64,000 nucleotides of DNA, taken from NCBI GenBank assembly GCA_020072645.1, contig JAIQGK010000003.1:62001-126000 (forward strand). Direction: 5' to 3'. Shown here piece by piece: positions 1 through 64,000 of the stretch. Origin of the DNA: Terriglobia bacterium. GTDB taxonomy: Bacteria; Acidobacteriota; Terriglobia; Terriglobales; Acidobacteriaceae. The notes beneath the pieces are model-generated. The model was not told where the DNA came from. It saw only the letters and a program-made list of their open reading frames with translations, and ran no database searches. Positions within the stretch are counted from its first letter, which is position 1. Each line of letters begins with the position of its first letter. A program made the position numbers and the translations under genes.

Positions 1-219
1 CCTGAAAATTCTTTGCAAGACCGTTCCTGTCGTCTTTCGAGGCTCTGGTCACTGATCATCCGGGCCAATCAGATTTCTCTCCGGAACCGTGCCTGCGCCG
101 GCGCGTGCAAAGCGCTCTTACTCACTTACAATAGGAAGGCTCAAGTCCAGGAAACAGGAAGAAACCTGTCTTGTGCATATGAGCCGCGTTTAACATGGGC
201 CTGATGATGGAGAAGCAGC

Positions 220-1305
220 ATGGCGCTTAAGCGGGCAGTGATCACTGGCGTGACGGGCCAGGATGGTTCCTATCTCGCGGAGCTTCTTCTGCAAAAGGGC
301 TATGAAGTCCACGGAATCAGGCGCCGTTCGTCTTCATTCAACACCGGTAGAATCGACCATCTGGTCCAGGACCCGCACACTGAAGGCTGCCGTTTTTTTC
401 TCCATTATGGTGACATGACTGATTTCAGCAGTCTGAAGCGCACCATACAACTGGTCGAGCCCGATGAAATTTATAACCTCGCGGCCCAAAGCCACGTAGC
501 TGTATCGTTTGAGCAGCCTGAATACACCGTGGCGTCAGACGCGCTGGGCCCGTTGCGCATGCTGGAAGCGGTCCGCAGTCTCGGCCTGCAGCGCAAAACG
601 CGGTTCTACCAGGCCTCAACGTCAGAAATGTTCGGCAAAGCGCAGGAAGTTCCCCAGAGTGAGACCACGGCCTTTTATCCGCGATCGCCGTACGGCGTTG
701 CCAAACTTTATGCTCACTGGATTACTGCCACCTATCGCGAAACGTATGGCATCTACGCCTGCAGCGGGATTCTTTTTAACCATGAGTCGCCGGTGCGCGG
801 CGAAACCTTTGTTACGCGCAAGATCGTCCGCGCTCTTACGCGCATCCAGTTGGGCGCTCAGGACTGCCTCTATCTCGGCAACCTTGAGGCCAGGCGGGAT
901 TGGGGCCACGCCCGCGATTACGTGGAAGCGATGTGGCTGATGCTGCAACAGGACCGTCCTGAAGACTACGTGATCGCCACGGGCAAGCAGCATTCGGTTC
1001 GTGACTTTGTTTGTGCCGTGGCGCAAAAGCTTGGGATGGGGCTTCGCTGGGAAGGGAAAGGCCAGGATGGAGCAGCCTTTGACGTTACGACAGGCGAGCG
1101 TATCGTGGCGATTGATCCCCGCTATTTTCGACCGGCCGAAGTTGAAAACCTTTTAGGGAATGCCGCCAAGGCCAGAGAAAAACTTGGATGGACTCCGCGC
1201 ACCACGTTTGACGAACTGGTGACCGAAATGGTGCGGGAAGAATTGGAGATTGCAAAGATGGAAACCTCTGGAAAGAGACAAAGGCCCGCGCGCTTGCTTC
1301 TCTAG
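220..1305 (+). CDS. gmd: GDP-mannose 4,6-dehydratase
   Basis: This enzyme converts GDP-D-mannose to GDP-4-keto-6-deoxy-D-mannose, the cytosolic precursor of GDP-fucose, GDP-rhamnose and related deoxysugars. The 361-residue protein has the usual family length. The N-terminal Rossmann motif GVTGQDG spans residues 10-16, and the catalytic set T134, E136, Y158 and K162 is visible (TSEMFG, then YGVAK). The start is supported by GGAGAAG a few bases upstream. It opens the polysaccharide locus and lies 17 bp before the flippase gene, so the two are probably co-transcribed. No dedicated reductase such as fucose synthase follows directly, so the final sugar is unknown. Confidence 0.95.
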
Positions 1306-1322
1306 CGCGAAGCAGACAAAGA

Positions 1323-2882
1323 ATGAAGACCATCCCACAAGATATATCTTTAGCCTCGGAGAACCTTGATCCGGAAGTCGTATCTTTCGATACCGCGGTG
1401 CCGAGCGGGCGCTCTCTTGCCGGAAATACTCTGTGGAACCTCTTCGGCAATTGCTTTCCAGTAGTCGTGGCGGTGGTGTGTTTGCCCGTGCTCAAACGCG
1501 GTTTGGGTACGGAACGCCTGGGAATCATCAGCCTGGCATGGGTCGTGATCGGATATTTTAGTTTGTTCGATCTCGGACTTTCACGGGCGCTGACCAAACT
1601 GGTGGCTGAACGACTTGGCCAGCGCCGTCAAGCTGAAATCCCGTCCTTGATCTGGACCTCACTTTTCCTCATGACGGGAGTGGGACTGGTCGGATCAATC
1701 CTGACCCTCTTCCTTACGCCGCTTCTCGTTGAGCGATTGCTAAAAGTCCCAGCTTCGCTTTCTCATGAAGCGCTGGGCTCGTTTTATTGGCTTGGCGCGG
1801 CGGTTCCGATAGTGGTGATTACTGCCGGGCTCCGCGGAGTGCTTGAGGCTGTGCAGCATTTCCGTTTGGCAACCGCCATCCGTGTTCCCATGGGGATCTT
1901 CAGTTATCTGGGACCGGTTGCCCTTCTGCCCTTCACCCATAGCCTGATTCCAATTATTGCGGTACTTGTAGCGGCAAGAATTGTTGCCTGTGCCGCCCAT
2001 CTGTGGGCTTGTTTTCACGTCATGCCCACTTTGCGGAGCGGCTTTGGCTTTGACGCTCCTTCTGCCAAGCCGTTGTTCCTTTTTGGCGGCTGGATGACGG
2101 TAAGCAACGTGTTGGGCCCGGTCATGGTTACCTTTGACCGGTTCCTGATCGGTAGCGTTATTTCAATCGCCGCAGTGGCCTATTACTCCATCCCGTATGA
2201 AGTGGTGACCAAACTGTGGCTGATTTCCACGGCGCTTGTCGGGGTTTTGTTTCCCGTATTTTCCGCGACAAATTCCGGCGATCGCGCCCGCCTGGCTTTC
2301 CTTTATGAAAGCGGAGTCAAATACATTTTTGTTGTGCTGCTTCCGGTCACGCTACTTCTGGTGATTTTTGCGCCTGAAGGGCTGGCGCTTTGGCTGGGCA
2401 GCGATTTCGCCCACAACAGCGCATCGGTAGCGCGACTGCTGGCCGTGGCGGTTTTTATGAACTGCATGGCCCATGTGCCGTTTGCGCATTTGCAAGGCGT
2501 AGGGCGGCCTGACCTCACCGCCAAATTCCATCTGATGGAGCTTCCCGTCTATGTAGTGCTGCTGTTCTTCCTGGCTCGATCATGGGGTATTACTGGCGTA
2601 GCAGTCGCGTGGGTCCTGCGGGTGATGATCGACACGTTTCTTCTTTTCTGGTTTTCTTCTCGATTGTTGCCTGAGTGCCGTTTTATTGTTACCCGATTGC
2701 CGCTGATGATCGCCGGAGCGCTGGCGCTGAATCTAGGTGTGGCATTGATTGCAGGCATGGCGATCAAAATTATTGTCGTTTGTGCGGTATTGTTTGTTGC
2801 TGTGCCGGCGTTGTGGTTATGGATGTTTACCCCGGCGCAACGTGCGCCTTTCATTTATCTGCTGCAGCGCCTGAAACGATAA
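1323..2882 (+). CDS. Wzx-like polysaccharide flippase (MATE/MOP superfamily)
   Basis: This is a 519-residue polytopic inner-membrane protein with about 12-14 hydrophobic segments, in the style of RfbX/Wzx O-unit flippases. A charged cytosolic N-terminus of about 30 residues precedes the first membrane segment, which begins near the GNTLWNLFGN stretch. Its role would be to move undecaprenyl-pyrophosphate-linked repeat units across the inner membrane. It follows gmd closely and converges on the next gene. A second flippase-like protein of the MurJ type lies at 4138-5529, so this locus has two translocase candidates. Confidence 0.85.
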   Translation: MKTIPQDISLASENLDPEVVSFDTAVPSGRSLAGNTLWNLFGNCFPVVVAVVCLPVLKRGLGTERLGIISLAWVVIGYFSLFDLGLSRALTKLVAERLGQRRQAEIPSLIWTSLFLMTGVGLVGSILTLFLTPLLVERLLKVPASLSHEALGSFYWLGAAVPIVVITAGLRGVLEAVQHFRLATAIRVPMGIFSYLGPVALLPFTHSLIPIIAVLVAARIVACAAHLWACFHVMPTLRSGFGFDAPSAKPLFLFGGWMTVSNVLGPVMVTFDRFLIGSVISIAAVAYYSIPYEVVTKLWLISTALVGVLFPVFSATNSGDRARLAFLYESGVKYIFVVLLPVTLLLVIFAPEGLALWLGSDFAHNSASVARLLAVAVFMNCMAHVPFAHLQGVGRPDLTAKFHLMELPVYVVLLFFLARSWGITGVAVAWVLRVMIDTFLLFWFSSRLLPECRFIVTRLPLMIAGALALNLGVALIAGMAIKIIVVCAVLFVAVPALWLWMFTPAQRAPFIYLLQRLKR

Positions 2883-2953
2883 AATGCTGGTACACAGAGG
2901 TTTCACCGTTCAGTGGGAATCACATTTCCCTTCACCGAACAATCTTTGCGCCA

Positions 2954-3853
2954 CTAGATTGCGGTGATGATGAATGTTGCCTGATCACCTTCACCGGAAG
3001 CATTTAGCGCTTTTGATTCGGCAGCATATTTCTTCATTGTTTTAGCGTCAAAGTATTTCGATAAATTCCGTTGTCCTTCAATCAGAGGTATGTTCCTGCG
3101 ATAAAGCTCGCTGCCCCAAAACTGGAATGCACCGGAGTCACTCTTCATATCCCTGACATTTAAGCCTGCGAGTTGCGCCGCCCTCCTCATACTGGCTGGT
3201 GTATGGATGCACATATGCCGCGGGGCGTCGAGTTGTACCCAGTCAACACCGTAATGGCGCCACGCCCAAGAAGCTACTGGAACCTGAATCATGGACAGCC
3301 CTTTGGGGGAAAGCTTGTTCCTTACTTCTATCAGCGTGCCGAGTTGATCTTCAATGTGCTCAAAAGAATGATGAAACATAATCCGATCCCAGGTGCCTTC
3401 AAGTTCGGAAAGCGTGATCTTGCGGCAGTATGGGGTTTCTTGTGAGGTGAATGGGTCAATACACAGCGCATGATGGAAACCAGCTTGCCGTAATTCCTTC
3501 GCTAGCTTGCCACTGCCCCCACCCACGTCGAGAATTTTCATGCCCGGTGTCATGTCGAGCTTGTATATCAAGTCCACGGTAGGCATCGGAAGGACAGAAT
3601 GGATAAGCCGGCGCAGCCCAAGACGACCGAGAGACAGACCGAATGATTTTAATTTTTTAGTAAGTCCGTTCGTTGTAGCAAAGCTGTAATAATCTTTCGG
3701 GTAGTGATCTGAGAGATTGTGCGCGGGATTAGCGAGAAGAAGAACGCCACAGCCGGAGCACTCAAGATAGGTGAATTTCTGGCGCAGGCCAAACATCATT
3801 TCTCGGACTTGATGTTCAATGTGTGATGAAGACTCGCAAAAGGGGCAATTCAT
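2954..3853 (-). CDS. class I SAM-dependent methyltransferase with N-terminal zinc ribbon
   Basis: The 299-residue protein starts with two cysteine pairs (C3-x2-C6 and a CSGC pair near residue 34) that suggest a small zinc ribbon. A class I methyltransferase core follows, with the SAM-binding motif ILDVGGGSGK near residues 108-117 and an acidic post-I region. The architecture resembles sugar C- or O-methyltransferases of polysaccharide loci, but the substrate cannot be read from the sequence. It is on the opposite strand to its neighbours, and its coding strand and upstream region are more AT-rich than the flanking genes, which suggests separate acquisition. Confidence 0.8.
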   Translation of the reverse strand: MNCPFCESSSHIEHQVREMMFGLRQKFTYLECSGCGVLLLANPAHNLSDHYPKDYYSFATTNGLTKKLKSFGLSLGRLGLRRLIHSVLPMPTVDLIYKLDMTPGMKILDVGGGSGKLAKELRQAGFHHALCIDPFTSQETPYCRKITLSELEGTWDRIMFHHSFEHIEDQLGTLIEVRNKLSPKGLSMIQVPVASWAWRHYGVDWVQLDAPRHMCIHTPASMRRAAQLAGLNVRDMKSDSGAFQFWGSELYRRNIPLIEGQRNLSKYFDAKTMKKYAAESKALNASGEGDQATFIITAI

Positions 3854-4137
3854 CTGTTTTCAATTCTATGCCAAAGCCGATAATGAAAAAATCAAAAGAG
3901 AAAACGCCGATCATACTGCGTATGGCATGACATCTCAAATCGAGCGAATCAACTGGATCACAACGTTACAGCACCACGTCCATTTCTCCAAAAACATATC
4001 ATGCTTGTGACGGTTATTGATTAATTCGAGTGCGAAAAAATCCAAGGCAGCGATTTATAATGGAAAATAAAACCTACTAATGCAATAAGAGTCGGCGGTC
4101 CGCATGTCAGGCTGTCAGATATAATGAATGCCAACTC
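3854..4137. other. AT-rich divergent intergenic region
   Basis: This stretch separates the minus-strand methyltransferase from the plus-strand MurJ-like gene. It is clearly more AT-rich than its surroundings and probably carries divergent promoters. I see no convincing paired -35/-10 hexamers, RNA gene or repeat in it. Confidence 0.4.
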
Positions 4138-5529
4138 GTGACGCCCCCAACGATGAGATTGAAGCTTTTCACCGCACAAGATTCCATCAATAAGAAAATC
4201 TTTCGCGCCGCCTTTGCCGTTGCGCTCGCCACCGTCGTGGTCAAGGCCGTCACTGCCGCAAAAGACCTTGCCGTCGCCCATTCCTTTGGCCGCAGTGACA
4301 ATCTAGACGCATTTCTGTTTGCATTCATGTTGCCCGCATTCGCGATCAATCTGATTGTAGCCGCGGTATCTGCCGCCCTGATTCCCGTTCTGGTGGAAAC
4401 GCGGCAGAAAGAAGGCGAGGCCTCTGCCCGGCAATTGCTTTCAGGCGTCATGCTTCTTACAGGCGCGGCCCTGGTCGCCGTGGCCATCGCGCTCGTTCTG
4501 TTGGCTCCTCTCTACCTGCCTTATCTGGCTCATAGCTTCGTGCCTGACAAGCAGGAGCTCACCCACCGGTTTCTTTACCTTCTAGCGCCTTGGCTGGTCC
4601 TGAGCGGGCTTGCCACCTTCCTGACCACGGTGTTGAATGCCATTGAAAAATTCGCGCTCCCTGCGCTTATCCCCATTCTCACGCCCTTGGCGGTCTTTTT
4701 TTGCATTGTTTTCTGGCGGAGTCCCGGCTCCGGCTTTGCCCTGGCTTTAGGCACCGTTGCCGGTAGCTTTGTGGAAGCTGCGTTGCTTTATTACTTCGCC
4801 AGAAAACATCAGATCATGGGAGCCATGCGATGGTATGGATTTGCCCCGCGCGTGCGGCTGGTTTTGTCTCAAACTGGCCCCATGATGGCCGGTTGCCTGC
4901 TCATGGGAGCCACGCCTGTGGTGGACCAGGTTATGGCTGCAAAATTAGGCCCCGGCAGCGTGTCAGCCTTAAGCTATGGCAACAAAATTCCCTTCGGCTT
5001 GCTCGCCATTGGGGCCACGGCGTTAAGCACCGCAGCATTGCCCTACTTCTCCAGAATGGCCGCTTCCGGCGATTGGGAGGGTTGCCGCCATACGCTGAAG
5101 CGTTATACCTTGCTCATTCTCTCGGTCAGCGTTCCGTGTACAGTTGCGTTGATGTTATCTTCCCATTTTCTGGTTCGGACGCTTTTCCAGCGCGGCGCTT
5201 TTACCAGTCTGGATACTGCTGTAGTCAGCACGGTTCAGGCCTGTTACGCCATTCAGATTCCGTTCTACATAGGCAGCATGCTTTTTGTCCGCTTTATCTC
5301 ATCCGTCCGCCGCAATGACGTGCTGATGTATGCATCCGCGATCAATCTGGTTCTGGACGTGGTTCTCAATCTTGCACTCATGCGCGTGTGGAATGTTGCT
5401 GGAATTGCCGTGTCCACCTCAATTGTTTACGTTGTCTCATTCTTGATTGTTTCTATCTGGTCGATCAGATACCTGAGCCGGGAACGGTTGTCCAGGGTTC
5501 CTGTGGCACATGTAAAAGCCACACATTAA
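4138..5529 (+). CDS. MurJ/MviN-like lipid flippase
   Basis: This 463-residue membrane protein belongs to the MurJ/MviN branch of the MOP superfamily. The diagnostic N-terminal pattern is present: KDLAVAHSFG followed by a DAFLFAFMLP-like stretch in the first two membrane segments. About 12-13 membrane helices can be traced. In this setting it more likely moves a polysaccharide lipid intermediate than lipid II, although a housekeeping role cannot be excluded. The start used is GTG 4138; an in-frame ATG at 4153 is an equally reasonable start and loses only five residues. It ends four bases before the next glycosyltransferase, suggesting translational coupling. Confidence 0.8.
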   Translation: MTPPTMRLKLFTAQDSINKKIFRAAFAVALATVVVKAVTAAKDLAVAHSFGRSDNLDAFLFAFMLPAFAINLIVAAVSAALIPVLVETRQKEGEASARQLLSGVMLLTGAALVAVAIALVLLAPLYLPYLAHSFVPDKQELTHRFLYLLAPWLVLSGLATFLTTVLNAIEKFALPALIPILTPLAVFFCIVFWRSPGSGFALALGTVAGSFVEAALLYYFARKHQIMGAMRWYGFAPRVRLVLSQTGPMMAGCLLMGATPVVDQVMAAKLGPGSVSALSYGNKIPFGLLAIGATALSTAALPYFSRMAASGDWEGCRHTLKRYTLLILSVSVPCTVALMLSSHFLVRTLFQRGAFTSLDTAVVSTVQACYAIQIPFYIGSMLFVRFISSVRRNDVLMYASAINLVLDVVLNLALMRVWNVAGIAVSTSIVYVVSFLIVSIWSIRYLSRERLSRVPVAHVKATH

Positions 5530-5533
5530 TCGT

Positions 5534-6670
5534 ATGCGTTTAACTCTGGTAATTGCGTCACTCGGTCGCGGCGGGGCGGAAAGAACCGCGTCCGTGCTCG
5601 CCAGCGCTTGGGCGGAGCGCGGCTTCAACGTTACGATGATTACGCTGGAACGAGAGGATGTCCCTGCTTATCCGCTCCATCCCGCAATCGTCCTTCGCCA
5701 GCTAAGACTGAGAGATGGCATGGCAAGGCACCTGCTTCATGGAGGGATCCGGAATCTTAGAATCGTTCGCGCGCTCCGTCACGGCATCCGCGACTCAGAA
5801 CCAGATCTCGTTATCGGTTTCATGGATATTTCTAATGTTCTTACCCTACTTGCTGCTCACGGCCTTGATATCCCGGTGATTGTTACTGAACACGTTCATC
5901 CCGCCTACCATCCCATCGGCTGGCACTGGCAAATGCTGCGGCGGCTTGTATATCGCCGTGCTGATGCACTCGTCTGCGTGAGCCGGCCGTTGTTGGACTG
6001 GTTCCAAAGCAAGATCCGCGCAAGGGGTTTTGTTGTTCCCAATCCCGTCGATCCGGGGCCTTTGCTTGTGCCTGCCGGCGAGAGTCACAATGGAGATGAA
6101 ACCGGGCACTTGATTGTTGGCATGGGGCGTTTGGTCGAGCAGAAAGGGTTTGATCTCCTGCTTGAAGCCTTTTCTCGTGTCGCGGCCCGGCATTCCAGTT
6201 GGTCGCTCAAGATCCTGGGAGATGGCCCACTGAGAGATCAGTTAGAGGCGCAGGCCCAAAAGCTTAATCTCACAAACCGAGTTGAGTTCACAGGCGCATT
6301 GGCCGATCCGTTCTGCGTGCTGCGGGCCGCTGATTTGTTTGTGTTCCCGTCGCGATTTGAAGGCTTTGGCAACGCTCTATGTGAAGCAATGGCGTGCGGT
6401 GTGCCCGCAATCAGCTTCGATTGCCCATCAGGGCCTTCAGAGATCGTCCGCAACGGCGTGGATGGCTTGCTGGTTCCTGCTGAAGATGTTACCGCATTGG
6501 CTGCTGCTATGGATCATCTGATGAGTGACCCTCACAAACGGGCTCGGCTTGCGGCGCGCGCCCCGGAGGTGACTGAGCGCTTTGGCTTGACGCGCGTTCT
6601 GAGCTTGTGGGACCAAGTCTTCACGGAAATCGTGCGGAGAGTGTCCAACGCGGAGAAACGGCGGCCATGA
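5534..6670 (+). CDS. GT4-family glycosyltransferase
   Basis: This is a 378-residue GT-B fold retaining glycosyltransferase. The N-terminal acceptor domain begins with a glycine-rich loop (LGRGGAERT, residues 10-18). The C-terminal nucleotide-sugar domain holds the GMGRLVEQKGFDLL segment and the family E-x7-E signature in FEGFGNALCE near residues 274-283. It would add a sugar to the growing lipid-linked repeat unit at the cytosolic face. It lies four bases downstream of the MurJ-like gene. Donor and linkage cannot be predicted. Confidence 0.88.
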   Translation: MRLTLVIASLGRGGAERTASVLASAWAERGFNVTMITLEREDVPAYPLHPAIVLRQLRLRDGMARHLLHGGIRNLRIVRALRHGIRDSEPDLVIGFMDISNVLTLLAAHGLDIPVIVTEHVHPAYHPIGWHWQMLRRLVYRRADALVCVSRPLLDWFQSKIRARGFVVPNPVDPGPLLVPAGESHNGDETGHLIVGMGRLVEQKGFDLLLEAFSRVAARHSSWSLKILGDGPLRDQLEAQAQKLNLTNRVEFTGALADPFCVLRAADLFVFPSRFEGFGNALCEAMACGVPAISFDCPSGPSEIVRNGVDGLLVPAEDVTALAAAMDHLMSDPHKRARLAARAPEVTERFGLTRVLSLWDQVFTEIVRRVSNAEKRRP

Positions 6671-6720
6671 TACAGCTCTGTGAACGCAAGTCCTTCACAG
6701 AATCGGGCCAGCAGACAAAA

Positions 6721-6752
6721 ATGCGGGCTGGACTTTCTGGTCCTGCCCGCAT
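6721..6752. terminator. intrinsic terminator hairpin between convergent genes
   Basis: ATGCGGGC (6721-6728) pairs perfectly with GCCCGCAT (6745-6752), and GGAC/GTCC extends the stem after one mismatch. On the minus strand the hairpin is followed by a run of five T, so it should stop minus-strand transcription. Its position suits the plus-strand glycosyltransferase ending at 6670; for the minus-strand gene ending at 6775 it lies just past the stop codon. Confidence 0.7.
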
Positions 6753-6774
6753 ATGACACTAAGCGACTGCTGAA

Positions 6775-7683
6775 CTACAGTTTTGGGAACGGTGTAGGTG
6801 TGCCATTCGCGCCGTTGTCATGCAGCCGATTATCGCTAAAAGTAAACATACCCCCGGTGGTTTTGTTAAAGGCCGTGCCGGTGTTATAGGCAAAAGTTGT
6901 GTCTCCAATAACAATGGAGCCGGCGGTTGAAGTTGCGCCGTTGCCACCGTTAAGGACTTCACTGTGGTCGATGCCGATGATGGAATCAGGACCGGTAGTA
7001 GAATCGGCTTTGATTCCATCGGACGCGGCGGCTGAAATCATGGAGTTGTTGATCTCAATGGAACTATGGCTCGCCGCTTCAACGCCAATATTGTCGAGGG
7101 CGATTTCCGAGAAGTCGACGCCGACTTTCACTGAAGGCGCAACAGCATTCGTTGCCCGGATTCCTACTCCTCCATTCTGCTTGAAAACCGAATGGAACAC
7201 GTGCACCGTGGCCTGGGTGGCCTGATTCAGTGCAATGTCCAGGCCATTGGTCGTGAAGCCAAAAATGTAACAGTTTTCAACGTTCAGGTCTTTGCCGGAA
7301 AGGAAGCGGATGCCGTTGATGCCGGTGCCGATGCCGTTGATTCTGAGGTTGCGCAGAATCACAACGTCACTTGGGCCGGCCTGGACCACGATGCCGTTGG
7401 TGCCGCTGACCAGGACTGAAGCCACCTGGCCCCCGCCACCGTCAATGGTAATTGCCTTGGTAATGGTAACCGCTCCATATCCGGCGGGATCCAAAGCGTC
7501 AATCTCACCGCCAGCAGCGGTTTTGGAAATTGCGCCGGCAAAGGTCTTGCAAGGGGCGGTGCGACTGCAGGGGTTCGCGTCGTCCCCCACGCCGGAAACC
7601 CAGGTACGGCTGGCCTGGCCATACATCACGCTTGTTCCCATCAGCGTAATTGCCAGCAGATTGAGTAATGTGATTTTCCTCAT
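6775..7683 (-). CDS. secreted right-handed parallel beta-helix protein
   Basis: This 302-residue exported protein has an N-terminal signal peptide (charged MRKI, hydrophobic core, cleavage near MYGQA, about residue 23). The mature region starts with a CSRTAPCKTFAGAI stretch typical of pectate-lyase-like beta-helix proteins. It continues as short repeating strands rich in G, N, I and V, as expected for successive coils. No catalytic triad of a known polysaccharide lyase or hydrolase is evident, so it may bind or remodel exported polysaccharide or be a surface adhesin. An AAGGAGAG ribosome-binding site precedes the ATG. It is convergent with the preceding glycosyltransferase gene. Confidence 0.75.
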   Translation of the reverse strand: MRKITLLNLLAITLMGTSVMYGQASRTWVSGVGDDANPCSRTAPCKTFAGAISKTAAGGEIDALDPAGYGAVTITKAITIDGGGGQVASVLVSGTNGIVVQAGPSDVVILRNLRINGIGTGINGIRFLSGKDLNVENCYIFGFTTNGLDIALNQATQATVHVFHSVFKQNGGVGIRATNAVAPSVKVGVDFSEIALDNIGVEAASHSSIEINNSMISAAASDGIKADSTTGPDSIIGIDHSEVLNGGNGATSTAGSIVIGDTTFAYNTGTAFNKTTGGMFTFSDNRLHDNGANGTPTPFPKL

Positions 7684-8057
7684 TTAGTGATTCTCTCCTT
7701 TCAATTTCAGGAAGCTTAAGTAACACGGCCCGGCGAGTTCGCTGACGATCGAGATTCCAGGCGACGGGCTCCGATAAGATAAGCTTGGTCTGTTATCTTG
7801 CCTGTGTGTAGTGTTGATGGTTGAGACACCGTATCATGGAACGGGGCGAAAAGTTTTCGGAAAGTGGAAAAAATTGCAGCCTGTCCCGATGAGGTTCCTC
7901 ACTCTATTTTTCAAGTCGTTTTCGTGGCGATTGCTTTAGAACCAGGTAGCGCCGGCGGGGATATGGCGTTAAATAAACCGGGGGTGTGCTTGGCTGTTCC
8001 AGTTCCGAACACTAAGAGGGGACCACGGCCCGCACAGATTTTTGGAATACCATTGCA
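7684..8057. other. intergenic region, no gene recognised
   Basis: This stretch lies between two minus-strand genes and should hold the promoter of the beta-helix gene. A possible 65-codon plus-strand reading frame (7864-8061) has no recognisable content. No clear terminator or RNA gene was found. Confidence 0.4.
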
Positions 8058-8921
8058 TTAACGCATCAGGAAAAAATTGCAATAGTCTGGGATGCAGCCA
8101 TGCGGGTCCATCCCAGGCTCTTCTATGATCTGCAGAGTCGAAAAATTGGCCCGGAAATATTCCAGAAGGGCCGCACTGTTTGGAAATAATTCGGCATATT
8201 CGACAAACAGCTTAAACCCGGGTGACCGCTCCAGAGTGTGCTGCATGCCCATAAGGGCCATTAGCTCCGCTCCTTCGATATCCATCTTGCAAACTGCGAG
8301 CGGCGGAAGATTTAGAGAATCGATGGGCCGGCCTTGAACGTTACCAGAGAGAACGCCCTTCCGCACGATGTTTGATTCCCCCATTCTGTGCAGGGTGCGA
8401 TAAAGCGGGACAGTTTTCTCAACATCAGTGGCCGCCATCTCCAGGATCGTCACCCTATCTTCGAATCCATTCAGCCTAACGTTATGGCGAAGCAACGCCG
8501 CGTTAAGCGGGTCGGCCTCTATGGCGAACACTTTTGCGCCGCGCTTCGCGGCCAGCATTGTGTACAGGCCTATATTGGCGCCGACATCAAGAACTACGCA
8601 ATCCGTTGTTATGGACGCGCAAAAAGCCGCTATCTCTTCTTTCTCAAAAAAATCAGGATAATGCCAAAGATAAAGTCCCACGTTGTCCCTGGGGTCTAGA
8701 TCAAGAACCAGATCGCCGTCAAACGGGGCCCTCATCAGAAACGCCTCGGGAAGAAACCTTTGATAAAAACTGCGGAGCTTGTAAAAGCCTCTAATACGCG
8801 GCAGGAGAGTCGTGATCCGTCCGACTCTGAGCAGAAGAGTCCAGCCTGCGTGAGCTATTGAGCTTGTGATCTTCTTTGTCGCAGAGCTGGGTTCTTGTTT
8901 TTCTGGAGAAATTGTTAACAT
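8058..8921 (-). CDS. FkbM-family methyltransferase
   Basis: The 287-residue protein has the FkbM layout: an N-terminal segment, then a SAM-binding loop VLDVGANIGLYT, an acidic strand end (AIEADPLN), and the family KMDIEGAE motif in the C-terminal third. FkbM proteins O-methylate hydroxyl groups of polyketides or sugars. In this locus a sugar residue of the exopolysaccharide is the likely target. It is a minus-strand gene between the beta-helix gene and the plus-strand methyltransferase/glycosyltransferase run. Confidence 0.85.
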   Translation of the reverse strand: MLTISPEKQEPSSATKKITSSIAHAGWTLLLRVGRITTLLPRIRGFYKLRSFYQRFLPEAFLMRAPFDGDLVLDLDPRDNVGLYLWHYPDFFEKEEIAAFCASITTDCVVLDVGANIGLYTMLAAKRGAKVFAIEADPLNAALLRHNVRLNGFEDRVTILEMAATDVEKTVPLYRTLHRMGESNIVRKGVLSGNVQGRPIDSLNLPPLAVCKMDIEGAELMALMGMQHTLERSPGFKLFVEYAELFPNSAALLEYFRANFSTLQIIEEPGMDPHGCIPDYCNFFLMR

Positions 8922-9169
8922 GCGCGGTGAAAAATTTGCTGGAATCGAACATTTATATCACGACCAATCTTCCAGCAGAAGAAGCAACTCGGCTATCCTA
9001 ACACCAGCAGCGCTATATAATAGATGGCGAGCAATGTGGGGAAAACTCAGAGTCAGATCCCTGAGGAAAACAGTCCCGAATGGCGAAATGTTCACAGCCT
9101 GAAGAAACTTATGCACTGCTGGTTCCTGGCTGGGTCGGGGCAAACCCGTTGTTCACCACCCCGACGTAC
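8922..9169. other. intergenic region, no gene recognised
   Basis: This lies between the start of the minus-strand FkbM gene and a methyltransferase relic. It probably carries the FkbM promoter. No intact gene is supported; an open frame beginning near 9024 becomes meaningful only in its last codons, which belong to the relic described next. Confidence 0.4.
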
Positions 9170-9371
9170 CAAGTTACGCTGTAAGAATTACATCAAAGAC
9201 CGGGGAATGTCTCCTTGGTATGACGCCGTGGATCGGGCAGGGGGATTATCCTTTTGAGTTCGCGTCCCCATCCGCTTTGACCTCTTTCTATGAGGAACGT
9301 GGCTCAGGTTGCGGTATAGCGAAGTTCGAGTCGGTAACAATTGCAATGACTACCTTTTCAGTCGAAGCTGA
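9170..9371 (+). pseudogene. C-terminal relic of a SAM-methyltransferase, paralogue of the next gene
   Basis: Reading across three frames gives a stretch matching the C-terminus of the intact methyltransferase immediately downstream. The relic segments NYIKDRGMSPWYDAVD, YPFEFASPSALTSFYEERG and RLRYSEVRVGNNCND align with the downstream protein's KKSRGMSYFVDILD, YPFEVAKAESICDFFHRRG and its GNNEFVF end. The alignment needs a frameshift near 9240 and another near 9300. It ends at a TGA (9369-9371) 14 bases before the intact gene. The N-terminal SAM-binding part is absent or unrecognisable. This looks like the remnant of a tandem duplication. Confidence 0.7.
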
Positions 9372-9385
9372 GGAATGGTTTTTGA

Positions 9386-10267
9386 GTGACAGAGACAGCC
9401 TCCACAACAAAAGCTACTGTCGCCGGCAAGATCGGACCAGGCTCTGAACCGCGCCGGTTTGCCTTCGGCAAAAATTGGCAGCGCTTCTTGTCGTTTTTGG
9501 ATGACGAAAGAATTGCTGAGGCCGAGAAATCCCTCTGTGAAATGTTGGCTGTTGAGAACTTGCATGGCAAATCATTCATCGATATAGGCAGTGGCAGCGG
9601 CCTTTTTTCGCTCGCTGCAATCCGGCTCGGAGCAAGCCGGGTATATTCCTTTGATTATGACCCACAGAGTGTGGCTTGCACACGTGAACTCAGGCAGCGC
9701 TATTACCCTGACGCCCGAAACTGGGTTGTAGAGCAAGGTAGCGTGCTGGACCAGAGTTACCTGGCCCAGTTGGGGCTTTTTGACGTGGTCTATTCCTGGG
9801 GCGTGCTTCACCATACGGGAAATATGTGGCAGGCTCTGGAGAACGTGAGCGCCAGGGTCCGTCCGGGCGGCAGGCTTTTTATTGCCATTTACAACGATGA
9901 AGGCCGCCGCTCGAAAGCCTGGAGGTCAGTCAAGCAGCGTTATTCCGCCAGTCTTGCATGGCGAGTGCCAATCATCGCCGGGTTCGGCTCTTACATCCTT
10001 ATGAAAGGCTTTATTAAGGACGTTTTTCTATTGCGGAAGAACCCAATGCGCCGATTTCGCGAATATAAGAAGTCCAGGGGAATGTCGTACTTTGTCGATA
10101 TTCTCGATTGGCTTGGAGGCTATCCTTTTGAAGTTGCGAAAGCCGAATCAATTTGCGATTTCTTTCATCGCCGTGGATTCGAGCTCATTACACTTAAAAC
10201 CCCGATTCAGCCCAAAGGCAACAACGAATTTGTCTTCGCCAAGCTCGAGAAAGCCTCTCCTGAATGA
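9386..10267 (+). CDS. class I SAM-dependent methyltransferase
   Basis: This is a 293-residue methyltransferase with the SAM-binding motif FIDIGSGSGLFSLA followed by an acidic strand end (YSFDYDP), and a C-terminal extension containing the RGMSYFVDILDWLGGYPFEV segment. The start is GTG with an AGGAATGG ribosome-binding site just upstream. Its stop overlaps the next glycosyltransferase start as ATGA (10264-10267). That ties it to polysaccharide assembly, where it probably methylates a sugar. A broken paralogue lies directly upstream. Confidence 0.82.
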   Translation: MTETASTTKATVAGKIGPGSEPRRFAFGKNWQRFLSFLDDERIAEAEKSLCEMLAVENLHGKSFIDIGSGSGLFSLAAIRLGASRVYSFDYDPQSVACTRELRQRYYPDARNWVVEQGSVLDQSYLAQLGLFDVVYSWGVLHHTGNMWQALENVSARVRPGGRLFIAIYNDEGRRSKAWRSVKQRYSASLAWRVPIIAGFGSYILMKGFIKDVFLLRKNPMRRFREYKKSRGMSYFVDILDWLGGYPFEVAKAESICDFFHRRGFELITLKTPIQPKGNNEFVFAKLEKASPE

Positions 10268-11373
10268 CCGCCATCCGTAAAAGAGTTCTGTTCCTGGTCC
10301 CCGCGTTCGTTGGAGGAATCGGCGGCGCAGAGCGCGTGATCCTCACCCTTCTTCGCCATCTGGACCACAACCGGCTGGAATGCCACCTGGGCCTGGTACA
10401 GGCAGGAAGCGTCTCTCTTGAGGACCTCCCTTCCGAAGTGGTTGTCCACCACATGCGCGTCGCGCGAATGCGCTATTGCTTGCCCAGTATCGTCAGGCTG
10501 GCATGGGAAATAAAACCGCAGACCATTCTGTCAACCGTTTCTCACCTCAACGTGATGTCGATTCTTGCTCGACCGGTCTTTCCAGGGAATGTTCGTCTCC
10601 TGATCAGGGAAGCCACTACGCCGAGCGCATATCTGATAAAAGATACGGAACATCCGCGCCTATGGGACTTCTTCTATCGTCATTTATACCGCCATGCCGA
10701 TAAAATTATCTGTCTCTCCGATGCGATGCAGCGTGATTTGGCCGGGCGTTTTGGTGTACCCCCGGGAAAGATGGTCCGCATCTATAACCCGGTGGATGTA
10801 GGAATGATCCAGAGATCGGCCCACGCCGCTCGCAATCCGTATCGCACCCCTGGTCCAAATCTGGTGGCCGCCGGCCGTTTGCGCAAGGAAAAAGGCTTTG
10901 ATCTCCTGCTCGATGCGATGCCGATTGTCTTCCAGAAATTTCCCGGCGCGCAGCTCACCATTCTGGGTGAAGGCCCTGACGAGTCGCGGTTGAAAGATCA
11001 GGCGCGAAAGCTCGGCTTGTTTGAAACGATTGATTTTCGGGGATTTGTGCAAAACCCGTGGGTGTTCATGGCCAATGCAGATCTTTTTATTCTGCCGTCG
11101 CGCGCGGAAGGCCTGCCAAATTCGCTGCTGGAGGCGCTTGCTTTGGGAACTCCGGTGGTGGCAAGCGATTGCGTGGGCGCGATGCGTGAACTTCAATCCG
11201 TCGATCCGCGCATTGTGCTCTTTCAAACGGAGAATCGGTCCGCTATGGCTGAAGCCATTGTGTCAGCTCTGAGCAGGCCCAAAAAGACTGACGTTCGCCG
11301 TCGAGAGCCTTCCGATCCAATCGAACAATTTGTCCCCTCGCGAGTGGCCGAGCAGTATAGCCAACTCCTTTAA
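10264..11373 (+). CDS. GT4-family glycosyltransferase
   Basis: This 369-residue GT-B enzyme has an N-terminal loop GGIGGAERV and a C-terminal donor domain with RLRKEKGFDLLLDA and the E-x7-E signature AEGLPNSLLEALALGTP near residues 280-295. It is translationally coupled to the methyltransferase by a 4-base overlap. It presumably transfers a hexose or deoxyhexose to the lipid-linked oligosaccharide at the inner membrane. The donor is unknown. Confidence 0.88.
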   Translation: MTAIRKRVLFLVPAFVGGIGGAERVILTLLRHLDHNRLECHLGLVQAGSVSLEDLPSEVVVHHMRVARMRYCLPSIVRLAWEIKPQTILSTVSHLNVMSILARPVFPGNVRLLIREATTPSAYLIKDTEHPRLWDFFYRHLYRHADKIICLSDAMQRDLAGRFGVPPGKMVRIYNPVDVGMIQRSAHAARNPYRTPGPNLVAAGRLRKEKGFDLLLDAMPIVFQKFPGAQLTILGEGPDESRLKDQARKLGLFETIDFRGFVQNPWVFMANADLFILPSRAEGLPNSLLEALALGTPVVASDCVGAMRELQSVDPRIVLFQTENRSAMAEAIVSALSRPKKTDVRRREPSDPIEQFVPSRVAEQYSQLL

Positions 11374-11493
11374 GCCCGTGCTTTCGATAATGGAGATGAA
11401 GCAATGCCCGCAGGAATTGCTATGTGTTATCTAACGGGTCAAATATTTTGGTAGGATTTCTATGCAGGCCGGGAATAGCCGGGGAAAGCACAC

Positions 11494-13488
11494 ATGTGTG
11501 GAATAGCCGGATTCTGGCTTAAAAAACCGCTTGCTGAAGATCCGATTGCACTCCTCAATCGGATGGGAAACACGCTGGCCCATCGCGGCCCGGATGATTC
11601 CGGTGTTTTCTACGATAACAAAGCGGGCATCGGCCTTGCTTTCCGAAGACTTTCCATCATCGATCTTTCTGCTGAAGGGCATCAGCCGATGGCCTCTTCT
11701 TCCGGCCGCTATAGCATAATCTTCAATGGCGAGGTTTACAACTACGAAGAGGTTCGGGCGGAATTCGGCTCGCATGAATGGCGAGGGCATTCCGATACGG
11801 AAGTCATGCTGGCGGCCATCGAACGCTGGGGGCTGGAAGCAGCGGTGCGGCGCTTTGTGGGCATGTTTGCCTTCGCCTTGTACGACAGCTTCGAACAACG
11901 GCTTCATCTGGTCCGGGACCGCGTCGGAATCAAGCCGCTTTACTACGGGCATATTGACGGAAGTTTCGTTTTCGCTTCCGAACTGAAGGCTCTTAAGATT
12001 TTTCCGGGATTTCAGCTTCAGATCGACCGCGACTCCCTGGCTGCTTACATGCGCTGCGCCTACGTTCCTGCCCCCCACTCCATTTACCGCGGTATTCACC
12101 AGCTTCCGGGCGGCAATATTCTGACGCTGAGCGCCGCCGAAGCATCTCCGGTGGTTACTCCCTTTTGGTCGGCTGCGGATGTCGCGCGCGAAGGTGTCAA
12201 ATCGAGGATCGAGGGAAGCGACGAAGAGATTTTGGAGGGGCTGCATACGACGTTAGCAGATGCAGTTCGACTTCGTATGATTGCCGACGTCCCGCTGGGG
12301 GCATTTCTTTCCGGCGGAATAGACTCTTCTTTGGTAGTTGCTCTCATGCAGTCGCAGAGTAGCCGTCCGGTCAAGACCTTCACGCTCGGTTTTCACGAAG
12401 ATGCATTCAATGAGGCCGATCATGCCCGCAAGATTGCGCAACATCTCGGCACAGATCACACCGAGCTTTTTGTGACAGCCAAGGACGCGCTGGACTTGGT
12501 GCCTCTGCTGCCATCCATGTATGACGAGCCCTTTGCCGATTCTTCGCAGATCCCAACGCATCTGGTGTCAAAGCTGGCCCGGCAGAAAGTGACGGTTGCT
12601 CTTTCCGGTGACGGCGGCGACGAGCTGTTTTGCGGATACTTCCGTTACACCTTTGTGAATTCGCTCTGGAACATTCTCAAAAGAATTCCCAGACCAGCCG
12701 CCATCGGGCTGGCCAGGCTGATTCGCACAGTTCCGCCTGGCATGATCGATAAATGGCTGGGATTGTTTCTATTGCGGGGAAGGCTCAGTATCTCGCCCGG
12801 CCACAAGCTGTACCGTCTCGCCGACCACCTTGCTGCCCAGGACCCTGCTGAAATCTATCTTCGTGCCGTCTCCATGTGGCCGGAACCAGCAGACTTGGTT
12901 CTGGGTTCCAACGAATACCCGGAATTGCTGCAGGCGATCCACAACTTCAGCACAATGCCGACCGCGCCGGAGATGGCGATGTTAACGGACCTTACCAATT
13001 ATCTGCCTGATGACATCCTCACCAAGGTGGATCGTGCCAGCATGGCAGTGAGTCTTGAAGCCCGTGTGCCATTGCTTGACCACCGTGTCATTGAGCTTGC
13101 CTGGCGCTTGCCGCTAAATTTCAAGATTCGCGCCGGCAAAACAAAATGGGCGCTCCGGCAGGTGCTGAATCGTTATGTTCCAGCCAGCCTGATAGAGAGG
13201 CCGAAGATGGGTTTTACCATGCCCGTTGATTTCTGGCTGCGTGGACCTCTGCGCAGCTGGGCGGAAGATCTTCTCGCACCGGGGACTCTGGGCCGGCATG
13301 GCCTGTTCTCAGTGCCACCCATCCGCGCAAAGTGGGAGGAGCACGTTTCAGGCGCCCGCAACTGGCAATATTTATTGTGGCCCGTCCTGATGTTCCAGGC
13401 ATGGATCGCCCAGACTGCCTCTGTCGCGGGCAGCCAGTCTGACCATGACACAATTCTTTCCCAGCGCGGCGCGCCTTCGCCGACATGA
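11494..13488 (+). CDS. asnB: asparagine synthase (glutamine-hydrolysing)-like amidotransferase
   Basis: The 664-residue protein starts MCGIAGFW, leaving the catalytic Cys2 of the N-terminal class II glutaminase domain. The ATP-pyrophosphatase domain carries SGGIDSS near residues 272-278 and the downstream SGDGGDELFCGY motif. Length and order match AsnB. Located inside a polysaccharide cluster and overlapping the next glycosyltransferase by ATGA, it may amidate a uronic acid or similar precursor rather than make free asparagine. That reading is inference from context. Confidence 0.88.
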   Translation: MCGIAGFWLKKPLAEDPIALLNRMGNTLAHRGPDDSGVFYDNKAGIGLAFRRLSIIDLSAEGHQPMASSSGRYSIIFNGEVYNYEEVRAEFGSHEWRGHSDTEVMLAAIERWGLEAAVRRFVGMFAFALYDSFEQRLHLVRDRVGIKPLYYGHIDGSFVFASELKALKIFPGFQLQIDRDSLAAYMRCAYVPAPHSIYRGIHQLPGGNILTLSAAEASPVVTPFWSAADVAREGVKSRIEGSDEEILEGLHTTLADAVRLRMIADVPLGAFLSGGIDSSLVVALMQSQSSRPVKTFTLGFHEDAFNEADHARKIAQHLGTDHTELFVTAKDALDLVPLLPSMYDEPFADSSQIPTHLVSKLARQKVTVALSGDGGDELFCGYFRYTFVNSLWNILKRIPRPAAIGLARLIRTVPPGMIDKWLGLFLLRGRLSISPGHKLYRLADHLAAQDPAEIYLRAVSMWPEPADLVLGSNEYPELLQAIHNFSTMPTAPEMAMLTDLTNYLPDDILTKVDRASMAVSLEARVPLLDHRVIELAWRLPLNFKIRAGKTKWALRQVLNRYVPASLIERPKMGFTMPVDFWLRGPLRSWAEDLLAPGTLGRHGLFSVPPIRAKWEEHVSGARNWQYLLWPVLMFQAWIAQTASVAGSQSDHDTILSQRGAPSPT

Positions 13489-14669
13489 AAATCTTAATGC
13501 TCCATAACCGATACCTGGTCCCGGGCGGTGAAGACCAGTCGAGCGCCGCTGAAACTGCGCTGCTCCGCGATCATGGGCATGAAGTAGAGCTTCTGGAAGA
13601 AGACAATCGCCGCATAGAACAATTAGGCCAGGCGAGAACAGCAATGCGAACGGTGTGGTCGCGGGAATCATATAGCCGCATCAATGAATTGCTGAGGGCC
13701 CGCGCTTTCGACATTCTGCACGTGCAGAACTTTTTTCCTCTGTGGTCTCCGTCAGTCTATTACGCAGCTTCCCGCCACCACGTTCCTGTGGTGCAGACAC
13801 TGCATAACTACAGGCTTATGTGTGTTAACTCGCTCTTTTTTCGCGACCAACACCTCTGCCAGGAATGTCTGGGACGATTCCTGCCATGGCACGGCGTGGT
13901 ACATGCCTGCTATCGCAACAGCCGTGCTGCCAGCGCAGTCGTCGCCGGAATGGTGGGAGTCCACAAGCTGGCCGGTACGTGGCGCAAGCGTGTCGCCGCG
14001 TACATTGCTGTGTCTGAATTTGCGCGAGAGATTTATATCTCCGGTGGGTTGCCTTCCGAAAAAATCACTGTGAAACCTAACTTCATCCATCCAAGTCCGT
14101 TGCCGGGAAATGGAGGGGGCGGCTACGCACTGTATGTGGGTAGGCTAAGCCCGGAAAAGGGAATTGCGACGATGCTAAGCGCGTGGAAGGGAGCACAGGA
14201 AGCTGTTCCGCTAAAAGTTGTCGGTGAAGGCCCGCTGGCCGAGCGTGTTATCGCCACTGCACGAGAATCTAAACGCGTTGAATATCTTGGGGCAAAATCG
14301 CTGCCTGAAGTCCTGGACCTGATGCGGAACGCAGAGTTTCTCATCTTTCCTTCTGAGTGGTATGAAACCATGGGCCGCACCATTATGGAGGCGTTCGCGG
14401 TTGGAACTCCCGTTGTGGCAACTCATATCGGCCCGCCTGCCACCATGATTGTTTCCGGAGAAACGGGATTTCATTTCACCCCGGGTAATGTTGCTGAGTT
14501 GGGCCAACGGGTGGAATGGTGCTCAAGAAATCTCGACGAGGTGCGCACGATGCGCTCCAGGGCCAGACAAGCCTTTGACAACAATTACACCGGCGCTGCC
14601 AATGCCAAAATGTTGCTGGCAATTTATAAGAGAGCGCGGGAAACGGCAGCGCGCGCTTATTCAGGATGA
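13485..14669 (+). CDS. GT4-family glycosyltransferase
   Basis: This is a 394-residue glycosyltransferase. The N-terminal domain begins KILMLHNRYLVPGGEDQ, a form common in bacterial GT4 enzymes of exopolysaccharide clusters. A cysteine-containing insert (CQECLGRFLPWHG) lies near residues 120-140. The C-terminal domain has YVGRLSPEKG and the E-x7-E-like signature around EWYETMGRTIMEAF. It is coupled to asnB by a 4-base overlap, so amidation and glycosyl transfer may act on the same unit. Confidence 0.87.
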   Translation: MKILMLHNRYLVPGGEDQSSAAETALLRDHGHEVELLEEDNRRIEQLGQARTAMRTVWSRESYSRINELLRARAFDILHVQNFFPLWSPSVYYAASRHHVPVVQTLHNYRLMCVNSLFFRDQHLCQECLGRFLPWHGVVHACYRNSRAASAVVAGMVGVHKLAGTWRKRVAAYIAVSEFAREIYISGGLPSEKITVKPNFIHPSPLPGNGGGGYALYVGRLSPEKGIATMLSAWKGAQEAVPLKVVGEGPLAERVIATARESKRVEYLGAKSLPEVLDLMRNAEFLIFPSEWYETMGRTIMEAFAVGTPVVATHIGPPATMIVSGETGFHFTPGNVAELGQRVEWCSRNLDEVRTMRSRARQAFDNNYTGAANAKMLLAIYKRARETAARAYSG

Positions 14670-14939
14670 TCAGGTTGTGATCTAAGATCGGGGAATTTAA
14701 GATCAGCGACGCTCCGAGCGACCGATGCAATCGAGTGGCTGAATGAAGGTTGCCGCCACCCTGTATGTCTATGCTATTCTCGTCCCAGCATCGTCTCCAA
14801 CAACATTAACCAAGAGTATCCGGTCACTATCTTAGACAATGGCCCAGGCAAGTTTTTACCGTGCTGACAAAGCGATGAAGGATTCAGCCGTCAATTCTGT
14901 GGCAGGTCACGTTGCGCCGGCTCATCCGATGAGGCCCGC

Positions 14940-16028
14940 ATGAGCGTAGCCGTGATCACCGGATCGGCAGGTTTGATTGGCTCAGAGGCCGTCCGCTATT
15001 TTGCGGCAAAGGGAATGCATGTCGTAGGCATTGACAATGACATGCGCAAATATTTCTTTGGTCCGGAAGCTTCCACGGAGTGGATGCGCAAGCACCTTGA
15101 AGCCTCTGTTCCTGACTACCGGCATTTCAATATCGATATTCGCGACCATGCGGCCATTCTTGAACTGTTCAAGCGTTTCGGTAAAGAAATTTCTCTGGTC
15201 GTCCATACCGCCGCTCAGCCCTCGCATGATTGGGCGGCACGCGAGCCGCTCACAGATTTTTCTGTGAATGCCACCGGCACGCTGAACCTGCTGGAAGCCA
15301 CCCGTCAATTCTGCCCGGAAGCGCCCTTCATTTTTACTTCCACGAACAAAGTTTATGGCGATTCTCCCAATGCTCTTCCACTGGTGGAACAGCAGTCGCG
15401 CTGGGAACTGGATAAAAGCCACAAGTTTGCCGAGCACGGAATTACCGAAGAGCAGTCGGTAGACCATTCGTTGCATAGCATCTTCGGAGCGTCCAAGGTA
15501 GCTGCCGACGTGATGGTGCAGGAATATGGCCAGTATTTTGGTCTGAAGACCGCATGTTTTCGCGCCGGTTGTCTTACCGGTCCCAACCATTCAGGCGCGC
15601 AATTGCATGGATTTCTAGCCTACCTGATGAAATGCAATGTCACCGGGACTCGCTATACCGTGTTTGGCTACAAAGGCAAGCAGGTACGCGACAACCTGCA
15701 TAGCGCTGACCTGGTGCGGGCCTTCGACAGGTTTTTTCAGTCGCCCAGATCAGGCGTTGTCTATAACATCGGCGGCAGCCGATTTTCCAACTGTTCCATG
15801 CTGGAAGCTATTTCCATGTGCCAGCAAATCTCGGGCCGGGAAATGAACTGGCAGTACGGTGGCGAGAATCGAAAGGGAGACCACATCTGGTGGATCAGCG
15901 ACATCAGGAAATTCCAGTCGCACTATCCCGGGTACGCATTGCAGTTTGACAGCATGGCAATATTGCGTGAGATCCATGACCGGAACCACGAGCGGTGGAA
16001 GGACTCTTCTCGAGTTGTCCACGCATGA
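14940..16028 (+). CDS. NAD-dependent epimerase, CDP-paratose 2-epimerase-like
   Basis: This 362-residue extended SDR has the Rossmann motif GSAGLIG (residues 8-14) and a STNKVYG segment (about 134-140). The overall pattern is that of CDP-paratose 2-epimerase (TyvE)-like proteins, including the [10 protein letters not shown] stretch. The position expected to be the catalytic tyrosine of YxxxK is phenylalanine: F182-GAS-K186. I recall this variant in related proteins, so it is probably a subfamily trait rather than damage, but it raises doubt about classical chemistry. It overlaps the WecG-like gene by ATGA. It probably makes a modified nucleotide sugar for this polymer. Confidence 0.75.
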
Positions 16029-16825
16029 GTGCTGTGGCAAAGAGAAACATCCTTGGGGTTCTGATTGACGACGCAGATGCGAAAACCGCCACTGACATGG
16101 TGATTGGCGCCGCCCATCGTGGCGGCCCTTTTAGTGTCTCCGCGATTGCCGTACATGGAGTCATGGAAGGTGTGCTCGACCCAACACACCTTTATCGCTT
16201 GAACAGTCTTGAACTGGTGGTGGCAGACGGTCAACCGGTGCGTTGGGCACTGAATCATCTCCACTCGGCCGGCCTGCGTGAACGCGTCTACGGCCCTAAC
16301 CTGATGTTGTCAGTTCTTGGCCGCGCGGAGCAGGAAAAACTTGCAGTTTACCTCTACGGAAGCTCAGCGGATGTTCTTTCTCTTCTAACTGCCAACCTGC
16401 AACGGAGATTCCCCGGACTTATTATTGCCGGAACAAGTCCTTCAACCTTCGGGAAAATTACCGCTGAAGATGCCGACCGTATTGGCGAGAAGATCAGGCA
16501 GTCAGGCGCGCGCATCGTCTTTGTTGGTCTGGGCTGCCCACGCCAGGAGGTATGGGCGTATGAATTCAGACACCGCGTGAAGCTACCTATTCTCGCGGTC
16601 GGCGCTGCTTTTCCATTTGCTGCTGGAACGTTGCGACAAGCGCCACAATGGATGCAAGACCGCGGACTGGAATGGTTGTTCCGCTTGAGCACTGAGCCTC
16701 GGCGGCTGTGGCGCAGATATCTTTTGCTCAGTCCGGCATATCTATTTCTCATCGCCTGCCAATGGCTGGGCTTTCATTTTCACGCCACCGGAAAGCCACC
16801 GGCCAGTGAGGTTCTTTACGGTTGA
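16025..16825 (+). CDS. WecG/TagA/CpsF-family glycosyltransferase
   Basis: This family transfers N-acetylmannosamine(uronate) or similar sugars to undecaprenyl-linked acceptors. The protein has the expected family blocks: an early [11 protein letters not shown], then [10 protein letters not shown], and [13 protein letters not shown] followed by [14 protein letters not shown] 16025 is preferred over an in-frame start 30 bases upstream because it forms an ATGA overlap with the epimerase stop and gives the usual length (266 residues). It sits between a sugar-nucleotide enzyme and the polymerase gene. Confidence 0.87.
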
Positions 16826-16990
16826 TTTTTGGGCTGTTTTTTCCCTTAGATCATCAGCAATTTGCTGAAGACAAGGCCAAAAGAAGCTCAGTAGTGTGCA
16901 TCACATCTCGGGGGTGGCTACCCGGGAGCTAATCCCCGCCTGCGGTGATATTGTGGTAATGTTAAGTCATTCATCGCGCCTTTTATTTGA

Positions 16991-18403
16991 ATGAAAATTG
17001 GTTCTTCAACCGCGTCCATTCCTAATCCGACGCCTCTTTTGTTTCTTATAACGGCCACCGCTCTTCTGGTCTGGCCAGACGCATCCGGCGTTACTGCGTT
17101 TGTGGTGGCGGCTGCCGTACTTGTCCCCATCGCCGTGTTCTGGACGTCATACAGCACCGTCGGCGCCATCATTGCTTTGATCATAGGGTCAGCCGCTCCC
17201 CGCCTGTATGTCGAAATTGCCGGTCTTAAAGCAAGGCCTGAGCATGTGATCTGCGGGGTCTTGTGCATCAGCATCCTGTTTCTCAGGAAGAAGCGCAGCC
17301 AGCCGGTCCGATGGACCTGGCCTGACTACCTGCTGATGGCTTATGCTGCGCTCAACCTTTTTAGTTCTCTGTTTATGTCAATTGAACCCCGGCAAACCAT
17401 CAAATGGGCCTTGCAACAAGTTCTTGTTATTTTTGCGTACTTTTTTCTTCGTGTTCTGATAGAAAACCGGGCCGGTTTGCATAAGGCGTTCATGGCATTG
17501 CTGGCGGTTGGTGCTGCCACTGTGGTTTACGGAATCATTTGTTTCTATTCCAATCTTCTTTTTGGGACCGAATTTGGAATGACCATCGGTCAATATGGCG
17601 ACACCCCGGCGCCTTATGGTCTGCAATACGAAGCCAATCTTCTTGGGTCTTATAGTGGCGCTTTATGCGTAATGATGCTGGTGATATATCTCTATGACCA
17701 TCGTCGTAGATTTCTGGTGGGATTCGCGATTGCGCTGGCAGGAATGGCGATCAGTCTTTCCCGCGGCGCTCTGGGCGCAACATTCATTGGCTTATCGGCG
17801 GTTGCGATTTTCATCTTTAAAAAGCGCCTTTTGACCAGGGAGTTGGGGTTTAATCTTGCCACGGCCACATTGTGCGCGCTTCTCGTCGTGCTACCAGCGG
17901 TGGTTCCACAATACACTGAGCGTTTCAATACCATGGATATCGGCGAACCTGCGGTGGATCCCAACACGCTTACTCGCATCGTGCAGGTGAGCTCAGCTTT
18001 TGACGAAGTGTTGAAACATCCCTTTATGGGCGGGGGCACCTCCAGTTTTCAACTGGCTTTCGATTGGCAGGCTCTGGGAGAAGAATGGGAAGACCAGGGC
18101 TGGATTGGCAATACGGAAATGCGCGTTCTTCACGACACAGGGATTGTAGGTCTGGCAGTATTTGTCTCATTTCTTGTAGTGTTGTACCGTCGGTCCCGGA
18201 AAGTACTCAAATCGGAGTCGAATCCAGAACTGGTTGCTCTGTTGGCGTCGGCTCTGGTTTATTGTGTTTCATTTCAAGCTACTGAGGGCACAATGCTGGC
18301 TTTTTCCTGGGTCCACCTTGGGCTCATAGGTTGCGCGGTATCAATTTGTTTCGCCTCGGGAAAGGCATATGGGAAAGAGGCGCTGCAAGGTGCTTCCGGT
18401 TAA
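16991..18403 (+). CDS. O-antigen polymerase/ligase-like membrane protein
   Basis: This 470-residue polytopic inner-membrane protein has about 11-12 hydrophobic segments. Near the C-terminal third it has a large periplasmic loop (around PQYTERFNTMDIGEP to the GGGTSSFQLAF stretch) characteristic of Wzy/WaaL proteins. The SLSRGALGA segment is the usual conserved membrane motif. It would polymerise repeat units or ligate them to a lipid carrier. The gene follows a 165-bp gap, so it may have its own promoter or leader. Confidence 0.82.
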   Translation: MKIGSSTASIPNPTPLLFLITATALLVWPDASGVTAFVVAAAVLVPIAVFWTSYSTVGAIIALIIGSAAPRLYVEIAGLKARPEHVICGVLCISILFLRKKRSQPVRWTWPDYLLMAYAALNLFSSLFMSIEPRQTIKWALQQVLVIFAYFFLRVLIENRAGLHKAFMALLAVGAATVVYGIICFYSNLLFGTEFGMTIGQYGDTPAPYGLQYEANLLGSYSGALCVMMLVIYLYDHRRRFLVGFAIALAGMAISLSRGALGATFIGLSAVAIFIFKKRLLTRELGFNLATATLCALLVVLPAVVPQYTERFNTMDIGEPAVDPNTLTRIVQVSSAFDEVLKHPFMGGGTSSFQLAFDWQALGEEWEDQGWIGNTEMRVLHDTGIVGLAVFVSFLVVLYRRSRKVLKSESNPELVALLASALVYCVSFQATEGTMLAFSWVHLGLIGCAVSICFASGKAYGKEALQGASG

Positions 18404-18609
18404 CTGGCGGAGACCAGACAAATCGGAGAATACATTTCATGATCTGAAATAATGATTTGCGCTGTGCTGGCAGAAGCGCTTGCGCATTTTGTTTAGGCTT
18501 AGAATCTATTGTCCGTATGAGTCAGCTTACAGATGTTGTTATTCAGGAGAACCATCAGAAATGAGACAATTGCCGCGATCTATATCGCCGGGGCCGAGAT
18601 TTCACTGAG

Positions 18610-19809
18610 ATGAACGACGCGGCAAAATCGAATCCAGTCTATGGACGCAAGCTGCGGCTTGCCATCTTCGGCGGCAGGGGCATACCTTCGACCTATAGCG
18701 GCACGGAGACATTTTTTATAGAGCTGGCGCCACGGCTGGTGGAACGCGGGCACGATGTAATTGTGTATTGCCGCAAGGCGCTTTTCAATGAACGGCCGCC
18801 GGTGTACAAGGGCGTCCGCCTGATTTACACGCCGAGCATTGAAACCAAAAACTTTGGGACATTCACGCACACGCTGGCCTGCATACTGGACGTGCAGCGG
18901 CGCAATGTGGATGCAATGCTGATTACCAATGTGGCCAACGCGTTTCATTGTGCTATCCCCAGGATATTGCGCCAGAACTGCGCCCTGAATGTGGATGGAA
19001 TCGAGTGGAAGCGCGGAAAGTGGGGACGCCTGGGCAAGGCCTACTTTTACTGGAATGCGCGGCTGTCAGGAAAGATACTTCCCAAGGGCATCATCACGGA
19101 CGCGTATGCCATGCGGAAGCTTTATCTCGATGAATTCAAAACGCCTTCTGCGTGCATCGCGTACGGCGGCAACATTGAGACGTCATCCAATCCGGAAATC
19201 GTTCGTCAATATGGGCTGGAGCCGGGCAATTATTATCTGATTGCCAGCCGGCTGGTGCCGGAAAACAACGCTGCGTTGATTGTGGAAGGCTTCAAAAAAT
19301 CCCCGACCAAACGCCTGCTTGCCATTGCCGGCGATGCAAATTATCGCAGCGGATTTATTGACGACCTTAAGAACAATGCCGATGAACGGGTGCGGTTCCT
19401 GGGGCACGTTGACAGCATTGAGCACATCAAAGAGCTCCACTGCAACTCATATGCGTACATCCATGGCCACATGATGGGTGGAACAAACCCGGCGCTCCTC
19501 AAGGCCCTTGGCTTCGGCAATTGTATTCTGGCGCATGACAACCCATTCAATGCTGAAGTATTGGCCGGGCACGGACTCTTGTTTAAGGATGCCGCGGAGC
19601 TGGCTGCGAAGATCCAGCTGATTGAAGACGATCCCGGCCTTGCCGAAGATTACCGCCGTCGCGCTCCGGATCGGATCCGCACTTTCTACAACTGGGAACG
19701 CATTGTGGACCAATATGAAGAGCTGTTCTACCAGCTTGCCGCCGGCGAAGATCCAACACAGGTCCACTCCAGCGTACGTGAAGCTGAAGCTCAAATGGCG
19801 GTCCGCTAG
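18610..19809 (+). CDS. DUF1972/GT4-type glycosyltransferase (rhamnosyltransferase-like)
   Basis: The 399-residue protein begins with LAIFGGRGIPSTYSGTETF, the hallmark of DUF1972 domains found at the N-terminus of some GT4 rhamnosyltransferases. A C-terminal GT-B donor domain follows, including YLIASRLVPENN and a GHMMGGTNPALLKALGFG segment. It would act at the cytosolic membrane face on the lipid-linked repeat unit. The RfbD-like reductase two genes downstream fits a deoxysugar donor. A 206-bp gap upstream may hold a promoter. Confidence 0.85.
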   Translation: MNDAAKSNPVYGRKLRLAIFGGRGIPSTYSGTETFFIELAPRLVERGHDVIVYCRKALFNERPPVYKGVRLIYTPSIETKNFGTFTHTLACILDVQRRNVDAMLITNVANAFHCAIPRILRQNCALNVDGIEWKRGKWGRLGKAYFYWNARLSGKILPKGIITDAYAMRKLYLDEFKTPSACIAYGGNIETSSNPEIVRQYGLEPGNYYLIASRLVPENNAALIVEGFKKSPTKRLLAIAGDANYRSGFIDDLKNNADERVRFLGHVDSIEHIKELHCNSYAYIHGHMMGGTNPALLKALGFGNCILAHDNPFNAEVLAGHGLLFKDAAELAAKIQLIEDDPGLAEDYRRRAPDRIRTFYNWERIVDQYEELFYQLAAGEDPTQVHSSVREAEAQMAVR

Positions 19810-19982
19810 AAAACTGTCCCCGCCGCATCCAGGAATGGCAGGTAAGGCGGGTGTTACCAGAGTGTTTGCCCCTGCGTGCCTAAGCAAGATGACGTCTAAG
19901 GTGCAGATCTGCCCCGCACGGCTTGCGCCGATGATTGTGGATGAAATAACCTAAAAGCAGCGGTTCACAACGAGGGAGGCTT

Positions 19983-20975
19983 ATGCGGATTCTGGTAGCG
20001 GGCGGCGCGGGATATGTTGGTTCAGCACTCATCCCCAAGCTGCTGGAGCGTGGCTATGACGTCGATGTAGTTGACCTCTTTTGGTTTGGAAATTCGCTTC
20101 CACCGGAAGTCCGCATCATTAATCGCGACCTGTTCGATCTTCAGATCGGCGATCTGAAGAACTACGAGCAGGTGATATTCCTTGCCGGCCTTTCCAATGA
20201 TCCCATGGCCGAATTTTCACCCAGCAAGAATTTCATTTTTAACGCGGCCGCCCCGGCTTATCTCTGCTACATCGCCAAGCAGGCCAAGGTGAGGCGCTAT
20301 ATTTATGCCAGTTCCTGCTCTGTATATGGCTACACGGAAAACGAATTGTTCGATGAAGACCGCCCCGTGTCTTCGTCATATCCTTATGGAATTTCCAAGC
20401 TTCAGGGCGAGCAGGCGGTCATGCAGCTCATCGACAATGATTTCTCCGTAATCGCGCTGCGCAAGGGTACGGTCTCCGGTTACAGCCCGCGCATGAGGTT
20501 CGATCTCATTATCAACACGATGTTCAAGTGTGCGATGAAGGATGGCGTCATTCGGGTGAACAATCCTGCAACCTGGCGCCCGATCTTGAGTATTGAGGAT
20601 GCGGCCATGGCATACATTCGCGCCATTGAAGCGAACCAATCTCTTTCAGGGATTTTCAATATTGCGTCAGGAAACCATACCGTGGGAGAAGTGGCCGATC
20701 TGGTAAAAGGCACCATTCATGAAGAGACCGGAAGCAGCCCGACACTGGATATCAAGCATATTCAGGACATCCGTAATTACAAAGTAGCGATTGAGCGGGC
20801 CAAAAACATCCTCAGTTTCCATCCTCATCACAGCGTCAAGACCATTGTTCGCAACTTGATAGAAAACATGTCAAAGTGCAAAGACTGGGACAACCCCAAC
20901 TATTACAACATTCAGGTATTCAAGGGACTCGATGACAAGGCAAAGCTGATGAGCAGCGTAGGGGCCACGCAATGA
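19983..20975 (+). CDS. NAD-dependent sugar-nucleotide epimerase/dehydratase (extended SDR)
   Basis: This 330-residue extended SDR has GGAGYVG at residues 7-13, SSCSVYG near 110-116 and the catalytic Y135-x3-K139 pair (YGISK). It probably epimerises or dehydrates a nucleotide sugar; the exact substrate is not readable. A strong GAGGGAGG ribosome-binding site precedes the ATG. Its stop overlaps the RfbD-like gene by ATGA (20972-20975), so the two enzymes likely act in one pathway. Confidence 0.83.
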   Translation: MRILVAGGAGYVGSALIPKLLERGYDVDVVDLFWFGNSLPPEVRIINRDLFDLQIGDLKNYEQVIFLAGLSNDPMAEFSPSKNFIFNAAAPAYLCYIAKQAKVRRYIYASSCSVYGYTENELFDEDRPVSSSYPYGISKLQGEQAVMQLIDNDFSVIALRKGTVSGYSPRMRFDLIINTMFKCAMKDGVIRVNNPATWRPILSIEDAAMAYIRAIEANQSLSGIFNIASGNHTVGEVADLVKGTIHEETGSSPTLDIKHIQDIRNYKVAIERAKNILSFHPHHSVKTIVRNLIENMSKCKDWDNPNYYNIQVFKGLDDKAKLMSSVGATQ

Positions 20976-21856
20976 AAGTTGCAGTAATCGGCGGGAACGG
21001 CCAACTGGGCCGGGATGCAGGTTCAGCTTTCGCCGATGAAGGCAACGAGGTCACGAGCCTTACACATCAGGAGATAGAAGTTTCCTCGCTGGCATCAGTC
21101 CGTGAGTCGCTCAGCGCGTTGCGGCCTGATCTGGTGGTAAACACCTCGGCGTTTCATCATGTGGAGAAATGCGAGGCCGATCCGGCGCATGCATTTGCCA
21201 TCAATGGTATTGGGGCGCGCAATCTGGCCCAGGTCACCCAGGAGATGGATGCGACGCTGATGCACATCAGCACAGATTACGTGTTCGACGGGCGCAAGAA
21301 TGCTCCGTATACGGAAGCCGATGAGCCAGGTCCGCTGAACGTATATGGCAATACCAAACTCTCCGGCGAATTATTTGTGCGTTCCACCAACCCGCGCCAT
21401 TTTGTAGTGCGAACGTCCGCGATTTACGGCGAAAATCCTTGCCGCGCCAAGGGCGGATTGAATTTTGTAGAACTGATGCTGAAGCTCTCTAAGGAACGCG
21501 ACGAACTCAGGGTGGTGGACGATGAATTTGTCACGCCCACGCCCACCGTGCAGATCGCACAGCAACTAGTGCGGCTGAGCCGTTCCTCAGATTACGGGCT
21601 GTATCACGCTACTGCTGAAGGCAGTTGTTCGTGGTTTGAATTTGCCGCAGCCATTTTCGCCCTGACGAAGACCAACATTCGTCTGGAACCGGCCCGGCCC
21701 GGAGAATTCCCCGTAAAGGTGGCGCGGCCAAAGTATTCTGTCCTTGAGAACAAGGCGTTGAAGAGCAAATCCCTGAACGTTTTCACTCACTGGAAAGAGG
21801 GTCTGGAAAATTATTTGGCTCGTCGGGCGCAAGCCGCGAGCCTGATTTCCGCCTGA
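20972..21856 (+). CDS. dTDP-4-dehydrorhamnose reductase-like protein
   Basis: The 294-residue protein matches RfbD/RmlD: GGNGQLG at residues 7-13, STDYVFDG at about 100-107, and the active-site pair Y125 and K129 (YGNTK). RmlD reduces dTDP-4-keto-L-rhamnose to dTDP-L-rhamnose. RmlA, RmlB and RmlC are not in this window, so the true substrate may be another 4-ketosugar made by the coupled upstream SDR. It is the last plus-strand gene of the main biosynthetic run. Confidence 0.85.
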   Translation: MKVAVIGGNGQLGRDAGSAFADEGNEVTSLTHQEIEVSSLASVRESLSALRPDLVVNTSAFHHVEKCEADPAHAFAINGIGARNLAQVTQEMDATLMHISTDYVFDGRKNAPYTEADEPGPLNVYGNTKLSGELFVRSTNPRHFVVRTSAIYGENPCRAKGGLNFVELMLKLSKERDELRVVDDEFVTPTPTVQIAQQLVRLSRSSDYGLYHATAEGSCSWFEFAAAIFALTKTNIRLEPARPGEFPVKVARPKYSVLENKALKSKSLNVFTHWKEGLENYLARRAQAASLISA

Positions 21857-21874
21857 AGCACAGCGATCTTAGTG

Positions 21875-22978
21875 TTAAGCCAGCGAGCGGTACACACCCA
21901 GTGCTTTTTCGGCCAGATTACCAGCAGTGAACTGCTTACTTCTTTCCAAACCGCGCGCGGCTAAATCTTTCTGCAGGGCAGGATCGCCAAGGACTTTGCC
22001 GAGCGCAGCCGTTATTGAATCCGTGTCGCTCGGATCGATGAGGAGCGCGCCATCGCCAGCGACCTCCTCCAAGGAAGACCCGAAGGAAGTGATTGTGGGA
22101 ACGCCACTGGCCATGCTTTCCACCACAGGCAATCCAAAGCCCTCAAAGAATGAGGGGAAAACAAAAACTTCAGCGCCGTTATAAAAGAGTGGCAGGTCCT
22201 CAAATGGGACAAATCCGGGAAAGATAACGCAATCCTCGAGCCCAAGCTCCTTGATCTTGTCCAAGAGTTGTCCGGATTGCCAGTCCCTTTTTCCGACCAT
22301 CACCAGTCTTGCGTCCAAACCCTGCTTGCGCAAGCGCGCGTAGGCTTCCACCAGACGCGGTAGATTTTTTCGCGCCTGAATCCTCCCCACGTACAAGATA
22401 AAAGGAAAAGTAAGGCCATATCTCCGGGCCAAATGCTCCTGGCTTTGCGCTTTATCTCTGGGATGGAAGTCTGGTGATGCGGCCAGGTGCGCCACGGTGA
22501 TCTTTTCGCGCGGAATATCAAAGCGCCGGGCAATATCAGCTCCCGAAAACTCCGAGATTGTCATGATATGGCTGGCGCGTTTTGCCGACCATCGCACCAG
22601 CGTCTTCATCCGAAACGCTTCCACTGGATGAAAGAACTCTGGAAAATGCTCGTGCGCCAGATCGTGGATCGCCAGAACAGTCTTCATTTTAATGAATGGG
22701 GGCAGCACATACTGGGCGTGGAAAACATCCGGCTTTGTTTGAGCAAGCAGGCGCGGGAGAACGGCACAAATCCTTACGATTGGGTTTTTAGAAATGGGAG
22801 TAAAGTGAAACGCTCCGCCCGCAGAATCTACGGCGCTTAACGCGGACGGATTGGTATAAAAAAGTTCATACTGATTCTCTTCGGGGGACTGCGCAAGCCC
22901 GCGGAGAAGCTGGCGGCAATATGTTTCATTGCCTCCGGATTGAGTGCCTAAGCTGTGTACGTCAATGGCAATTTTCAT
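21875..22978 (-). CDS. GT4-family glycosyltransferase
   Basis: This is a 367-residue glycosyltransferase starting MKIAIDVHSLGTQSGGNET, the usual N-terminus of mannosyltransferase-like GT4 proteins. The donor domain holds YVGRIQARKN and the E-x7-E signature FEGFGLPVVESMASGVP. An upstream in-frame ATG at 23011 would add 11 residues with no family match, so ATG 22978 is preferred. It is convergent with the RfbD-like gene and divergent from the methyltransferase gene at 23041, leaving little room for two promoters. Confidence 0.87.
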   Translation of the reverse strand: MKIAIDVHSLGTQSGGNETYCRQLLRGLAQSPEENQYELFYTNPSALSAVDSAGGAFHFTPISKNPIVRICAVLPRLLAQTKPDVFHAQYVLPPFIKMKTVLAIHDLAHEHFPEFFHPVEAFRMKTLVRWSAKRASHIMTISEFSGADIARRFDIPREKITVAHLAASPDFHPRDKAQSQEHLARRYGLTFPFILYVGRIQARKNLPRLVEAYARLRKQGLDARLVMVGKRDWQSGQLLDKIKELGLEDCVIFPGFVPFEDLPLFYNGAEVFVFPSFFEGFGLPVVESMASGVPTITSFGSSLEEVAGDGALLIDPSDTDSITAALGKVLGDPALQKDLAARGLERSKQFTAGNLAEKALGVYRSLA

Positions 22979-23040
22979 CAGGCAGAGAATGCTGGTGTGC
23001 TGCTGCTCCATCCTAAAGCGTTCTGGCGTAACGTGAAAGG

Positions 23041-23667
23041 CTGAAATTCTTTTACAATACCTATGCCCTCATAGACCCTATTGAATTTCAGAAACCTATC
23101 CGCAGATATTTCCAAAAGAAACGGTTCAAGAATTTCATCGCCGATTATGCATTGTGCAAAACAATTCTGGATGTTGGCGGAGGACGTAATACGTGGGAGG
23201 TCCTTGGGCGGTCGGCAGGCGTCACGATTCTGAATATTCTTCCTCCGGCAGATACAGGCGGCTTCAACTACGTCCAGGCATCTGCCTGTGACATACCTTT
23301 TCCCGACAAGTCTTTTGATCTGGCTTTTTCAAATTCGGCCATCGAGCATGTGGGGAGTGAAGGGAACCAGTTTAAATTTGCCAGCGAGATGATGCGCGTA
23401 GGCAAGCGGATCTACTGCCAAACACCCTCGCGTGTCTTTCCCATTGATCCACATCTCAGCGCGCCTTTTCTTCATTGGCTGCCAAGTTCCTGGTTGACGC
23501 CGAAATTCCTGCGTTACTTTACATTGAACGGCTGGTTATGGAGAAAGCCGTATCAATATGACGTGACGTGGATTTCCAAAAAGAAGCTGCAAAAGATGTT
23601 TCCCAGGTGCAAAATCACAACCGAGCGGTTTCTGCTGATGCCAAAATCTTTTACTGTCACGAACTAA
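23041..23667 (+). CDS. SAM-dependent methyltransferase with no standard start codon
   Basis: The core has the SAM motif ILDVGGGRNTW, then the DIPFPDKSFDLAFSNSAIEHV block typical of class I methyltransferases. A TTG at 23152 would begin translation inside the domain. The frame is open and protein-like upstream to a stop at 23029-23031, encoding FFYNTYALIDPIEFQKPI and a basic helix, as in full-length relatives. No ATG, GTG or TTG lies in frame in that part. CTG 23041, just behind AAAGG, is the best guess; loss of the original start is the alternative. The target is probably a sugar or lipid in the polysaccharide pathway. Confidence 0.65.
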   Translation: MKFFYNTYALIDPIEFQKPIRRYFQKKRFKNFIADYALCKTILDVGGGRNTWEVLGRSAGVTILNILPPADTGGFNYVQASACDIPFPDKSFDLAFSNSAIEHVGSEGNQFKFASEMMRVGKRIYCQTPSRVFPIDPHLSAPFLHWLPSSWLTPKFLRYFTLNGWLWRKPYQYDVTWISKKKLQKMFPRCKITTERFLLMPKSFTVTN

Positions 23668-23691
23668 AATAGCAGCCGGGCGGCACAATTT

Positions 23692-24681
23692 TCATCCCAG
23701 AGCCGACAGCACTTTCTCCGAAACGTTGGCTCCGCAGATGACGACAGCCACTTTCTTTCTCTTATAGTGGTCAGCGTTCTTCAGGAAGGCTGCGACTGCA
23801 ACGGCGGCCGCGCCTTCAATGATCCATCCTTTCAAAGCGCGAACCTTACGCATGGCATCTAGAATCTCTGTTTCTGATACGAGGACAGAGGCGTCAATCA
23901 CGTGGGAGCAGATTTCCAGGGTCACGGAGACAGGCTCAAGACCGCCGGCCGTGCTTTCAGAAAGGGTAGGCCGTTCAGCAACGTCCAGGATACGCCCAGC
24001 CTTGATCGACTCATAAAGGACGGGAGAGTTTTCCGGCCAACAGCCGACAAGTTCTGTCTGGGGAGAAGCGCGTTTAATGTGAGCGCCGATTCCGCCAATG
24101 AGTCCGCCGCCACCCACGGCGACAAATATTGCGTCCAGCAGCGGCAGTTGGCGCAGCAAATCAACGGCAATGGTTCCCTGGCCGGCCATTACGTGAATAT
24201 CGTTATAAGGTGAAATGAATACCTTGCCTTGCTCGGACGCGGCGGCCCGCGCCGCCAACTCGGCTTCAAGCGGATCGTCTCCGCTACGCTTGATCCGGGC
24301 TCCATATTCCTCAATGCGCCGGGCTTTGGAAGGAGAAACATGGTTGGAGACATAGACCTCAGCGGTGATGCCGGCTGCTTTTGCAGCGGCGGCGACTCCC
24401 AATCCATGATTGCCATTAGAAGCGGCGATCACTCCCCGTACAGCTTCTGCGGGCGAGAGAGAAAGGATCTTGTTGCTGGCGCCGCGAAGCTTAAATGAGC
24501 CGGTCTTCTGCAGGTTCTCCAACTTGAAAAAGAGATCAGCGCCCTCGTCGGGAGATAAGCCCTCAATTTTCTCGACTGGAGTTTCGACCACGACCGGTCG
24601 AATTCTTTCAGCCGCATCTATGACCTGGGCTGCCAGTTTGGCGACGGCATCGGGCACTCTTGGCCGGGCACTATAACTCAT
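23692..24681 (-). CDS. threonine/serine dehydratase-like PLP enzyme
   Basis: This is a 329-residue fold-type II PLP enzyme. The PLP lysine is K64 in SFKLRGASNK, followed by the ASNGNHGLG substrate loop and the glycine-rich phosphate loop VGGGGLIGG. It lacks the C-terminal regulatory ACT-like domain of biosynthetic IlvA, so it resembles catabolic threonine dehydratases or serine racemases. The expected reaction is deamination of threonine to 2-oxobutanoate or serine to pyruvate. It lies downstream of the cytochrome c gene on the same strand, about 40 bases away. Confidence 0.85.
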   Translation of the reverse strand: MSYSARPRVPDAVAKLAAQVIDAAERIRPVVVETPVEKIEGLSPDEGADLFFKLENLQKTGSFKLRGASNKILSLSPAEAVRGVIAASNGNHGLGVAAAAKAAGITAEVYVSNHVSPSKARRIEEYGARIKRSGDDPLEAELAARAAASEQGKVFISPYNDIHVMAGQGTIAVDLLRQLPLLDAIFVAVGGGGLIGGIGAHIKRASPQTELVGCWPENSPVLYESIKAGRILDVAERPTLSESTAGGLEPVSVTLEICSHVIDASVLVSETEILDAMRKVRALKGWIIEGAAAVAVAAFLKNADHYKRKKVAVVICGANVSEKVLSALG

Positions 24682-24721
24682 GGCCTTATTGTGCCACGAG
24701 CCAGATACAAGAGCCTGGGAG

Positions 24722-25174
24722 CTACTTCTGGATCGACTTTAAATAATCAGTGATGTTTTGCAGGCGAACCTCGCCGTAATCGCGGTCTTCCTGTATCTGA
24801 TGGAAGATCGGTCCCCAAATAGGCATTTCCCGGGAGCCATGGCCCAGAATCAGTTCATCGCCGGTAATTATCTTGCGTACGCGGACAACCGGAAAGACGC
24901 CGCCGCTTCGCTGGGAGATCGTGGAGAGATCGGGCATTTTGGAGTTGAGCGCCGGCGCCACCGGGCCGTCACCTTTGCCTTCCACTCCGTGGCACGTCGC
25001 GCAATGAGCACGATAGATGTCGACCCCATTCAGTGACTGGATGAGGTGCCCGGGATTGTGCTGTTGCGTCTTTGCCTTCTCGTCCGGAGCTGTACTGGCC
25101 GCGGCAAATAGCCCTGCCAGCAGAACTGCTCCCTGCAAAACCATAACGTAAACACCAGCTTTTGATCGTTTCAT
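24722..25174 (-). CDS. mono-haem c-type cytochrome
   Basis: The 150-residue exported protein has an N-terminal hydrophobic signal and one haem-binding CATCH motif near residues 58-62, followed by GVEGKGDGP as in class I cytochromes c. A methionine near the EMPIWGP segment is the likely sixth haem ligand. It would work as a periplasmic electron carrier. AGGAG lies about 11 bases before the ATG. Two CRP-like operator sequences lie 95-170 bp upstream, suggesting control by oxygen, nitric oxide or redox state. Confidence 0.88.
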   Translation of the reverse strand: MKRSKAGVYVMVLQGAVLLAGLFAAASTAPDEKAKTQQHNPGHLIQSLNGVDIYRAHCATCHGVEGKGDGPVAPALNSKMPDLSTISQRSGGVFPVVRVRKIITGDELILGHGSREMPIWGPIFHQIQEDRDYGEVRLQNITDYLKSIQK

Positions 25175-25268
25175 TTTGACTTCGGCTCCTGGTTCTCTTG
25201 AGTTCTCGGGCTGGTCGCAGACAACATCGACGGCAAAGCAATCGTACCGCCCAAAGTATCCGGGGAAA

Positions 25269-25284
25269 CGTGATGGATATCACA
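25269..25284. promoter_or_regulatory. CRP/FNR-family-like operator
   Basis: The sequence reads CGTGA-TGGATA-TCACA and matches the CRP core TGTGA-N6-TCACA at 9 of 10 positions. It lies 95 bp upstream of the cytochrome c start. A second copy occurs 57 bp further, and a third lies upstream of the cytochrome c peroxidase gene. A perfect 10-bp palindrome (TCACGCGTGA, 25287-25296) follows directly. Confidence 0.55.
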
Positions 25285-25325
25285 CATCACGCGTGAGTTT
25301 GCAGGCTGTCCGCGGGCATGGAAAG

Positions 25326-25341
25326 CGTGACGGGCATCACA
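25326..25341. promoter_or_regulatory. CRP/FNR-family-like operator, second copy
   Basis: The sequence reads CGTGA-CGGGCA-TCACA with the same 9-of-10 match to the CRP core. It lies between the divergent cytochrome c and zinc-ribbon genes, 56 bp before the latter, so it could serve either promoter. Confidence 0.55.
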
Positions 25342-25396
25342 GCCTGGGGTTAAGGGACGGGTAGATGATTGAAAAAAGCTTAAGGAGTGAAGGAAC

Positions 25397-25633
25397 ATGG
25401 TTTCAGAGTGCGCTAACCCGAGCTGCCGAAAGCCGTTCATTTATTACCGGCACGGCAAACTCTTTTCTGTCCCGCGCGCAATTGCCTCCGCGACGCGAGC
25501 CACAATAGAGCATTTTTGGCTGTGCCAGAGCTGTGCGGAGAGCATGGCTATTGAAGTCCGTCACGGCGGCAATCCGGCGTTAGTTTTGCGCCAGCCATCT
25601 GGAAAAATGTTGCAGCTTGAGTATGAGCTTTGA
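25397..25633 (+). CDS. small zinc-ribbon-like protein
   Basis: This 78-residue protein has a CANPSC motif at the N-terminus and an LCQSC motif near residue 48, a spacing compatible with a four-cysteine zinc site. No family can be named with confidence. The ATG has good AAGGAG and AAGGAA sites upstream, which supports it as real. It is divergent from the cytochrome c gene, with CRP-like sites between them. Confidence 0.65.
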   Translation: MVSECANPSCRKPFIYYRHGKLFSVPRAIASATRATIEHFWLCQSCAESMAIEVRHGGNPALVLRQPSGKMLQLEYEL

Positions 25634-25757
25634 AATAGATAATCCGGCAGCTCAGTTATGGTTCAGACCAGCGCAAATAATGGATCAGGCCGGCTGTTCG
25701 TAAATTATTTCAAAATGCAGCGAGATCAAATCTCTCTGTGAAGGCATCCAATAGGAC

Positions 25758-26006
25758 ATGGTGAAGCGTGTAGCATTTAACGCGGCTGGTTGGGCCCTGC
25801 TGATGCTGGGGGGCGCAGGCCTGGTCCTGCCGGTGCTTCCGGGCGTGGTGCTCCTGATAGTTGGATTGTCATTTCTTTCATTGGAATATAAGTGGGCACG
25901 TCGCTGGATGGGCCCGTTGCTCCGCCGCTTTCCCGCCGCTGAAAAGAGACTCCAGGTGTTTCTTGCCCGCCATCAGAAGGCTGTCTCCGCAAATATATCC
26001 GCATAA
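25758..26006 (+). CDS. small membrane protein of PGPGW type
   Basis: The 82-residue protein has two hydrophobic segments joined by a VLPVLPGVVLL turn and followed by a basic LEYKWARRW segment, the pattern of the PGPGW (TIGR02611-like) transmembrane family of unknown function. The C-terminal third is basic and probably cytosolic. The start is ATG 25758 with a weak AGGA nearby. Confidence 0.65.
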   Translation: MVKRVAFNAAGWALLMLGGAGLVLPVLPGVVLLIVGLSFLSLEYKWARRWMGPLLRRFPAAEKRLQVFLARHQKAVSANISA

Positions 26007-26091
26007 GATCTTGGTAACTCATTCCTGCCTGCTTTATTCGATCTGCTTTTCTTGAGAAGTTCTGGTGGGCTTTGATGCGTGTTGAATCGCG

Positions 26092-27024
26092 CTACTTGTG
26101 GGAATTTTGCTTGTGCCGCGGCGGGTGCTTGTCCAGACGTTCCTCAGCCGGAGCGGTCAGCAGTTCTTTCATGGCTTCCTGGAGCGTCAGGTCGGCAGAG
26201 ACCGGCTGAAATCGCGAATTGGTCTCCTTCCGCTGAAACTTGAATGAATTGAACAGAAACATTTTCCCCTTCAGGTTGACATCCAGCTTGGTAATGCGCC
26301 ACTTCCCCGGAGCCAGTTGGGTTTGGGCGATCTCATAGATCCCGCCCTTGTTGAGGTGTCCGACGATGCCCCAGCCAAAGCTAACGTCCTTAACCAGAAT
26401 GCCCTCGATTCGGACGATTCGCTCCTGCGCGGGTTCAATCCAGACCGAGCCTTCCATGCCGCGGTACATTTGCGTTTCGCGATCTTTTGGGGAAAAATCC
26501 GGATCGGGACGGAAATTGAAGCGGAGCAGGCCCTTCTCCACGCCTGCATAGTCAAAGAAGAACGCTTTCGGAAAGGCCCGTACGATCCTGATGCGGCGCT
26601 GCGTTTCGCTTTTCTGGTCTTTCAACTCATTCTTAATCGCGTCCCGGTCGGACAAAAGTTTTTCCAGCCGGTGCTGCTGCCTGGCCTGCTGCTCTGGCGA
26701 GAGCGGCTCGCCGTTGAACAGCACGATTCGGTCTGCGCGACCTTCGGCGGTTTCAATGACTGAGCGTGTTTCGGAGCCCCAATTCCAGTCCAGCCGCTCC
26801 TGGTAGCGATACGGTTTGGGATTTTCAAGCTCAGCTCGCTCGTGTTCTGAGGCGCGTGCGATGAGCGCAAGTTGCTCCTCAGATGCGGGATGGGGTGATT
26901 TTTGCGCCAGAGCTGTACCCGGCAAAAGCCCGAAGCACAGCAGTAGGTACAGGGCAGACTTTATCCTGGCGATCTTGAAGCTTTGCGGATAATTGCTGAT
27001 CGCGCTTTCAGCGGGTCGCGACAT
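26092..27024 (-). CDS. periplasmic protein of unknown function in the RND operon
   Basis: This 310-residue protein has a signal peptide (hydrophobic segment near residues 23-40, cleavage near TALAQ). A heptad-rich segment follows (SPEQQARQQHRLEKLL region, probable coiled coil). The central part alternates strands in the style of LolA/LolB-like or outer-membrane-sorting proteins (GMEGSVWIEPAQERIVRIEG). No enzyme motif is seen. Its start overlaps the stop of the outer-membrane efflux gene by one base (TAATG), so it is the fourth gene of the efflux operon. A lipoprotein-sorting-like or envelope role is a guess from fold style. Confidence 0.6.
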   Translation of the reverse strand: MSRPAESAISNYPQSFKIARIKSALYLLLCFGLLPGTALAQKSPHPASEEQLALIARASEHERAELENPKPYRYQERLDWNWGSETRSVIETAEGRADRIVLFNGEPLSPEQQARQQHRLEKLLSDRDAIKNELKDQKSETQRRIRIVRAFPKAFFFDYAGVEKGLLRFNFRPDPDFSPKDRETQMYRGMEGSVWIEPAQERIVRIEGILVKDVSFGWGIVGHLNKGGIYEIAQTQLAPGKWRITKLDVNLKGKMFLFNSFKFQRKETNSRFQPVSADLTLQEAMKELLTAPAEERLDKHPPRHKQNSHK

Positions 27025-28622
27025 TACGGCTCAATCGCTTGTTTTAGAGTGGCTTTTACGCGAATGGCCTGAAGGCTGGAAGAGTCCCAGCCGCCACCAA
27101 GGGCTTTCACCAGACTCACAGAAGTGACCAGACGCTGGCCGAGGATCTGGGTGGCCAGGCGTTGGGCTTCCAGATAAGTCTCTTGAGCATTTATCACGTC
27201 AAGGTAGGTAACCAGGCCGCCGGTATATCGATCATTAGCGATCTGCAGCGCCCGTTGTGACGCGTTTACGGCCTGCTGCTGGGTTTCCGCAGCTTCAGCC
27301 AGCACGCTCAGCCCGGAAAGCGAGTCTTCCACTTCCGAGAAAGCCGTTAGCACGGTCTGCCGGTAATTTGCCACAGATGCGCCATATCCTGATTTGGCAA
27401 AATCCACTTCAGCGCGCCGGCGTCCGCCGCTCAGGACCGTTTCCGCCACGTTGGCGCCAAGCGCCCAGAAGCCCGTGGAAGCGCCAACGATGCTGCCGAG
27501 CGCGGTATTCTCGAACCCGCCTGCCGCAGAGAGATTGATGCCGGGATAGTAAGCGCTCTTGGCGACGCCAATCTGCGCGTTTTCGGCGGCCATCTGCCGT
27601 TCAGACTGAGCGATGTCCGGACGGCGCTCCAGAACATCTGATGGCACGCCGATTGGCACTACTGGCGGAGCCAAAGCCAGAGGCTTAACCGGCACACTGA
27701 AAGCCGAGGCAGGAACTCCGACCAAAGCAGCAATAGCGTGCTCAAATTGTGCCCGCTGCCGTCGCAAGAGCGTAGCCTGCGTGCGGGTGGAATTCAGCAG
27801 CGTTTCCTGCTGAGCGACGTCCAGCCCGGAAGCGATGCCGCCTGTATGGCGGTTTTGCACCAGCGTTAACGATTTGTTCTGATATTCCACGGACGAATTC
27901 ACGACCGCTATTTCAGCATCGAGTTCACGCAGTGAGAAGTAGTCAACTGCCAACTCTGAGGTAATCACCAGACGCACATTTTCCAGAGCGGCAGCGGACG
28001 CCTGATATGTGGCATTCGCGGACTCTACGCTTCGCCTTACACCGCCAAAAAGATCAGCTTCCCACGTAAGGTTGAAAGGAATCAGGAAATCGTTCGATGT
28101 CGTTGGAGCCGTCAAAGGAATACCAGTCGTGGTCGGCCTGCCGGCGGAATTCCGAGCGCGTTGGACAGCAACACCCGTATTCAGATGAGGGAACAATCCT
28201 GACTGAGTGATTCGGGCCGAAGCTCGCGCCTGTTCCAACTGGTAGTGAGCTACTTCTATAGTCTGGTTCGACTTGAGCGCCTGCGCTTCATACTGATCGA
28301 GTTCGCTGTCAGCGAACGTGGTCCACCAGTTGCCCTTGGGGATGGAGTCTTTGGGATCGGCGGCGCGCCATGGCGGCTGTTCCTTCCAGGCAGGAGCGGT
28401 TGCCACGTCAGGCCGGTGATAGTTGGGACCGACAGCACAGCCAACCAGGAAAAATAAGAAGGCTGCGCTGCTTAAAAAGAGAACACGTCTTTTTACAGGG
28501 GCTAAAGCCCAAGTCAATTTAAAGTTTTTACGGCACGACTGAAGTCGTGCCCTGACACTTGTCGCGTGACCATTGGGGTTTCCATCCATCTTTACAGCGA
28601 AGCGAACCAAACCAAGCCTCAC
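27024..28622 (-). CDS. RND efflux outer-membrane lipoprotein (TolC/NodT type)
   Basis: This outer-membrane channel subunit has a lipobox LVGC (Cys62), then GPNYHRPD and the paired helical TolC-like repeats, including the PDIAQSERQMAAENAQIGVAKSAYYP signature in the second half. The chosen GTG start overlaps the adaptor stop (GTGA) and has GGAG upstream. This leaves an unusually long 61-residue leader before the lipidated cysteine. Part of that leader is encoded by a palindromic repeat (28499-28551). No in-frame ATG, GTG or TTG occurs between the repeat and the lipobox. Confidence 0.85.
   Translation of the reverse strand: MRLGLVRFAVKMDGNPNGHATSVRARLQSCRKNFKLTWALAPVKRRVLFLSSAAFLFFLVGCAVGPNYHRPDVATAPAWKEQPPWRAADPKDSIPKGNWWTTFADSELDQYEAQALKSNQTIEVAHYQLEQARASARITQSGLFPHLNTGVAVQRARNSAGRPTTTGIPLTAPTTSNDFLIPFNLTWEADLFGGVRRSVESANATYQASAAALENVRLVITSELAVDYFSLRELDAEIAVVNSSVEYQNKSLTLVQNRHTGGIASGLDVAQQETLLNSTRTQATLLRRQRAQFEHAIAALVGVPASAFSVPVKPLALAPPVVPIGVPSDVLERRPDIAQSERQMAAENAQIGVAKSAYYPGINLSAAGGFENTALGSIVGASTGFWALGANVAETVLSGGRRRAEVDFAKSGYGASVANYRQTVLTAFSEVEDSLSGLSVLAEAAETQQQAVNASQRALQIANDRYTGGLVTYLDVINAQETYLEAQRLATQILGQRLVTSVSLVKALGGGWDSSSLQAIRVKATLKQAIEP
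28499..28551. repeat. REP-like double palindrome inside a coding sequence
   Basis: GGGCT-AA-AGCCC (28499-28510) is followed by GGCACGACT-GA-AGTCGTGCC (28532-28551). The paired palindromes resemble short interspersed intergenic repeats that I associate with acidobacterial genomes. Here the element is read in frame as part of the leader of the efflux lipoprotein. Confidence 0.65.
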
Positions 28623-29839
28623 GATTTCGCTCCGCCTCCAGCACCGGCTTTGATGTTGACTTCCTGCCCTTCCTCCAGGGAGTCCGCCGGATTCACCACA
28701 ATCTGGTCGTTAGGATCGAGCCCGTCAAGAATTTCGACCTTTATACCGTAGTCGCGGCCAATGTTGATGGCCTTAAGATGGACTTTATGATCGGAGCCCA
28801 CAACGGCCACGCGGGGACCTTCCGACCGAAAAAGCAACGCATTCACGGGAATCGACAAGCGGGTGATCTGCACAGGGACGGCGAAATGGACTTCCGCATA
28901 TGAGCCGGGCAGGAGGTGTCCATCGGGATTAGGCACATCAATTTCGGTAAGCAGGGTGCGCGTCGCCGGGTCAATGGCATCCGCAGTGCGTACCACTTTA
29001 CCGGTAAACTTCTGGCCCGGATATTCGTGCAGCTCAATATAAGCCGGAAGCCCCGCGTGGATGGATGGCGCATTGTTTTGCGGCACACTGACAAAGACGC
29101 GCAAAGGATCAAACTGCGCGACGTCGAACAATTCCTTGCCGGTGCCGGAACTCCCCGCGGTGATCAGTGCGCCAACATCAGTATTGCGGCGGGTGATCAC
29201 GCCGGAAATCGGCGAGTAAACATGCTTGAAAGATTCAAGCTGCTGCAAGCGCCGGACATTGGCCTCTGCCGCGGCATTATTGGCTATGGCTTGCGTATAA
29301 GCGCTGGACTGCTGGTCTGATTCCTGTTGTGAGACAGAATCAGTCTTGCGCAGGTTGATCCAGCGTTCGGCTGTGGATTTGGCCAACTGCAACTGCGCCA
29401 CGGTTTGTTGCTGCGCGGCCTTGGCCTGAGAAAGCTCCTGGTCAATTTCCGGGGTATCGATTTCCGCCAGCAGCTCGCCTTTCTTTACGTGGCTGCCAAT
29501 GTCCTTGTTCCAGCGCAGCAGATAGCCATTGGTACGGGCATAGATTGCTGATTCAACATAGGCCTGGAGTTGCGCGGGCAAAACCAGTTGGTCAGCAGCA
29601 GGCTCAGCACTTGGTTTGATCACGCCGACAGTTGGTATGGCCAGCCGCTCCGTCTCCTTGGCCAGCGCTCCACGCTCCGTGACCCGGCGCGCCAGTGCAA
29701 GGGCTCCGGCCACAATCAGAATCCCCAGCACAATTATGGCAAACAGGCCGCTCTTTTTGGCTTGGCGAGCCTGATCTTTCGCCGGTGAAGCGCTGTTACT
29801 TGCCGGTCCCGAATTTCTCTGTTCCGTGAGCTGTGTCAT
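28619..29839 (-). CDS. RND efflux periplasmic adaptor (membrane fusion protein)
   Basis: The 406-residue HlyD/AcrA-type adaptor has one N-terminal membrane anchor (IIVLGILIVAGALALA, about residues 34-49). A lipoyl half-motif follows, with KGELLAEIDTPEI, then an alpha-hairpin, then the second half with SPISGVITRRNTDVGALI, and beta-barrel and membrane-proximal domains (VFVSVPQNNA, GSYAEVHF). It bridges the pump and the outer-membrane channel. It starts nine bases after the pump gene ends and its stop overlaps the next start. Confidence 0.92.
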   Translation of the reverse strand: MTQLTEQRNSGPASNSASPAKDQARQAKKSGLFAIIVLGILIVAGALALARRVTERGALAKETERLAIPTVGVIKPSAEPAADQLVLPAQLQAYVESAIYARTNGYLLRWNKDIGSHVKKGELLAEIDTPEIDQELSQAKAAQQQTVAQLQLAKSTAERWINLRKTDSVSQQESDQQSSAYTQAIANNAAAEANVRRLQQLESFKHVYSPISGVITRRNTDVGALITAGSSGTGKELFDVAQFDPLRVFVSVPQNNAPSIHAGLPAYIELHEYPGQKFTGKVVRTADAIDPATRTLLTEIDVPNPDGHLLPGSYAEVHFAVPVQITRLSIPVNALLFRSEGPRVAVVGSDHKVHLKAINIGRDYGIKVEILDGLDPNDQIVVNPADSLEEGQEVNIKAGAGGGAKS

Positions 29840-29848
29840 AAGTCAGTT

Positions 29849-32800
29849 TTATGTCCTGGAATAAACTTCCTGCTGGGACTCAGCTTTCTTCGCTGCTTTG
29901 GCTTCTCTGCGTCCGTGCATCATGCTGAAAATTACCGGCACAAACAGCAGGGTCGCTACGGTCGCAAAAATTAACCCGCCGATCACTGCCCGGCCCAGTG
30001 GGGCATTCTGCTCGCCGCCTTCGCCCATTCCCAATGCCATCGGCACCATGCCGATAATCATCGCCAGGGCTGTCATGATCACTGGGCGCATGCGTGTATA
30101 ACCTGCTTCCAGCGCGGCGTCCCAGGCGCTCAGGCCTTCCTGCATTCGTTCGCGCGCGAAGGAGATGACCAGGATACTGTTTGCCGTGGCCACGCCCATG
30201 CACATAACCGAGCCGGTAAGCGACGGCACGTTAAGCGTGGTATGAGTCAACAATAGCATCCAGACAATTCCCGCCAGCGCGCCCGGCAGAGCCGTGATAA
30301 TAATGAACGGATCAAGCCATGACTGGAAGTTGACCACGATCAGCAGGTAAACCAGCATGATCGACATGACCAGGCCCAGGGCCAAGCCGGCGAATGAGCT
30401 GCTCATGGTCTCCACCTGTCCGCGCATTTCAATTCGCGAGCCACGCGGCAACTTTTTTTCAAAACTGGCGACGATCTTGCGTGTGTCGCGCGCCACGCCG
30501 CCCAGATCGCGTCCCTGCACGCTGGTATACACATCGATTACTGGTTGGATATTGTAATGAGAGATCACAGCCGGGGTCACAGCGGGAGAGACGGTGGCCA
30601 GGTTTGCCAGCACCTGGGGCGAAGGCGCTCCGGGTGCCGCAATAGGCGTATCCATCAGCGCCTGAAGCGAGTCAATGCGGTACTCCGGCGTTTGTACCGC
30701 CACGTTGTAAGTTACGCCGTTTTCCCGGTTGAGCCAGAAGGTAGGCGCTGTTTGAAAGCTGCCGCTCAATGAGACCAGCAGGTTCTGCGCCACGTCCCGC
30801 TGCTGCAGGCCAACCTGCTGGGCACGCGTGCGGTCCACATTCAGGCGCAATGCAGGCGAGTTCATAAGCTGCTGCACATGCACGTCTGCCGCGCCGGGAA
30901 CATGGCGAAGCTGGTTGGCCAGTTCCTGCGCTAGTTGGTAATTCTGCGCCTGGTTCTTACCGACAATCTGAATATCAATAGGTGACGGCAGTCCGAAATT
31001 CAGGATCTGGCTGACGATATCAGCGGGCTGGAAAAAAAATTCCACGCCGGGGAACTGCTTTGGCAGCTCTTCGCGCAGCTGCTTAACATAGCCTGCAGTG
31101 GGATGGTGGTGCTCCTGGTTCAGCGAAAACAGGATCTCCGCGTCCGACGTGCCAATGCTCCCGGCGGTGGAGTATGTGTTGTTGATAGAACTGTAGGGCA
31201 GGCCGATATTATCGAGCACCGTGACCAGTTCTTGCCGGGGAATGCGGCTGCGGACATAGTTCTCCACTTCGTCGCACAGGCGGGCGGTTTCTTCAATTCT
31301 GAGGCCGGCGCGTCCGCGCACGTGCATGCGAAAGATGCCGGCATCGACGTCAGGAAAAAAATCCTGCCCCAGGAAAAAGACCAGCCCGGTGGACAAGATG
31401 CAGAAGGCCAGGAAGCAGCTCACAAAAATTGTGCGGTGTTGCATGGCCGAGAGCAGGGTGCCGTGATAAGCCTCGCGCAGGCGATCAAAACGGCGTTCAA
31501 AGCCGATCTGGAAATTCTTGAATGGCGCCATGATGCCGCGCCCCGGCTTGAACCTGTCTTCATGCTCATGGCCGCGCAAAAGATACATCACCATTGTGGG
31601 GACCAGCGTTCGCGAAAGCAGGTAAGAGGCCAGCATGGCGAAGACTACGGCTTCCGCCAGCGGCACGAACAGGAACTTGGCCACGCCGGTGAGGAAGAAC
31701 ATGGGCACAAACACAATGCAGATGCAGAGCGTGGAAACGAACGCCGGGACGGCGATCTGCGAAGCGCCATCCAGAATGGCCGCCGTGAGCGGCTTACCCA
31801 TGGCCAGATGACGGTCAATATTCTCAATCGTGACCGTGGCGTCATCCACCAGGATACCGACGGCAAGCGCCAGCCCTCCCAAGGTCATGATATTCAAGCT
31901 CTGCCCCAGGGCGCTGAGGACAATGATCGAGCAGAGAATCGAAAGAGGAATTGAGATGGCGATAATCAAGGTGCTGCGCCAGTTTCCCAGGAACAGCAGG
32001 ATCATGGCCGCAGTAAGGCACGCAGCGATCAAAGCTTCGCGCAACACGCCGTCAATTGAGGCGCGCACGAAGAGAGACTGATCAAAAAGCGCTTTCATAT
32101 CCACGCCGTCCGGCAGTGTGGAGGCTTCGCGCTTCAACGTTTCCTTGATGTTTTTGACGATATCCAGGGTAGATGCGCCGCCATTTTTCATGATGGTCAG
32201 CAGCGTGCCGCGAATGCCGTCCTGGCGGACAATGTTGGTCTGAGGGGAAAATCCGTCGCGGACGTGGGCCACATCGCGAAGATACGTGGTGGTTCCGTTC
32301 TGCGTTTTGATAGGAAGAGCGTTGATTTCGGCAATCGTGTCCGGACTGCCATTCATAGAGACCTGGTATTGCAACGGGCCGATTTTCGCCGTGCCCGAAG
32401 GCAGAATCAGGTTCTGCGCGCTAATGGCATTCACCACGTCGACCGGCGTCAGCCTTTTGGCCTGCATGGCGGCGGTATCGATATCCACGGCCACCACGCG
32501 CTGCTTGCCGCCATATGGAAAGGGAATGGCGGCGCCGGGAATCGTGGTCATTTGCGGGCGGATGAAGTTCAGGGAGAGGTCATTCAGCGCCTGCTCCGGA
32601 AGGTTCTTGCTGCTGATGCCGACCTGCACAATGGGAACGCTTGACGCAGAATAAACAATGATCAGTGGGGGATTGGTTCCCTGCGGCAGGTTCCGCACCG
32701 CTGTTTGCGAAATGGCGGTAACTTGTGAGAGCGCAGTCTGTAAATTGGCCGTGGGATGAAAGAAAATCTTGGTGATGGCACGGCCGTCCATGGCCTGCGT

Positions 32801-33046
32801 TTCAGTATGTTCAATGTCATTTACGATCGTCGTCAGTCCGCGCTCCGTATTGCTCACAATGCGGTCCGCCATTTCCTGTGCTGACAAGCCCTGGAATTGC
32901 CAGATGACGCTGATAACGGGAATATTGATGTCAGGAAAGATATCGACCGGCGTGCGGATGATGACGATGGGGCTTAAGATCAAAATCAAAAGCGCCATCA
33001 CAACGAATGTATAAGGCCTCTGTAACGCGAGGCGAACAATCCACAT
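29849..33046 (-). CDS. RND efflux inner-membrane pump (HAE1-like)
   Basis: This 1065-residue proton-driven transporter has full RND length, with 12 membrane helices and two large periplasmic loops. The N-terminus VDIFPDINIPVI and helix 4 GLALAVGILVDDATVTIEN with the proton-relay aspartate pair are intact. It resembles hydrophobic/amphiphilic (drug, solvent) exporters more than metal pumps. It is the first gene of a four-gene minus-strand operon. A -10-like TATAAT lies within an inverted repeat about 110 bp upstream. Confidence 0.93.
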   Translation of the reverse strand: MWIVRLALQRPYTFVVMALLILILSPIVIIRTPVDIFPDINIPVISVIWQFQGLSAQEMADRIVSNTERGLTTIVNDIEHTETQAMDGRAITKIFFHPTANLQTALSQVTAISQTAVRNLPQGTNPPLIIVYSASSVPIVQVGISSKNLPEQALNDLSLNFIRPQMTTIPGAAIPFPYGGKQRVVAVDIDTAAMQAKRLTPVDVVNAISAQNLILPSGTAKIGPLQYQVSMNGSPDTIAEINALPIKTQNGTTTYLRDVAHVRDGFSPQTNIVRQDGIRGTLLTIMKNGGASTLDIVKNIKETLKREASTLPDGVDMKALFDQSLFVRASIDGVLREALIAACLTAAMILLFLGNWRSTLIIAISIPLSILCSIIVLSALGQSLNIMTLGGLALAVGILVDDATVTIENIDRHLAMGKPLTAAILDGASQIAVPAFVSTLCICIVFVPMFFLTGVAKFLFVPLAEAVVFAMLASYLLSRTLVPTMVMYLLRGHEHEDRFKPGRGIMAPFKNFQIGFERRFDRLREAYHGTLLSAMQHRTIFVSCFLAFCILSTGLVFFLGQDFFPDVDAGIFRMHVRGRAGLRIEETARLCDEVENYVRSRIPRQELVTVLDNIGLPYSSINNTYSTAGSIGTSDAEILFSLNQEHHHPTAGYVKQLREELPKQFPGVEFFFQPADIVSQILNFGLPSPIDIQIVGKNQAQNYQLAQELANQLRHVPGAADVHVQQLMNSPALRLNVDRTRAQQVGLQQRDVAQNLLVSLSGSFQTAPTFWLNRENGVTYNVAVQTPEYRIDSLQALMDTPIAAPGAPSPQVLANLATVSPAVTPAVISHYNIQPVIDVYTSVQGRDLGGVARDTRKIVASFEKKLPRGSRIEMRGQVETMSSSFAGLALGLVMSIMLVYLLIVVNFQSWLDPFIIITALPGALAGIVWMLLLTHTTLNVPSLTGSVMCMGVATANSILVISFARERMQEGLSAWDAALEAGYTRMRPVIMTALAMIIGMVPMALGMGEGGEQNAPLGRAVIGGLIFATVATLLFVPVIFSMMHGRREAKAAKKAESQQEVYSRT

Positions 33047-33073
33047 CTGGCTAGTCCTTTGGGAAGGGCGGCG

Positions 33074-33091
33074 CTCAACGTTTAAGTTGAG
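33074..33091. promoter_or_regulatory. inverted repeat upstream of the RND operon (proximal)
   Basis: CTCAAC and GTTGAG form a perfect 6-bp inverted repeat with a 6-base spacer, 28-45 bp before the pump start codon. It could be an operator or a leader hairpin. No regulator gene is adjacent. Confidence 0.4.
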
Positions 33092-33152
33092 TCACCAAAC
33101 CGCAGCCAAAACATATCTATGTTGACGTTAAAAATGATAGGGGAGATTCAAA

Positions 33153-33172
33153 CATTGATTATATTATCAATG
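33153..33172 (-). promoter_or_regulatory. probable promoter/operator of the RND operon
   Basis: CATTGAT and ATCAATG form a perfect 7-bp inverted repeat around a 6-base AT spacer. On the minus strand the repeat contains a consensus TATAAT (33163-33158), about 110 bp before the pump start. No good -35 hexamer was found at standard spacing. An operator over the -10 element fits a MarR- or TetR-type repressor. Confidence 0.5.
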
Positions 33173-33257
33173 CGAAAATCGCTTTGCTGAAGTTTCGCGA
33201 AGTTTGCGTTAACAGTTCTTTACCCACCTGCATATACATCGCCCCGTTCGCGCGTTT

Positions 33258-33974
33258 TCAGCTCTCGCCGTATACAGGAATCGCCGCGCCGTGTATTAAC
33301 TTTGCTTCCGGACTGCACAGGAACAGGACGACTTGAGCGATCTCTTCCGGCTTGGGCCACTTGGAAAAATCAGTCGTTGGCATCGCTTTGCGATTCGGTT
33401 CGGTGTCAATGATGCTGGGCAGAACGGAATTCACGCGAACGCCCGTGCCTTTCACGTCCTGGGCCAGGCAATCGAATAGCGCGAGAGCAGCGGCCTTGGA
33501 TGCCGCATAGGCTCCGGCGCTGGCGGCATGGTCCAGCGCGGCTTTTGAGGCGATGTTTACGATTGAACCGCTCTTCTGCTTCAGCATTGCCGGGACTACA
33601 GTGCGGGCCAGGTTAAAGCCGGCATGAAGGTTCAAAGTCAGCATGAGCTGATAAGTCCTGGGGTCGGTCTCCCAAACCGTTTTTCCGCCGGCATAGCCTC
33701 CAATGGCGTTGACCAAAATATCGAGATGGCCATGCCTCGCTGTGATGCCATCCACCAGCCCGCGACAGGCGGATTCGTCGGTTGCATCCAGCGGCAGAAG
33801 TTCCAGGTGAGCATGCGGGCCCACGGCGTCGCGGAGCGCGTCCGCCTCGTCCTTCACAATATAGGTGGCAATCACGGATGCGCCTTCATGAAGCAGCGCG
33901 AGCGTCACCGCGCGCCCCAGTCCTCCGGTACCGCCGGTGACGAGAGCTACTTTGCCGCTGAATTTACTGGTCAT
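33258..33974 (-). CDS. short-chain dehydrogenase/reductase
   Basis: This classical SDR of 238 residues has the TGGTGGLG cofactor loop near the N-terminus, a VNAIGG (NAG-like) segment in mid-protein, and the catalytic Ser and Tyr-x3-Lys (IASKAAL, then YAASKAA). It is probably NAD(P)-dependent; the substrate is unknown. ATG 33974 is chosen over ATG 33986 because a GGAGG site lies six bases before it and the first four residues of the longer form match nothing. It is divergent from vapB across an inverted repeat. Confidence 0.85.
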   Translation of the reverse strand: MTSKFSGKVALVTGGTGGLGRAVTLALLHEGASVIATYIVKDEADALRDAVGPHAHLELLPLDATDESACRGLVDGITARHGHLDILVNAIGGYAGGKTVWETDPRTYQLMLTLNLHAGFNLARTVVPAMLKQKSGSIVNIASKAALDHAASAGAYAASKAAALALFDCLAQDVKGTGVRVNSVLPSIIDTEPNRKAMPTTDFSKWPKPEEIAQVVLFLCSPEAKLIHGAAIPVYGES

Positions 33975-33997
33975 GAATGCCTCCATTCTCTAGATTT

Positions 33998-34027
33998 TAC
34001 ACTTTTATCCACACATCTAAAAGTGTA
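33998..34027. promoter_or_regulatory. 10-bp inverted repeat, candidate VapB operator
   Basis: TACACTTTTA (33998-34007) and TAAAAGTGTA (34018-34027) are perfect reverse complements separated by ten bases. The element lies about 28 bp before vapB and 24 bp before the divergent SDR. Palindromes of this kind are typical targets of VapBC autoregulation. Confidence 0.6.
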
Positions 34028-34054
34028 GAATGACTCTTGGTTAAAAGGAATTTT

Positions 34055-34267
34055 ATGCCAACAAATCTTGCCATTGACGACAGTCTGATCGCGGAAGCCC
34101 AGAAGGTCGGACATCATCGGACAAAAAAGGAAGCAGTAACTGCAGCGCTCGACGAATACATCAGAAAAAGGAAAAAGTTAGATGTCCTTGAGATGTTTGG
34201 AAAAATCGATTACGACGAAGACTATGACTATAAGCTTGAGCGTGATCGGAAACCCAAACGGCGATGA
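34055..34267 (+). CDS. vapB: VapB-family antitoxin
   Basis: The 70-residue protein starts MPTNLAIDDSLI and continues with HHRTKKEAVTAALDEYIRKR, the ribbon-helix-helix pattern of VapB (pfam09957-type) antitoxins. The acidic then basic C-terminal tail is the part that would wrap the toxin. ATG 34055 has AAGGAA before it and is preferred over a TTG 18 bases upstream. It overlaps vapC by ATGA. It would bind and neutralise VapC and repress its own promoter. Confidence 0.88.
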   Translation: MPTNLAIDDSLIAEAQKVGHHRTKKEAVTAALDEYIRKRKKLDVLEMFGKIDYDEDYDYKLERDRKPKRR

Positions 34268-34689
34268 ACGTCTTGGTCGATACCTCCGTATGGTCATTGG
34301 CTTTTCGCCGCAAGCCTGAAGATCTAAATGCGGCCGAACAAACTCTTGTCCAAGAGTTGCGTCACTTGGTTCAAGAAGATCGTGCCCAACTGCTTGGAGT
34401 AGTGCGCCAGGAAGTGCTTTCCGGCATTAAGAATCACCATCAGTTCGAAAAGTTACGGCAGGTTCTACGTCCGTTCCCGGACGAACCTTTGGACATAGAA
34501 GATTATGAGCGTGCCGCAGATGCCAGTAATCGCTGTCGCGCAAAAGGAATTGCTATGTCGGCTGTGGACGCGTTGCTGTGTGCCGTAGCTCTGCACAAAG
34601 ACTTGTTGATCTTTACTACAGATCCCGACTTTAAGCATTATTCGCGGGTATTGCCACTTAAATTGCACCCCAACGGCCGGACAAATTAG
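34264..34689 (+). CDS. vapC: VapC-family PIN-domain toxin
   Basis: This 141-residue PIN ribonuclease starts MNVLVDTSVWS, giving the first acidic residue (D6). A glutamate in VRQEVLSG and two aspartates in SAVDALLCA and FTTDPDF complete the metal-binding set. Members cleave tRNA or rRNA when freed from the antitoxin. All key acidic residues appear intact, so the toxin should be active. It is translationally coupled to vapB. Confidence 0.9.
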   Translation: MNVLVDTSVWSLAFRRKPEDLNAAEQTLVQELRHLVQEDRAQLLGVVRQEVLSGIKNHHQFEKLRQVLRPFPDEPLDIEDYERAADASNRCRAKGIAMSAVDALLCAVALHKDLLIFTTDPDFKHYSRVLPLKLHPNGRTN

Positions 34690-34747
34690 ATCTCCCCTGA
34701 ATCCAGACCTGTTCGGTCTTGTATTCCTCCAGCCCAAGCGATAAAAT

Positions 34748-34764
34748 AATACTGGATTGGTATT
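34748..34764. promoter_or_regulatory. candidate Rrf2 operator upstream of the suf operon
   Basis: AATAC (34748-34752) and GTATT (34760-34764) form a 5-bp inverted repeat around TGGATTG, in an AT-rich stretch 42-58 bp before the rrf2 start. Position and AT-rich dyad fit an autoregulatory Rrf2-family site. The match is short. Confidence 0.4.
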
Positions 34765-34805
34765 GTATTCAGCTGCTGGTTCATGTGGGTGCGCAGAAGA
34801 ACCCG

Positions 34806-35291
34806 ATGTTCAGACTTAACAAGTTGACGGATTACGGCATTGTGCTGATGGCGCACGTAGCGCGCAGCCCAGAAGAGACGCCGCATACTGCCCGCAGCCT
34901 GGCCAAAGAGACCCGGTTGCCGCTGCCGACGGTCGGCAAGCTGTTGCGGCAGCTTTCTGAGCACGGGCTTTTGAGCTCGCATCGCGGGGTAAACGGCGGA
35001 TACAACCTGGCCCGTGAAGCCCGTTCCATTAACGTCGCCGAGATCATTCTGGCCCTGGAAGGGCCCATTGGTTTTACCGAATGCAGCGTGGTCAAGGGTC
35101 TATGCAACATGGAGCGCTCATGCGCCATTATGAGCAACTCGCAGATTATTGGCGACGCCCTGCGCGACGCGCTGGAGCACGTGACTTTGTCTGACCTGAA
35201 CCATGAGATGGCGCACCATGAGCGCAAGCACGAACATGAATTAGTTGCATCCATTAAGCCCGCGACCAGCGTTGCGGAAGGAGTGAGATGA
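34806..35291 (+). CDS. Rrf2-family iron-sulfur regulator of the suf operon
   Basis: This is a 161-residue winged-helix regulator. The N-terminus [15 protein letters not shown] and the [19 protein letters not shown] helix-turn-helix are classical Rrf2. Three cysteines, C93, C100 and C106, match the IscR/SufR cluster ligands in order and nearly in spacing, so the protein probably senses Fe-S status. ATG 34806 is chosen because it gives the family N-terminus; a longer in-frame start at 34719 adds 29 residues with no match. It overlaps sufB by ATGA and probably represses the operon. Confidence 0.88.
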
Positions 35292-36745
35292 GTAGCACAG
35301 TCAACCAGATTAATGACCTCACACAGCAGGAATATAAGTGGGGGTTTATCACCTCCATTGATGAAGACCGTTTGCCTCCGGGGTTGAATGAAGAAATCGT
35401 CCGCGCCATCTCCCTGAAGAAGGGTGAGCCGGAATTCATGATGGAGTGGCGGCTCAAGGCGTATCGCTACTGGGCGCAACTGGAGCAGAAGCAGGCAGAG
35501 CCAAAGTGGGCCAACGTAAAGTATCCGCCCATCGACTATCAGGCGCTGTCTTATTATTCCGCGCCCAAGCAGAAGAAAGAACTCAAGAGCCTGGAGGAAG
35601 TGGACCCGGAAATTCTGGACACCTACGCCAAGCTGGGTATTCCATTGCACGAGCAGAAGCTGTTGGCCGGAGTGGCCGTTGACGCTGTGTTTGACAGCGT
35701 CTCAGTGGCTACCACGTTCAAGGCCAAGTTGGCCGAAGCGGGAGTGATCTTTTGTTCATTCTCTGAAGCGGTGAAGAACCATCCTGAGCTGGTGAAAAAG
35801 TATCTTGGCTCCGTGGTTCCTGTAACCGACAACTTTTTTGCCGCTCTGAATTCCGCGGTCTTCAGCGACGGATCATTCGTCTATGTGCCCAAGGGCGTTC
35901 GCTGCCCCATGGAACTATCGACATACTTCCGCATCAACGCGCAGAACACCGGACAGTTTGAGCGCACGTTGATCATCGCCGATGAAGGCGCTTCCGTTAG
36001 CTACCTTGAGGGCTGCACCGCGCCGATTCGCGATGAGAACCAACTGCACGCCGCCGTGGTTGAACTGATCGCGCATGACAATGCCACGATCAAGTACTCG
36101 ACCGTCCAGAACTGGTATCCGGGTGACAAGGAAGGCAAAGGCGGAATCTACAACTTCGTCACCAAGCGCGGCAAGGCGCTGGGCAAGAATTCCAAGATTT
36201 CATGGACCCAGGTTGAAACCGGCTCCGCCATAACATGGAAATATCCCAGCTGCATCCTGCAGGGCGACAATTCCGTGGGCGAATTTTATTCGGTGGCGCT
36301 GACCAACAATTATCAGCAGGCCGATACCGGCACAAAGATGATCCATATCGGCAAGAACACCAAGAGCACGGTAGTGTCAAAGGGCATCTCCGCCGGACAC
36401 GGACAGAATACTTATCGCGGCATGGTGAAGATACTGAAAGGGGCAACCGGCGCGCGCAATTACACGCAGTGCGATTCGCTTTTGATTGGCGATAAGTGCG
36501 GCGCTCATACCTTCCCGTATATCGAGGTCAAGAATGCCAGCGCGCGCATGGAGCATGAAGCGTCGACGTCGAAAATCGGCGAAGACCAGATTTTCTATCT
36601 GCAGCAGCGTGGAATCTCCAAGGAAGAGGCCGTCAGCATGATCATCAACGGATTCTGCAAGGCGGTGTTTAAAGAGCTGCCGATGGAGTTTGCCGTGGAA
36701 GCGCAGAAACTGCTCAGCATCAGTCTTGAGGGGAGTGTTGGATAA
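35288..36745 (+). CDS. sufB: Fe-S cluster assembly scaffold SufB
   Basis: The 485-residue protein is full length for SufB. It builds the nascent Fe-S cluster with SufC and SufD. Recognisable blocks include [26 protein letters not shown], and the C-terminal [25 protein letters not shown], with the family glutamate and histidine near the cluster site. It is coupled to the regulator by a 4-base overlap and precedes sufC by three bases. Confidence 0.96.
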
Positions 36746-36748
36746 ACG

Positions 36749-37513
36749 ATGAGTCTGCTTGAAATAAAAAATTTGCATGCCAGCGTGAATGGCAATGAGA
36801 TTCTGAAGGGAATTGACCTGACGGTGAATCCGGGCGAGGTGCATTCCATCATGGGACCGAACGGCTCCGGCAAGAGCACGCTCGCGCAGGTGCTGGCGCG
36901 CCGCGAGAGCTACGTTGTCACCGCCGGTTCCATTACCTTCGACGGCAAAGATCTGCTGGAAATGAAGCCCGAAGATGCGGCTTGCGAAGGGCTGTTCATG
37001 GCATTTCAGTATCCGGTGGAAATTCCCGGCATCAGCAACGCGTATTTTTTGCGGGCGGCTTTGAACGCGGTGCTGAAATATCGCGGCCAGGATGAAATGG
37101 ATGCCATTGATTTCCTGCCTCTGCTCAAAGAAAAGATGCGGCTGCTGGAGATGGACGAGCGCTTCCTCAACCGTCCGGTGAATGAAGGTTTCTCCGGCGG
37201 TGAAAAGAAGCGCAATGAGATTGTGCAGATGGCCGTGCTGGAGCCCAAGCTTGCCGTGTTGGATGAAACCGATTCCGGTCTCGACATCGACGCGCTCAAG
37301 ATTGTGGCCAAGGGCGTAAATGCCATGCGCAATAAAAACCGCGGCATGATCCTGGTAACGCATTACCAGCGGCTGCTTGACTACATTGTGCCTGACTTTG
37401 TCCACGTTCTGGTGAACGGACGCATTGTGAAATCCGGCGGGCCGGAACTTGCGCTGGAACTGGAAGAGAAAGGCTATAGCTGGACTGAGCCGGAACTGGC
37501 GGGGAAGCGGTAA
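36749..37513 (+). CDS. sufC: Fe-S assembly ATPase SufC
   Basis: This 254-residue ABC-type ATPase has Walker A GPNGSGKST, the signature FSGGEKKRNEI and the Walker B LAVLDETDSGLD. SufC drives conformational change in the SufBCD scaffold and has no membrane domain. It follows sufB after three bases. The downstream gap to sufD is unusually long for this operon. Confidence 0.96.
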   Translation: MSLLEIKNLHASVNGNEILKGIDLTVNPGEVHSIMGPNGSGKSTLAQVLARRESYVVTAGSITFDGKDLLEMKPEDAACEGLFMAFQYPVEIPGISNAYFLRAALNAVLKYRGQDEMDAIDFLPLLKEKMRLLEMDERFLNRPVNEGFSGGEKKRNEIVQMAVLEPKLAVLDETDSGLDIDALKIVAKGVNAMRNKNRGMILVTHYQRLLDYIVPDFVHVLVNGRIVKSGGPELALELEEKGYSWTEPELAGKR

Positions 37514-37661
37514 TTTTTTCCCGAAGCGTAGCGAGGGAACCCTATCGCAACAGGATTTCAGGGAACAGAAAGGTCAATCGAGAAAGCATAGAGTTCCCCC
37601 GCTCGCAAAGAACGCGAGTTCGGGAGTTTCGAAAAAGGCCACAAGTGAAGGAAGACAAATA
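37514..37661. repeat. repeat-like insert between sufC and sufD
   Basis: A 148-bp noncoding stretch separates two genes of an otherwise 0-5-bp-spaced operon. It contains CGAAGCGTAGCGAGGGAA and complementary-looking text further on (TTCCCCCGCTCGC), as in relics that I recognise from acidobacterial intergenic regions. An open frame runs through it from within sufC but has no protein-like content. Confidence 0.5.
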
Positions 37662-39035
37662 GTGATTACAGCAACCCAAGCTCCGGAAAAGTATCTGGAG
37701 GTTTTTGATCAGATCAACAACCGCGCCGCGGCTGTTCATCCGCGCTGGCTGCAATCGCTGCGGCAGGATGCTTTCGCCCGTTTTTCTGAGACCGGCTTTC
37801 CCACTACGCACGATGAAGATTGGCGCTTCACGAACGTCGCGGCTGTGGCCGGCACGCCTTTTGAACTGGCTGGGCCCGACATGGTCAACAAAGAACAGTT
37901 GGAGCCGTTTGGTGCAGCGCAATTTGATTGCTGTCTGGTTTTTGTGAATGGCCTCTTTTCGGGAGAGCTTTCAACCCTCCCGGCGCTGCCCAAAGGCGTG
38001 ACGGTCGGCAGCCTAGCCGAGCAGCTCAAAAACAATCCGGCTGGTCTTGAGCCTCACCTGGGACGCTATCTCAACACACAGCGCGATGCCTTTGCCGCGC
38101 TCAACACAGCATTCATTGAAGACGGCTTTTACGTACACGTTCCGCGGGGAGTCGTAGTTGAAACTCCGATCTATGTGCTCTATGTGACTGTTCCTGGCGC
38201 CGCGCCCGCGATGAACCATCCGCGCAATCTGATCGTCGCCGAAGAGAGCAGCCAGGTCACGGTGGTCGAAGACTACGTTTCGTTGGGTGAGGGCATTACG
38301 TTTTCCAACGCCGCTACCGAACTCGTCGCCGGCGACAATGCTCACGTTTCGCATTACATGATCGTCCGTGAAGGCGAACAGGCTTACAACTTCTCCACTT
38401 TGCGCATCCAGCAAGGACGCCATGCGAATGTGGCTACGCATTCACTCCTGCTGAGCGGCGCTCTCGTGCGCAACAATGTGCATCCGGTACTGGCAGGTGA
38501 AGGAAGCGAATGCCTGATCAACGGCTTGTTCATGGCCAATGGTCGCCAGCACATGGATAACTACATGCTGGTGGAGCATGCCAGTCCTCATTGCGATAGC
38601 CGGCAGTTTTATAACGGCATTTTGAACGGCCAATCGCACGGCGTATTTCACGGGCGCATCATCGTGCACAAAGACGCGCAGAAGACTGATGCGAAGCAGA
38701 CCAACCGCAATTTGCTGCTTTCTGACGACGCGCAGATCGATACCAAGCCGCAGTTGGAGATTTATGCCGACGATGTGAAGTGCACGCACGGCGCGACGAT
38801 CGGCCAGTTTGATGACAATGCATTGTTCTACCTGCGTTCTCGTGGTCTGGCCGAAGCGGCGGCGCGCCATGTTCTTTTACTGGCATTTGCCAATGAGTGT
38901 CTGGACCGCATGAATTCTCCACAGATTCGTGAACACCTGGAAAAGCTGGTTGTGGCAGGAATGCCGGAAGCCGCAACATTCGCCGGTCCTCGCTCGGGCG
39001 AAGGCGCGGAGCGGCGTTGGGAGGAAGTCGGATGA
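37662..39035 (+). CDS. sufD: Fe-S cluster assembly protein SufD
   Basis: This is a 457-residue partner of SufB in the SufBCD complex. Family blocks include DEDWRFTN near the N-terminus, YVHVPRGVVVETPIYV in the middle, and HGATIGQFDDNALFYLRSRG with the conserved histidine. GTG 37662 is chosen because AAGGAAG lies eight bases before it and it gives the family N-terminus; a longer open frame from inside sufC runs through repeat-like DNA. It overlaps sufS by ATGA. Confidence 0.93.
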   Translation: MITATQAPEKYLEVFDQINNRAAAVHPRWLQSLRQDAFARFSETGFPTTHDEDWRFTNVAAVAGTPFELAGPDMVNKEQLEPFGAAQFDCCLVFVNGLFSGELSTLPALPKGVTVGSLAEQLKNNPAGLEPHLGRYLNTQRDAFAALNTAFIEDGFYVHVPRGVVVETPIYVLYVTVPGAAPAMNHPRNLIVAEESSQVTVVEDYVSLGEGITFSNAATELVAGDNAHVSHYMIVREGEQAYNFSTLRIQQGRHANVATHSLLLSGALVRNNVHPVLAGEGSECLINGLFMANGRQHMDNYMLVEHASPHCDSRQFYNGILNGQSHGVFHGRIIVHKDAQKTDAKQTNRNLLLSDDAQIDTKPQLEIYADDVKCTHGATIGQFDDNALFYLRSRGLAEAAARHVLLLAFANECLDRMNSPQIREHLEKLVVAGMPEAATFAGPRSGEGAERRWEEVG

Positions 39036-40294
39036 GCACAGTCGCCAAATTTCCGGAAAAAATTCACGCCGCTTCAACCTACGACGTGCAGAAGATCCGC
39101 AAGGACTTTCCCATCCTGCATCAGAAAGTGCACGGCAAACCGCTGGTTTATCTGGACAATGCCGCCACTACGCAGAAACCTCTGGCGGTGATTGAGGCGA
39201 TTGAGAACTACTACCGGCGCGACAATTCCAACATCCATCGGGGCGTCCACACGCTTTCAGAGCGGGCAACGGAAGCATACGAAAAAGTTCGCGTGGCCGC
39301 GCAGAAGTTCATAAATGCCGCCGACCACAAAGAAATCATCTTCGTACGCGGCACAACTGAGGCCATCAACCTGGTGGCCCAGACTTACGGCCGTAAAAAC
39401 GTCGGCAGTGGCGATGAAGTACTGATCACGGCCATGGAGCACCACTCCAACATTGTGCCGTGGCAGCTGCTTTGTGAAGAGAAGGGCGCGAAACTACGGG
39501 TAGCGCCGATTAATGAGCAAGGCGAACTGCTTCTGGACGAATTCGAAAAGCTGCTTAGCCTGAAGACAAAGATTGTGGCTGTGGGCCACCTATCGAATGC
39601 GTTGGGCACGATCAATCCGGTGCGCGAGATTGTCCGCATGGCGCATGCTCGGAACATCCCTGTTTTAGTGGATGGAGCGCAGGCCGCGCCGCGCATGCAG
39701 GTGGACGTCCAGGCCCTGGATTGCGATTTCTATGCTATTTCCGGCCACAAAATTTACGGCCCTACGGGCATTGGCATCCTTTACGGCAAAACAAAACTGC
39801 TGGAAGCCATGCCACCGTACCAGGGCGGCGGAGACATGATTGCCTCCGTCACGTTTGAAAAGACGGTTTACAACCGGCTGCCGTACAAATTTGAAGCCGG
39901 CACACCGAACATTGCTGACACTATCGGTCTGGGTGCGGCCCTTGAATACCTGAACAAGCTGGGGCTGGACCAGATCGAACAGCATGAGGCTGACCTGCTT
40001 GCCTATGCAACGAAATCTGTCGAAGCAATCGATGGCGTGAAACTGGTAGGCACCGCGAAAGAAAAAGCGGGCGTGCTCTCATTTGTGATGGAAGATATTC
40101 ATCCTCATGACATCGGCACCATCCTGGATACCGAAGGAATCGCGGTGCGCACCGGACATCATTGCGCCCAGCCTGTAATGCAGCGCTTTGGCATTCCCGC
40201 TACGGCCCGCGCGTCCTTTGGACTTTACAACACGCGCGAAGAAGTTGATGCGCTGGTGAAGGGAATCCGCAAGGTACAAGAGGTGCTCGGATAA
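39032..40294 (+). CDS. sufS: cysteine desulfurase SufS
   Basis: This 420-residue class V aminotransferase-fold PLP enzyme takes sulfur from cysteine to supply cluster assembly. The PLP lysine is in SGHKIYGPTG, and the persulfide cysteine is in RTGHHCAQPVMQRF near the C-terminus. ATG 39032 overlaps the sufD stop and has GGGAGGAAG upstream. It overlaps sufU by one base (TAATG). Confidence 0.95.
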   Translation: MSTVAKFPEKIHAASTYDVQKIRKDFPILHQKVHGKPLVYLDNAATTQKPLAVIEAIENYYRRDNSNIHRGVHTLSERATEAYEKVRVAAQKFINAADHKEIIFVRGTTEAINLVAQTYGRKNVGSGDEVLITAMEHHSNIVPWQLLCEEKGAKLRVAPINEQGELLLDEFEKLLSLKTKIVAVGHLSNALGTINPVREIVRMAHARNIPVLVDGAQAAPRMQVDVQALDCDFYAISGHKIYGPTGIGILYGKTKLLEAMPPYQGGGDMIASVTFEKTVYNRLPYKFEAGTPNIADTIGLGAALEYLNKLGLDQIEQHEADLLAYATKSVEAIDGVKLVGTAKEKAGVLSFVMEDIHPHDIGTILDTEGIAVRTGHHCAQPVMQRFGIPATARASFGLYNTREEVDALVKGIRKVQEVLG

Positions 40295-40746
40295 TGTCTG
40301 ACGTTCGCGAATTGCGCGATCTTTATCAGGAAGTAATTCTTGAGCACAGCAAGAAGCCAAAGAACTTCCGCGCGATTGAGACCGCCAACCACAAGGCTGA
40401 AGGATTCAATCCGCTGTGTGGCGACCATTTCACGATCTATGTTGACGTGAAGGACGGCGCGATCAACGACATTGGATTTCAGGGCAGCGGCTGCGCCATT
40501 TCGAAAGCCTCAGCTTCCATGATGACGCAGATGCTCAAAGGCAAGACTGAGACCGAGGCCGAAGGCATTTTTACCAAGTTCCACGACCTTGTAACAGGTC
40601 ATACTGGCGATGGACAGGATTTGGGAAAGCTGGCGGTTTTTGCCGGAGTTTCAGAATTTCCTCTGCGGGTAAAGTGCGCCACGCTCGCATGGCATGCGAT
40701 GCGGGCGGCGCTCAACGGCGATCAGGAAGCCGTATCAACCGAATAA
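40294..40746 (+). CDS. sufU: sulfur acceptor SufU
   Basis: The 150-residue IscU-like protein receives persulfide from SufS. Its three cysteines lie in NPLCGDH, GSGCAISKAS and RVKCATLAW, the zinc-binding pattern of SufU. The SufS-SufU pair replaces SufE in this operon type. It is followed by sufT after four bases. Confidence 0.94.
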   Translation: MSDVRELRDLYQEVILEHSKKPKNFRAIETANHKAEGFNPLCGDHFTIYVDVKDGAINDIGFQGSGCAISKASASMMTQMLKGKTETEAEGIFTKFHDLVTGHTGDGQDLGKLAVFAGVSEFPLRVKCATLAWHAMRAALNGDQEAVSTE

Positions 40747-40750
40747 GGTC

Positions 40751-41314
40751 ATGGCATCCAACGAACAAATCGAGCTGTCGCGTGAAGTTGACGCAACGCA
40801 AATTCCCAGCGGCATACCCCATCGTCTTTCTGCCGGGACCAAGGTGCGCTTGATGCAGGCCCTTGGCGGCAGCTACACGGTAATGACCGACATCGGGTAC
40901 ATGGTCCGAGTGGATGCCAAAGACGTGGACGCGCTTGGATTGACGCCAACGTCCGCAGCAACGGATGCCCTGCAAGAGTTCAGTGAAAAGCTGGTATGGG
41001 ACCAGCTGCGGACTGTCTATGATCCGGAAATCCCAGTCAATGTGGTTGATCTTGGGCTTATTTACGATTGCCACATCGCCCCCGTGTCAGAAGGCAACAA
41101 GATTGACATTAAGATGACAATGACCGCTCCGGGCTGCGGAATGGCGGATGTTCTCAAGTCCGATATTCAGCGGAAGATTTCAGACTTGCCTACAGTGAAG
41201 GAACTGAATGTTGAGGTGGTGTTTGAGCCGCCGTGGCATCCGGGCAAAATGAGCGAAGCGGCAAAGTTGCAGTTGGGCCTTGACCTGGACAGTTCGCCCT
41301 TCCCAATGCATTGA
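40751..41314 (+). CDS. sufT: SufT/MIP18-family Fe-S maturation protein
   Basis: This 187-residue protein combines a SufT N-terminal part (ALGGSYTVMT) with a DUF59/MIP18 domain that holds VYDPEIPVNVVDLGLIYD and the conserved APGCGMAD cysteine. Such proteins help deliver clusters to apo-enzymes. ATG 40751, with AAGG upstream, is preferred over a start inside sufU. It closes the suf operon. Confidence 0.92.
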   Translation: MASNEQIELSREVDATQIPSGIPHRLSAGTKVRLMQALGGSYTVMTDIGYMVRVDAKDVDALGLTPTSAATDALQEFSEKLVWDQLRTVYDPEIPVNVVDLGLIYDCHIAPVSEGNKIDIKMTMTAPGCGMADVLKSDIQRKISDLPTVKELNVEVVFEPPWHPGKMSEAAKLQLGLDLDSSPFPMH

Positions 41315-41787
41315 AGTAGCGGGAGAACGTGCTATATCCCCACTCGCTCCCCCGCTCTCCTTCCCTGCTGAACCAACTCCGTAGCTGGGTCTAACAGATG
41401 CCGGATGAACTTCGTAAGTGGACGTGTCTCCAGGCTCGGAACGCGTGCTCTTGCGAAATTCAAAAAGCGTGGCCGCTACAGATATAGTGACTTCACGAAC
41501 CAACAAAAATATAGCCGCAAAGGCGAATCCGTCTCAAGTTAGGCAATATTTTGTTAGAAAATCTAAAACTGAACGGCCTTGCAGGAACCACTGGTGTTAT
41601 TATCCCGCATTGACTAAACTCCTTGCATTCATACATTTGCCTGCCATCCGGCGGTCCTCAACAGGCCGCATTTAATTCTTAGGGCGCTTAGATTATCGGG
41701 GTTGATTACCACAGTGCTATAGTCGCTTCAGTCGCAGAAGCTGCGCGACCGGGATTCTTTGCCAATAAATGCTGCCAGCTAAAGATT
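41315..41787. other. intergenic region, no gene recognised
   Basis: This 473-bp stretch follows the suf operon. A GC-rich imperfect dyad (AGCGGGAG near 41318 with CTCCCCCGCT downstream) could weakly terminate transcription but lacks a T run. The rest is lower in GC and shows no coding pattern. Confidence 0.35.
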
Positions 41788-42090
41788 ATGCCCCGCAAGC
41801 TGCCAAAAATCGTGCTCATCCTGATCGTGCTGATGGCCGTGTTCTCGCCATTTATGCAGCTCGACAGTCTGGACAATTTTCCCGTGGCCACTGGCGACAT
41901 GGAATCCCATTTGATTTCCGTGCTGTTTGAAACGGGAATGTTTTTTGTGTTTGCCGGGATCCTTAAGCTCTTCCCCAAACTTCTTTGTACGAACGTCCAG
42001 CCACCCAGGATGATTTCTTCTGGCTTCACCCGTGATGTGGCTCCGCTGCAGTCAGCCTTTTCCTGTTTAGCCGTTCCTCTCCGTATTTGA
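41788..42090 (+). CDS. small membrane protein, unknown function
   Basis: This 100-residue protein has two hydrophobic segments (about residues 7-22 and 46-62) with a short polar loop between them (LDSLDNFPVATGDMES). The C-terminal 35 residues look less protein-like and may not be conserved. No ribosome-binding site is obvious. I recall no named family. Confidence 0.45.
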   Translation: MPRKLPKIVLILIVLMAVFSPFMQLDSLDNFPVATGDMESHLISVLFETGMFFVFAGILKLFPKLLCTNVQPPRMISSGFTRDVAPLQSAFSCLAVPLRI

Positions 42091-42242
42091 TTGTCACCCA
42101 TACCCGAAGTGTGTCCGTAGATCAGGAGCTTCCTTTACCAGTGAACTTGGAACCTGTTTCCCCGCGGGCGCAGATGTAGCCGGAGCGCGTCACTTGCTCC
42201 TGCCTGAAATGGAACATTGAAAATCAAAGACAGGAAATGGAA

Positions 42243-42917
42243 ATGAAATCCTCAGAAGTGTATACATCCGCGACGGCTGCTGCCGCGGTTATTGCAGGCC
42301 AGCCGGCGATCCTTAATGAAAATGACATTGAGCAGTGTTTTTGCAACGATGGCGCAGAAATAGGCGAAGACGAATGGCTTGTGCAGGGCTGCATTCAGGG
42401 CGACGCTAAAGCGTGGGAAGACCTTATTGATAAATACAAGCGCCTGATCTATTCGATCCCGATCAAATACGGCGCTTCCTCAAGTGATGCGGCCGACGTT
42501 TTTCAGTCGGTATGCATTGAAGTAATGAATTGCCTGCCGCAATTGAAAAACGTGCAATCGTTGCGCTCATGGCTGATCACGGTCACGATCCGGCAATCGT
42601 ACCGTTGGAAGAAAAAGCAATCCAGCCACGTTGAGTTGGACGCCATGGAGCCAGACGTCGCCGAAGGGCTGGCTTCTACGCCTCCGGCAGAGACGCTTTT
42701 TCAGTTGGAAGAAGAACAGATCGTACGGGACGTGGTGGCCAAACTGGAACCACGGCACCGGGAGCTGGTGCGGCTGCTTTTCTTTGAACAGCCGCCGCTG
42801 CCGTATGCCGAAGTGGCGCGGCGCATGGGCCTTGCTACGGGATCCATCGGGTTTATCCGCGGGCGTTGCCTGGAGAAACTGCGCAAGGCGCTGGTAGAGT
42901 ACGGTTTTAACGGATAG
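42243..42917 (+). CDS. ECF-like sigma-70 family factor
   Basis: The protein has an N-terminal extension of about 55 residues. Region 2 follows (WEDLIDKYKRLIYSIPIKYG, then DAADVFQSVCIEVMNCLPQL) and region 4 lies near the end (EPRHRELVRLLFFEQPPLPYAEVARRMG). No anti-sigma factor is adjacent. ATG 42243 has AGGA at proper distance; an in-frame ATG at 42237 is too close to it. It should direct RNA polymerase to an unknown regulon. Confidence 0.85.
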   Translation: MKSSEVYTSATAAAAVIAGQPAILNENDIEQCFCNDGAEIGEDEWLVQGCIQGDAKAWEDLIDKYKRLIYSIPIKYGASSSDAADVFQSVCIEVMNCLPQLKNVQSLRSWLITVTIRQSYRWKKKQSSHVELDAMEPDVAEGLASTPPAETLFQLEEEQIVRDVVAKLEPRHRELVRLLFFEQPPLPYAEVARRMGLATGSIGFIRGRCLEKLRKALVEYGFNG

Positions 42918-43075
42918 TGCAGTGAACGGAATGCGCAACAGCCTTTGAGGCTGTTGCGCGTTTCATTCTTTTAGATCAAATGCCTGGAGATTCAAGGCGG
43001 ACTTAGCTCTCGCGGCAACGCTCAGTTAGCTGCCGCAATGAGGGCCAGTCATCGGACGCAGCACAGAAGGTACTG

Positions 43076-43354
43076 TTAGAACGCACTTGCCTTGAGGCCC
43101 CGAGGCGTTTCTGTTGTTTCTGCTGCGTCATAGGGAAGATCGCTGATGCAGAATAGATTGTCCGGGTGAGGGAAGGCAACGCCGTTCGCAGAGTTTGTGC
43201 GGTAAATCCCCAGTACGACGTTAAGTTGAAGGATTTCCTGATCCAGGCCCAGAGGGATCCCGTTTCTTTCGGCATCGGCCATTGCAGCTTTTAAATAAGT
43301 GATGTCCTTCTCTATTGCTGCTGCAGCTTCCAACCACTTTTGATTGTCATCCAT
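43076..43354 (-). CDS. small hypothetical protein
   Basis: The 92-residue protein starts MDDNQKWLEAAAAIEKDI and is mostly helical for its first half, with an amphipathic pattern. There is an AAGGG ribosome-binding site and a normal ATG. It has no recognised domain, signal peptide or membrane segment. A competing frame on the same strand (43003-43275) looks less protein-like. Confidence 0.5.
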   Translation of the reverse strand: MDDNQKWLEAAAAIEKDITYLKAAMADAERNGIPLGLDQEILQLNVVLGIYRTNSANGVAFPHPDNLFCISDLPYDAAETTETPRGLKASAF

Positions 43355-43673
43355 GGTACCCTTGTCTCCAAACCAGTGAATTAGTTACTCAACGCCATCT
43401 CAACAATTACACAGCCATATCAACACTACGGCGATTGGGCTTCCTTCCCGGTAAGGTAAAACAAGCCACCTGTTTCCAGCTACTTAAAGCCAGTTCATGT
43501 TTCAGTTTTGTGGTTAAGTTGCTACCTATTAGAGTAGAAACCGGCCCAAAAAATATAGATTTTGCAAGTTTTGGGCCAGTAACTAAATAGATCGTTGTTC
43601 CGAAGGAAAATTGCGGAATTTTTGAAGCCGGCTCTTTTTTAACCCTGCTCCGGATTTATCGTCTCAAACCGGG
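43355..43673. other. intergenic region with an inverted repeat
   Basis: This AT-rich stretch lies between two minus-strand genes. GGCCCAAAA (43543-43551) and TTTTGGGCC (43569-43577) form a perfect 9-bp inverted repeat with a 17-base loop. It may end the RNB transcript or mark a regulatory site. No gene is supported. Confidence 0.4.
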
Positions 43674-45140
43674 TTAAGCAGCGACGAAATCAATGTATCC
43701 ACGCTGAGGATCGGCGCTGATCAGCTTGACGCGCAGCTTGTCTCCCACGTCTTTCCCCTGGCCGTGGACCAGCAGGCCTTCCACATGGGGTTGGAGTACC
43801 CGCACAAAGGTTCCCTTGGGCGTGGCGCCGGTCACGATGGCGTCAAAGATCTGGCCGATGCGGCTGCTCATGCTCACGGCGGCGATCCGCTTGGACATGC
43901 CGCGCTCAACTTTTCGGGCCGCGTCTTCTTTTACGGTACAGTTGGTTGCGATTGCGGAAAGTTCATCATCCACGTACGGACTTTTTTGCCGGCCCAGCAC
44001 GGACTTGATCAGCCTCTGCGTGACGATATCAGCATAGCGGCGGTTGGGCGCGGTGGAGTGCGTGTAATCCTGCACGGCAAGGCCAAAGTGTCCGGGTGAA
44101 GGCTGCCCGGGGCGCTCCAGAACGTATTCGCCGGGACCCATCAGTTTGATCACTGCCAATGACAGGTCGGCAAAATGTTCGGGATCGGCGGTTTTGCGCG
44201 TCTGCAAAAAATCATTGAGCGCTTTGGAGTCAGGGACAGCGGGCAACTTGCCGCCCTGCTGCGCCGCCAGAGCCACAATGCGGTCCCATCGTTCGGGCGT
44301 CTCTACCACGCGACGGATGGAAGAAATTCCGGCTTCTTCCAGCGTGCGCGCCACCACGCCATTGGCGGCGATCATAAAATCTTCAATCAGCTCCGTGGCG
44401 CGGTTCTTCTCTTGCTTTTGCAGGTCCACAATTTTGTCATTGAGCACCACGGGATGAACTTCAGCCGTCTCAATATTCAACGCGCCATGGCGATAGCGTT
44501 CATTCTTGAGCGCCTGAGCAACCTCATCCTGCAACTTGAGCTGCGCCTGTAGTTCAGGCGAAGCAGCCACCTTGGCGGGAGCCGGCCCAGTGCCTTCCAG
44601 CCATGCTCCCACGCTGTTGTAAGCCAGCTGCGCTTTGTTAACGACAATTGCCGGATAGATCTGGTGCTTGCTTACTTCTCCGCTGCCGTTCACCACGAAT
44701 TCCGTGACTACACTCAACTTGCCATCTACTTCAAGCAGTGAAGTTGTGCCGGTGGAAAGCTCTTCCGGCAGCATGGGAAAATTTCTGACGCCTGTGTAGA
44801 CGGTGCAGGTTTCCTTACCCGCATGCAGGTCAATAGGCGTGCCTTTGGGGACGAAAGAATCCACATCGGCTATTCCGACCAGTACCCGCGTGGTGCCGTC
44901 CGGCAGCTTTTCCGCGTACTCAATCTGGTCAAGATCGCGCGAGGTGTCATTGTCAATGGAGGACCACAGCAGCTTGCGCAAGTCCTGGACGTTTCCCGGG
45001 GCAGCTTGCGGCGGTTTGCTCTTGATCGCAGCCAGTTGCTGCGCGACAGCCGGAGGGAATTCCGGCTCAAAGCCATTTTGCAGCATCAGTTGCTTTGCCG
45101 CTGCCTGAAGATCAAAGTGGGAGGGATGTGGATTATTCAT
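43674..45140 (-). CDS. RNB-domain exoribonuclease (RNase II/R family)
   Basis: The 488-residue protein has the RNB catalytic block SSIDNDTSRDLDQIEYA with the metal-binding aspartates, then GIADVDSFV and HSTAPNRRYADIVTQRL. The C-terminal 70 residues look like an S1-type RNA-binding barrel (GTFVRVLQPHVEGLL). It is shorter than RNase II or R, lacking recognisable N-terminal cold-shock domains. It would degrade RNA 3' to 5'. Confidence 0.85.
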   Translation of the reverse strand: MNNPHPSHFDLQAAAKQLMLQNGFEPEFPPAVAQQLAAIKSKPPQAAPGNVQDLRKLLWSSIDNDTSRDLDQIEYAEKLPDGTTRVLVGIADVDSFVPKGTPIDLHAGKETCTVYTGVRNFPMLPEELSTGTTSLLEVDGKLSVVTEFVVNGSGEVSKHQIYPAIVVNKAQLAYNSVGAWLEGTGPAPAKVAASPELQAQLKLQDEVAQALKNERYRHGALNIETAEVHPVVLNDKIVDLQKQEKNRATELIEDFMIAANGVVARTLEEAGISSIRRVVETPERWDRIVALAAQQGGKLPAVPDSKALNDFLQTRKTADPEHFADLSLAVIKLMGPGEYVLERPGQPSPGHFGLAVQDYTHSTAPNRRYADIVTQRLIKSVLGRQKSPYVDDELSAIATNCTVKEDAARKVERGMSKRIAAVSMSSRIGQIFDAIVTGATPKGTFVRVLQPHVEGLLVHGQGKDVGDKLRVKLISADPQRGYIDFVAA

Positions 45141-45227
45141 AGATGAAAAGGGAAGCAGAAAAGCTTACCACGGCGGGCGGCTACTTATGTTGTCAGGCAT
45201 CTACTTCGTTCGTAGCAGGCAAAAGTA

Positions 45228-45251
45228 AGGGCTGTCGGAATCGACAGCCCT
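45228..45251 (-). terminator. intrinsic terminator of the DUF1326-like gene
   Basis: AGGGCTGTCG and CGACAGCCCT form a perfect 10-bp stem with a four-base loop. On the minus strand it is followed by a T-rich tract (TTACTTTTG). It lies about 20 bases past the stop of the minus-strand gene at 45273. Confidence 0.8.
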
Positions 45252-45272
45252 GTTGGTGATAATTCTTAGTAT

Positions 45273-45944
45273 TTACCGCGCAAACGTTCCCACAAACGCG
45301 CTGCGTTTGTCATGCAGCGTCCATGAAGTGTTCAGGTCTTTGCCACGATATTCGTCCGTCATGGCGACGGCGGGCATGGCGTGAGCGGTCTGCGTGAGCG
45401 GTTTGTAGAAAGTATCTTCGTTGCCGCAGAGGTGGTCTTTCTCGCCGATGGCCCGAGTTTCCACCGTGACGACATCGCCAGCCTGCAAGCGGGCGCGGGT
45501 ATTGTGTTCGCCCTGCGCTACTTCCATGTCAATAGGCGCGTCCACGACGCGGACCACGTGGCGCAGAAGCTCGCCGCCCATCTCCTGAGCAAAGTTGATC
45601 AGCGCTGCGCGTTGTTGCGGCGTGGCCTGCCGATCAACCAGCAGCACGGACTTTGCAGGATACGGCTTGCCGTAAGGATCGCCCAGCGTGGCTTGCGCCT
45701 TGATTGCGCCGACGATGGTCAGGCCGTCGAGCGAGACGCCGTCCCACGTGCCTTCACCAATATGCCAGGCGACGATTGCTTCCTGTCCGGCGGTGTTCAT
45801 TTCACCATTGGCAAAGCACTGGCCAACGTACACATCGGCACTGCGGGTTTCCAGGTATTGGCCTTTGATCTGTGGAGCTGAAGCGGCAAAGGCGCTCAAG
45901 CCCAGCAGTGTTATGAATATGAATGAAACCATAAGCTTTCTCAT
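45273..45944 (-). CDS. secreted DUF1326-like protein
   Basis: This 223-residue protein has a signal peptide (residues 1 to about 21, cleaved near AFAASA). The mature part resembles DUF1326: GQYLETRSADVYVGQCFANGE at the start and a WDGVSLDGLTIVGAI block. Two cysteines remain in the mature chain. The function of the family is unknown. The gene ends at a strong terminator. Confidence 0.7.
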   Translation of the reverse strand: MRKLMVSFIFITLLGLSAFAASAPQIKGQYLETRSADVYVGQCFANGEMNTAGQEAIVAWHIGEGTWDGVSLDGLTIVGAIKAQATLGDPYGKPYPAKSVLLVDRQATPQQRAALINFAQEMGGELLRHVVRVVDAPIDMEVAQGEHNTRARLQAGDVVTVETRAIGEKDHLCGNEDTFYKPLTQTAHAMPAVAMTDEYRGKDLNTSWTLHDKRSAFVGTFAR

Positions 45945-46026
45945 AGCACGCTCCCTGCTCTATCTATTGTAGTCTGCGGGATAAAAGATTCAACTCTCCG
46001 ACGGTGTTCAGCGCCCACAAAAGTAA

Positions 46027-46050
46027 AGAGACGTAGCATGCTACGTCTCT
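46027..46050. repeat. perfect 24-bp palindrome, REP-like
   Basis: AGAGACGTAGCA is followed directly by its exact reverse complement, ending at 46050. I recall similar palindromes as scattered intergenic elements in several bacterial phyla. It sits 47 bp past the end of the xanthine dehydrogenase-type operon and could form its 3' hairpin. Confidence 0.65.
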
Positions 46051-46096
46051 ACATTGAGAGCTGCGATGGTTGCGAGGCGCTTTCGCTGTGCCTGGC

Positions 46097-46327
46097 TTAC
46101 TTGCTGGCTCCGCAGTGGCAGCCGCGCTCGCCGGAACAGCAATTTCCCGGCTCGGCCAGTTTGCCGTCAGGTCCGATGCAGGTCTGCGTCATGGCGCACC
46201 AGAAAAGGCCGTCGCCGGAGCGGGGAACCGTGGGATCAGGCGCGGACCAGATGTACTGGCTCTTCCAGTGCAGCGCTGAGCACAGCCCCGCCCGTTCTGT
46301 ATTGAATCTTTCTGGTACGTTGCTCAT
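46097..46327 (-). CDS. small cysteine-rich protein ending the xanthine dehydrogenase operon
   Basis: This 76-residue protein has seven cysteines (16, 44, 50, 63, 64, 70, 72), four of them in the last 14 residues (CC, then CHC). It has no signal peptide. Its ATG overlaps the stop of the FAD subunit gene (ATGA at 46324-46327), so it is almost surely translated from the same mRNA. A longer in-frame reading upstream lies inside the FAD subunit gene and is not protein-like. It may bind metal or an Fe-S cluster, or help assemble the dehydrogenase. No family is recognised. Confidence 0.7.
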   Translation of the reverse strand: MSNVPERFNTERAGLCSALHWKSQYIWSAPDPTVPRSGDGLFWCAMTQTCIGPDGKLAEPGNCCSGERGCHCGASK

Positions 46328-47322
46328 GCTGCACCCCCTGCGGCCTGCGATCCGGCTGCGGCCAGAATGGCCCGCTTTACAGCTACCCGGGCCAGATGGA
46401 TTTTGTGGGCGTTGTGTCCCAGGCTTTTGGCATTTGCTACGGCGGCTTGCGCGGCCTGGTCTGCCGTGGCCTGTGTGACGGCCTTGCCTTGCAGAGCCTG
46501 CGCCGCTTCCACAGAGACCCACGGAATGGGCGCGACGTGTCCCATGACGATCCGCGCGCTCTGCACCGTGCTAGCGTTCATCGTGAGGGCGACAGCGGCG
46601 GTGGCATATGGCCAGTCAAAAGCTTCTTTCTGGCGGACTTCATAGTGCGCGGCTCGAACGCCGGGAGCCGGCGGCACGATGACGTGCGAAATGAATTCAT
46701 CAGGCTTAAGATCGTGTTCGCGTTCCTGCTCGGTCTTGGGGATGACAAAGAATTTCTCTACAGGAACTTCTCTCTTCCCGCGAGGTCCCACGATACTGAC
46801 CTTCGCGTTATAAGCAATCAGCACCGGCGCAACGGTGGATGGGCTGACGAAAAGCGCGGGCCCATCATTGCCGAGAATGGCATGATAACGATTGTCGCCC
46901 TGGAGGACCAGCGACTTGCCATCTTTCTGCGCCAGCAAGCCGTGGCCTGCGCGGAAATACCAGCAGCGCGGGCGTTGGCAAAGATTTCCGCCAATGGTGG
47001 CGACGTTGCGAATCTGCGGACTGGCTGCATCACCGGCCGCGGCGGCCAGCATGGGAAAATTATGCTGTGCCGTGGAAGCCGCGCTGATTCTATCCAGCGT
47101 AACCAGTGCGCCCAGGTGGAGCGCGCCTTGCTCTGTGCTGATGGCATGCAGCCCTTCCACGGTCTTGATGTTCACCAGCCGTTTAGGCGTGGTGATCTCA
47201 TCTTTCATCAGGGAAAGCAGATCGCTGCCGCCGGCCAGAATTTCCACTTCGCCCCAGCTCTTGCCGAGCAGGGCGGTCACCTGGTCCGCGGTGGTAGGAG
47301 AGGCGTAATCAAACGGTCGCAT
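46324..47322 (-). CDS. xanthine dehydrogenase-family FAD-binding subunit
   Basis: This is a 332-residue FAD subunit of the molybdenum hydroxylase family (CoxM/XdhB type). It begins MRPFDYASPTTADQV and has the flavin-binding block AGGSDLLSLMKD and the ATIGGNLCQRPRCWYFR segment. Electrons from the Mo centre pass through the 2Fe-2S subunit to this FAD. It overlaps the large-subunit gene by 14 bases and the small cysteine-rich gene by four. Confidence 0.9.
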   Translation of the reverse strand: MRPFDYASPTTADQVTALLGKSWGEVEILAGGSDLLSLMKDEITTPKRLVNIKTVEGLHAISTEQGALHLGALVTLDRISAASTAQHNFPMLAAAAGDAASPQIRNVATIGGNLCQRPRCWYFRAGHGLLAQKDGKSLVLQGDNRYHAILGNDGPALFVSPSTVAPVLIAYNAKVSIVGPRGKREVPVEKFFVIPKTEQEREHDLKPDEFISHVIVPPAPGVRAAHYEVRQKEAFDWPYATAAVALTMNASTVQSARIVMGHVAPIPWVSVEAAQALQGKAVTQATADQAAQAAVANAKSLGHNAHKIHLARVAVKRAILAAAGSQAAGGAA

Positions 47323-49696
47323 TGCTGCCTCCTTTCGGGTTGAGCGCGTTCACTACGCGATCGGGAGTGATGGGCAGGAACGGCACGCGCACGCCTATGG
47401 CATTGGCCACGGCATTTCCAATTGCAGCCATGGGGCCTACGGTCGGCGGTTCACCAAGACCGATCGGCCCGCGCTCGTCATAGCCTTTGCCCGTCATCAT
47501 ATGGACCACCAGCTCGCCAACATCGCCGATGCCCGCGAGGCGGTAGAAATCCATGTTGGGATTGAGCATGGTGCCAAGGTTGTTATCCATGATTTTTTCT
47601 TCGTAAAGCGTGGTGGCGATGCCCATGATCATGGCGCCGTAAACCTGACTCTCAGCCGTCTTCAGGCTGATGACAAGGCCGCAATCCTGCGCGCAGACCA
47701 TTTTGTTCATCTTCACGATGCCCGTCTCCGTGTCCACGGAGACGTCAGCCATCACAGCGCCTCCAACACCGCTGGAAATGAGATCACCAGGCCCAGGATT
47801 TTTACCCAAGGTTTGGATAGGCTGTGTTCCCAGCCGCGCGCAGGCGTCTTTCCAACTCAAGCTGCGCGACGGGGCTGACTTTACGCGAATGCTTCCGCCA
47901 ACAGCCTCGAGTTCGTCCGGCTTAGCGTTGAGCGCCGAAGCAACTTTGGCGAAGAGCTGTTCGCGTGCGTCAATGGCTGCGCGACGAGTAGAAGAACTGA
48001 CGCCCCCAATCGTGGTGCTGCCGCCTGATCCGCCTGACTTTGGATATTGATTGTCGCCGATCTTCAATTCCATCTGGTTCAGTTGAAGACCCAGAGTGTC
48101 ACCAGCAACAATCAGGATAGCGGTGCGGGTTCCCACGCCAAGGTCCTGAGTGCCCATTTGGATTTCTACAGAGCCAGTGGGATAGATGGTGAGGGCGCAG
48201 TTGCTTTCATGTCCGCGCCCGCCCCAAGTGTGGATGGCCAGCCCTAAGCCGCGTCTCTCAGTGCCGGAGCCTTGCCCGCGTGGATGCCAGTTCTTTTTCC
48301 AGCCGATCAGGTCAGCGGTAATCATCAGCTCGTCGCGGTATGTATCGGCGCGATGGTATGTATCTTCCGGCGGCGCCGTGAGCGCGATGTTTTTCAGCAT
48401 GAGGTCCAGAGGATCCAAGCCCAGCTTGGCGGCACAATCCTCAATGGCCGACATGGTAATCAGACATCCTTGCGGATGATTGGGCGCACGCCACGCGCGT
48501 GCCGGGCCGATATTGGTAGCAACGGCTGTGTGCTGCTTGCGCTGGTTAGGAATGTTTACAACGTAAGGCATGGGTGGAGCGCCGCCGCCGCCCGGGCCGC
48601 CAGTGCCCCATGATTCAGATTGCCATGCCGTGAGTGTGCCATCTTTTTTGGCTCCGACTTTAACCCTCGCAAAGGCCGAAGGACGGCAGCCTGCGACCTC
48701 CAGTTCGGCATCGCGCTCCAGCATTACGCGGACCGGCTTGCCGCCTGCCTTTTTTGAAACCTGCGCGGTATAAGCGCCCCAGCGGTCAATGCCAAACTTG
48801 CTGCCAAAGCCTCCGCCGATGTGGTCCTGGTGCACGTGGACGTTGCTTTCCGGAATCTTCAGCGCCTGCGCGTACTGGCCTGCGAGCCCGGAAACATTCT
48901 GCGTGGAGATGTGGGAGAAGAGATGATCGTTGTCAGTCCACTCGGCGATGGAGCCGTGGCTTTCCAGACAGCAATGCGTGATCACTGGACAGCCATAAAC
49001 GCCTTCAGAGACAACCTCCGCTTCTTTGAAGCCTGCGTCGGGATCGCCTTTGACCTGCTCGCTCTCTTTCTTGTAAGGCGAATTGTTGGGCTCTGGTTCT
49101 TTCACCGGAGCAGCCTGCAGCGCTTTGATTATATCGTCGCTGACTTCATTGTCTTTCATCCGCTTCGCCATCTCTGGACTAACTTTAAAAGCAAGCCCGC
49201 GCTTTTGTACCGCGGCGACAACCTGTTCGTCCGGTGCATCGTCATTCAACATCTGGAAGACATCGCGCTGGGTAAGCGGCCCGGTGCTCTCCGCGATGTT
49301 TTTAGGCTCGGAAAAATCGTCGACGAAGAAGGGAAGCGGCTGATATTCAACTTTGATGGCGCGCGCCGCGTCGGCTGCGGTGGGTTCATCAACGGCGGCT
49401 ACGACCACAATGTCATCGCCGGCCCAGTGAATTTCACTGCCTTTATCCTGGATAATGTAAACGCCTTTTACTCCGGGCATTTTCTCAGCGGCGGAGGTAT
49501 CAATGCTCACGACTTTGGCATGGGCATGCGGCGAGCGAACTACTTTGCCGTACAGCATGCCGGGCCGATGAACGTCATAGGTGTATTTGGCGCGGCCTGA
49601 AACTTTATCCGGGCCATCGACGCGGGAGATGCGTTTTCCAATCAGCGTCCGCTTGTCTGCGGCGGGCCATCCATATTTAGTATTGTCGTCTGCCAT
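47309..49696 (-). CDS. xanthine dehydrogenase-family molybdopterin subunit with an inserted domain
   Basis: The 795-residue large subunit has GGGFGSKFG, RAWRAPNHPQG and the C-terminal GLGEPPTVGPMAAIGNA with the active-site glutamate. The substrate is unknown; aldehydes or N-heterocycles are typical. Residues about 133-215 carry a charged helical insert (LTQRDVFQML, then VSPEMAKRMKDNEVSDD) between two standard blocks. The gene lies three bases after the 2Fe-2S gene. The Tat signal of that partner would carry the complex to the periplasm. Confidence 0.9.
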   Translation of the reverse strand: MADDNTKYGWPAADKRTLIGKRISRVDGPDKVSGRAKYTYDVHRPGMLYGKVVRSPHAHAKVVSIDTSAAEKMPGVKGVYIIQDKGSEIHWAGDDIVVVAAVDEPTAADAARAIKVEYQPLPFFVDDFSEPKNIAESTGPLTQRDVFQMLNDDAPDEQVVAAVQKRGLAFKVSPEMAKRMKDNEVSDDIIKALQAAPVKEPEPNNSPYKKESEQVKGDPDAGFKEAEVVSEGVYGCPVITHCCLESHGSIAEWTDNDHLFSHISTQNVSGLAGQYAQALKIPESNVHVHQDHIGGGFGSKFGIDRWGAYTAQVSKKAGGKPVRVMLERDAELEVAGCRPSAFARVKVGAKKDGTLTAWQSESWGTGGPGGGGAPPMPYVVNIPNQRKQHTAVATNIGPARAWRAPNHPQGCLITMSAIEDCAAKLGLDPLDLMLKNIALTAPPEDTYHRADTYRDELMITADLIGWKKNWHPRGQGSGTERRGLGLAIHTWGGRGHESNCALTIYPTGSVEIQMGTQDLGVGTRTAILIVAGDTLGLQLNQMELKIGDNQYPKSGGSGGSTTIGGVSSSTRRAAIDAREQLFAKVASALNAKPDELEAVGGSIRVKSAPSRSLSWKDACARLGTQPIQTLGKNPGPGDLISSGVGGAVMADVSVDTETGIVKMNKMVCAQDCGLVISLKTAESQVYGAMIMGIATTLYEEKIMDNNLGTMLNPNMDFYRLAGIGDVGELVVHMMTGKGYDERGPIGLGEPPTVGPMAAIGNAVANAIGVRVPFLPITPDRVVNALNPKGGSNATV

Positions 49697-49699
49697 GGA

Positions 49700-50362
49700 T
49701 CAGGCTCCTTTCGTCTTTGCGGCCTGCAAAACGGCGGCGCGCATTCCGGCATAAGTTCCGCATCGGCAGAAGTTTCCGCCCAGACCGTGTTTGATCTGCT
49801 CCGGCGTGGGGTTGGGATGCTGGTCAAGAAAAGCCTTGGTGGCCACAACGAAGCCCGGCGTGCAGAAGCCACATTGCTGCGCGTCATTATCGATAAAGGC
49901 CTGCTGGATGGGATGGAGATGGCCCGGCTCGCCGAGGCCTTCCACGGTTGTAATCTGCGCGCTCTGCGCATCAATGGCCAGCACGGAGCAGGAGTACACG
50001 GCTTTGTTGTCCATCAGCACGGTGCATGCGCCGCAGGTGCCGCGATCGCAAACGCGCTTGGCGCCGGTAAGCTCAAACTGGTCTCGCAATGCGTCCAGCA
50101 GGGTCACTCGCGGCTCAAGCTGCGCATTGAGCTTCTTGCCATTCACAGTGAGCGATACCGGAACCTTGCCCGGCCCCTGAACGTGCGGCGCGTCATCGAG
50201 CGCGAGCGCGCTGACATGGCTCACCAGCGGGACCGCGGCAGAGACTCCAGATATTTTCAGGAAGTCGCGCCGGGAAACTCCAGAGCTGGAAGATGATGGT
50301 TTAGATTCCTTGGCTTTGTCGCTTTTATCGGGCTTTGCAGGCTTCTCAGGCAGATCGTCCAC
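49700..50362 (-). CDS. 2Fe-2S subunit with Tat signal
   Basis: The 220-residue small subunit starts with a lysine/serine-rich leader and the Tat motif SRRDFLK (about residues 30-36), followed by a hydrophobic stretch. Two 2Fe-2S sites are visible: a plant-type CDRGTCGAC-n-C block and the C-terminal QCGFCTPG with NFCRCGTY. It passes electrons between the molybdenum and FAD subunits. It is the first gene of the operon. Confidence 0.93.
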   Translation of the reverse strand: MDDLPEKPAKPDKSDKAKESKPSSSSSGVSRRDFLKISGVSAAVPLVSHVSALALDDAPHVQGPGKVPVSLTVNGKKLNAQLEPRVTLLDALRDQFELTGAKRVCDRGTCGACTVLMDNKAVYSCSVLAIDAQSAQITTVEGLGEPGHLHPIQQAFIDNDAQQCGFCTPGFVVATKAFLDQHPNPTPEQIKHGLGGNFCRCGTYAGMRAAVLQAAKTKGA

Positions 50363-50627
50363 AGGATGCCTCCATGAGTATTGCAGATCAGAATGACAGC
50401 AAATTGCGAAAACGAAATTGTAACTCTACGGGGTGGAGCGTGTCTTGTGGCAGAGGGCCAAGTGCGGGAGGTTTCCGATATTCACGAGCAAGCAAATGAA
50501 TGATGGGTTGCGGGCAGTCGACAATACGGGGGTAAAACATGCCAGGGGCATTTCAGGGTGCTCATCTGGTGAAACTTCCTACAAGAGGACTTCTGGGGCC
50601 CGCGCCGCCGCAGGCGCGACAGGAGCC

Positions 50628-52010
50628 ATGGTTGTGTTTCGTGAGGCTCCGGTAGACAATGGACGCGTGAGCCCGCACAAGCACCGGATCACCGAATACC
50701 TGCGGCCCAAAACGCTTGCGATGTTGTTGCTCGGGTTTTCTTCAGGCCTTCCTTTTCTCCTGGTGGGAAATACATTCGGCTACTGGCTGCGCGATGAACA
50801 TACCTCCCTGACGGCGATCGGATTTCTTTCCTGGGTGGGTATCGCCTATTCGCTGAAGTTTCTGTGGGCGCCCGTAATGGATCGCGTCGATTTGCCATTG
50901 TTTAGGCGGCTTGGACGTCGGCGCGGGTGGATGATGTTCTCGCAAGTTGTCGTCGGGCTGGCGCTGTGCGCGATGGGCGGAGCGGGCACCAAATTCGGGC
51001 TTGGCCGGCTCGGAGCTCTGTCGCTTGTCGTCGCGTTTGCCTCATCGACACAAGACATCGTGGTCGACGCCTGGCGAATCGAATCGGCAGACGATGGAGA
51101 AGAACAAGGTCTTCTCGCGTCTGCTTATCAGTTCAGCTATCGCATGGCGATCCTGGCTACAGATTCCCTGATCCTCATCCTGGCAGCGACCGTGGGCTGG
51201 CGCATGTCTTACGGTATTTACGGTGCGGCTATGGCAGTTGGAATCATCGCGACCTGGTTTGCCAGGGAACCGGAGCGCGCGGATGCGGTGATGCATGAAA
51301 AAGAGCGGGCAGCGCCGATTTGGACGTGGCGCGGCTTCTTTGACGCTGTGGTGGGACCGTTCATCGCTTTTTTTCGTGCACATGGCTGGCTCGCGTTCGT
51401 GATGTTGGCGGCAATCAGTCTCTACCGGGTGCCGGACTTCATCATGGGGCCGATGGCGAATCCCTACTACCACGACATCGGTCTTTCGAAGGCAACGGTC
51501 GGAGCCGTGCGCGGGTCAATCGGACTCGTTGCGACGTTTGCAGGCATTGCAGCCGGCGGATTCTGTTCGCTGAAGCTTGGCTACATGCGCGCGCTCATCA
51601 TCGGGGGCATTTTGCAGTCTGCCGCCATCGCCGCGTATGCGACTCTCTCCATTGCGGGCGCCACAGTTCCTCTCTTTGCGCTGATCATGGCAGGTGATAA
51701 CTTCGGCATCAGCTTTGCAGGCGTTGCGCTTATAGCCTACATGTCAAGTCTCACCAACATTGGATACACCGCCACGCAGTATGCGCTGTTGAGTTCAACC
51801 TATGCCTGGCTGGGAAAGATATTGAAGGGGTTTTCGGGCGCTGAGGTGGAAAGACTGAGCGCCACGCACGGCCTTATTCATGCCTACGGCATTTTCTTTA
51901 TCGTTTGCGGGCTGACCGGCGTGCCTGCCGTCCTTCTTTTTGCGGCCCTGGATTACTGGCACAGGCGGAAACAACCGGTCGCAGCGATGGGTTTGCAATC
52001 GAATTCGTAA
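50628..52010 (+). CDS. AmpG-like MFS permease
   Basis: This 460-residue transporter has about 12 membrane helices. The GLPFLLVGNTFGYWLRD and LKFLWAPVMDRVDLP blocks are typical of AmpG-type muropeptide or PAT-family carriers, which import murein fragments or related compounds. The start is uncertain: ATG 50628 lies only two bases from AGGAG, GTG 50634 has better spacing, and upstream in-frame codons from 50433 look noncoding. It is divergent from the dehydrogenase operon. Confidence 0.82.
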   Translation: MVVFREAPVDNGRVSPHKHRITEYLRPKTLAMLLLGFSSGLPFLLVGNTFGYWLRDEHTSLTAIGFLSWVGIAYSLKFLWAPVMDRVDLPLFRRLGRRRGWMMFSQVVVGLALCAMGGAGTKFGLGRLGALSLVVAFASSTQDIVVDAWRIESADDGEEQGLLASAYQFSYRMAILATDSLILILAATVGWRMSYGIYGAAMAVGIIATWFAREPERADAVMHEKERAAPIWTWRGFFDAVVGPFIAFFRAHGWLAFVMLAAISLYRVPDFIMGPMANPYYHDIGLSKATVGAVRGSIGLVATFAGIAAGGFCSLKLGYMRALIIGGILQSAAIAAYATLSIAGATVPLFALIMAGDNFGISFAGVALIAYMSSLTNIGYTATQYALLSSTYAWLGKILKGFSGAEVERLSATHGLIHAYGIFFIVCGLTGVPAVLLFAALDYWHRRKQPVAAMGLQSNS

Positions 52011-52252
52011 CCACCATTTTTGTTGAAAGTACCGTGGGGCTAAAATCGGCGTAACATCCCGGTTACAGTCGTTGACACACAGCGTTTGCACGCACGATCC
52101 AGATAAATGAGCGTAATAGTGTTTCATTCCTATTTTGAAGGCTCCTCAAACAAGCGCAGCAGACTATAATGAGCACCTCTACCGGACTGGCTGGGTGGTT
52201 TGCCCAACGCCTCAGTGGAACTAAAAAAATCTGACCTCGAAAGGAGAGCGTC

Positions 52253-53911
52253 ATGATCTCCGTGGGAAAAACAGCAAAACAAAATTGGTTATCGCGGCTG
52301 TTATGGGCTGCTGCGGCGGCTTGTGTTCTGATGGCAATGGCAAGGAACAGCGCGATGGCCGCATCCGGCCCGCTGATAATCGCCGAAGACGGCGCCTTTC
52401 GCGGTGTGGCGACAGCCACCATGGACCAATTTCTGGGGATTCGTTACGCTCAAGCTCCGGTGGGAGATCTTCGCTGGAGACCGCCCCGCAAGCCCGAGCG
52501 GGTGGTTGGCATCCAGGACGCGACCCAGTTTGGGAATCACTGTCCTCAGCCCACGTCCCCGTTTGGTCTTGCCAGCGCGACGGAGGATTGCCTTTTCCTG
52601 AATGTCTTTACTCCCGTGCGACACGCTAGTCATGATGGAGACCGCGATCATGGCCGCCTTCCTGTGATGTTCTGGATGCACGGTGGCGCGCTGGTGGTTG
52701 GTGAAAGCGATGACTACAATCCCCAGCGTTTGGTGGAGCAGGGCGTGGTTGTGGTTACGATCAACTACAGGCTTGGAGCTCTGGGGTTTCTTGCGCATCC
52801 GGCATTGAGCGCTGAAGCCGCCGATCCTGACAGCGACGGCGATGCGGATCATGCGCCGGCTTCTGGCAACTACGGCATCATGGACCAGCAGTTGGCGCTC
52901 AAGTGGGTGAAGCGGAATATCGCTGCGTTTGGAGGCGACCCAAAGAATGTGACGATCTTCGGCGAGTCGGCCGGTGGGCTCAGCACGTTCAGCAATCTTG
53001 TTTCACCTTTGGCGAAGCACTTGTTTGACAGGGCAATTGTGGAGAGCGGCGCCTACCGCCTCAATCTGCCGAGCCTGGCGACAGCGGAAGCACAAGGGAG
53101 TGCATTCGCCACAGCCGAAGGATGCACCGCACAAACTGCGGCGTGCCTGCGCGCTCTCACGGTCGGGCAGATACTGGCGAAGGAGAATCCGGCCGGCTAC
53201 GTGACCAATGTGGATGGCAGGGTGATCCCGCAGTCGATCGATACGGCGCTTGCCAGCGGTGAGTTCAATCGCGTGCCGGTGATCAATGGCAGCAACCATG
53301 ACGAATGGCGGCTGTTTGTCGCCCTGAATGACGTTTTTGCCGGCATCATTCCCACGCCCGGCAATTATCCGCAGATCATTGCCGCGACGCTTGGGATTCC
53401 AGTGGCAGCCACAGGGCCGATCGTCGCTTTGTATCCGTCAGGGACTACGACGCTGAGTACCGAACTGGCGCTGGGAGCGGTTGGCACGGACGCGATTTTT
53501 GCATGCCCCGCACATTTTGCCAGCGCGCTTACCGCTCAGTTTGTGCCGACCTTTGCCTACGAGTTTAATGACGAGAATGCGCCGGAAGACTTCCTGCCCT
53601 TTGCAGGTTTTCCTTACGGCGCGGCGCATGCATCTGAACTCCAGTACCTTTTTGACTTGCGAGCTGCGTTTCCAACGACGCCCCTCAATGCCGATCAGCG
53701 GCAACTTGCAGGAAATATGGTGCAATACTGGACAGCATTCGCCGCCAACGGCAATCCCAATCAGCCAAGCACGCCGAACTGGCCGGTGTTCAGCGTGGCG
53801 GAGACGGACATGCAGTCATTTGTGCCGCCTACGCCGGAGACCGAGTTCAACTTTGCTGTTGATCACAAATGCGCATTTTGGGACGCGGCCGCAGGGAGGA
53901 CACTACCGTAA
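52253..53911 (+). CDS. secreted type B carboxylesterase
   Basis: This 552-residue alpha/beta-hydrolase has a signal peptide of about 35 residues. The catalytic serine is S239 in GESAGG, with an oxyanion-hole MHGGAL upstream and an EDCLFLNVFTP block. It would hydrolyse carboxylic esters outside the cytoplasm. AAAGGAGAG precedes the ATG. Confidence 0.9.
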   Translation: MISVGKTAKQNWLSRLLWAAAAACVLMAMARNSAMAASGPLIIAEDGAFRGVATATMDQFLGIRYAQAPVGDLRWRPPRKPERVVGIQDATQFGNHCPQPTSPFGLASATEDCLFLNVFTPVRHASHDGDRDHGRLPVMFWMHGGALVVGESDDYNPQRLVEQGVVVVTINYRLGALGFLAHPALSAEAADPDSDGDADHAPASGNYGIMDQQLALKWVKRNIAAFGGDPKNVTIFGESAGGLSTFSNLVSPLAKHLFDRAIVESGAYRLNLPSLATAEAQGSAFATAEGCTAQTAACLRALTVGQILAKENPAGYVTNVDGRVIPQSIDTALASGEFNRVPVINGSNHDEWRLFVALNDVFAGIIPTPGNYPQIIAATLGIPVAATGPIVALYPSGTTTLSTELALGAVGTDAIFACPAHFASALTAQFVPTFAYEFNDENAPEDFLPFAGFPYGAAHASELQYLFDLRAAFPTTPLNADQRQLAGNMVQYWTAFAANGNPNQPSTPNWPVFSVAETDMQSFVPPTPETEFNFAVDHKCAFWDAAAGRTLP

Positions 53912-54077
53912 ATTGGATCAGTGCTTTGGGTTTTTCGGCTGCACTCTCTGGTTCGAGGTGCATACGGCATTCTTTTCGGGAATGTTAAAAATACGTAAAG
54001 CTCGTAAACCGGCTGGGCCGTGGCGCACGGAGCGCACTATACTTACTTCGGTTCAAACCTCGGTTCAAAAGCATTCC

Positions 54078-54992
54078 ATGATTCCAGCTTATAAGCTCAG
54101 GGCCTTCGCAATCGCGATTGCCCTCTCTATATCCGCATTGGCGCAGGCACAAAGAACCGATGCTTGCCCGCGCGAGGACAAAGATTTCATCGCCGTTCAG
54201 CAGCGCGCCGATGCTAATGATCCCGCGGCGCAAACGGCATTGGCTTCCTGCTATGACCTGGGAATGCATGTAAAGCCGGATGGTAAAGAATCGATCCGCT
54301 GGATTACCAAGGCGGCGAACCAGGGTTACGCGCCGGCTGAATATGAGCTGGGCAGGATTTACCTTTATGGTCGCGGCATAAACATTGACTATGCGCAGGC
54401 GCTGGCCTGGGAGAGCAAGGCGGCAGAAAAGGGCGATCCGCGCGCGCAGCGTGACTTGGCGTTTATGTATGAGCGCGGGTTTGGCGTGGCAGCCGATCCG
54501 GTAAAAGCAGCAGAGTGGAACCAGAAGGCCGCAGCGCAGGGAAATGCTGAGGCGCAGCTTCATCTGGCTAAGGCGCTCGATGACGGCGCAGGCGTGAACA
54601 AAGATGCGGACGAGGCGCGCAAGTGGTATGGCAAGGCAGCGCGACAGGAGCAACCGGCGGCGCAGTTGGAGCTGGCGAGACAGTCCGCAGGCCAGGGCAA
54701 TTGTCCCGTGGCGGTGCATTGGTATGAGGAAGCGGCTGGACACGGAGAGGCGCGGGCAATGTACGAGCTCGGACGGCTTTATTTAAGTAAATGCGGGCCA
54801 GACAAAGCTAAGGCGTTCACATGGTTCACGATCGGGGCGCGGTTCAGGTCCGATGAGAGCAAAGCAGAAGCGCAGGGACTTGAGCACAAGCTCACTCCCG
54901 CACGGAAAAAACATGCTGAGATTGCGGCAGAAAAATGGATCAAAGAACATCCCGGCAGTGACAAGGAAGAAGACGAAGAGGAGAAGCGCTAA
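54078..54992 (+). CDS. secreted Sel1-repeat protein
   Basis: The 304-residue protein has a signal peptide (cleaved near ALAQAQ, residue 25). About six Sel1/TPR-like repeats follow, with motifs such as AEYELGRIYLYGRGI and AQRDLAFMYERGFGV, and then a lysine/glutamate-rich tail. Such repeats mediate protein contacts. ATG 54078 is used because the longer open frame from 53481 lies inside the esterase gene. Confidence 0.82.
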   Translation: MIPAYKLRAFAIAIALSISALAQAQRTDACPREDKDFIAVQQRADANDPAAQTALASCYDLGMHVKPDGKESIRWITKAANQGYAPAEYELGRIYLYGRGINIDYAQALAWESKAAEKGDPRAQRDLAFMYERGFGVAADPVKAAEWNQKAAAQGNAEAQLHLAKALDDGAGVNKDADEARKWYGKAARQEQPAAQLELARQSAGQGNCPVAVHWYEEAAGHGEARAMYELGRLYLSKCGPDKAKAFTWFTIGARFRSDESKAEAQGLEHKLTPARKKHAEIAAEKWIKEHPGSDKEEDEEEKR

Positions 54993-55102
54993 TGCGGTTG
55001 GCCGGAGGCATTGAAGCCGAATTTTTTCGAAAGTTATATCACAGGCTGAAGGCCCTGCTCCGCGCCGCGGCTGGATACAGCAGTAAAGAAGATGCAAAAA
55101 AG

Positions 55103-55126
55103 AGGAGGAGCGATAAAGCTCCTCCT
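55103..55126. terminator. bidirectional intrinsic terminator
   Basis: AGGAGGAGC and GCTCCTCCT make a perfect 9-bp stem with a six-base loop. On the minus strand it is followed by C and six T (the A run at 55095-55101 on the plus strand). It lies between the Sel1 gene ending at 54992 and the minus-strand unit ending at 55166. Confidence 0.75.
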
Positions 55127-55165
55127 TTAAGCGCTGCTTCTTCGTTCGTTCAACACCAAGTCAGC

Positions 55166-55852
55166 TCAGAACCAGCCCTGCCCATTCGGATTCAGAGCGG
55201 TTTCAGCAAAGGCGCGTGTTGCCGCCGCGCTGTGAGTGGCTGCATTTTCATGGAACGGCACCACCACGTAGTGAATTTCGCCGGCTTCAAGGTTGACGAA
55301 GTTGTGGTATGCCGCGTAATCGACGCCGCCCTGAAGTCCACCCAAGGTTGACTGAATGCCAGGGGCAAGGAAGATCACAAAGACAGTCCCCGCCGCAGGC
55401 GCGGGAATGGCCTTACTCTTCAGCATGTCTGAAAGCTTTTGCTGAATGGTGAGGTCATTCACCTTGCTTTGGCTGAGATCGCTGAAGTCTTCCAGTTTTG
55501 GCGCAGCGCGCAGCGTTTTGATGCTGTGCTGCTTCAACTCCGCGACCTGTGTGTTTCCAGCGGATGCCGTGACATCAAGCAGGGAAGCTTCACGGCCACG
55601 AACCTGCGCATCGCCCCAACCCGCGCCCAGAAAGATACTGACTTGCTGGGTGGAAGCCAGAACGGGGCCGCCGTGGAATGTTTTTGGTCCGGCCACGGAA
55701 AGGTCGACAGGAACAATCTGGGCTTTGCCGCCGTCGTCGTCAAAAGCAAAGTTGGGCTCCGACGGGCGGTCCACCGAAGCCTGTTGTTGCGCGGCCAGGA
55801 CGCAGGTCACCGTGCCGCAAAGCAATAAAATCCCAAGCGCGAATTTTTTCAT
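55166..55852 (-). CDS. secreted protein, distantly EXORDIUM-like
   Basis: This 228-residue exported protein has a signal peptide (cleaved near VLAAQQ). Features such as VSIFLGAGWGD, VFVIFLAPGI and the C-terminal ETALNPNGQGWF resemble EXORDIUM-type extracellular proteins, but the usual SHE-A-TDP motif is degenerate (TRAFAETALNP). Function is unknown. It begins nine bases after the Ig-like protein gene ends, so the two form one unit. Confidence 0.6.
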   Translation of the reverse strand: MKKFALGILLLCGTVTCVLAAQQQASVDRPSEPNFAFDDDGGKAQIVPVDLSVAGPKTFHGGPVLASTQQVSIFLGAGWGDAQVRGREASLLDVTASAGNTQVAELKQHSIKTLRAAPKLEDFSDLSQSKVNDLTIQQKLSDMLKSKAIPAPAAGTVFVIFLAPGIQSTLGGLQGGVDYAAYHNFVNLEAGEIHYVVVPFHENAATHSAAATRAFAETALNPNGQGWF

Positions 55853-55861
55853 AAGCTCTCC

Positions 55862-57232
55862 TTATTGCGTTACGTTCAGGTTTACGTCGTCCAGGACGAA
55901 TGAGGTTTGCAGCGTGGAGTCTTCCACGCCCTTGAAGAATATCTGGATTGTCTGTCCTTTGAAGCTGAGCAGGTTAAACGATTTCTGCGCATATCCAGTG
56001 TTGTGGTTCAGGTTGGAGAACGTTCCCAGGGTTGAAAGCACGGTGCCGGAAGAATTGCGCACCTGCACGGTCAACGTATCGAAGGCTGTGGTGGTGCTGG
56101 TTTCAGCAGTGTCAATGTGCAGGAAGAAAGTCAGCGTTGCCGCTGTGGCGGTCGACGAGATCGTCACCTGTTGCAGCGCAGTGTCTGTGTGCGTGGTGCC
56201 ATAACCATCCAGCCATGCGTCCCAGCTTCCGGTGTGAGGCGGTTCGCTGGTGGAGTTATTGATCACGCCTGTGGTTACCGTCCAGGGAGCGGGGCTTGTG
56301 GACCCGTTCTCAAACCCGGGATTTCCGATGATCTGCGTGGTTGTGCCGCCTGAACCAACCGTCAGCGAAACGGTGGTACTGTGCGAAACTCCGCCGCCGC
56401 TGGCGTTGATCGTGATTGTGGATGTGCCTGTTGTGGCCGTGCTGCTGGCGGTGAACGTCAGCGTGGAACTGCCAGAGCCCGGAGCGGCGATTGACGTCGG
56501 ACTGAAAGCTGCGGTCACGCCAGAGGGAAGCCCAATGGCTGAAAGCGATACGGCGGAATTAAACCCACCTGAAACCGTGGTGGAAACAGTTGTCGTTTTG
56601 GTTCCACCCTGCGCCACAGAAACCGTGGTGGGCGAAGCGCTCAAAGCAAAATCGGGCGTCTGGGTGCCGGGATTGAAGACGATGTCCAGCACCGGATGCA
56701 GCTCAATTCCGTTGGGAGCAACGCCGGTTTGGCCGTGCAGAAAATCAAACATTCCCACGCCTGTGACCTTCACCGGGATGTTCGCCGTCTGGAAGCTGGT
56801 GGTAGCCGTGAACTTGGCATTGAATTCATTCCGCGCGTTGGTTATGCCCGGCAAAAATGGGCTGCCCGCGCCAACACATGACGGCGAGGGAATCTCCACG
56901 ATCATGGTGAGCCCGCCAGCATCTTGTAGCACCAGATGATAGTCGGAATCGCTTTCCAATTTATATTCCGTGAGCGTGGCATTGAGTACCCACTGCGTGG
57001 TTTCCCACGGGGACACGCGATTATTGGCTGGGATCGGGTTCGGCGCGGCCGGCGCGCGCAACGCTGCGATGGTTGTATTGGTGGAAGAGTTCAGGTTGAC
57101 CAGGCCGACATCGGCGTCAGTCCCGGTTTTTACTGACCAGCGCTCCACGCCGCATTGGGCGAAAAGAGACGCTGGAACAACCAGCAGAAGTACAGCCAAA
57201 AACAAACGACTACGGCGCAGATGTTGCATCAT
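55862..57232 (-). CDS. secreted protein with Ig-like and jelly-roll-like domains
   Basis: The 456-residue protein has a signal peptide (cleaved near SLFAQ) and an N-terminal region of about 160 residues with no clear family. An Ig-like bacterial repeat follows (PDFALSASPTTVSVAQGG to SLTV, about 195-290). The C-terminal domain starts NPGFENGSTSPAPWTV and resembles carbohydrate-binding jelly-roll modules. It is probably a surface or secreted adhesion or binding protein. It is co-oriented with the EXORDIUM-like gene. Confidence 0.7.
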   Translation of the reverse strand: MMQHLRRSRLFLAVLLLVVPASLFAQCGVERWSVKTGTDADVGLVNLNSSTNTTIAALRAPAAPNPIPANNRVSPWETTQWVLNATLTEYKLESDSDYHLVLQDAGGLTMIVEIPSPSCVGAGSPFLPGITNARNEFNAKFTATTSFQTANIPVKVTGVGMFDFLHGQTGVAPNGIELHPVLDIVFNPGTQTPDFALSASPTTVSVAQGGTKTTTVSTTVSGGFNSAVSLSAIGLPSGVTAAFSPTSIAAPGSGSSTLTFTASSTATTGTSTITINASGGGVSHSTTVSLTVGSGGTTTQIIGNPGFENGSTSPAPWTVTTGVINNSTSEPPHTGSWDAWLDGYGTTHTDTALQQVTISSTATAATLTFFLHIDTAETSTTTAFDTLTVQVRNSSGTVLSTLGTFSNLNHNTGYAQKSFNLLSFKGQTIQIFFKGVEDSTLQTSFVLDDVNLNVTQ

Positions 57233-57535
57233 CCAGCCTCCAGGTTCGTTTCGGTGTCACATTTAGTTACGGTGCATCATCATAGTTGCTGTGCGCGCAA
57301 ACCATATAGATATTTCGTGAAAGTTTGATAAAGCTTGTCCCGAAACGGGACGCGGCAGTTTTGCAAACGCGCAGGCTGGCTTAATCCAAACTATGCCCCG
57401 TTCTGGAGCAGCGGGGAGTCCCAATGCTGTAACGGTAACTTCACCTCAGTAACTTGTTGGCGCGATTCCCACCCTTCTATCGTTGATCAGAGTCAGGTTG
57501 GCTGTGTAACGCCGCTGCCTGACCAGGAGCTCGAC
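57233..57535. other. divergent intergenic region with small hairpins
   Basis: This contains the promoter region of the minus-strand Ig-like gene. A perfect 6-bp hairpin (GTCCCG-AAA-CGGGAC, 57337-57351) and a 5-bp one (57396-57416) occur. Neither matches a riboswitch that I can name. Confidence 0.35.
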
Positions 57536-57727
57536 ATGGCCGGAGATATCACTTTTGTGAAGTGCCCTCGCGGGGATTCCTTTCCGGTACGCAAGACGGC
57601 CAGCCCTTCAACGGGCCATCAGCAGATTATCTGCCCCAGATGCGGGCACGATTTTGACGTAACCATGGACGAAACCGTGGAGCGCCTTTCACCCGAACCA
57701 AAGCTTGCGTTAGCGCTCGCGCGGTAA
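57536..57727 (+). CDS. small zinc-ribbon protein
   Basis: This 63-residue protein has a cysteine at KCPRGD and a CPRCG pair in its middle, suggesting a zinc ribbon missing one usual ligand. ATG 57536 with AGGAG nine bases upstream is preferred over a longer start at 57335. Function is unknown. Confidence 0.55.
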   Translation: MAGDITFVKCPRGDSFPVRKTASPSTGHQQIICPRCGHDFDVTMDETVERLSPEPKLALALAR

Positions 57728-57817
57728 GCTGACAATTCGCCGATGCGCAGCAAGCCCGACATTGGTGAAGCGGAATAAATTCGCTGCCGCCCCGCAAGCG
57801 CATCTGCGAATCGTAAC

Positions 57818-58354
57818 CTATGTTTCTTCCGCTTCTTCCTGCAGCGCCGTCAGCAATTCGTCGTCGACGTGCCAATTCTTGAGCACCTTAACGGCAATTC
57901 CCACGCCAAATCCGGCCCGCATCAGCCCGCGAAAGATTCTTGCCGCGTCTTTTTCGTTAGCGGGCTTCTTCAACCGTTTGCGCTTCAGATAGGCCCGCGC
58001 CAGCTCTTCTTCATTCACGGCCGCGTACGTTTCATCCACTACCTTTTCGATTACGTCCGCATGCACGCCTTTCACTTTCAGGTCTGTGATCACGCGGCGC
58101 TTGCCGAATTTCTCATTGTCGCGGCGAAAACTGGAATATGCAGCGGCATAATTCGTGTCATTCAGGTACTTCTGCTCTTTCAACCGCAGGACAACCATTT
58201 CCACCAGCAGATGGCCGCGCTCATCTTTGGGAACGCGTTGGCGCATCAGCCGCTTCAGCTCGGCGACGGTCCGCATGCGTCGTCCCAACGAGCGAATCGC
58301 GTAGTCATACAGCGCATCTTCGTCGACGATTTCTTTGGGGCGCTTGAACGGCAC
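57818..58354 (-). CDS. recX: RecX family regulatory protein
   Basis: RecX binds RecA filaments and limits their activity. This 178-residue protein has the three tandem three-helix repeats, with ALYDYAIRSLGRRMRTVAELKRLM first, then LKEQKYLNDTNYAAAYSSF and a C-terminal repeat. GTG 58354 gives the usual N-terminus (PFKRPKEIVDED); a TTG at 58408 adds hydrophobic residues unlike the family. recA is not in this window. Confidence 0.85.
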   Translation of the reverse strand: MPFKRPKEIVDEDALYDYAIRSLGRRMRTVAELKRLMRQRVPKDERGHLLVEMVVLRLKEQKYLNDTNYAAAYSSFRRDNEKFGKRRVITDLKVKGVHADVIEKVVDETYAAVNEEELARAYLKRKRLKKPANEKDAARIFRGLMRAGFGVGIAVKVLKNWHVDDELLTALQEEAEET

Positions 58355-58420
58355 GATGGGAAGAATAACAAATCTCACCACGGAGACAATCACCCCAACA
58401 CAAGCCAAAATCGGGCTTGC

Positions 58421-58560
58421 CGGGGACCCCGCACGGAGGCACGGAGAATTGAGGGAATTTTAAATTCGCGGACTAGGATGAAGGCTTTGTGTTGCTTCGT
58501 GTCCTTGTAGTTAAAGGTCTTGCCTTGGCTAATTGCCAGGTGCCAATTGCTAATTGCTCA
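58421..58560. repeat. intergenic repeat relic
   Basis: This stretch contains TTCGTGTCCTTGTAGTTAAA, nearly identical to TTTGTGTCCTTTGTGGTTAA at 59255, and a GCTAATTGC motif repeated twice. I associate such text with degenerate intergenic repeats of acidobacterial genomes. It lies between recX and efp. Confidence 0.5.
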
Positions 58561-58563
58561 TCC

Positions 58564-59139
58564 TCACGCCCTGGCCACAAATTCCCGCGTCTCCGTGGAC
58601 ACCTTTACCTTCTCACCCTCTTTAATAAAAAGAGGCACTCGGATTTCCAGCCCGGTTTCCAGCGTCGCGGGCTTGGTCACGTTGCCGCCGGATGAATCCC
58701 CGCGCACGCCCGGCTCCGTCTGGGCAATCGTCAACTCCACATGCGGAGGCAGTTGCAGGCCAATGGGATTGCCGTTGAACTTATGCACCTGGATAATGAG
58801 GCCTTCGCCAAGAAAATCCTGCGCGTCGCCAATCATCTCTTGTGACAGCGTAAGGGTCTCAAAGCTCTCCTGATCCATAAAGTAATATCCGTCCGCGTCG
58901 CTATATAATAAAGATGCCGGGACCATCTCCAGGTCGGGTTCCTTGAATTTGTCACTGGCTTTGAAGGTCTTGTCAAAAACGGCGCGGGTCAGCAGGTTGC
59001 GCATCTTTATGCGGACAAGCGTCTGCCCGCCGCGGGCGGTTGGCGTGTTCACCTCCACGTCAAGGCAGTGGAAGGGCGTTCCGTCCAGTTCAAAAAACAT
59101 TTTGCGCTTGATGTCAATGGCATCAATCAGTGCGGCCAT
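58564..59139 (-). CDS. efp: elongation factor P, EfpL/YeiP-like loop
   Basis: This 191-residue translation factor relieves ribosomes stalled at proline-rich motifs. It has three beta-barrel domains. The loop that reaches the peptidyl-transferase centre reads TPTARGGQTLVRIK. It lacks the lysine that EpmA modifies in classical EF-P. Instead it matches the SARGAATLYK type loop of E. coli YeiP/EfpL, with arginine at the tip. No epmA, epmB or earP gene is seen nearby. A truncated second copy lies about 650 bp upstream of its start. Confidence 0.92.
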   Translation of the reverse strand: MAALIDAIDIKRKMFFELDGTPFHCLDVEVNTPTARGGQTLVRIKMRNLLTRAVFDKTFKASDKFKEPDLEMVPASLLYSDADGYYFMDQESFETLTLSQEMIGDAQDFLGEGLIIQVHKFNGNPIGLQLPPHVELTIAQTEPGVRGDSSGGNVTKPATLETGLEIRVPLFIKEGEKVKVSTETREFVARA

Positions 59140-59244
59140 GGGTTCCTTTTGGGCGATGGTGAATAGCGATCAACGAACCTTCTAGCATATCAGCGTAGTA
59201 AATCAGACGTATTCAGGCTGGAACTGACCTCTATCCGGCTTCGG

Positions 59245-59360
59245 ATGCCATCGTCCTTTGTGTCCTTTGTGGTTAAAGGTCTTTGCTTTTCCGATCATCG
59301 ATTTCTGATCCGCGTTCATCCGCGTCTATCCGCGGTAGGGTTTTGCTTTTCCGATCACGT
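59245..59360. repeat. second intergenic repeat relic
   Basis: This carries GTGTCCTTTGTGGTTAAAGG, then TTTGCTTTTCCGATCA twice (about 59282 and 59343) around a CCGCGTTCATCCGCGTCTA stretch. It shares text with the element at 58421-58560 and sits in the upstream gap of efp (59140-59518), which otherwise holds no gene. Confidence 0.5.
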
Positions 59361-59479
59361 GCGATTCCGGCGATGACGGCAATCTTCGGTCGACTTCTGG
59401 CCCTGAGCTGCTTTCCCATTTTGGATCATGGCGCGAATTCTTCTTCCGGCAGAGACCCTGCTTCCTTCCTCATCCGACT

Positions 59480-59485
59480 TATAAT
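59480..59485 (+). promoter_or_regulatory. -10-like element of the cysteine-peptide gene
   Basis: TATAAT lies 34 bases before the start codon at 59519. The -35 region at standard spacing is poor. AAGGAAAGGAG follows as a strong ribosome-binding site. Confidence 0.45.
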
Positions 59486-59518
59486 CGCCTGCTAGAAAGT
59501 CAAGGAAAGGAGCATTCC

Positions 59519-59716
59519 ATGGAAAACAATCGCGTACTAAGCCGGGTTGGCGCCCGCCTTCTAACTGAAGAGGACATGGAGCAGGTCGCCGCCGGATTCA
59601 AAATCGGCAGGTCCTTTGGCAGCTTCAATACCGGACCTTGCAACTTTGATCCCGTAACCTGCAGAGTCATCAGTGGAGACTGCAGTGACGTTCCGCCAGC
59701 CTGCCTCGGCGAGTAG
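59519..59716 (+). CDS. RiPP-like precursor peptide with four heptad-spaced cysteines
   Basis: The 65-residue peptide has a leader-like N-terminus, RVGARLLTEEDMEQVAAG, that resembles double-glycine-type bacteriocin leaders (acidic helix ending in a small-residue pair, A25-G26). The C-terminal part has cysteines at 41, 48, 55 and 62, each exactly seven apart (C-x6-C-x6-C-x6-C), with several D, P, V and G residues between. The gene has its own -10 element, strong ribosome-binding site and terminator. No peptidase-ABC transporter or modifying enzyme is nearby. Natural product, secreted signal or metal-binding peptide are all possible. Confidence 0.7.
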   Translation: MENNRVLSRVGARLLTEEDMEQVAAGFKIGRSFGSFNTGPCNFDPVTCRVISGDCSDVPPACLGE

Positions 59717-59742
59717 TCCCCGCACCCAAGATCAACTAACCC

Positions 59743-59767
59743 AAAAAGGCCCGGTCAGGGCCTTTTT
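59743..59767. terminator. intrinsic terminator of the cysteine-peptide gene
   Basis: AAAAAGGCCC and GGGCCTTTTT pair perfectly over ten bases with a five-base loop, giving a T run on both strands. It follows the peptide gene stop by 27 bases and also flanks the efp relic on the minus strand. Confidence 0.85.
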
Positions 59768-59789
59768 AGTCGACCGCAGGAGCCCCGGA

Positions 59790-59973
59790 TAAAGTGGAAA
59801 ACGATTCCGGAGTCGCTGGCGGGACTTGGGGTTGCGCATCTTGATGCGACCAGAGTCTGGCCGCCACGGGCGGTTGGAGTATTCGCCTCAACGTCAAGGC
59901 AGTGGAAGGGCGTGCCTTCCAGTTCGAAAAACATTTTGCGCTTGATGTCAATGGCATTGATCAGGGCGGCCAT
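59790..59973 (-). pseudogene. truncated efp copy
   Basis: From ATG 59973 the frame encodes MAALINAIDIKRKMFFELEG and continues through FHCLDVEANTPTARGGQTLV, almost identical to the first 42 residues of the intact EF-P at 58564-59139. A frameshift follows near 59848; the correct reading resumes in another frame (RIKMRN) and similarity then ends. About 60 bp upstream of the start is also similar to the DNA before intact efp, so a promoter-proximal segment was copied. Confidence 0.8.
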
Positions 59974-60112
59974 GGATTCGTTCGGAGTGTGCTGAATGGC
60001 GATCAACTCTTCTCCAATAGCAAGATAGCGGATCAGTTTGGAAAACTGACCAGCTACTTGTATCCGCCAAGACAACGAGCCGGACTTCGCAAGCCCTCGA
60101 CCAGGGCAAGAG

Positions 60113-61180
60113 CTAGTCGCTAGGAAGTACCGGTGCCCCGGGGCTGCTCTTTGGCAACGCGGGCTGTTTGATGTAATCGAACGGAATTTGGCCAGTCAGG
60201 GCGCCAAACCAGGTCACAATTGATTTTACTTCTGCATCTGAGAGATGGCTTCCGCGCTGGTGCACAGACATGCGCCGAATTGCCTCCTCAAGCGTAGCAA
60301 CCGATCCGTCATGGAAATACGGTGCAGTTTTTGTGATGTTTCGCAGCGAAGGCACCTTGAAGACCAATTTATCGGCATCCTGCTTCGTTATCTTGTGACG
60401 TCCCAGGTCAGACTCATTCGGCCATGGTTCAACAATCCCCAGTTTCTGAAAACTGTTACCGCCAACGTATGCGCCGTTGTGGCATGAGGGGCAGCCTGCA
60501 TCCACGAACTTGTTGAATCCTCTCTTTTCAGCTCTGGTAAGAGCAGAATTGTCTCCGGTCAAAAAGCGGTCCCATCGTGATGGAGTGACCAGACCACGCT
60601 CGAATGCGCCAATTGCGAGTGCCATGTTATTGAAAGTGACGGGAGACTTCTCCTTCGGAAACGCTTGCCGGAACAACGCCACATACTCCGGCATTGATTC
60701 CAGCGTCCTGACGGCAGCAGCATCGGAAGGCATTGCCATCTCAGCCGGGTTCAAGACCGGGCCCTTGGCCTGCTCTTCGACGTCGGGTGCGCGACCATCC
60801 CAGAACTGCACAAAGTGCCCTGCAGCGTTATAAACCGTGGGAGCGTTGCGATTTCCTTTCTGGCCCTTATGGCCGGTTGAAACTGGTTCTGGCTCCGCAC
60901 CATACGCATCCAGCGCATGACACGTATTGCACGAAATATCCTGCCCTGCTGACAAGCGCGTTTCGTAATACAGCATCCTGCCAAGTTTCACCTTTGCATC
61001 GGTGACAGGATTGTCAGGCGAATCCATAACCGAGGGAAGCGGACGGAACAGCTTCAACGCCACGGTATTTACCTGGACATCGGACACCTGGGCCGAAAGA
61101 TAAATCGCCGAGGACACAACGACGATGAAAAGGAGGACCGCAAAAACATGCTTGAAAGCGCGCACACTGTGATTTGACAT
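60113..61180 (-). CDS. di-haem cytochrome c peroxidase (MauG/CCP family)
   Basis: This 355-residue periplasmic enzyme has an N-terminal hydrophobic signal and two haem motifs: CNTCH in the first third and CPSCH in the second half. Family blocks LGRMLYYETRLSAGQDISC and VPSLRNITKTAPYFHDG are present. It reduces hydrogen peroxide with electrons from a small cytochrome c or carries out MauG-like oxidation. ATG 61180 gives the normal length; an in-frame start 39 bases upstream adds an unlikely arginine-rich stretch. A CRP-like site lies 76 bp upstream. Confidence 0.9.
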   Translation of the reverse strand: MSNHSVRAFKHVFAVLLFIVVVSSAIYLSAQVSDVQVNTVALKLFRPLPSVMDSPDNPVTDAKVKLGRMLYYETRLSAGQDISCNTCHALDAYGAEPEPVSTGHKGQKGNRNAPTVYNAAGHFVQFWDGRAPDVEEQAKGPVLNPAEMAMPSDAAAVRTLESMPEYVALFRQAFPKEKSPVTFNNMALAIGAFERGLVTPSRWDRFLTGDNSALTRAEKRGFNKFVDAGCPSCHNGAYVGGNSFQKLGIVEPWPNESDLGRHKITKQDADKLVFKVPSLRNITKTAPYFHDGSVATLEEAIRRMSVHQRGSHLSDAEVKSIVTWFGALTGQIPFDYIKQPALPKSSPGAPVLPSD

Positions 61181-61255
61181 ATCGATCTCACTTCTTCCCC
61201 GCCCGGCGCGAGGGACCACTTACGCCAAACGTTAGCAAGCAGCGGCCCGGAGCGC

Positions 61256-61271
61256 AGTGATGCCAGTCACA
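61256..61271. promoter_or_regulatory. CRP/FNR-family-like operator upstream of the peroxidase
   Basis: AGTGA-TGCCAG-TCACA matches the CRP core at 9 of 10 positions. It overlaps a second dyad, TCACAGG-CA-CCTGTGA (61267-61282). It is the same type as the two sites before the cytochrome c gene at 24722. Confidence 0.55.
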
Positions 61272-61475
61272 GGCACCTGTGATTCTTCAGCCCCGGAAAA
61301 GCGTGAGAAAGAGGATTGAGCGGCGCAAGCGCGGCACAGGAACTTTTTTGCGCGCTCCGCTGCTTTTCGTCCCAGCAAACAAAAACCGGGCTTCCACCCA
61401 ATACGCGAAAACCGCGCGTCTTGTGGGACCCCGGCCTGTGGTGTAAGGAAGAATCGTTTTCAAGACGAGCAAATT

Positions 61476-63983
61476 TTATGCTTCCAGGCTCTCACCGGTA
61501 GGTTCTTCGCCATGTTCCCCGGATGAGGAATTTTGTGACGATTCTCCACTGAGAAGCTTAACCTTATGGTTCAGCCAATCGCTGATGATCTGTATCTGCT
61601 GAGCACTAAGCCTCGAATTCTCGGTCAATTTCTCGATATCAGTGGGCTCACGCGAAAACCATTTCACGATGACCTCCATAATGGGTGCTCGCTCTTCGAG
61701 TTTAAGGCGCTTGAATGCATTGAAGGCGACTTCCTGACCGCTAACTTGGCACAGAGTCTCAGCTGCAGCTGCAGCTAAAGCAAACAAGCCAAAAAGAGCG
61801 TCTGCATTCAGAGGCACAAAATCCACCTTTACCTCCGGTTCGCGGTACGTGCCGCGGCCCCAGCTTTTTATTAGGCGGGCATAAGATGCCGAGTTGGCCC
61901 AAGGCAGCGGCGCGGCGCTGAGAGCGCTTCCAATTTGAGATAGGTCTTCGACCTCATCAGAGAATAAACTGCGACACAGCTCTCGATCATATTCTGTAAA
62001 ATGGAACAATATTCGCTGTCCTAACGCGGTGTAATAGCATTGCCGAAAGCTTGAAGGCTGTTCCTCGAAAATGGCTCCTACTCCGTGGTCCCTTAGCATG
62101 TATACCAAGTCCATGTATCCGATCATGTAGGCAGCTCTCGCGATAAAGGCGTACTTCATTGCAAGTTCGCGAATTTTGGGCGCGCAGATGCGAAATACTT
62201 TCAGGCGGAATGCTCTCCAGTATTCTTCGACTTCCGCCCTTGCTGCATTTGTATGTGGTCGATGGTCCCTGGGAATGAGGGTTGCACGCCGATAGCTAGC
62301 CACAATCCGAAATAGGGCTTCGCATCCTATTGCTGCTTGAACCTCGTTTTGACCACTGATTGTTTGAACGAACAAATTCAAGAGCGCTTCTGCGATGCTC
62401 TCGCGTGCCGCAATTTGGGCGCGCATGAGGTTACCGAAAAGAAATTCTAGCGGATCCTCTTCACTAGACTTCAACTCAGGTAAGGGCGGGGCTGACAATA
62501 ACTGAGAGCGCACGGCTAAATAGATATCGAAAGCCGCATTGGTCAGTGCTTGAGCGATGTCTGGAGCTACACGGATAAACTCGAGACATCGTGCTGCAAA
62601 CGATATCGTGTTAACGCGCTCTGGGCTCGGCCCGGCGCCGAACATTATCAAAGCTTTCATTAGAGCATCAGCAGCGCCCTCGGTCTCCCGACTCTGAATG
62701 TGAAATGCCAGTTGCGCTACCATGTCCCACTCACGTTTGGTGATCTTGGGTAAAAGCACGCCGAGGAGATCAGCTGGCCTAGGATTCGTTCTAAACAGGA
62801 ATAGGGCCGTAAAATATTCAAGAAAAGTTCGATGGGTGAACTGATATAGACTATCGCCCGACTCTGAGGTTCCTGTATCCGTAAATATCCAGGCTCGGCC
62901 CTTCGAAAACTCAATAAACTCTTCCGCGGTGGCACGGGCCTTTTCACTTGTGGCGAAGCGCGAGCGGAGATAGTCTGCTGCCTTCCCGACCAGTTGATTC
63001 CCTGTAACACCACCCTGAAGCTTCTTGTCCGCATATATCCAATGAGCAAGATACGCCATCAAGGGACTAAGATCATCTTCATAGCTGAAGGTAGTCTTGA
63101 TGCGCCTGCTGCGATCCCAACGTTCAAACAGCATCATTGCACATTTCTTGTATACTTCGGGCCGGTTAGCCGGTATGAAATTTTCTTCGCGATAGATGCT
63201 GCACATAAGGCCCAACATCAATGGATTTGAACGAAGATCCGGTACGCTCTGGCTCTCTTGCAAAAAAGCGAGTGCAAGTTCCTTCTTTTCTCGCTCATCG
63301 AGATTGTCATCGACTAAGAACCACTTCTGAACATAATCTTCAACCTGCTCGTCCCCGAACTCGTTGAGTTTAAACGCATCAAAGCGCTGTGGATCAAGCG
63401 GTGCTTGCTCATATCCAATCTGCCTAGATGTCACCAAGGTAGGTGCCGATGGATAAAGATTACAAAAGGCCTCAACTGCATCTCTAACCTCTTGACGTTG
63501 AGCTGTTTCCAGAAGCTCATCAATCCCATCGAAAATCACCATCGCCCGTCCATTCCTTAGCATATATTCGAGTGCAAAGGGCGGTGGGTTGAGTTGATAT
63601 ATGGCATTGCATTTGGAAATCATGAACTGAATGATTGAGCTTCCACGGTCGCGTTGGTCAACCCCGAAATCGCGAAGAACGACGACGATGGGCGTAACTT
63701 GGCGACCCTGGAATCTGGAAGTGGTTGAAAAATCGAAAACCAGTTTACTTGCAAAAGTGGTCTTCCCGCCTCCTGGATTGCCAAGGATCACGGCTCGGTG
63801 CATTCGATCAAGAAGATCCTCGGTCTCTAAACTAAGCTGAAAGCCACCCTCATAGTCGGTGGAGAATGTAGGATCGACATATAATTCAGCTATAGGGAAT
63901 CGCTTGTTGCGTTCAAAATTTGGGGGACTGATGAGATGAAAGCGTTCAGCAACCTGCGCGCGGTATTTCTCCTCGAATTCCAT
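61476..63983 (-). CDS. NACHT-family STAND NTPase, possibly N-terminally incomplete
   Basis: This large NTPase has Walker A GNPGGGKT (residues 68-75) and Walker B VIFDGIDEL (149-157). NACHT-type helical segments follow, including SNPLMLGLMCSIY, and a long helical C-terminal region of about 450 residues without clear repeats. Bacterial NACHT proteins often defend against phages. The frame is open to the window's right edge, the ATG at 63983 has no ribosome-binding site, and the part before the NTPase is only about 65 residues. An N-terminal effector domain may therefore lie outside. Lower GC than nearby genes hints at transfer. Confidence 0.82.
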   Translation of the reverse strand: MEFEEKYRAQVAERFHLISPPNFERNKRFPIAELYVDPTFSTDYEGGFQLSLETEDLLDRMHRAVILGNPGGGKTTFASKLVFDFSTTSRFQGRQVTPIVVVLRDFGVDQRDRGSSIIQFMISKCNAIYQLNPPPFALEYMLRNGRAMVIFDGIDELLETAQRQEVRDAVEAFCNLYPSAPTLVTSRQIGYEQAPLDPQRFDAFKLNEFGDEQVEDYVQKWFLVDDNLDEREKKELALAFLQESQSVPDLRSNPLMLGLMCSIYREENFIPANRPEVYKKCAMMLFERWDRSRRIKTTFSYEDDLSPLMAYLAHWIYADKKLQGGVTGNQLVGKAADYLRSRFATSEKARATAEEFIEFSKGRAWIFTDTGTSESGDSLYQFTHRTFLEYFTALFLFRTNPRPADLLGVLLPKITKREWDMVAQLAFHIQSRETEGAADALMKALIMFGAGPSPERVNTISFAARCLEFIRVAPDIAQALTNAAFDIYLAVRSQLLSAPPLPELKSSEEDPLEFLFGNLMRAQIAARESIAEALLNLFVQTISGQNEVQAAIGCEALFRIVASYRRATLIPRDHRPHTNAARAEVEEYWRAFRLKVFRICAPKIRELAMKYAFIARAAYMIGYMDLVYMLRDHGVGAIFEEQPSSFRQCYYTALGQRILFHFTEYDRELCRSLFSDEVEDLSQIGSALSAAPLPWANSASYARLIKSWGRGTYREPEVKVDFVPLNADALFGLFALAAAAAETLCQVSGQEVAFNAFKRLKLEERAPIMEVIVKWFSREPTDIEKLTENSRLSAQQIQIISDWLNHKVKLLSGESSQNSSSGEHGEEPTGESLEA

Positions 63984-64000
63984 AATGGCCGAGAGATGTG

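Follow-up and report, generated by a model that had tools for sequence, protein, structure and literature searches.

Positions 59519–59716 of the window (the whole 64,000-nucleotide stretch of DNA analysed here) hold, on the forward strand, a single 65-residue open reading frame whose cysteines at 41, 48, 55 and 62 lie exactly seven residues apart. What kind of peptide does this gene encode, and what would mature it? Translation agrees with the product described in an earlier sequence-only reading of this DNA, and the AAG at residues 24–26 matches the leader end that had been placed near A25-G26. Four or more cysteines occur in 146 of the window's 533 open reading frames of at least 40 residues, and the precursor is the only one to have four that are evenly spaced. 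The naive chance of exact even spacing for four cysteines in a 39-residue core is 234/82251 = 0.0028, a value computed post hoc with the pattern already seen. The peptide was assigned no family by Pfam, NCBIfam or PHROGs, had no match in phage and plasmid collections, and matched the PDB at chance level only (best E 0.24).

The gene had been credited with its own TATAAT, ribosome-binding site and perfect terminator. A TATAAT, an AAAGGAG and a hairpin are indeed present (Table 1), but the promoter scan found no sigma-70-type −35/−10 pair and no −35 partner for the TATAAT, and the hairpin is only terminator-like. The hairpin is absent from the list returned by the terminator scan; we suspect that this is because the stem takes in its T run.

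Table 1. Features of the precursor locus (positions in the window) and contig locations of the leader family in the own genome.
Feature	Position	Strand	Basis
Elongation factor P (EF-P) paralogue, divergent from precursor	58564..59139	-	PF09285, PF01132, PF08207
TATAAT, −10-like element	59480..59485	+	Sequence; CTTATAAT identical in 4 orthologous sequences
Shine-Dalgarno AAAGGAG	59506..59512	+	Sequence; AAAGGAGC identical in 4 orthologous sequences
Start codon ATG	59519	+	Sequence
Leader M1-G26, motif NRVLxRxGARxL...AAG (AAG, residues 24-26)	59519..59596	+	33-leader alignment; leader profile E 2.9e-13
Core, residues 27-65, with C41, C48, C55, C62	59597..59713	+	Orthologue and C7 paralogue comparison; dN/dS
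Evenly spaced Cys codons 59639-41, 59660-62, 59681-83, 59702-04	59639..59704	+	Translation; ORF count
Stop codon TAG	59714..59716	+	Sequence; translation
Terminator-like hairpin AAAAAGGCCC-GGTCA-GGGCCTTTTT, 10-bp	59743..59767	+	Folding z -2.1; orthologue comparison
Incomplete second copy of the beginning of the EF-P paralogue gene, across the precursor from it	59830..59998	-	Direct repeat 59014-59148 / 59848-59982, 88%; match to G006 EF-P gene
Ligase arrays, own genome	C2 (14 precursors), C3 at 143 kb (7), C19 (3), C10 (2)		
Stand-alone leader matches, own genome	C1, C3 at 121.5 kb (window gene), C3 at 212 kb, C5, C6, C7, C19 at 62.8 kb, C29		

A protein search of 61 genomes, comprising the own genome (G000) and 60 relatives, returned full-length relatives of the peptide from G006 (78%), G004 (71%) and G005 (66%), all congeneric. 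Selection on the frame and its cysteine spacing had been proposed, with homologues lacking the spacing and a frame not conserved in related genomes named as evidence to the contrary; the proposal stood, the frame being conserved and the spacing exact in three of three orthologues. Farther upstream than the identical stretches of Table 1 the DNA has diverged, and each of the four orthologous sequences, read by eye, retains a GC hairpin and its T run. For codons 41–65 the six sequence pairs give dN/dS values of 0, 0.15, 0.29, 0.34, 0.39 and 0.50; for codons 27–40 they range from 0.65 to 2.9, with indels. On these codon comparisons, the cysteine-bearing core of the precursor is under purifying selection. 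The leader motif RVLxRxGAR reads RVLGRAGAR, RVLGRVGAR or RVLSRVGAR in the four orthologues, and T38, D44, T47 and D54 are retained in five sequences, these four and a paralogue on contig C7. Exact C-x6 spacing as a selected pattern holds for the three orthologues but not for the paralogue, whose spacings are 6, 5 and 5, and is not essential to all relatives. An alignment of the four-cysteine sequences searched at E 0.001 against 396 genomes drawn from the phylum matched the own genome only; the draw included G007, and G004, G005 and G006 were not among its matches.

A profile built from 33 leaders, with reporting at E 0.01, matched 34 times in the own genome, 25 times in G006, nine in G001, eight in G004, three each in G005 and G008 and once each in G007 and G048 (61 genomes). 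A further match in G021, inside a 1255-aa frame, was taken as chance and rejected, and a few other weak matches may be chance too. At E 1e-4 the profile matched two of the 396 phylum-drawn genomes, both of the same genus as the own genome. By these searches the family is almost confined to a single genus of soil acidobacteria, and our search of main texts in an open-licence library found no description of it. Of the 34 own-genome matches, 26 belong to four arrays that each include a strong ATP-grasp ligase, and the other eight, the window gene included, stand alone. The leader search of acidobacterial genomes advised by the sequence-only reading yielded a leader family that is mostly encoded beside ATP-grasp ligases, and the peptidase-containing ABC transporter to be sought elsewhere is found in array C2. 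Here a HlyD-like gene (named by eye, without a Pfam or NCBIfam match) is followed by a C39-ABC exporter (C39 domain PF03412, E 6.3e-35), the precursors and an ATP-grasp ligase (TIGR04187, E 4.5e-47; MvdD model, 4.4e-38).

Two further features of the family were observed. The C3 array at 143 kb (L049:1085-2699), some 20 kb beyond the window gene, has seven precursors with cysteine-free cores beside its ATP-grasp ligase, and several of these cores end like SNPDxxLDQ. The G000 and G006 copies of a stand-alone precursor (L114:6360-6512 and L118:7475-7627) are identical in their cores (GKPQMTQLPSIPFQPDF).

Leader and ligase occur together across genomes. At E 1e-10 TIGR04187 matched 7 of the 61 genomes (G000, G001, G004, G006, G007, G008 and G048), with scores under the curated cut-off in all 61, and the leader is present in all seven, most weakly in G048 (E 5.4e-4) and G007 (5.8e-5). 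The one clear leader-only genome is G005, 81% complete and without a ligase match; on its contig C80 precursors lie next to an exporter, judged by eye, and the contig ends ~0.1 kb past the last precursor. No Pfam family was assigned to the ligases, whose relatives of solved structure are CdnC 7mgv, 5ig9, 9bou, AMdnB 7m4s, 5ig8 and 7drm. The four strong own-genome ligases (contigs C2, C3 at 142 kb, C10 and C19) occupy four branches of a 13-row tree that leaves out G048 and in which the C38 row of G001 is shortened to 323 aa. Two weaker ATP-grasp matches lie on C12 at 285 kb and C3 at 628 kb, and further C39 matches on C1 and C4. All own-genome matches to ATP-grasp, LanC-like and C39 models are outside the window, which bears out the earlier statement that it holds no maturation enzyme; the ligases and the C39-ABC exporter found in other parts of the genome agree with processing, if any, in trans. 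No ligase adjoins the precursor in the window or beside its orthologues in the four carriers, as far as the contigs reach (~0.2 kb on one side in G005, ~2.6 kb in G004). YcaO was rejected as the modifying enzyme, being found in G000 only and not in G004, G005 or G006.

We then compared the cores. Orthologues aside, the window core is nearest to that of the C7 paralogue (z 6.1, 0/300 shuffles), then to a G007 core (z 4.2, 0/300 shuffles), whose gene adjoins a ligase at the same EF-P gene, and third to a core from a G008 array (z 3.9, 1/300 shuffles). In G007 a 90% identical EF-P paralogue is divergent from a pair of precursor and ATP-grasp genes, arranged as at the window gene. The likeness of the G007 core, together with the shared EF-P arrangement beside a ligase, hints at, but does not prove, the former presence of a ligase at the window locus. 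At the G007 locus (L115:5952-9097, contig C6) the small precursor, the ATP-grasp ligase, a 136-aa protein with no Pfam match and a JmjC_2 protein lie in a row adjoining the EF-P paralogue.

The EF-P paralogue is near the precursor in G000 and G006, is on another contig in G004 and was not found in G005; in the examined stretches of G002, G004 and G008 no precursor was found at the EF-P gene. The window precursor is flanked by two copies of the EF-P gene-start stretch. All four orthologous loci have a pilT-like gene, so named by eye, on the same flank, 0.2 to about 5 kb off. Between it and the precursor the window has genes for a di-haem cytochrome c peroxidase and a NACHT-domain protein (60113–63983), neither of which matched the compared G006 stretch.

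The cysteine content of the cores is strongly patterned. Among 81 cores, 24 have no cysteine, four have one, 45 have two and eight have four; among the 47 distinct cores the numbers are 16, 2, 25 and 4, an even count in 45. One of the four single-cysteine cores belongs to a shortened frame. Eight weak rows were left out of these counts: three fragmented pieces from G006, one ORF's second match, two rows that look like chance, a G000 row without a core cysteine and a G048 row with three. One counted G006 row (L116) looks frameshifted. Most two-cysteine cores of the TLTxCT kind have their first cysteine at a fixed position while the second shifts, and three cores of this kind, one from G000 and two from G008, are missing both cysteines together. 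The window core is without the TLT residues that precede the first cysteine in the usual core. A two-cysteine core also occurs in G008, a genome (89% complete) with no LanC-like match. The even counts and the joint absence of both cysteines favour pairing of core cysteines as disulfides, although the parity is one of related sequences, not independent events, amounts to no formal test and admits odd counts. The sequence-only reading had offered cross-links, metal binding or lanthionine-type rings; parity favours disulfide cross-links, lanthionine is less favoured although an orphan LanM exists, and metal binding is without specific support.

On balance we lean towards a RiPP family of graspetide type, in which the window gene would encode a precursor that stands alone and whose product would be modified by a ligase, cut and exported by a C39 protein in trans and held by two disulfides. 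This assignment rests on the leader that it has in common with precursors encoded beside ATP-grasp ligases. Its core also has cross-linkable Ser/Thr/Lys and Asp/Glu residues (T38, D44, T47 and D54), whereas the ligase itself is not beside the window gene. Also speaking against the assignment are the loss of the TLT residues, the ligase scores under the curated cut-off, the odd cysteine counts and the EF-P genes of G002, G004 and G008, at which the examined stretches have no precursor. The family resembles graspetides of the microviridin/chryseoviridin class in that leader-core precursors lie beside MvdD/TIGR04187-type ATP-grasp ligases and a C39-ABC exporter; cores that vary beneath a common leader are likewise described in passages of Makarova et al. 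2022 (PMC8939145), as are graspetide leaders, C39 exporters and conserved cysteines in some precursors. It differs in having RVLxRxGAR in place of PFFARFL or Phhx(1,2)h, and conserved cysteine pairs in many cores, with the window precursor alone and four-cysteine. No Phhx(1,2)h motif was seen by eye in the 33-leader alignment; according to a passage of the same paper, about half of graspetide precursors have it. The string 'acidobact' does not occur in that paper's main text, and a passage in PMC13001092 assigns 99% of group 13 graspetide clusters to Actinomycetota and a few to Chloroflexi and Acidobacteria.

In the graspetide-type pathway so envisaged, one of the genome's four strong ATP-grasp ligases, all encoded outside the window, would bind the RVLxRxGAR part of the leader. 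The ligase would join the hydroxyls of T38 and T47 to the carboxyls of D44, D54 or D57, giving side-chain esters. Cleavage after G26 and export of the core would then fall to the C39-ABC exporter of array C2 and, outside the cytoplasm, the four cysteines would form two disulfides, expected as C41-C55 and C48-C62 if the two cysteines of the G007 core are the older pair. As to function, a role in competition or signalling is our guess from the peptide class. We put forward more tentatively that the whole is a hybrid RiPP system combining graspetide-type esters with one or two disulfides, in which four ligases and a shared C39 exporter would serve a genome-wide pool of ~34 precursors (26 arrayed, 8 dispersed), a second cysteine pair would give rise to new folds and orphans would outlive the ligase of their locus.

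The leader might instead serve for C39 cleavage and export only, ring formation having been lost and two disulfides holding the core. Four carriers without a ligase beside the precursor, as far as their contigs reach, would fit this, as would the disappearance of the usual TLT residues, the extra cysteine pair and the even parity. Yet the four orthologues preserve RVLxRxGAR, which goes beyond what a C39 site requires, and T38, T47, D44 and D54 are also retained; we regard such a disulfide-only peptide as unlikely, if still worth keeping in view. Rather less probable is a lanthipeptide made in trans, in which an orphan class II LanM would dehydrate Ser/Thr and thioether rings would form, for example T38-C41, S52-C55 and S56-C62. 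The own genome does encode a LanM-type protein of 979 aa (PF13575 and PF05147; L108:7837-10776, contig C12), found at E 1e-60 in only G000, G005 and G006 of the 61 genomes, that is, in three of the four carriers. LanC-like genes occur in four of four carriers versus one of five other congeners (G001; none were found in G002, G003, G007 and G008), and all four orthologous sequences retain TxxC, SxxC and Sx5C. Prochlorosin-like peptides are class II lanthipeptides processed in trans, and the likeness extends to a double-glycine-type leader, which is a class II feature, numerous precursors, cores that contain Ser/Thr and Cys, and an orphan LanM in the genome. However, peptide and LanM mismatch genome for genome, G004 having the peptide and other LanC-like genes but no 979-aa LanM (E 1e-60). 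The leader relatives adjoin ATP-grasp ligases, not LanM; in the own genome, window gene and LanM are on different contigs, that of LanM has no leader-profile match, and neither precursor nor exporter was found near it. Moreover, the C7 paralogue keeps four cysteines without the two serines before cysteines 3 and 4, and, the carriers being congeneric, shared ancestry may explain the LanM distribution. In the own LanM gene a stop codon precedes the start where the G006 frame continues. Contig C1 (L110:354-8848) has a class I lanthipeptide-like cluster with a lantibiotic dehydratase (PF04738), precursor-like short ORFs, an ABC transporter and a C39 protein; it was rejected as a leader relative, its short ORFs carrying, by eye, another leader.

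Two remaining proposals concern the cysteines themselves. The ligase could use their thiols as nucleophiles with Asp, making a native thioester graspetide: the cysteines are regularly placed among acids in the window core, and passages of PMC13097080 and PMC12291112 describe synthetases able to form thioesters with substituted residues. Thioesters do not need even cysteine counts, however, and we consider this reading very improbable. Four regularly spaced cysteines would also suit a metal-binding or thiol-active small protein that is not a RiPP, an idea to which we give scarcely any credence, since the leader belongs to a family that has an exporter and whose cores vary greatly. Cysimiditides, or type II pamtides, are tetracysteine RiPPs whose precursors likewise have four conserved cysteines, but theirs form two CXXCXGXG zinc motifs (PMC13001092, in the passages concerned) that are absent from the window peptide.

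Overall, the interpretation given by the sequence-only reading is partly supported. An orphan small gene is now tied to a large family of peptides from uncultured soil acidobacteria, in what would be a trans-processing system of one leader, several ligases and dozens of cores, with an orphan LanM as competitor. Leader homology can thereby place an orphan precursor in a pathway without a nearby enzyme.
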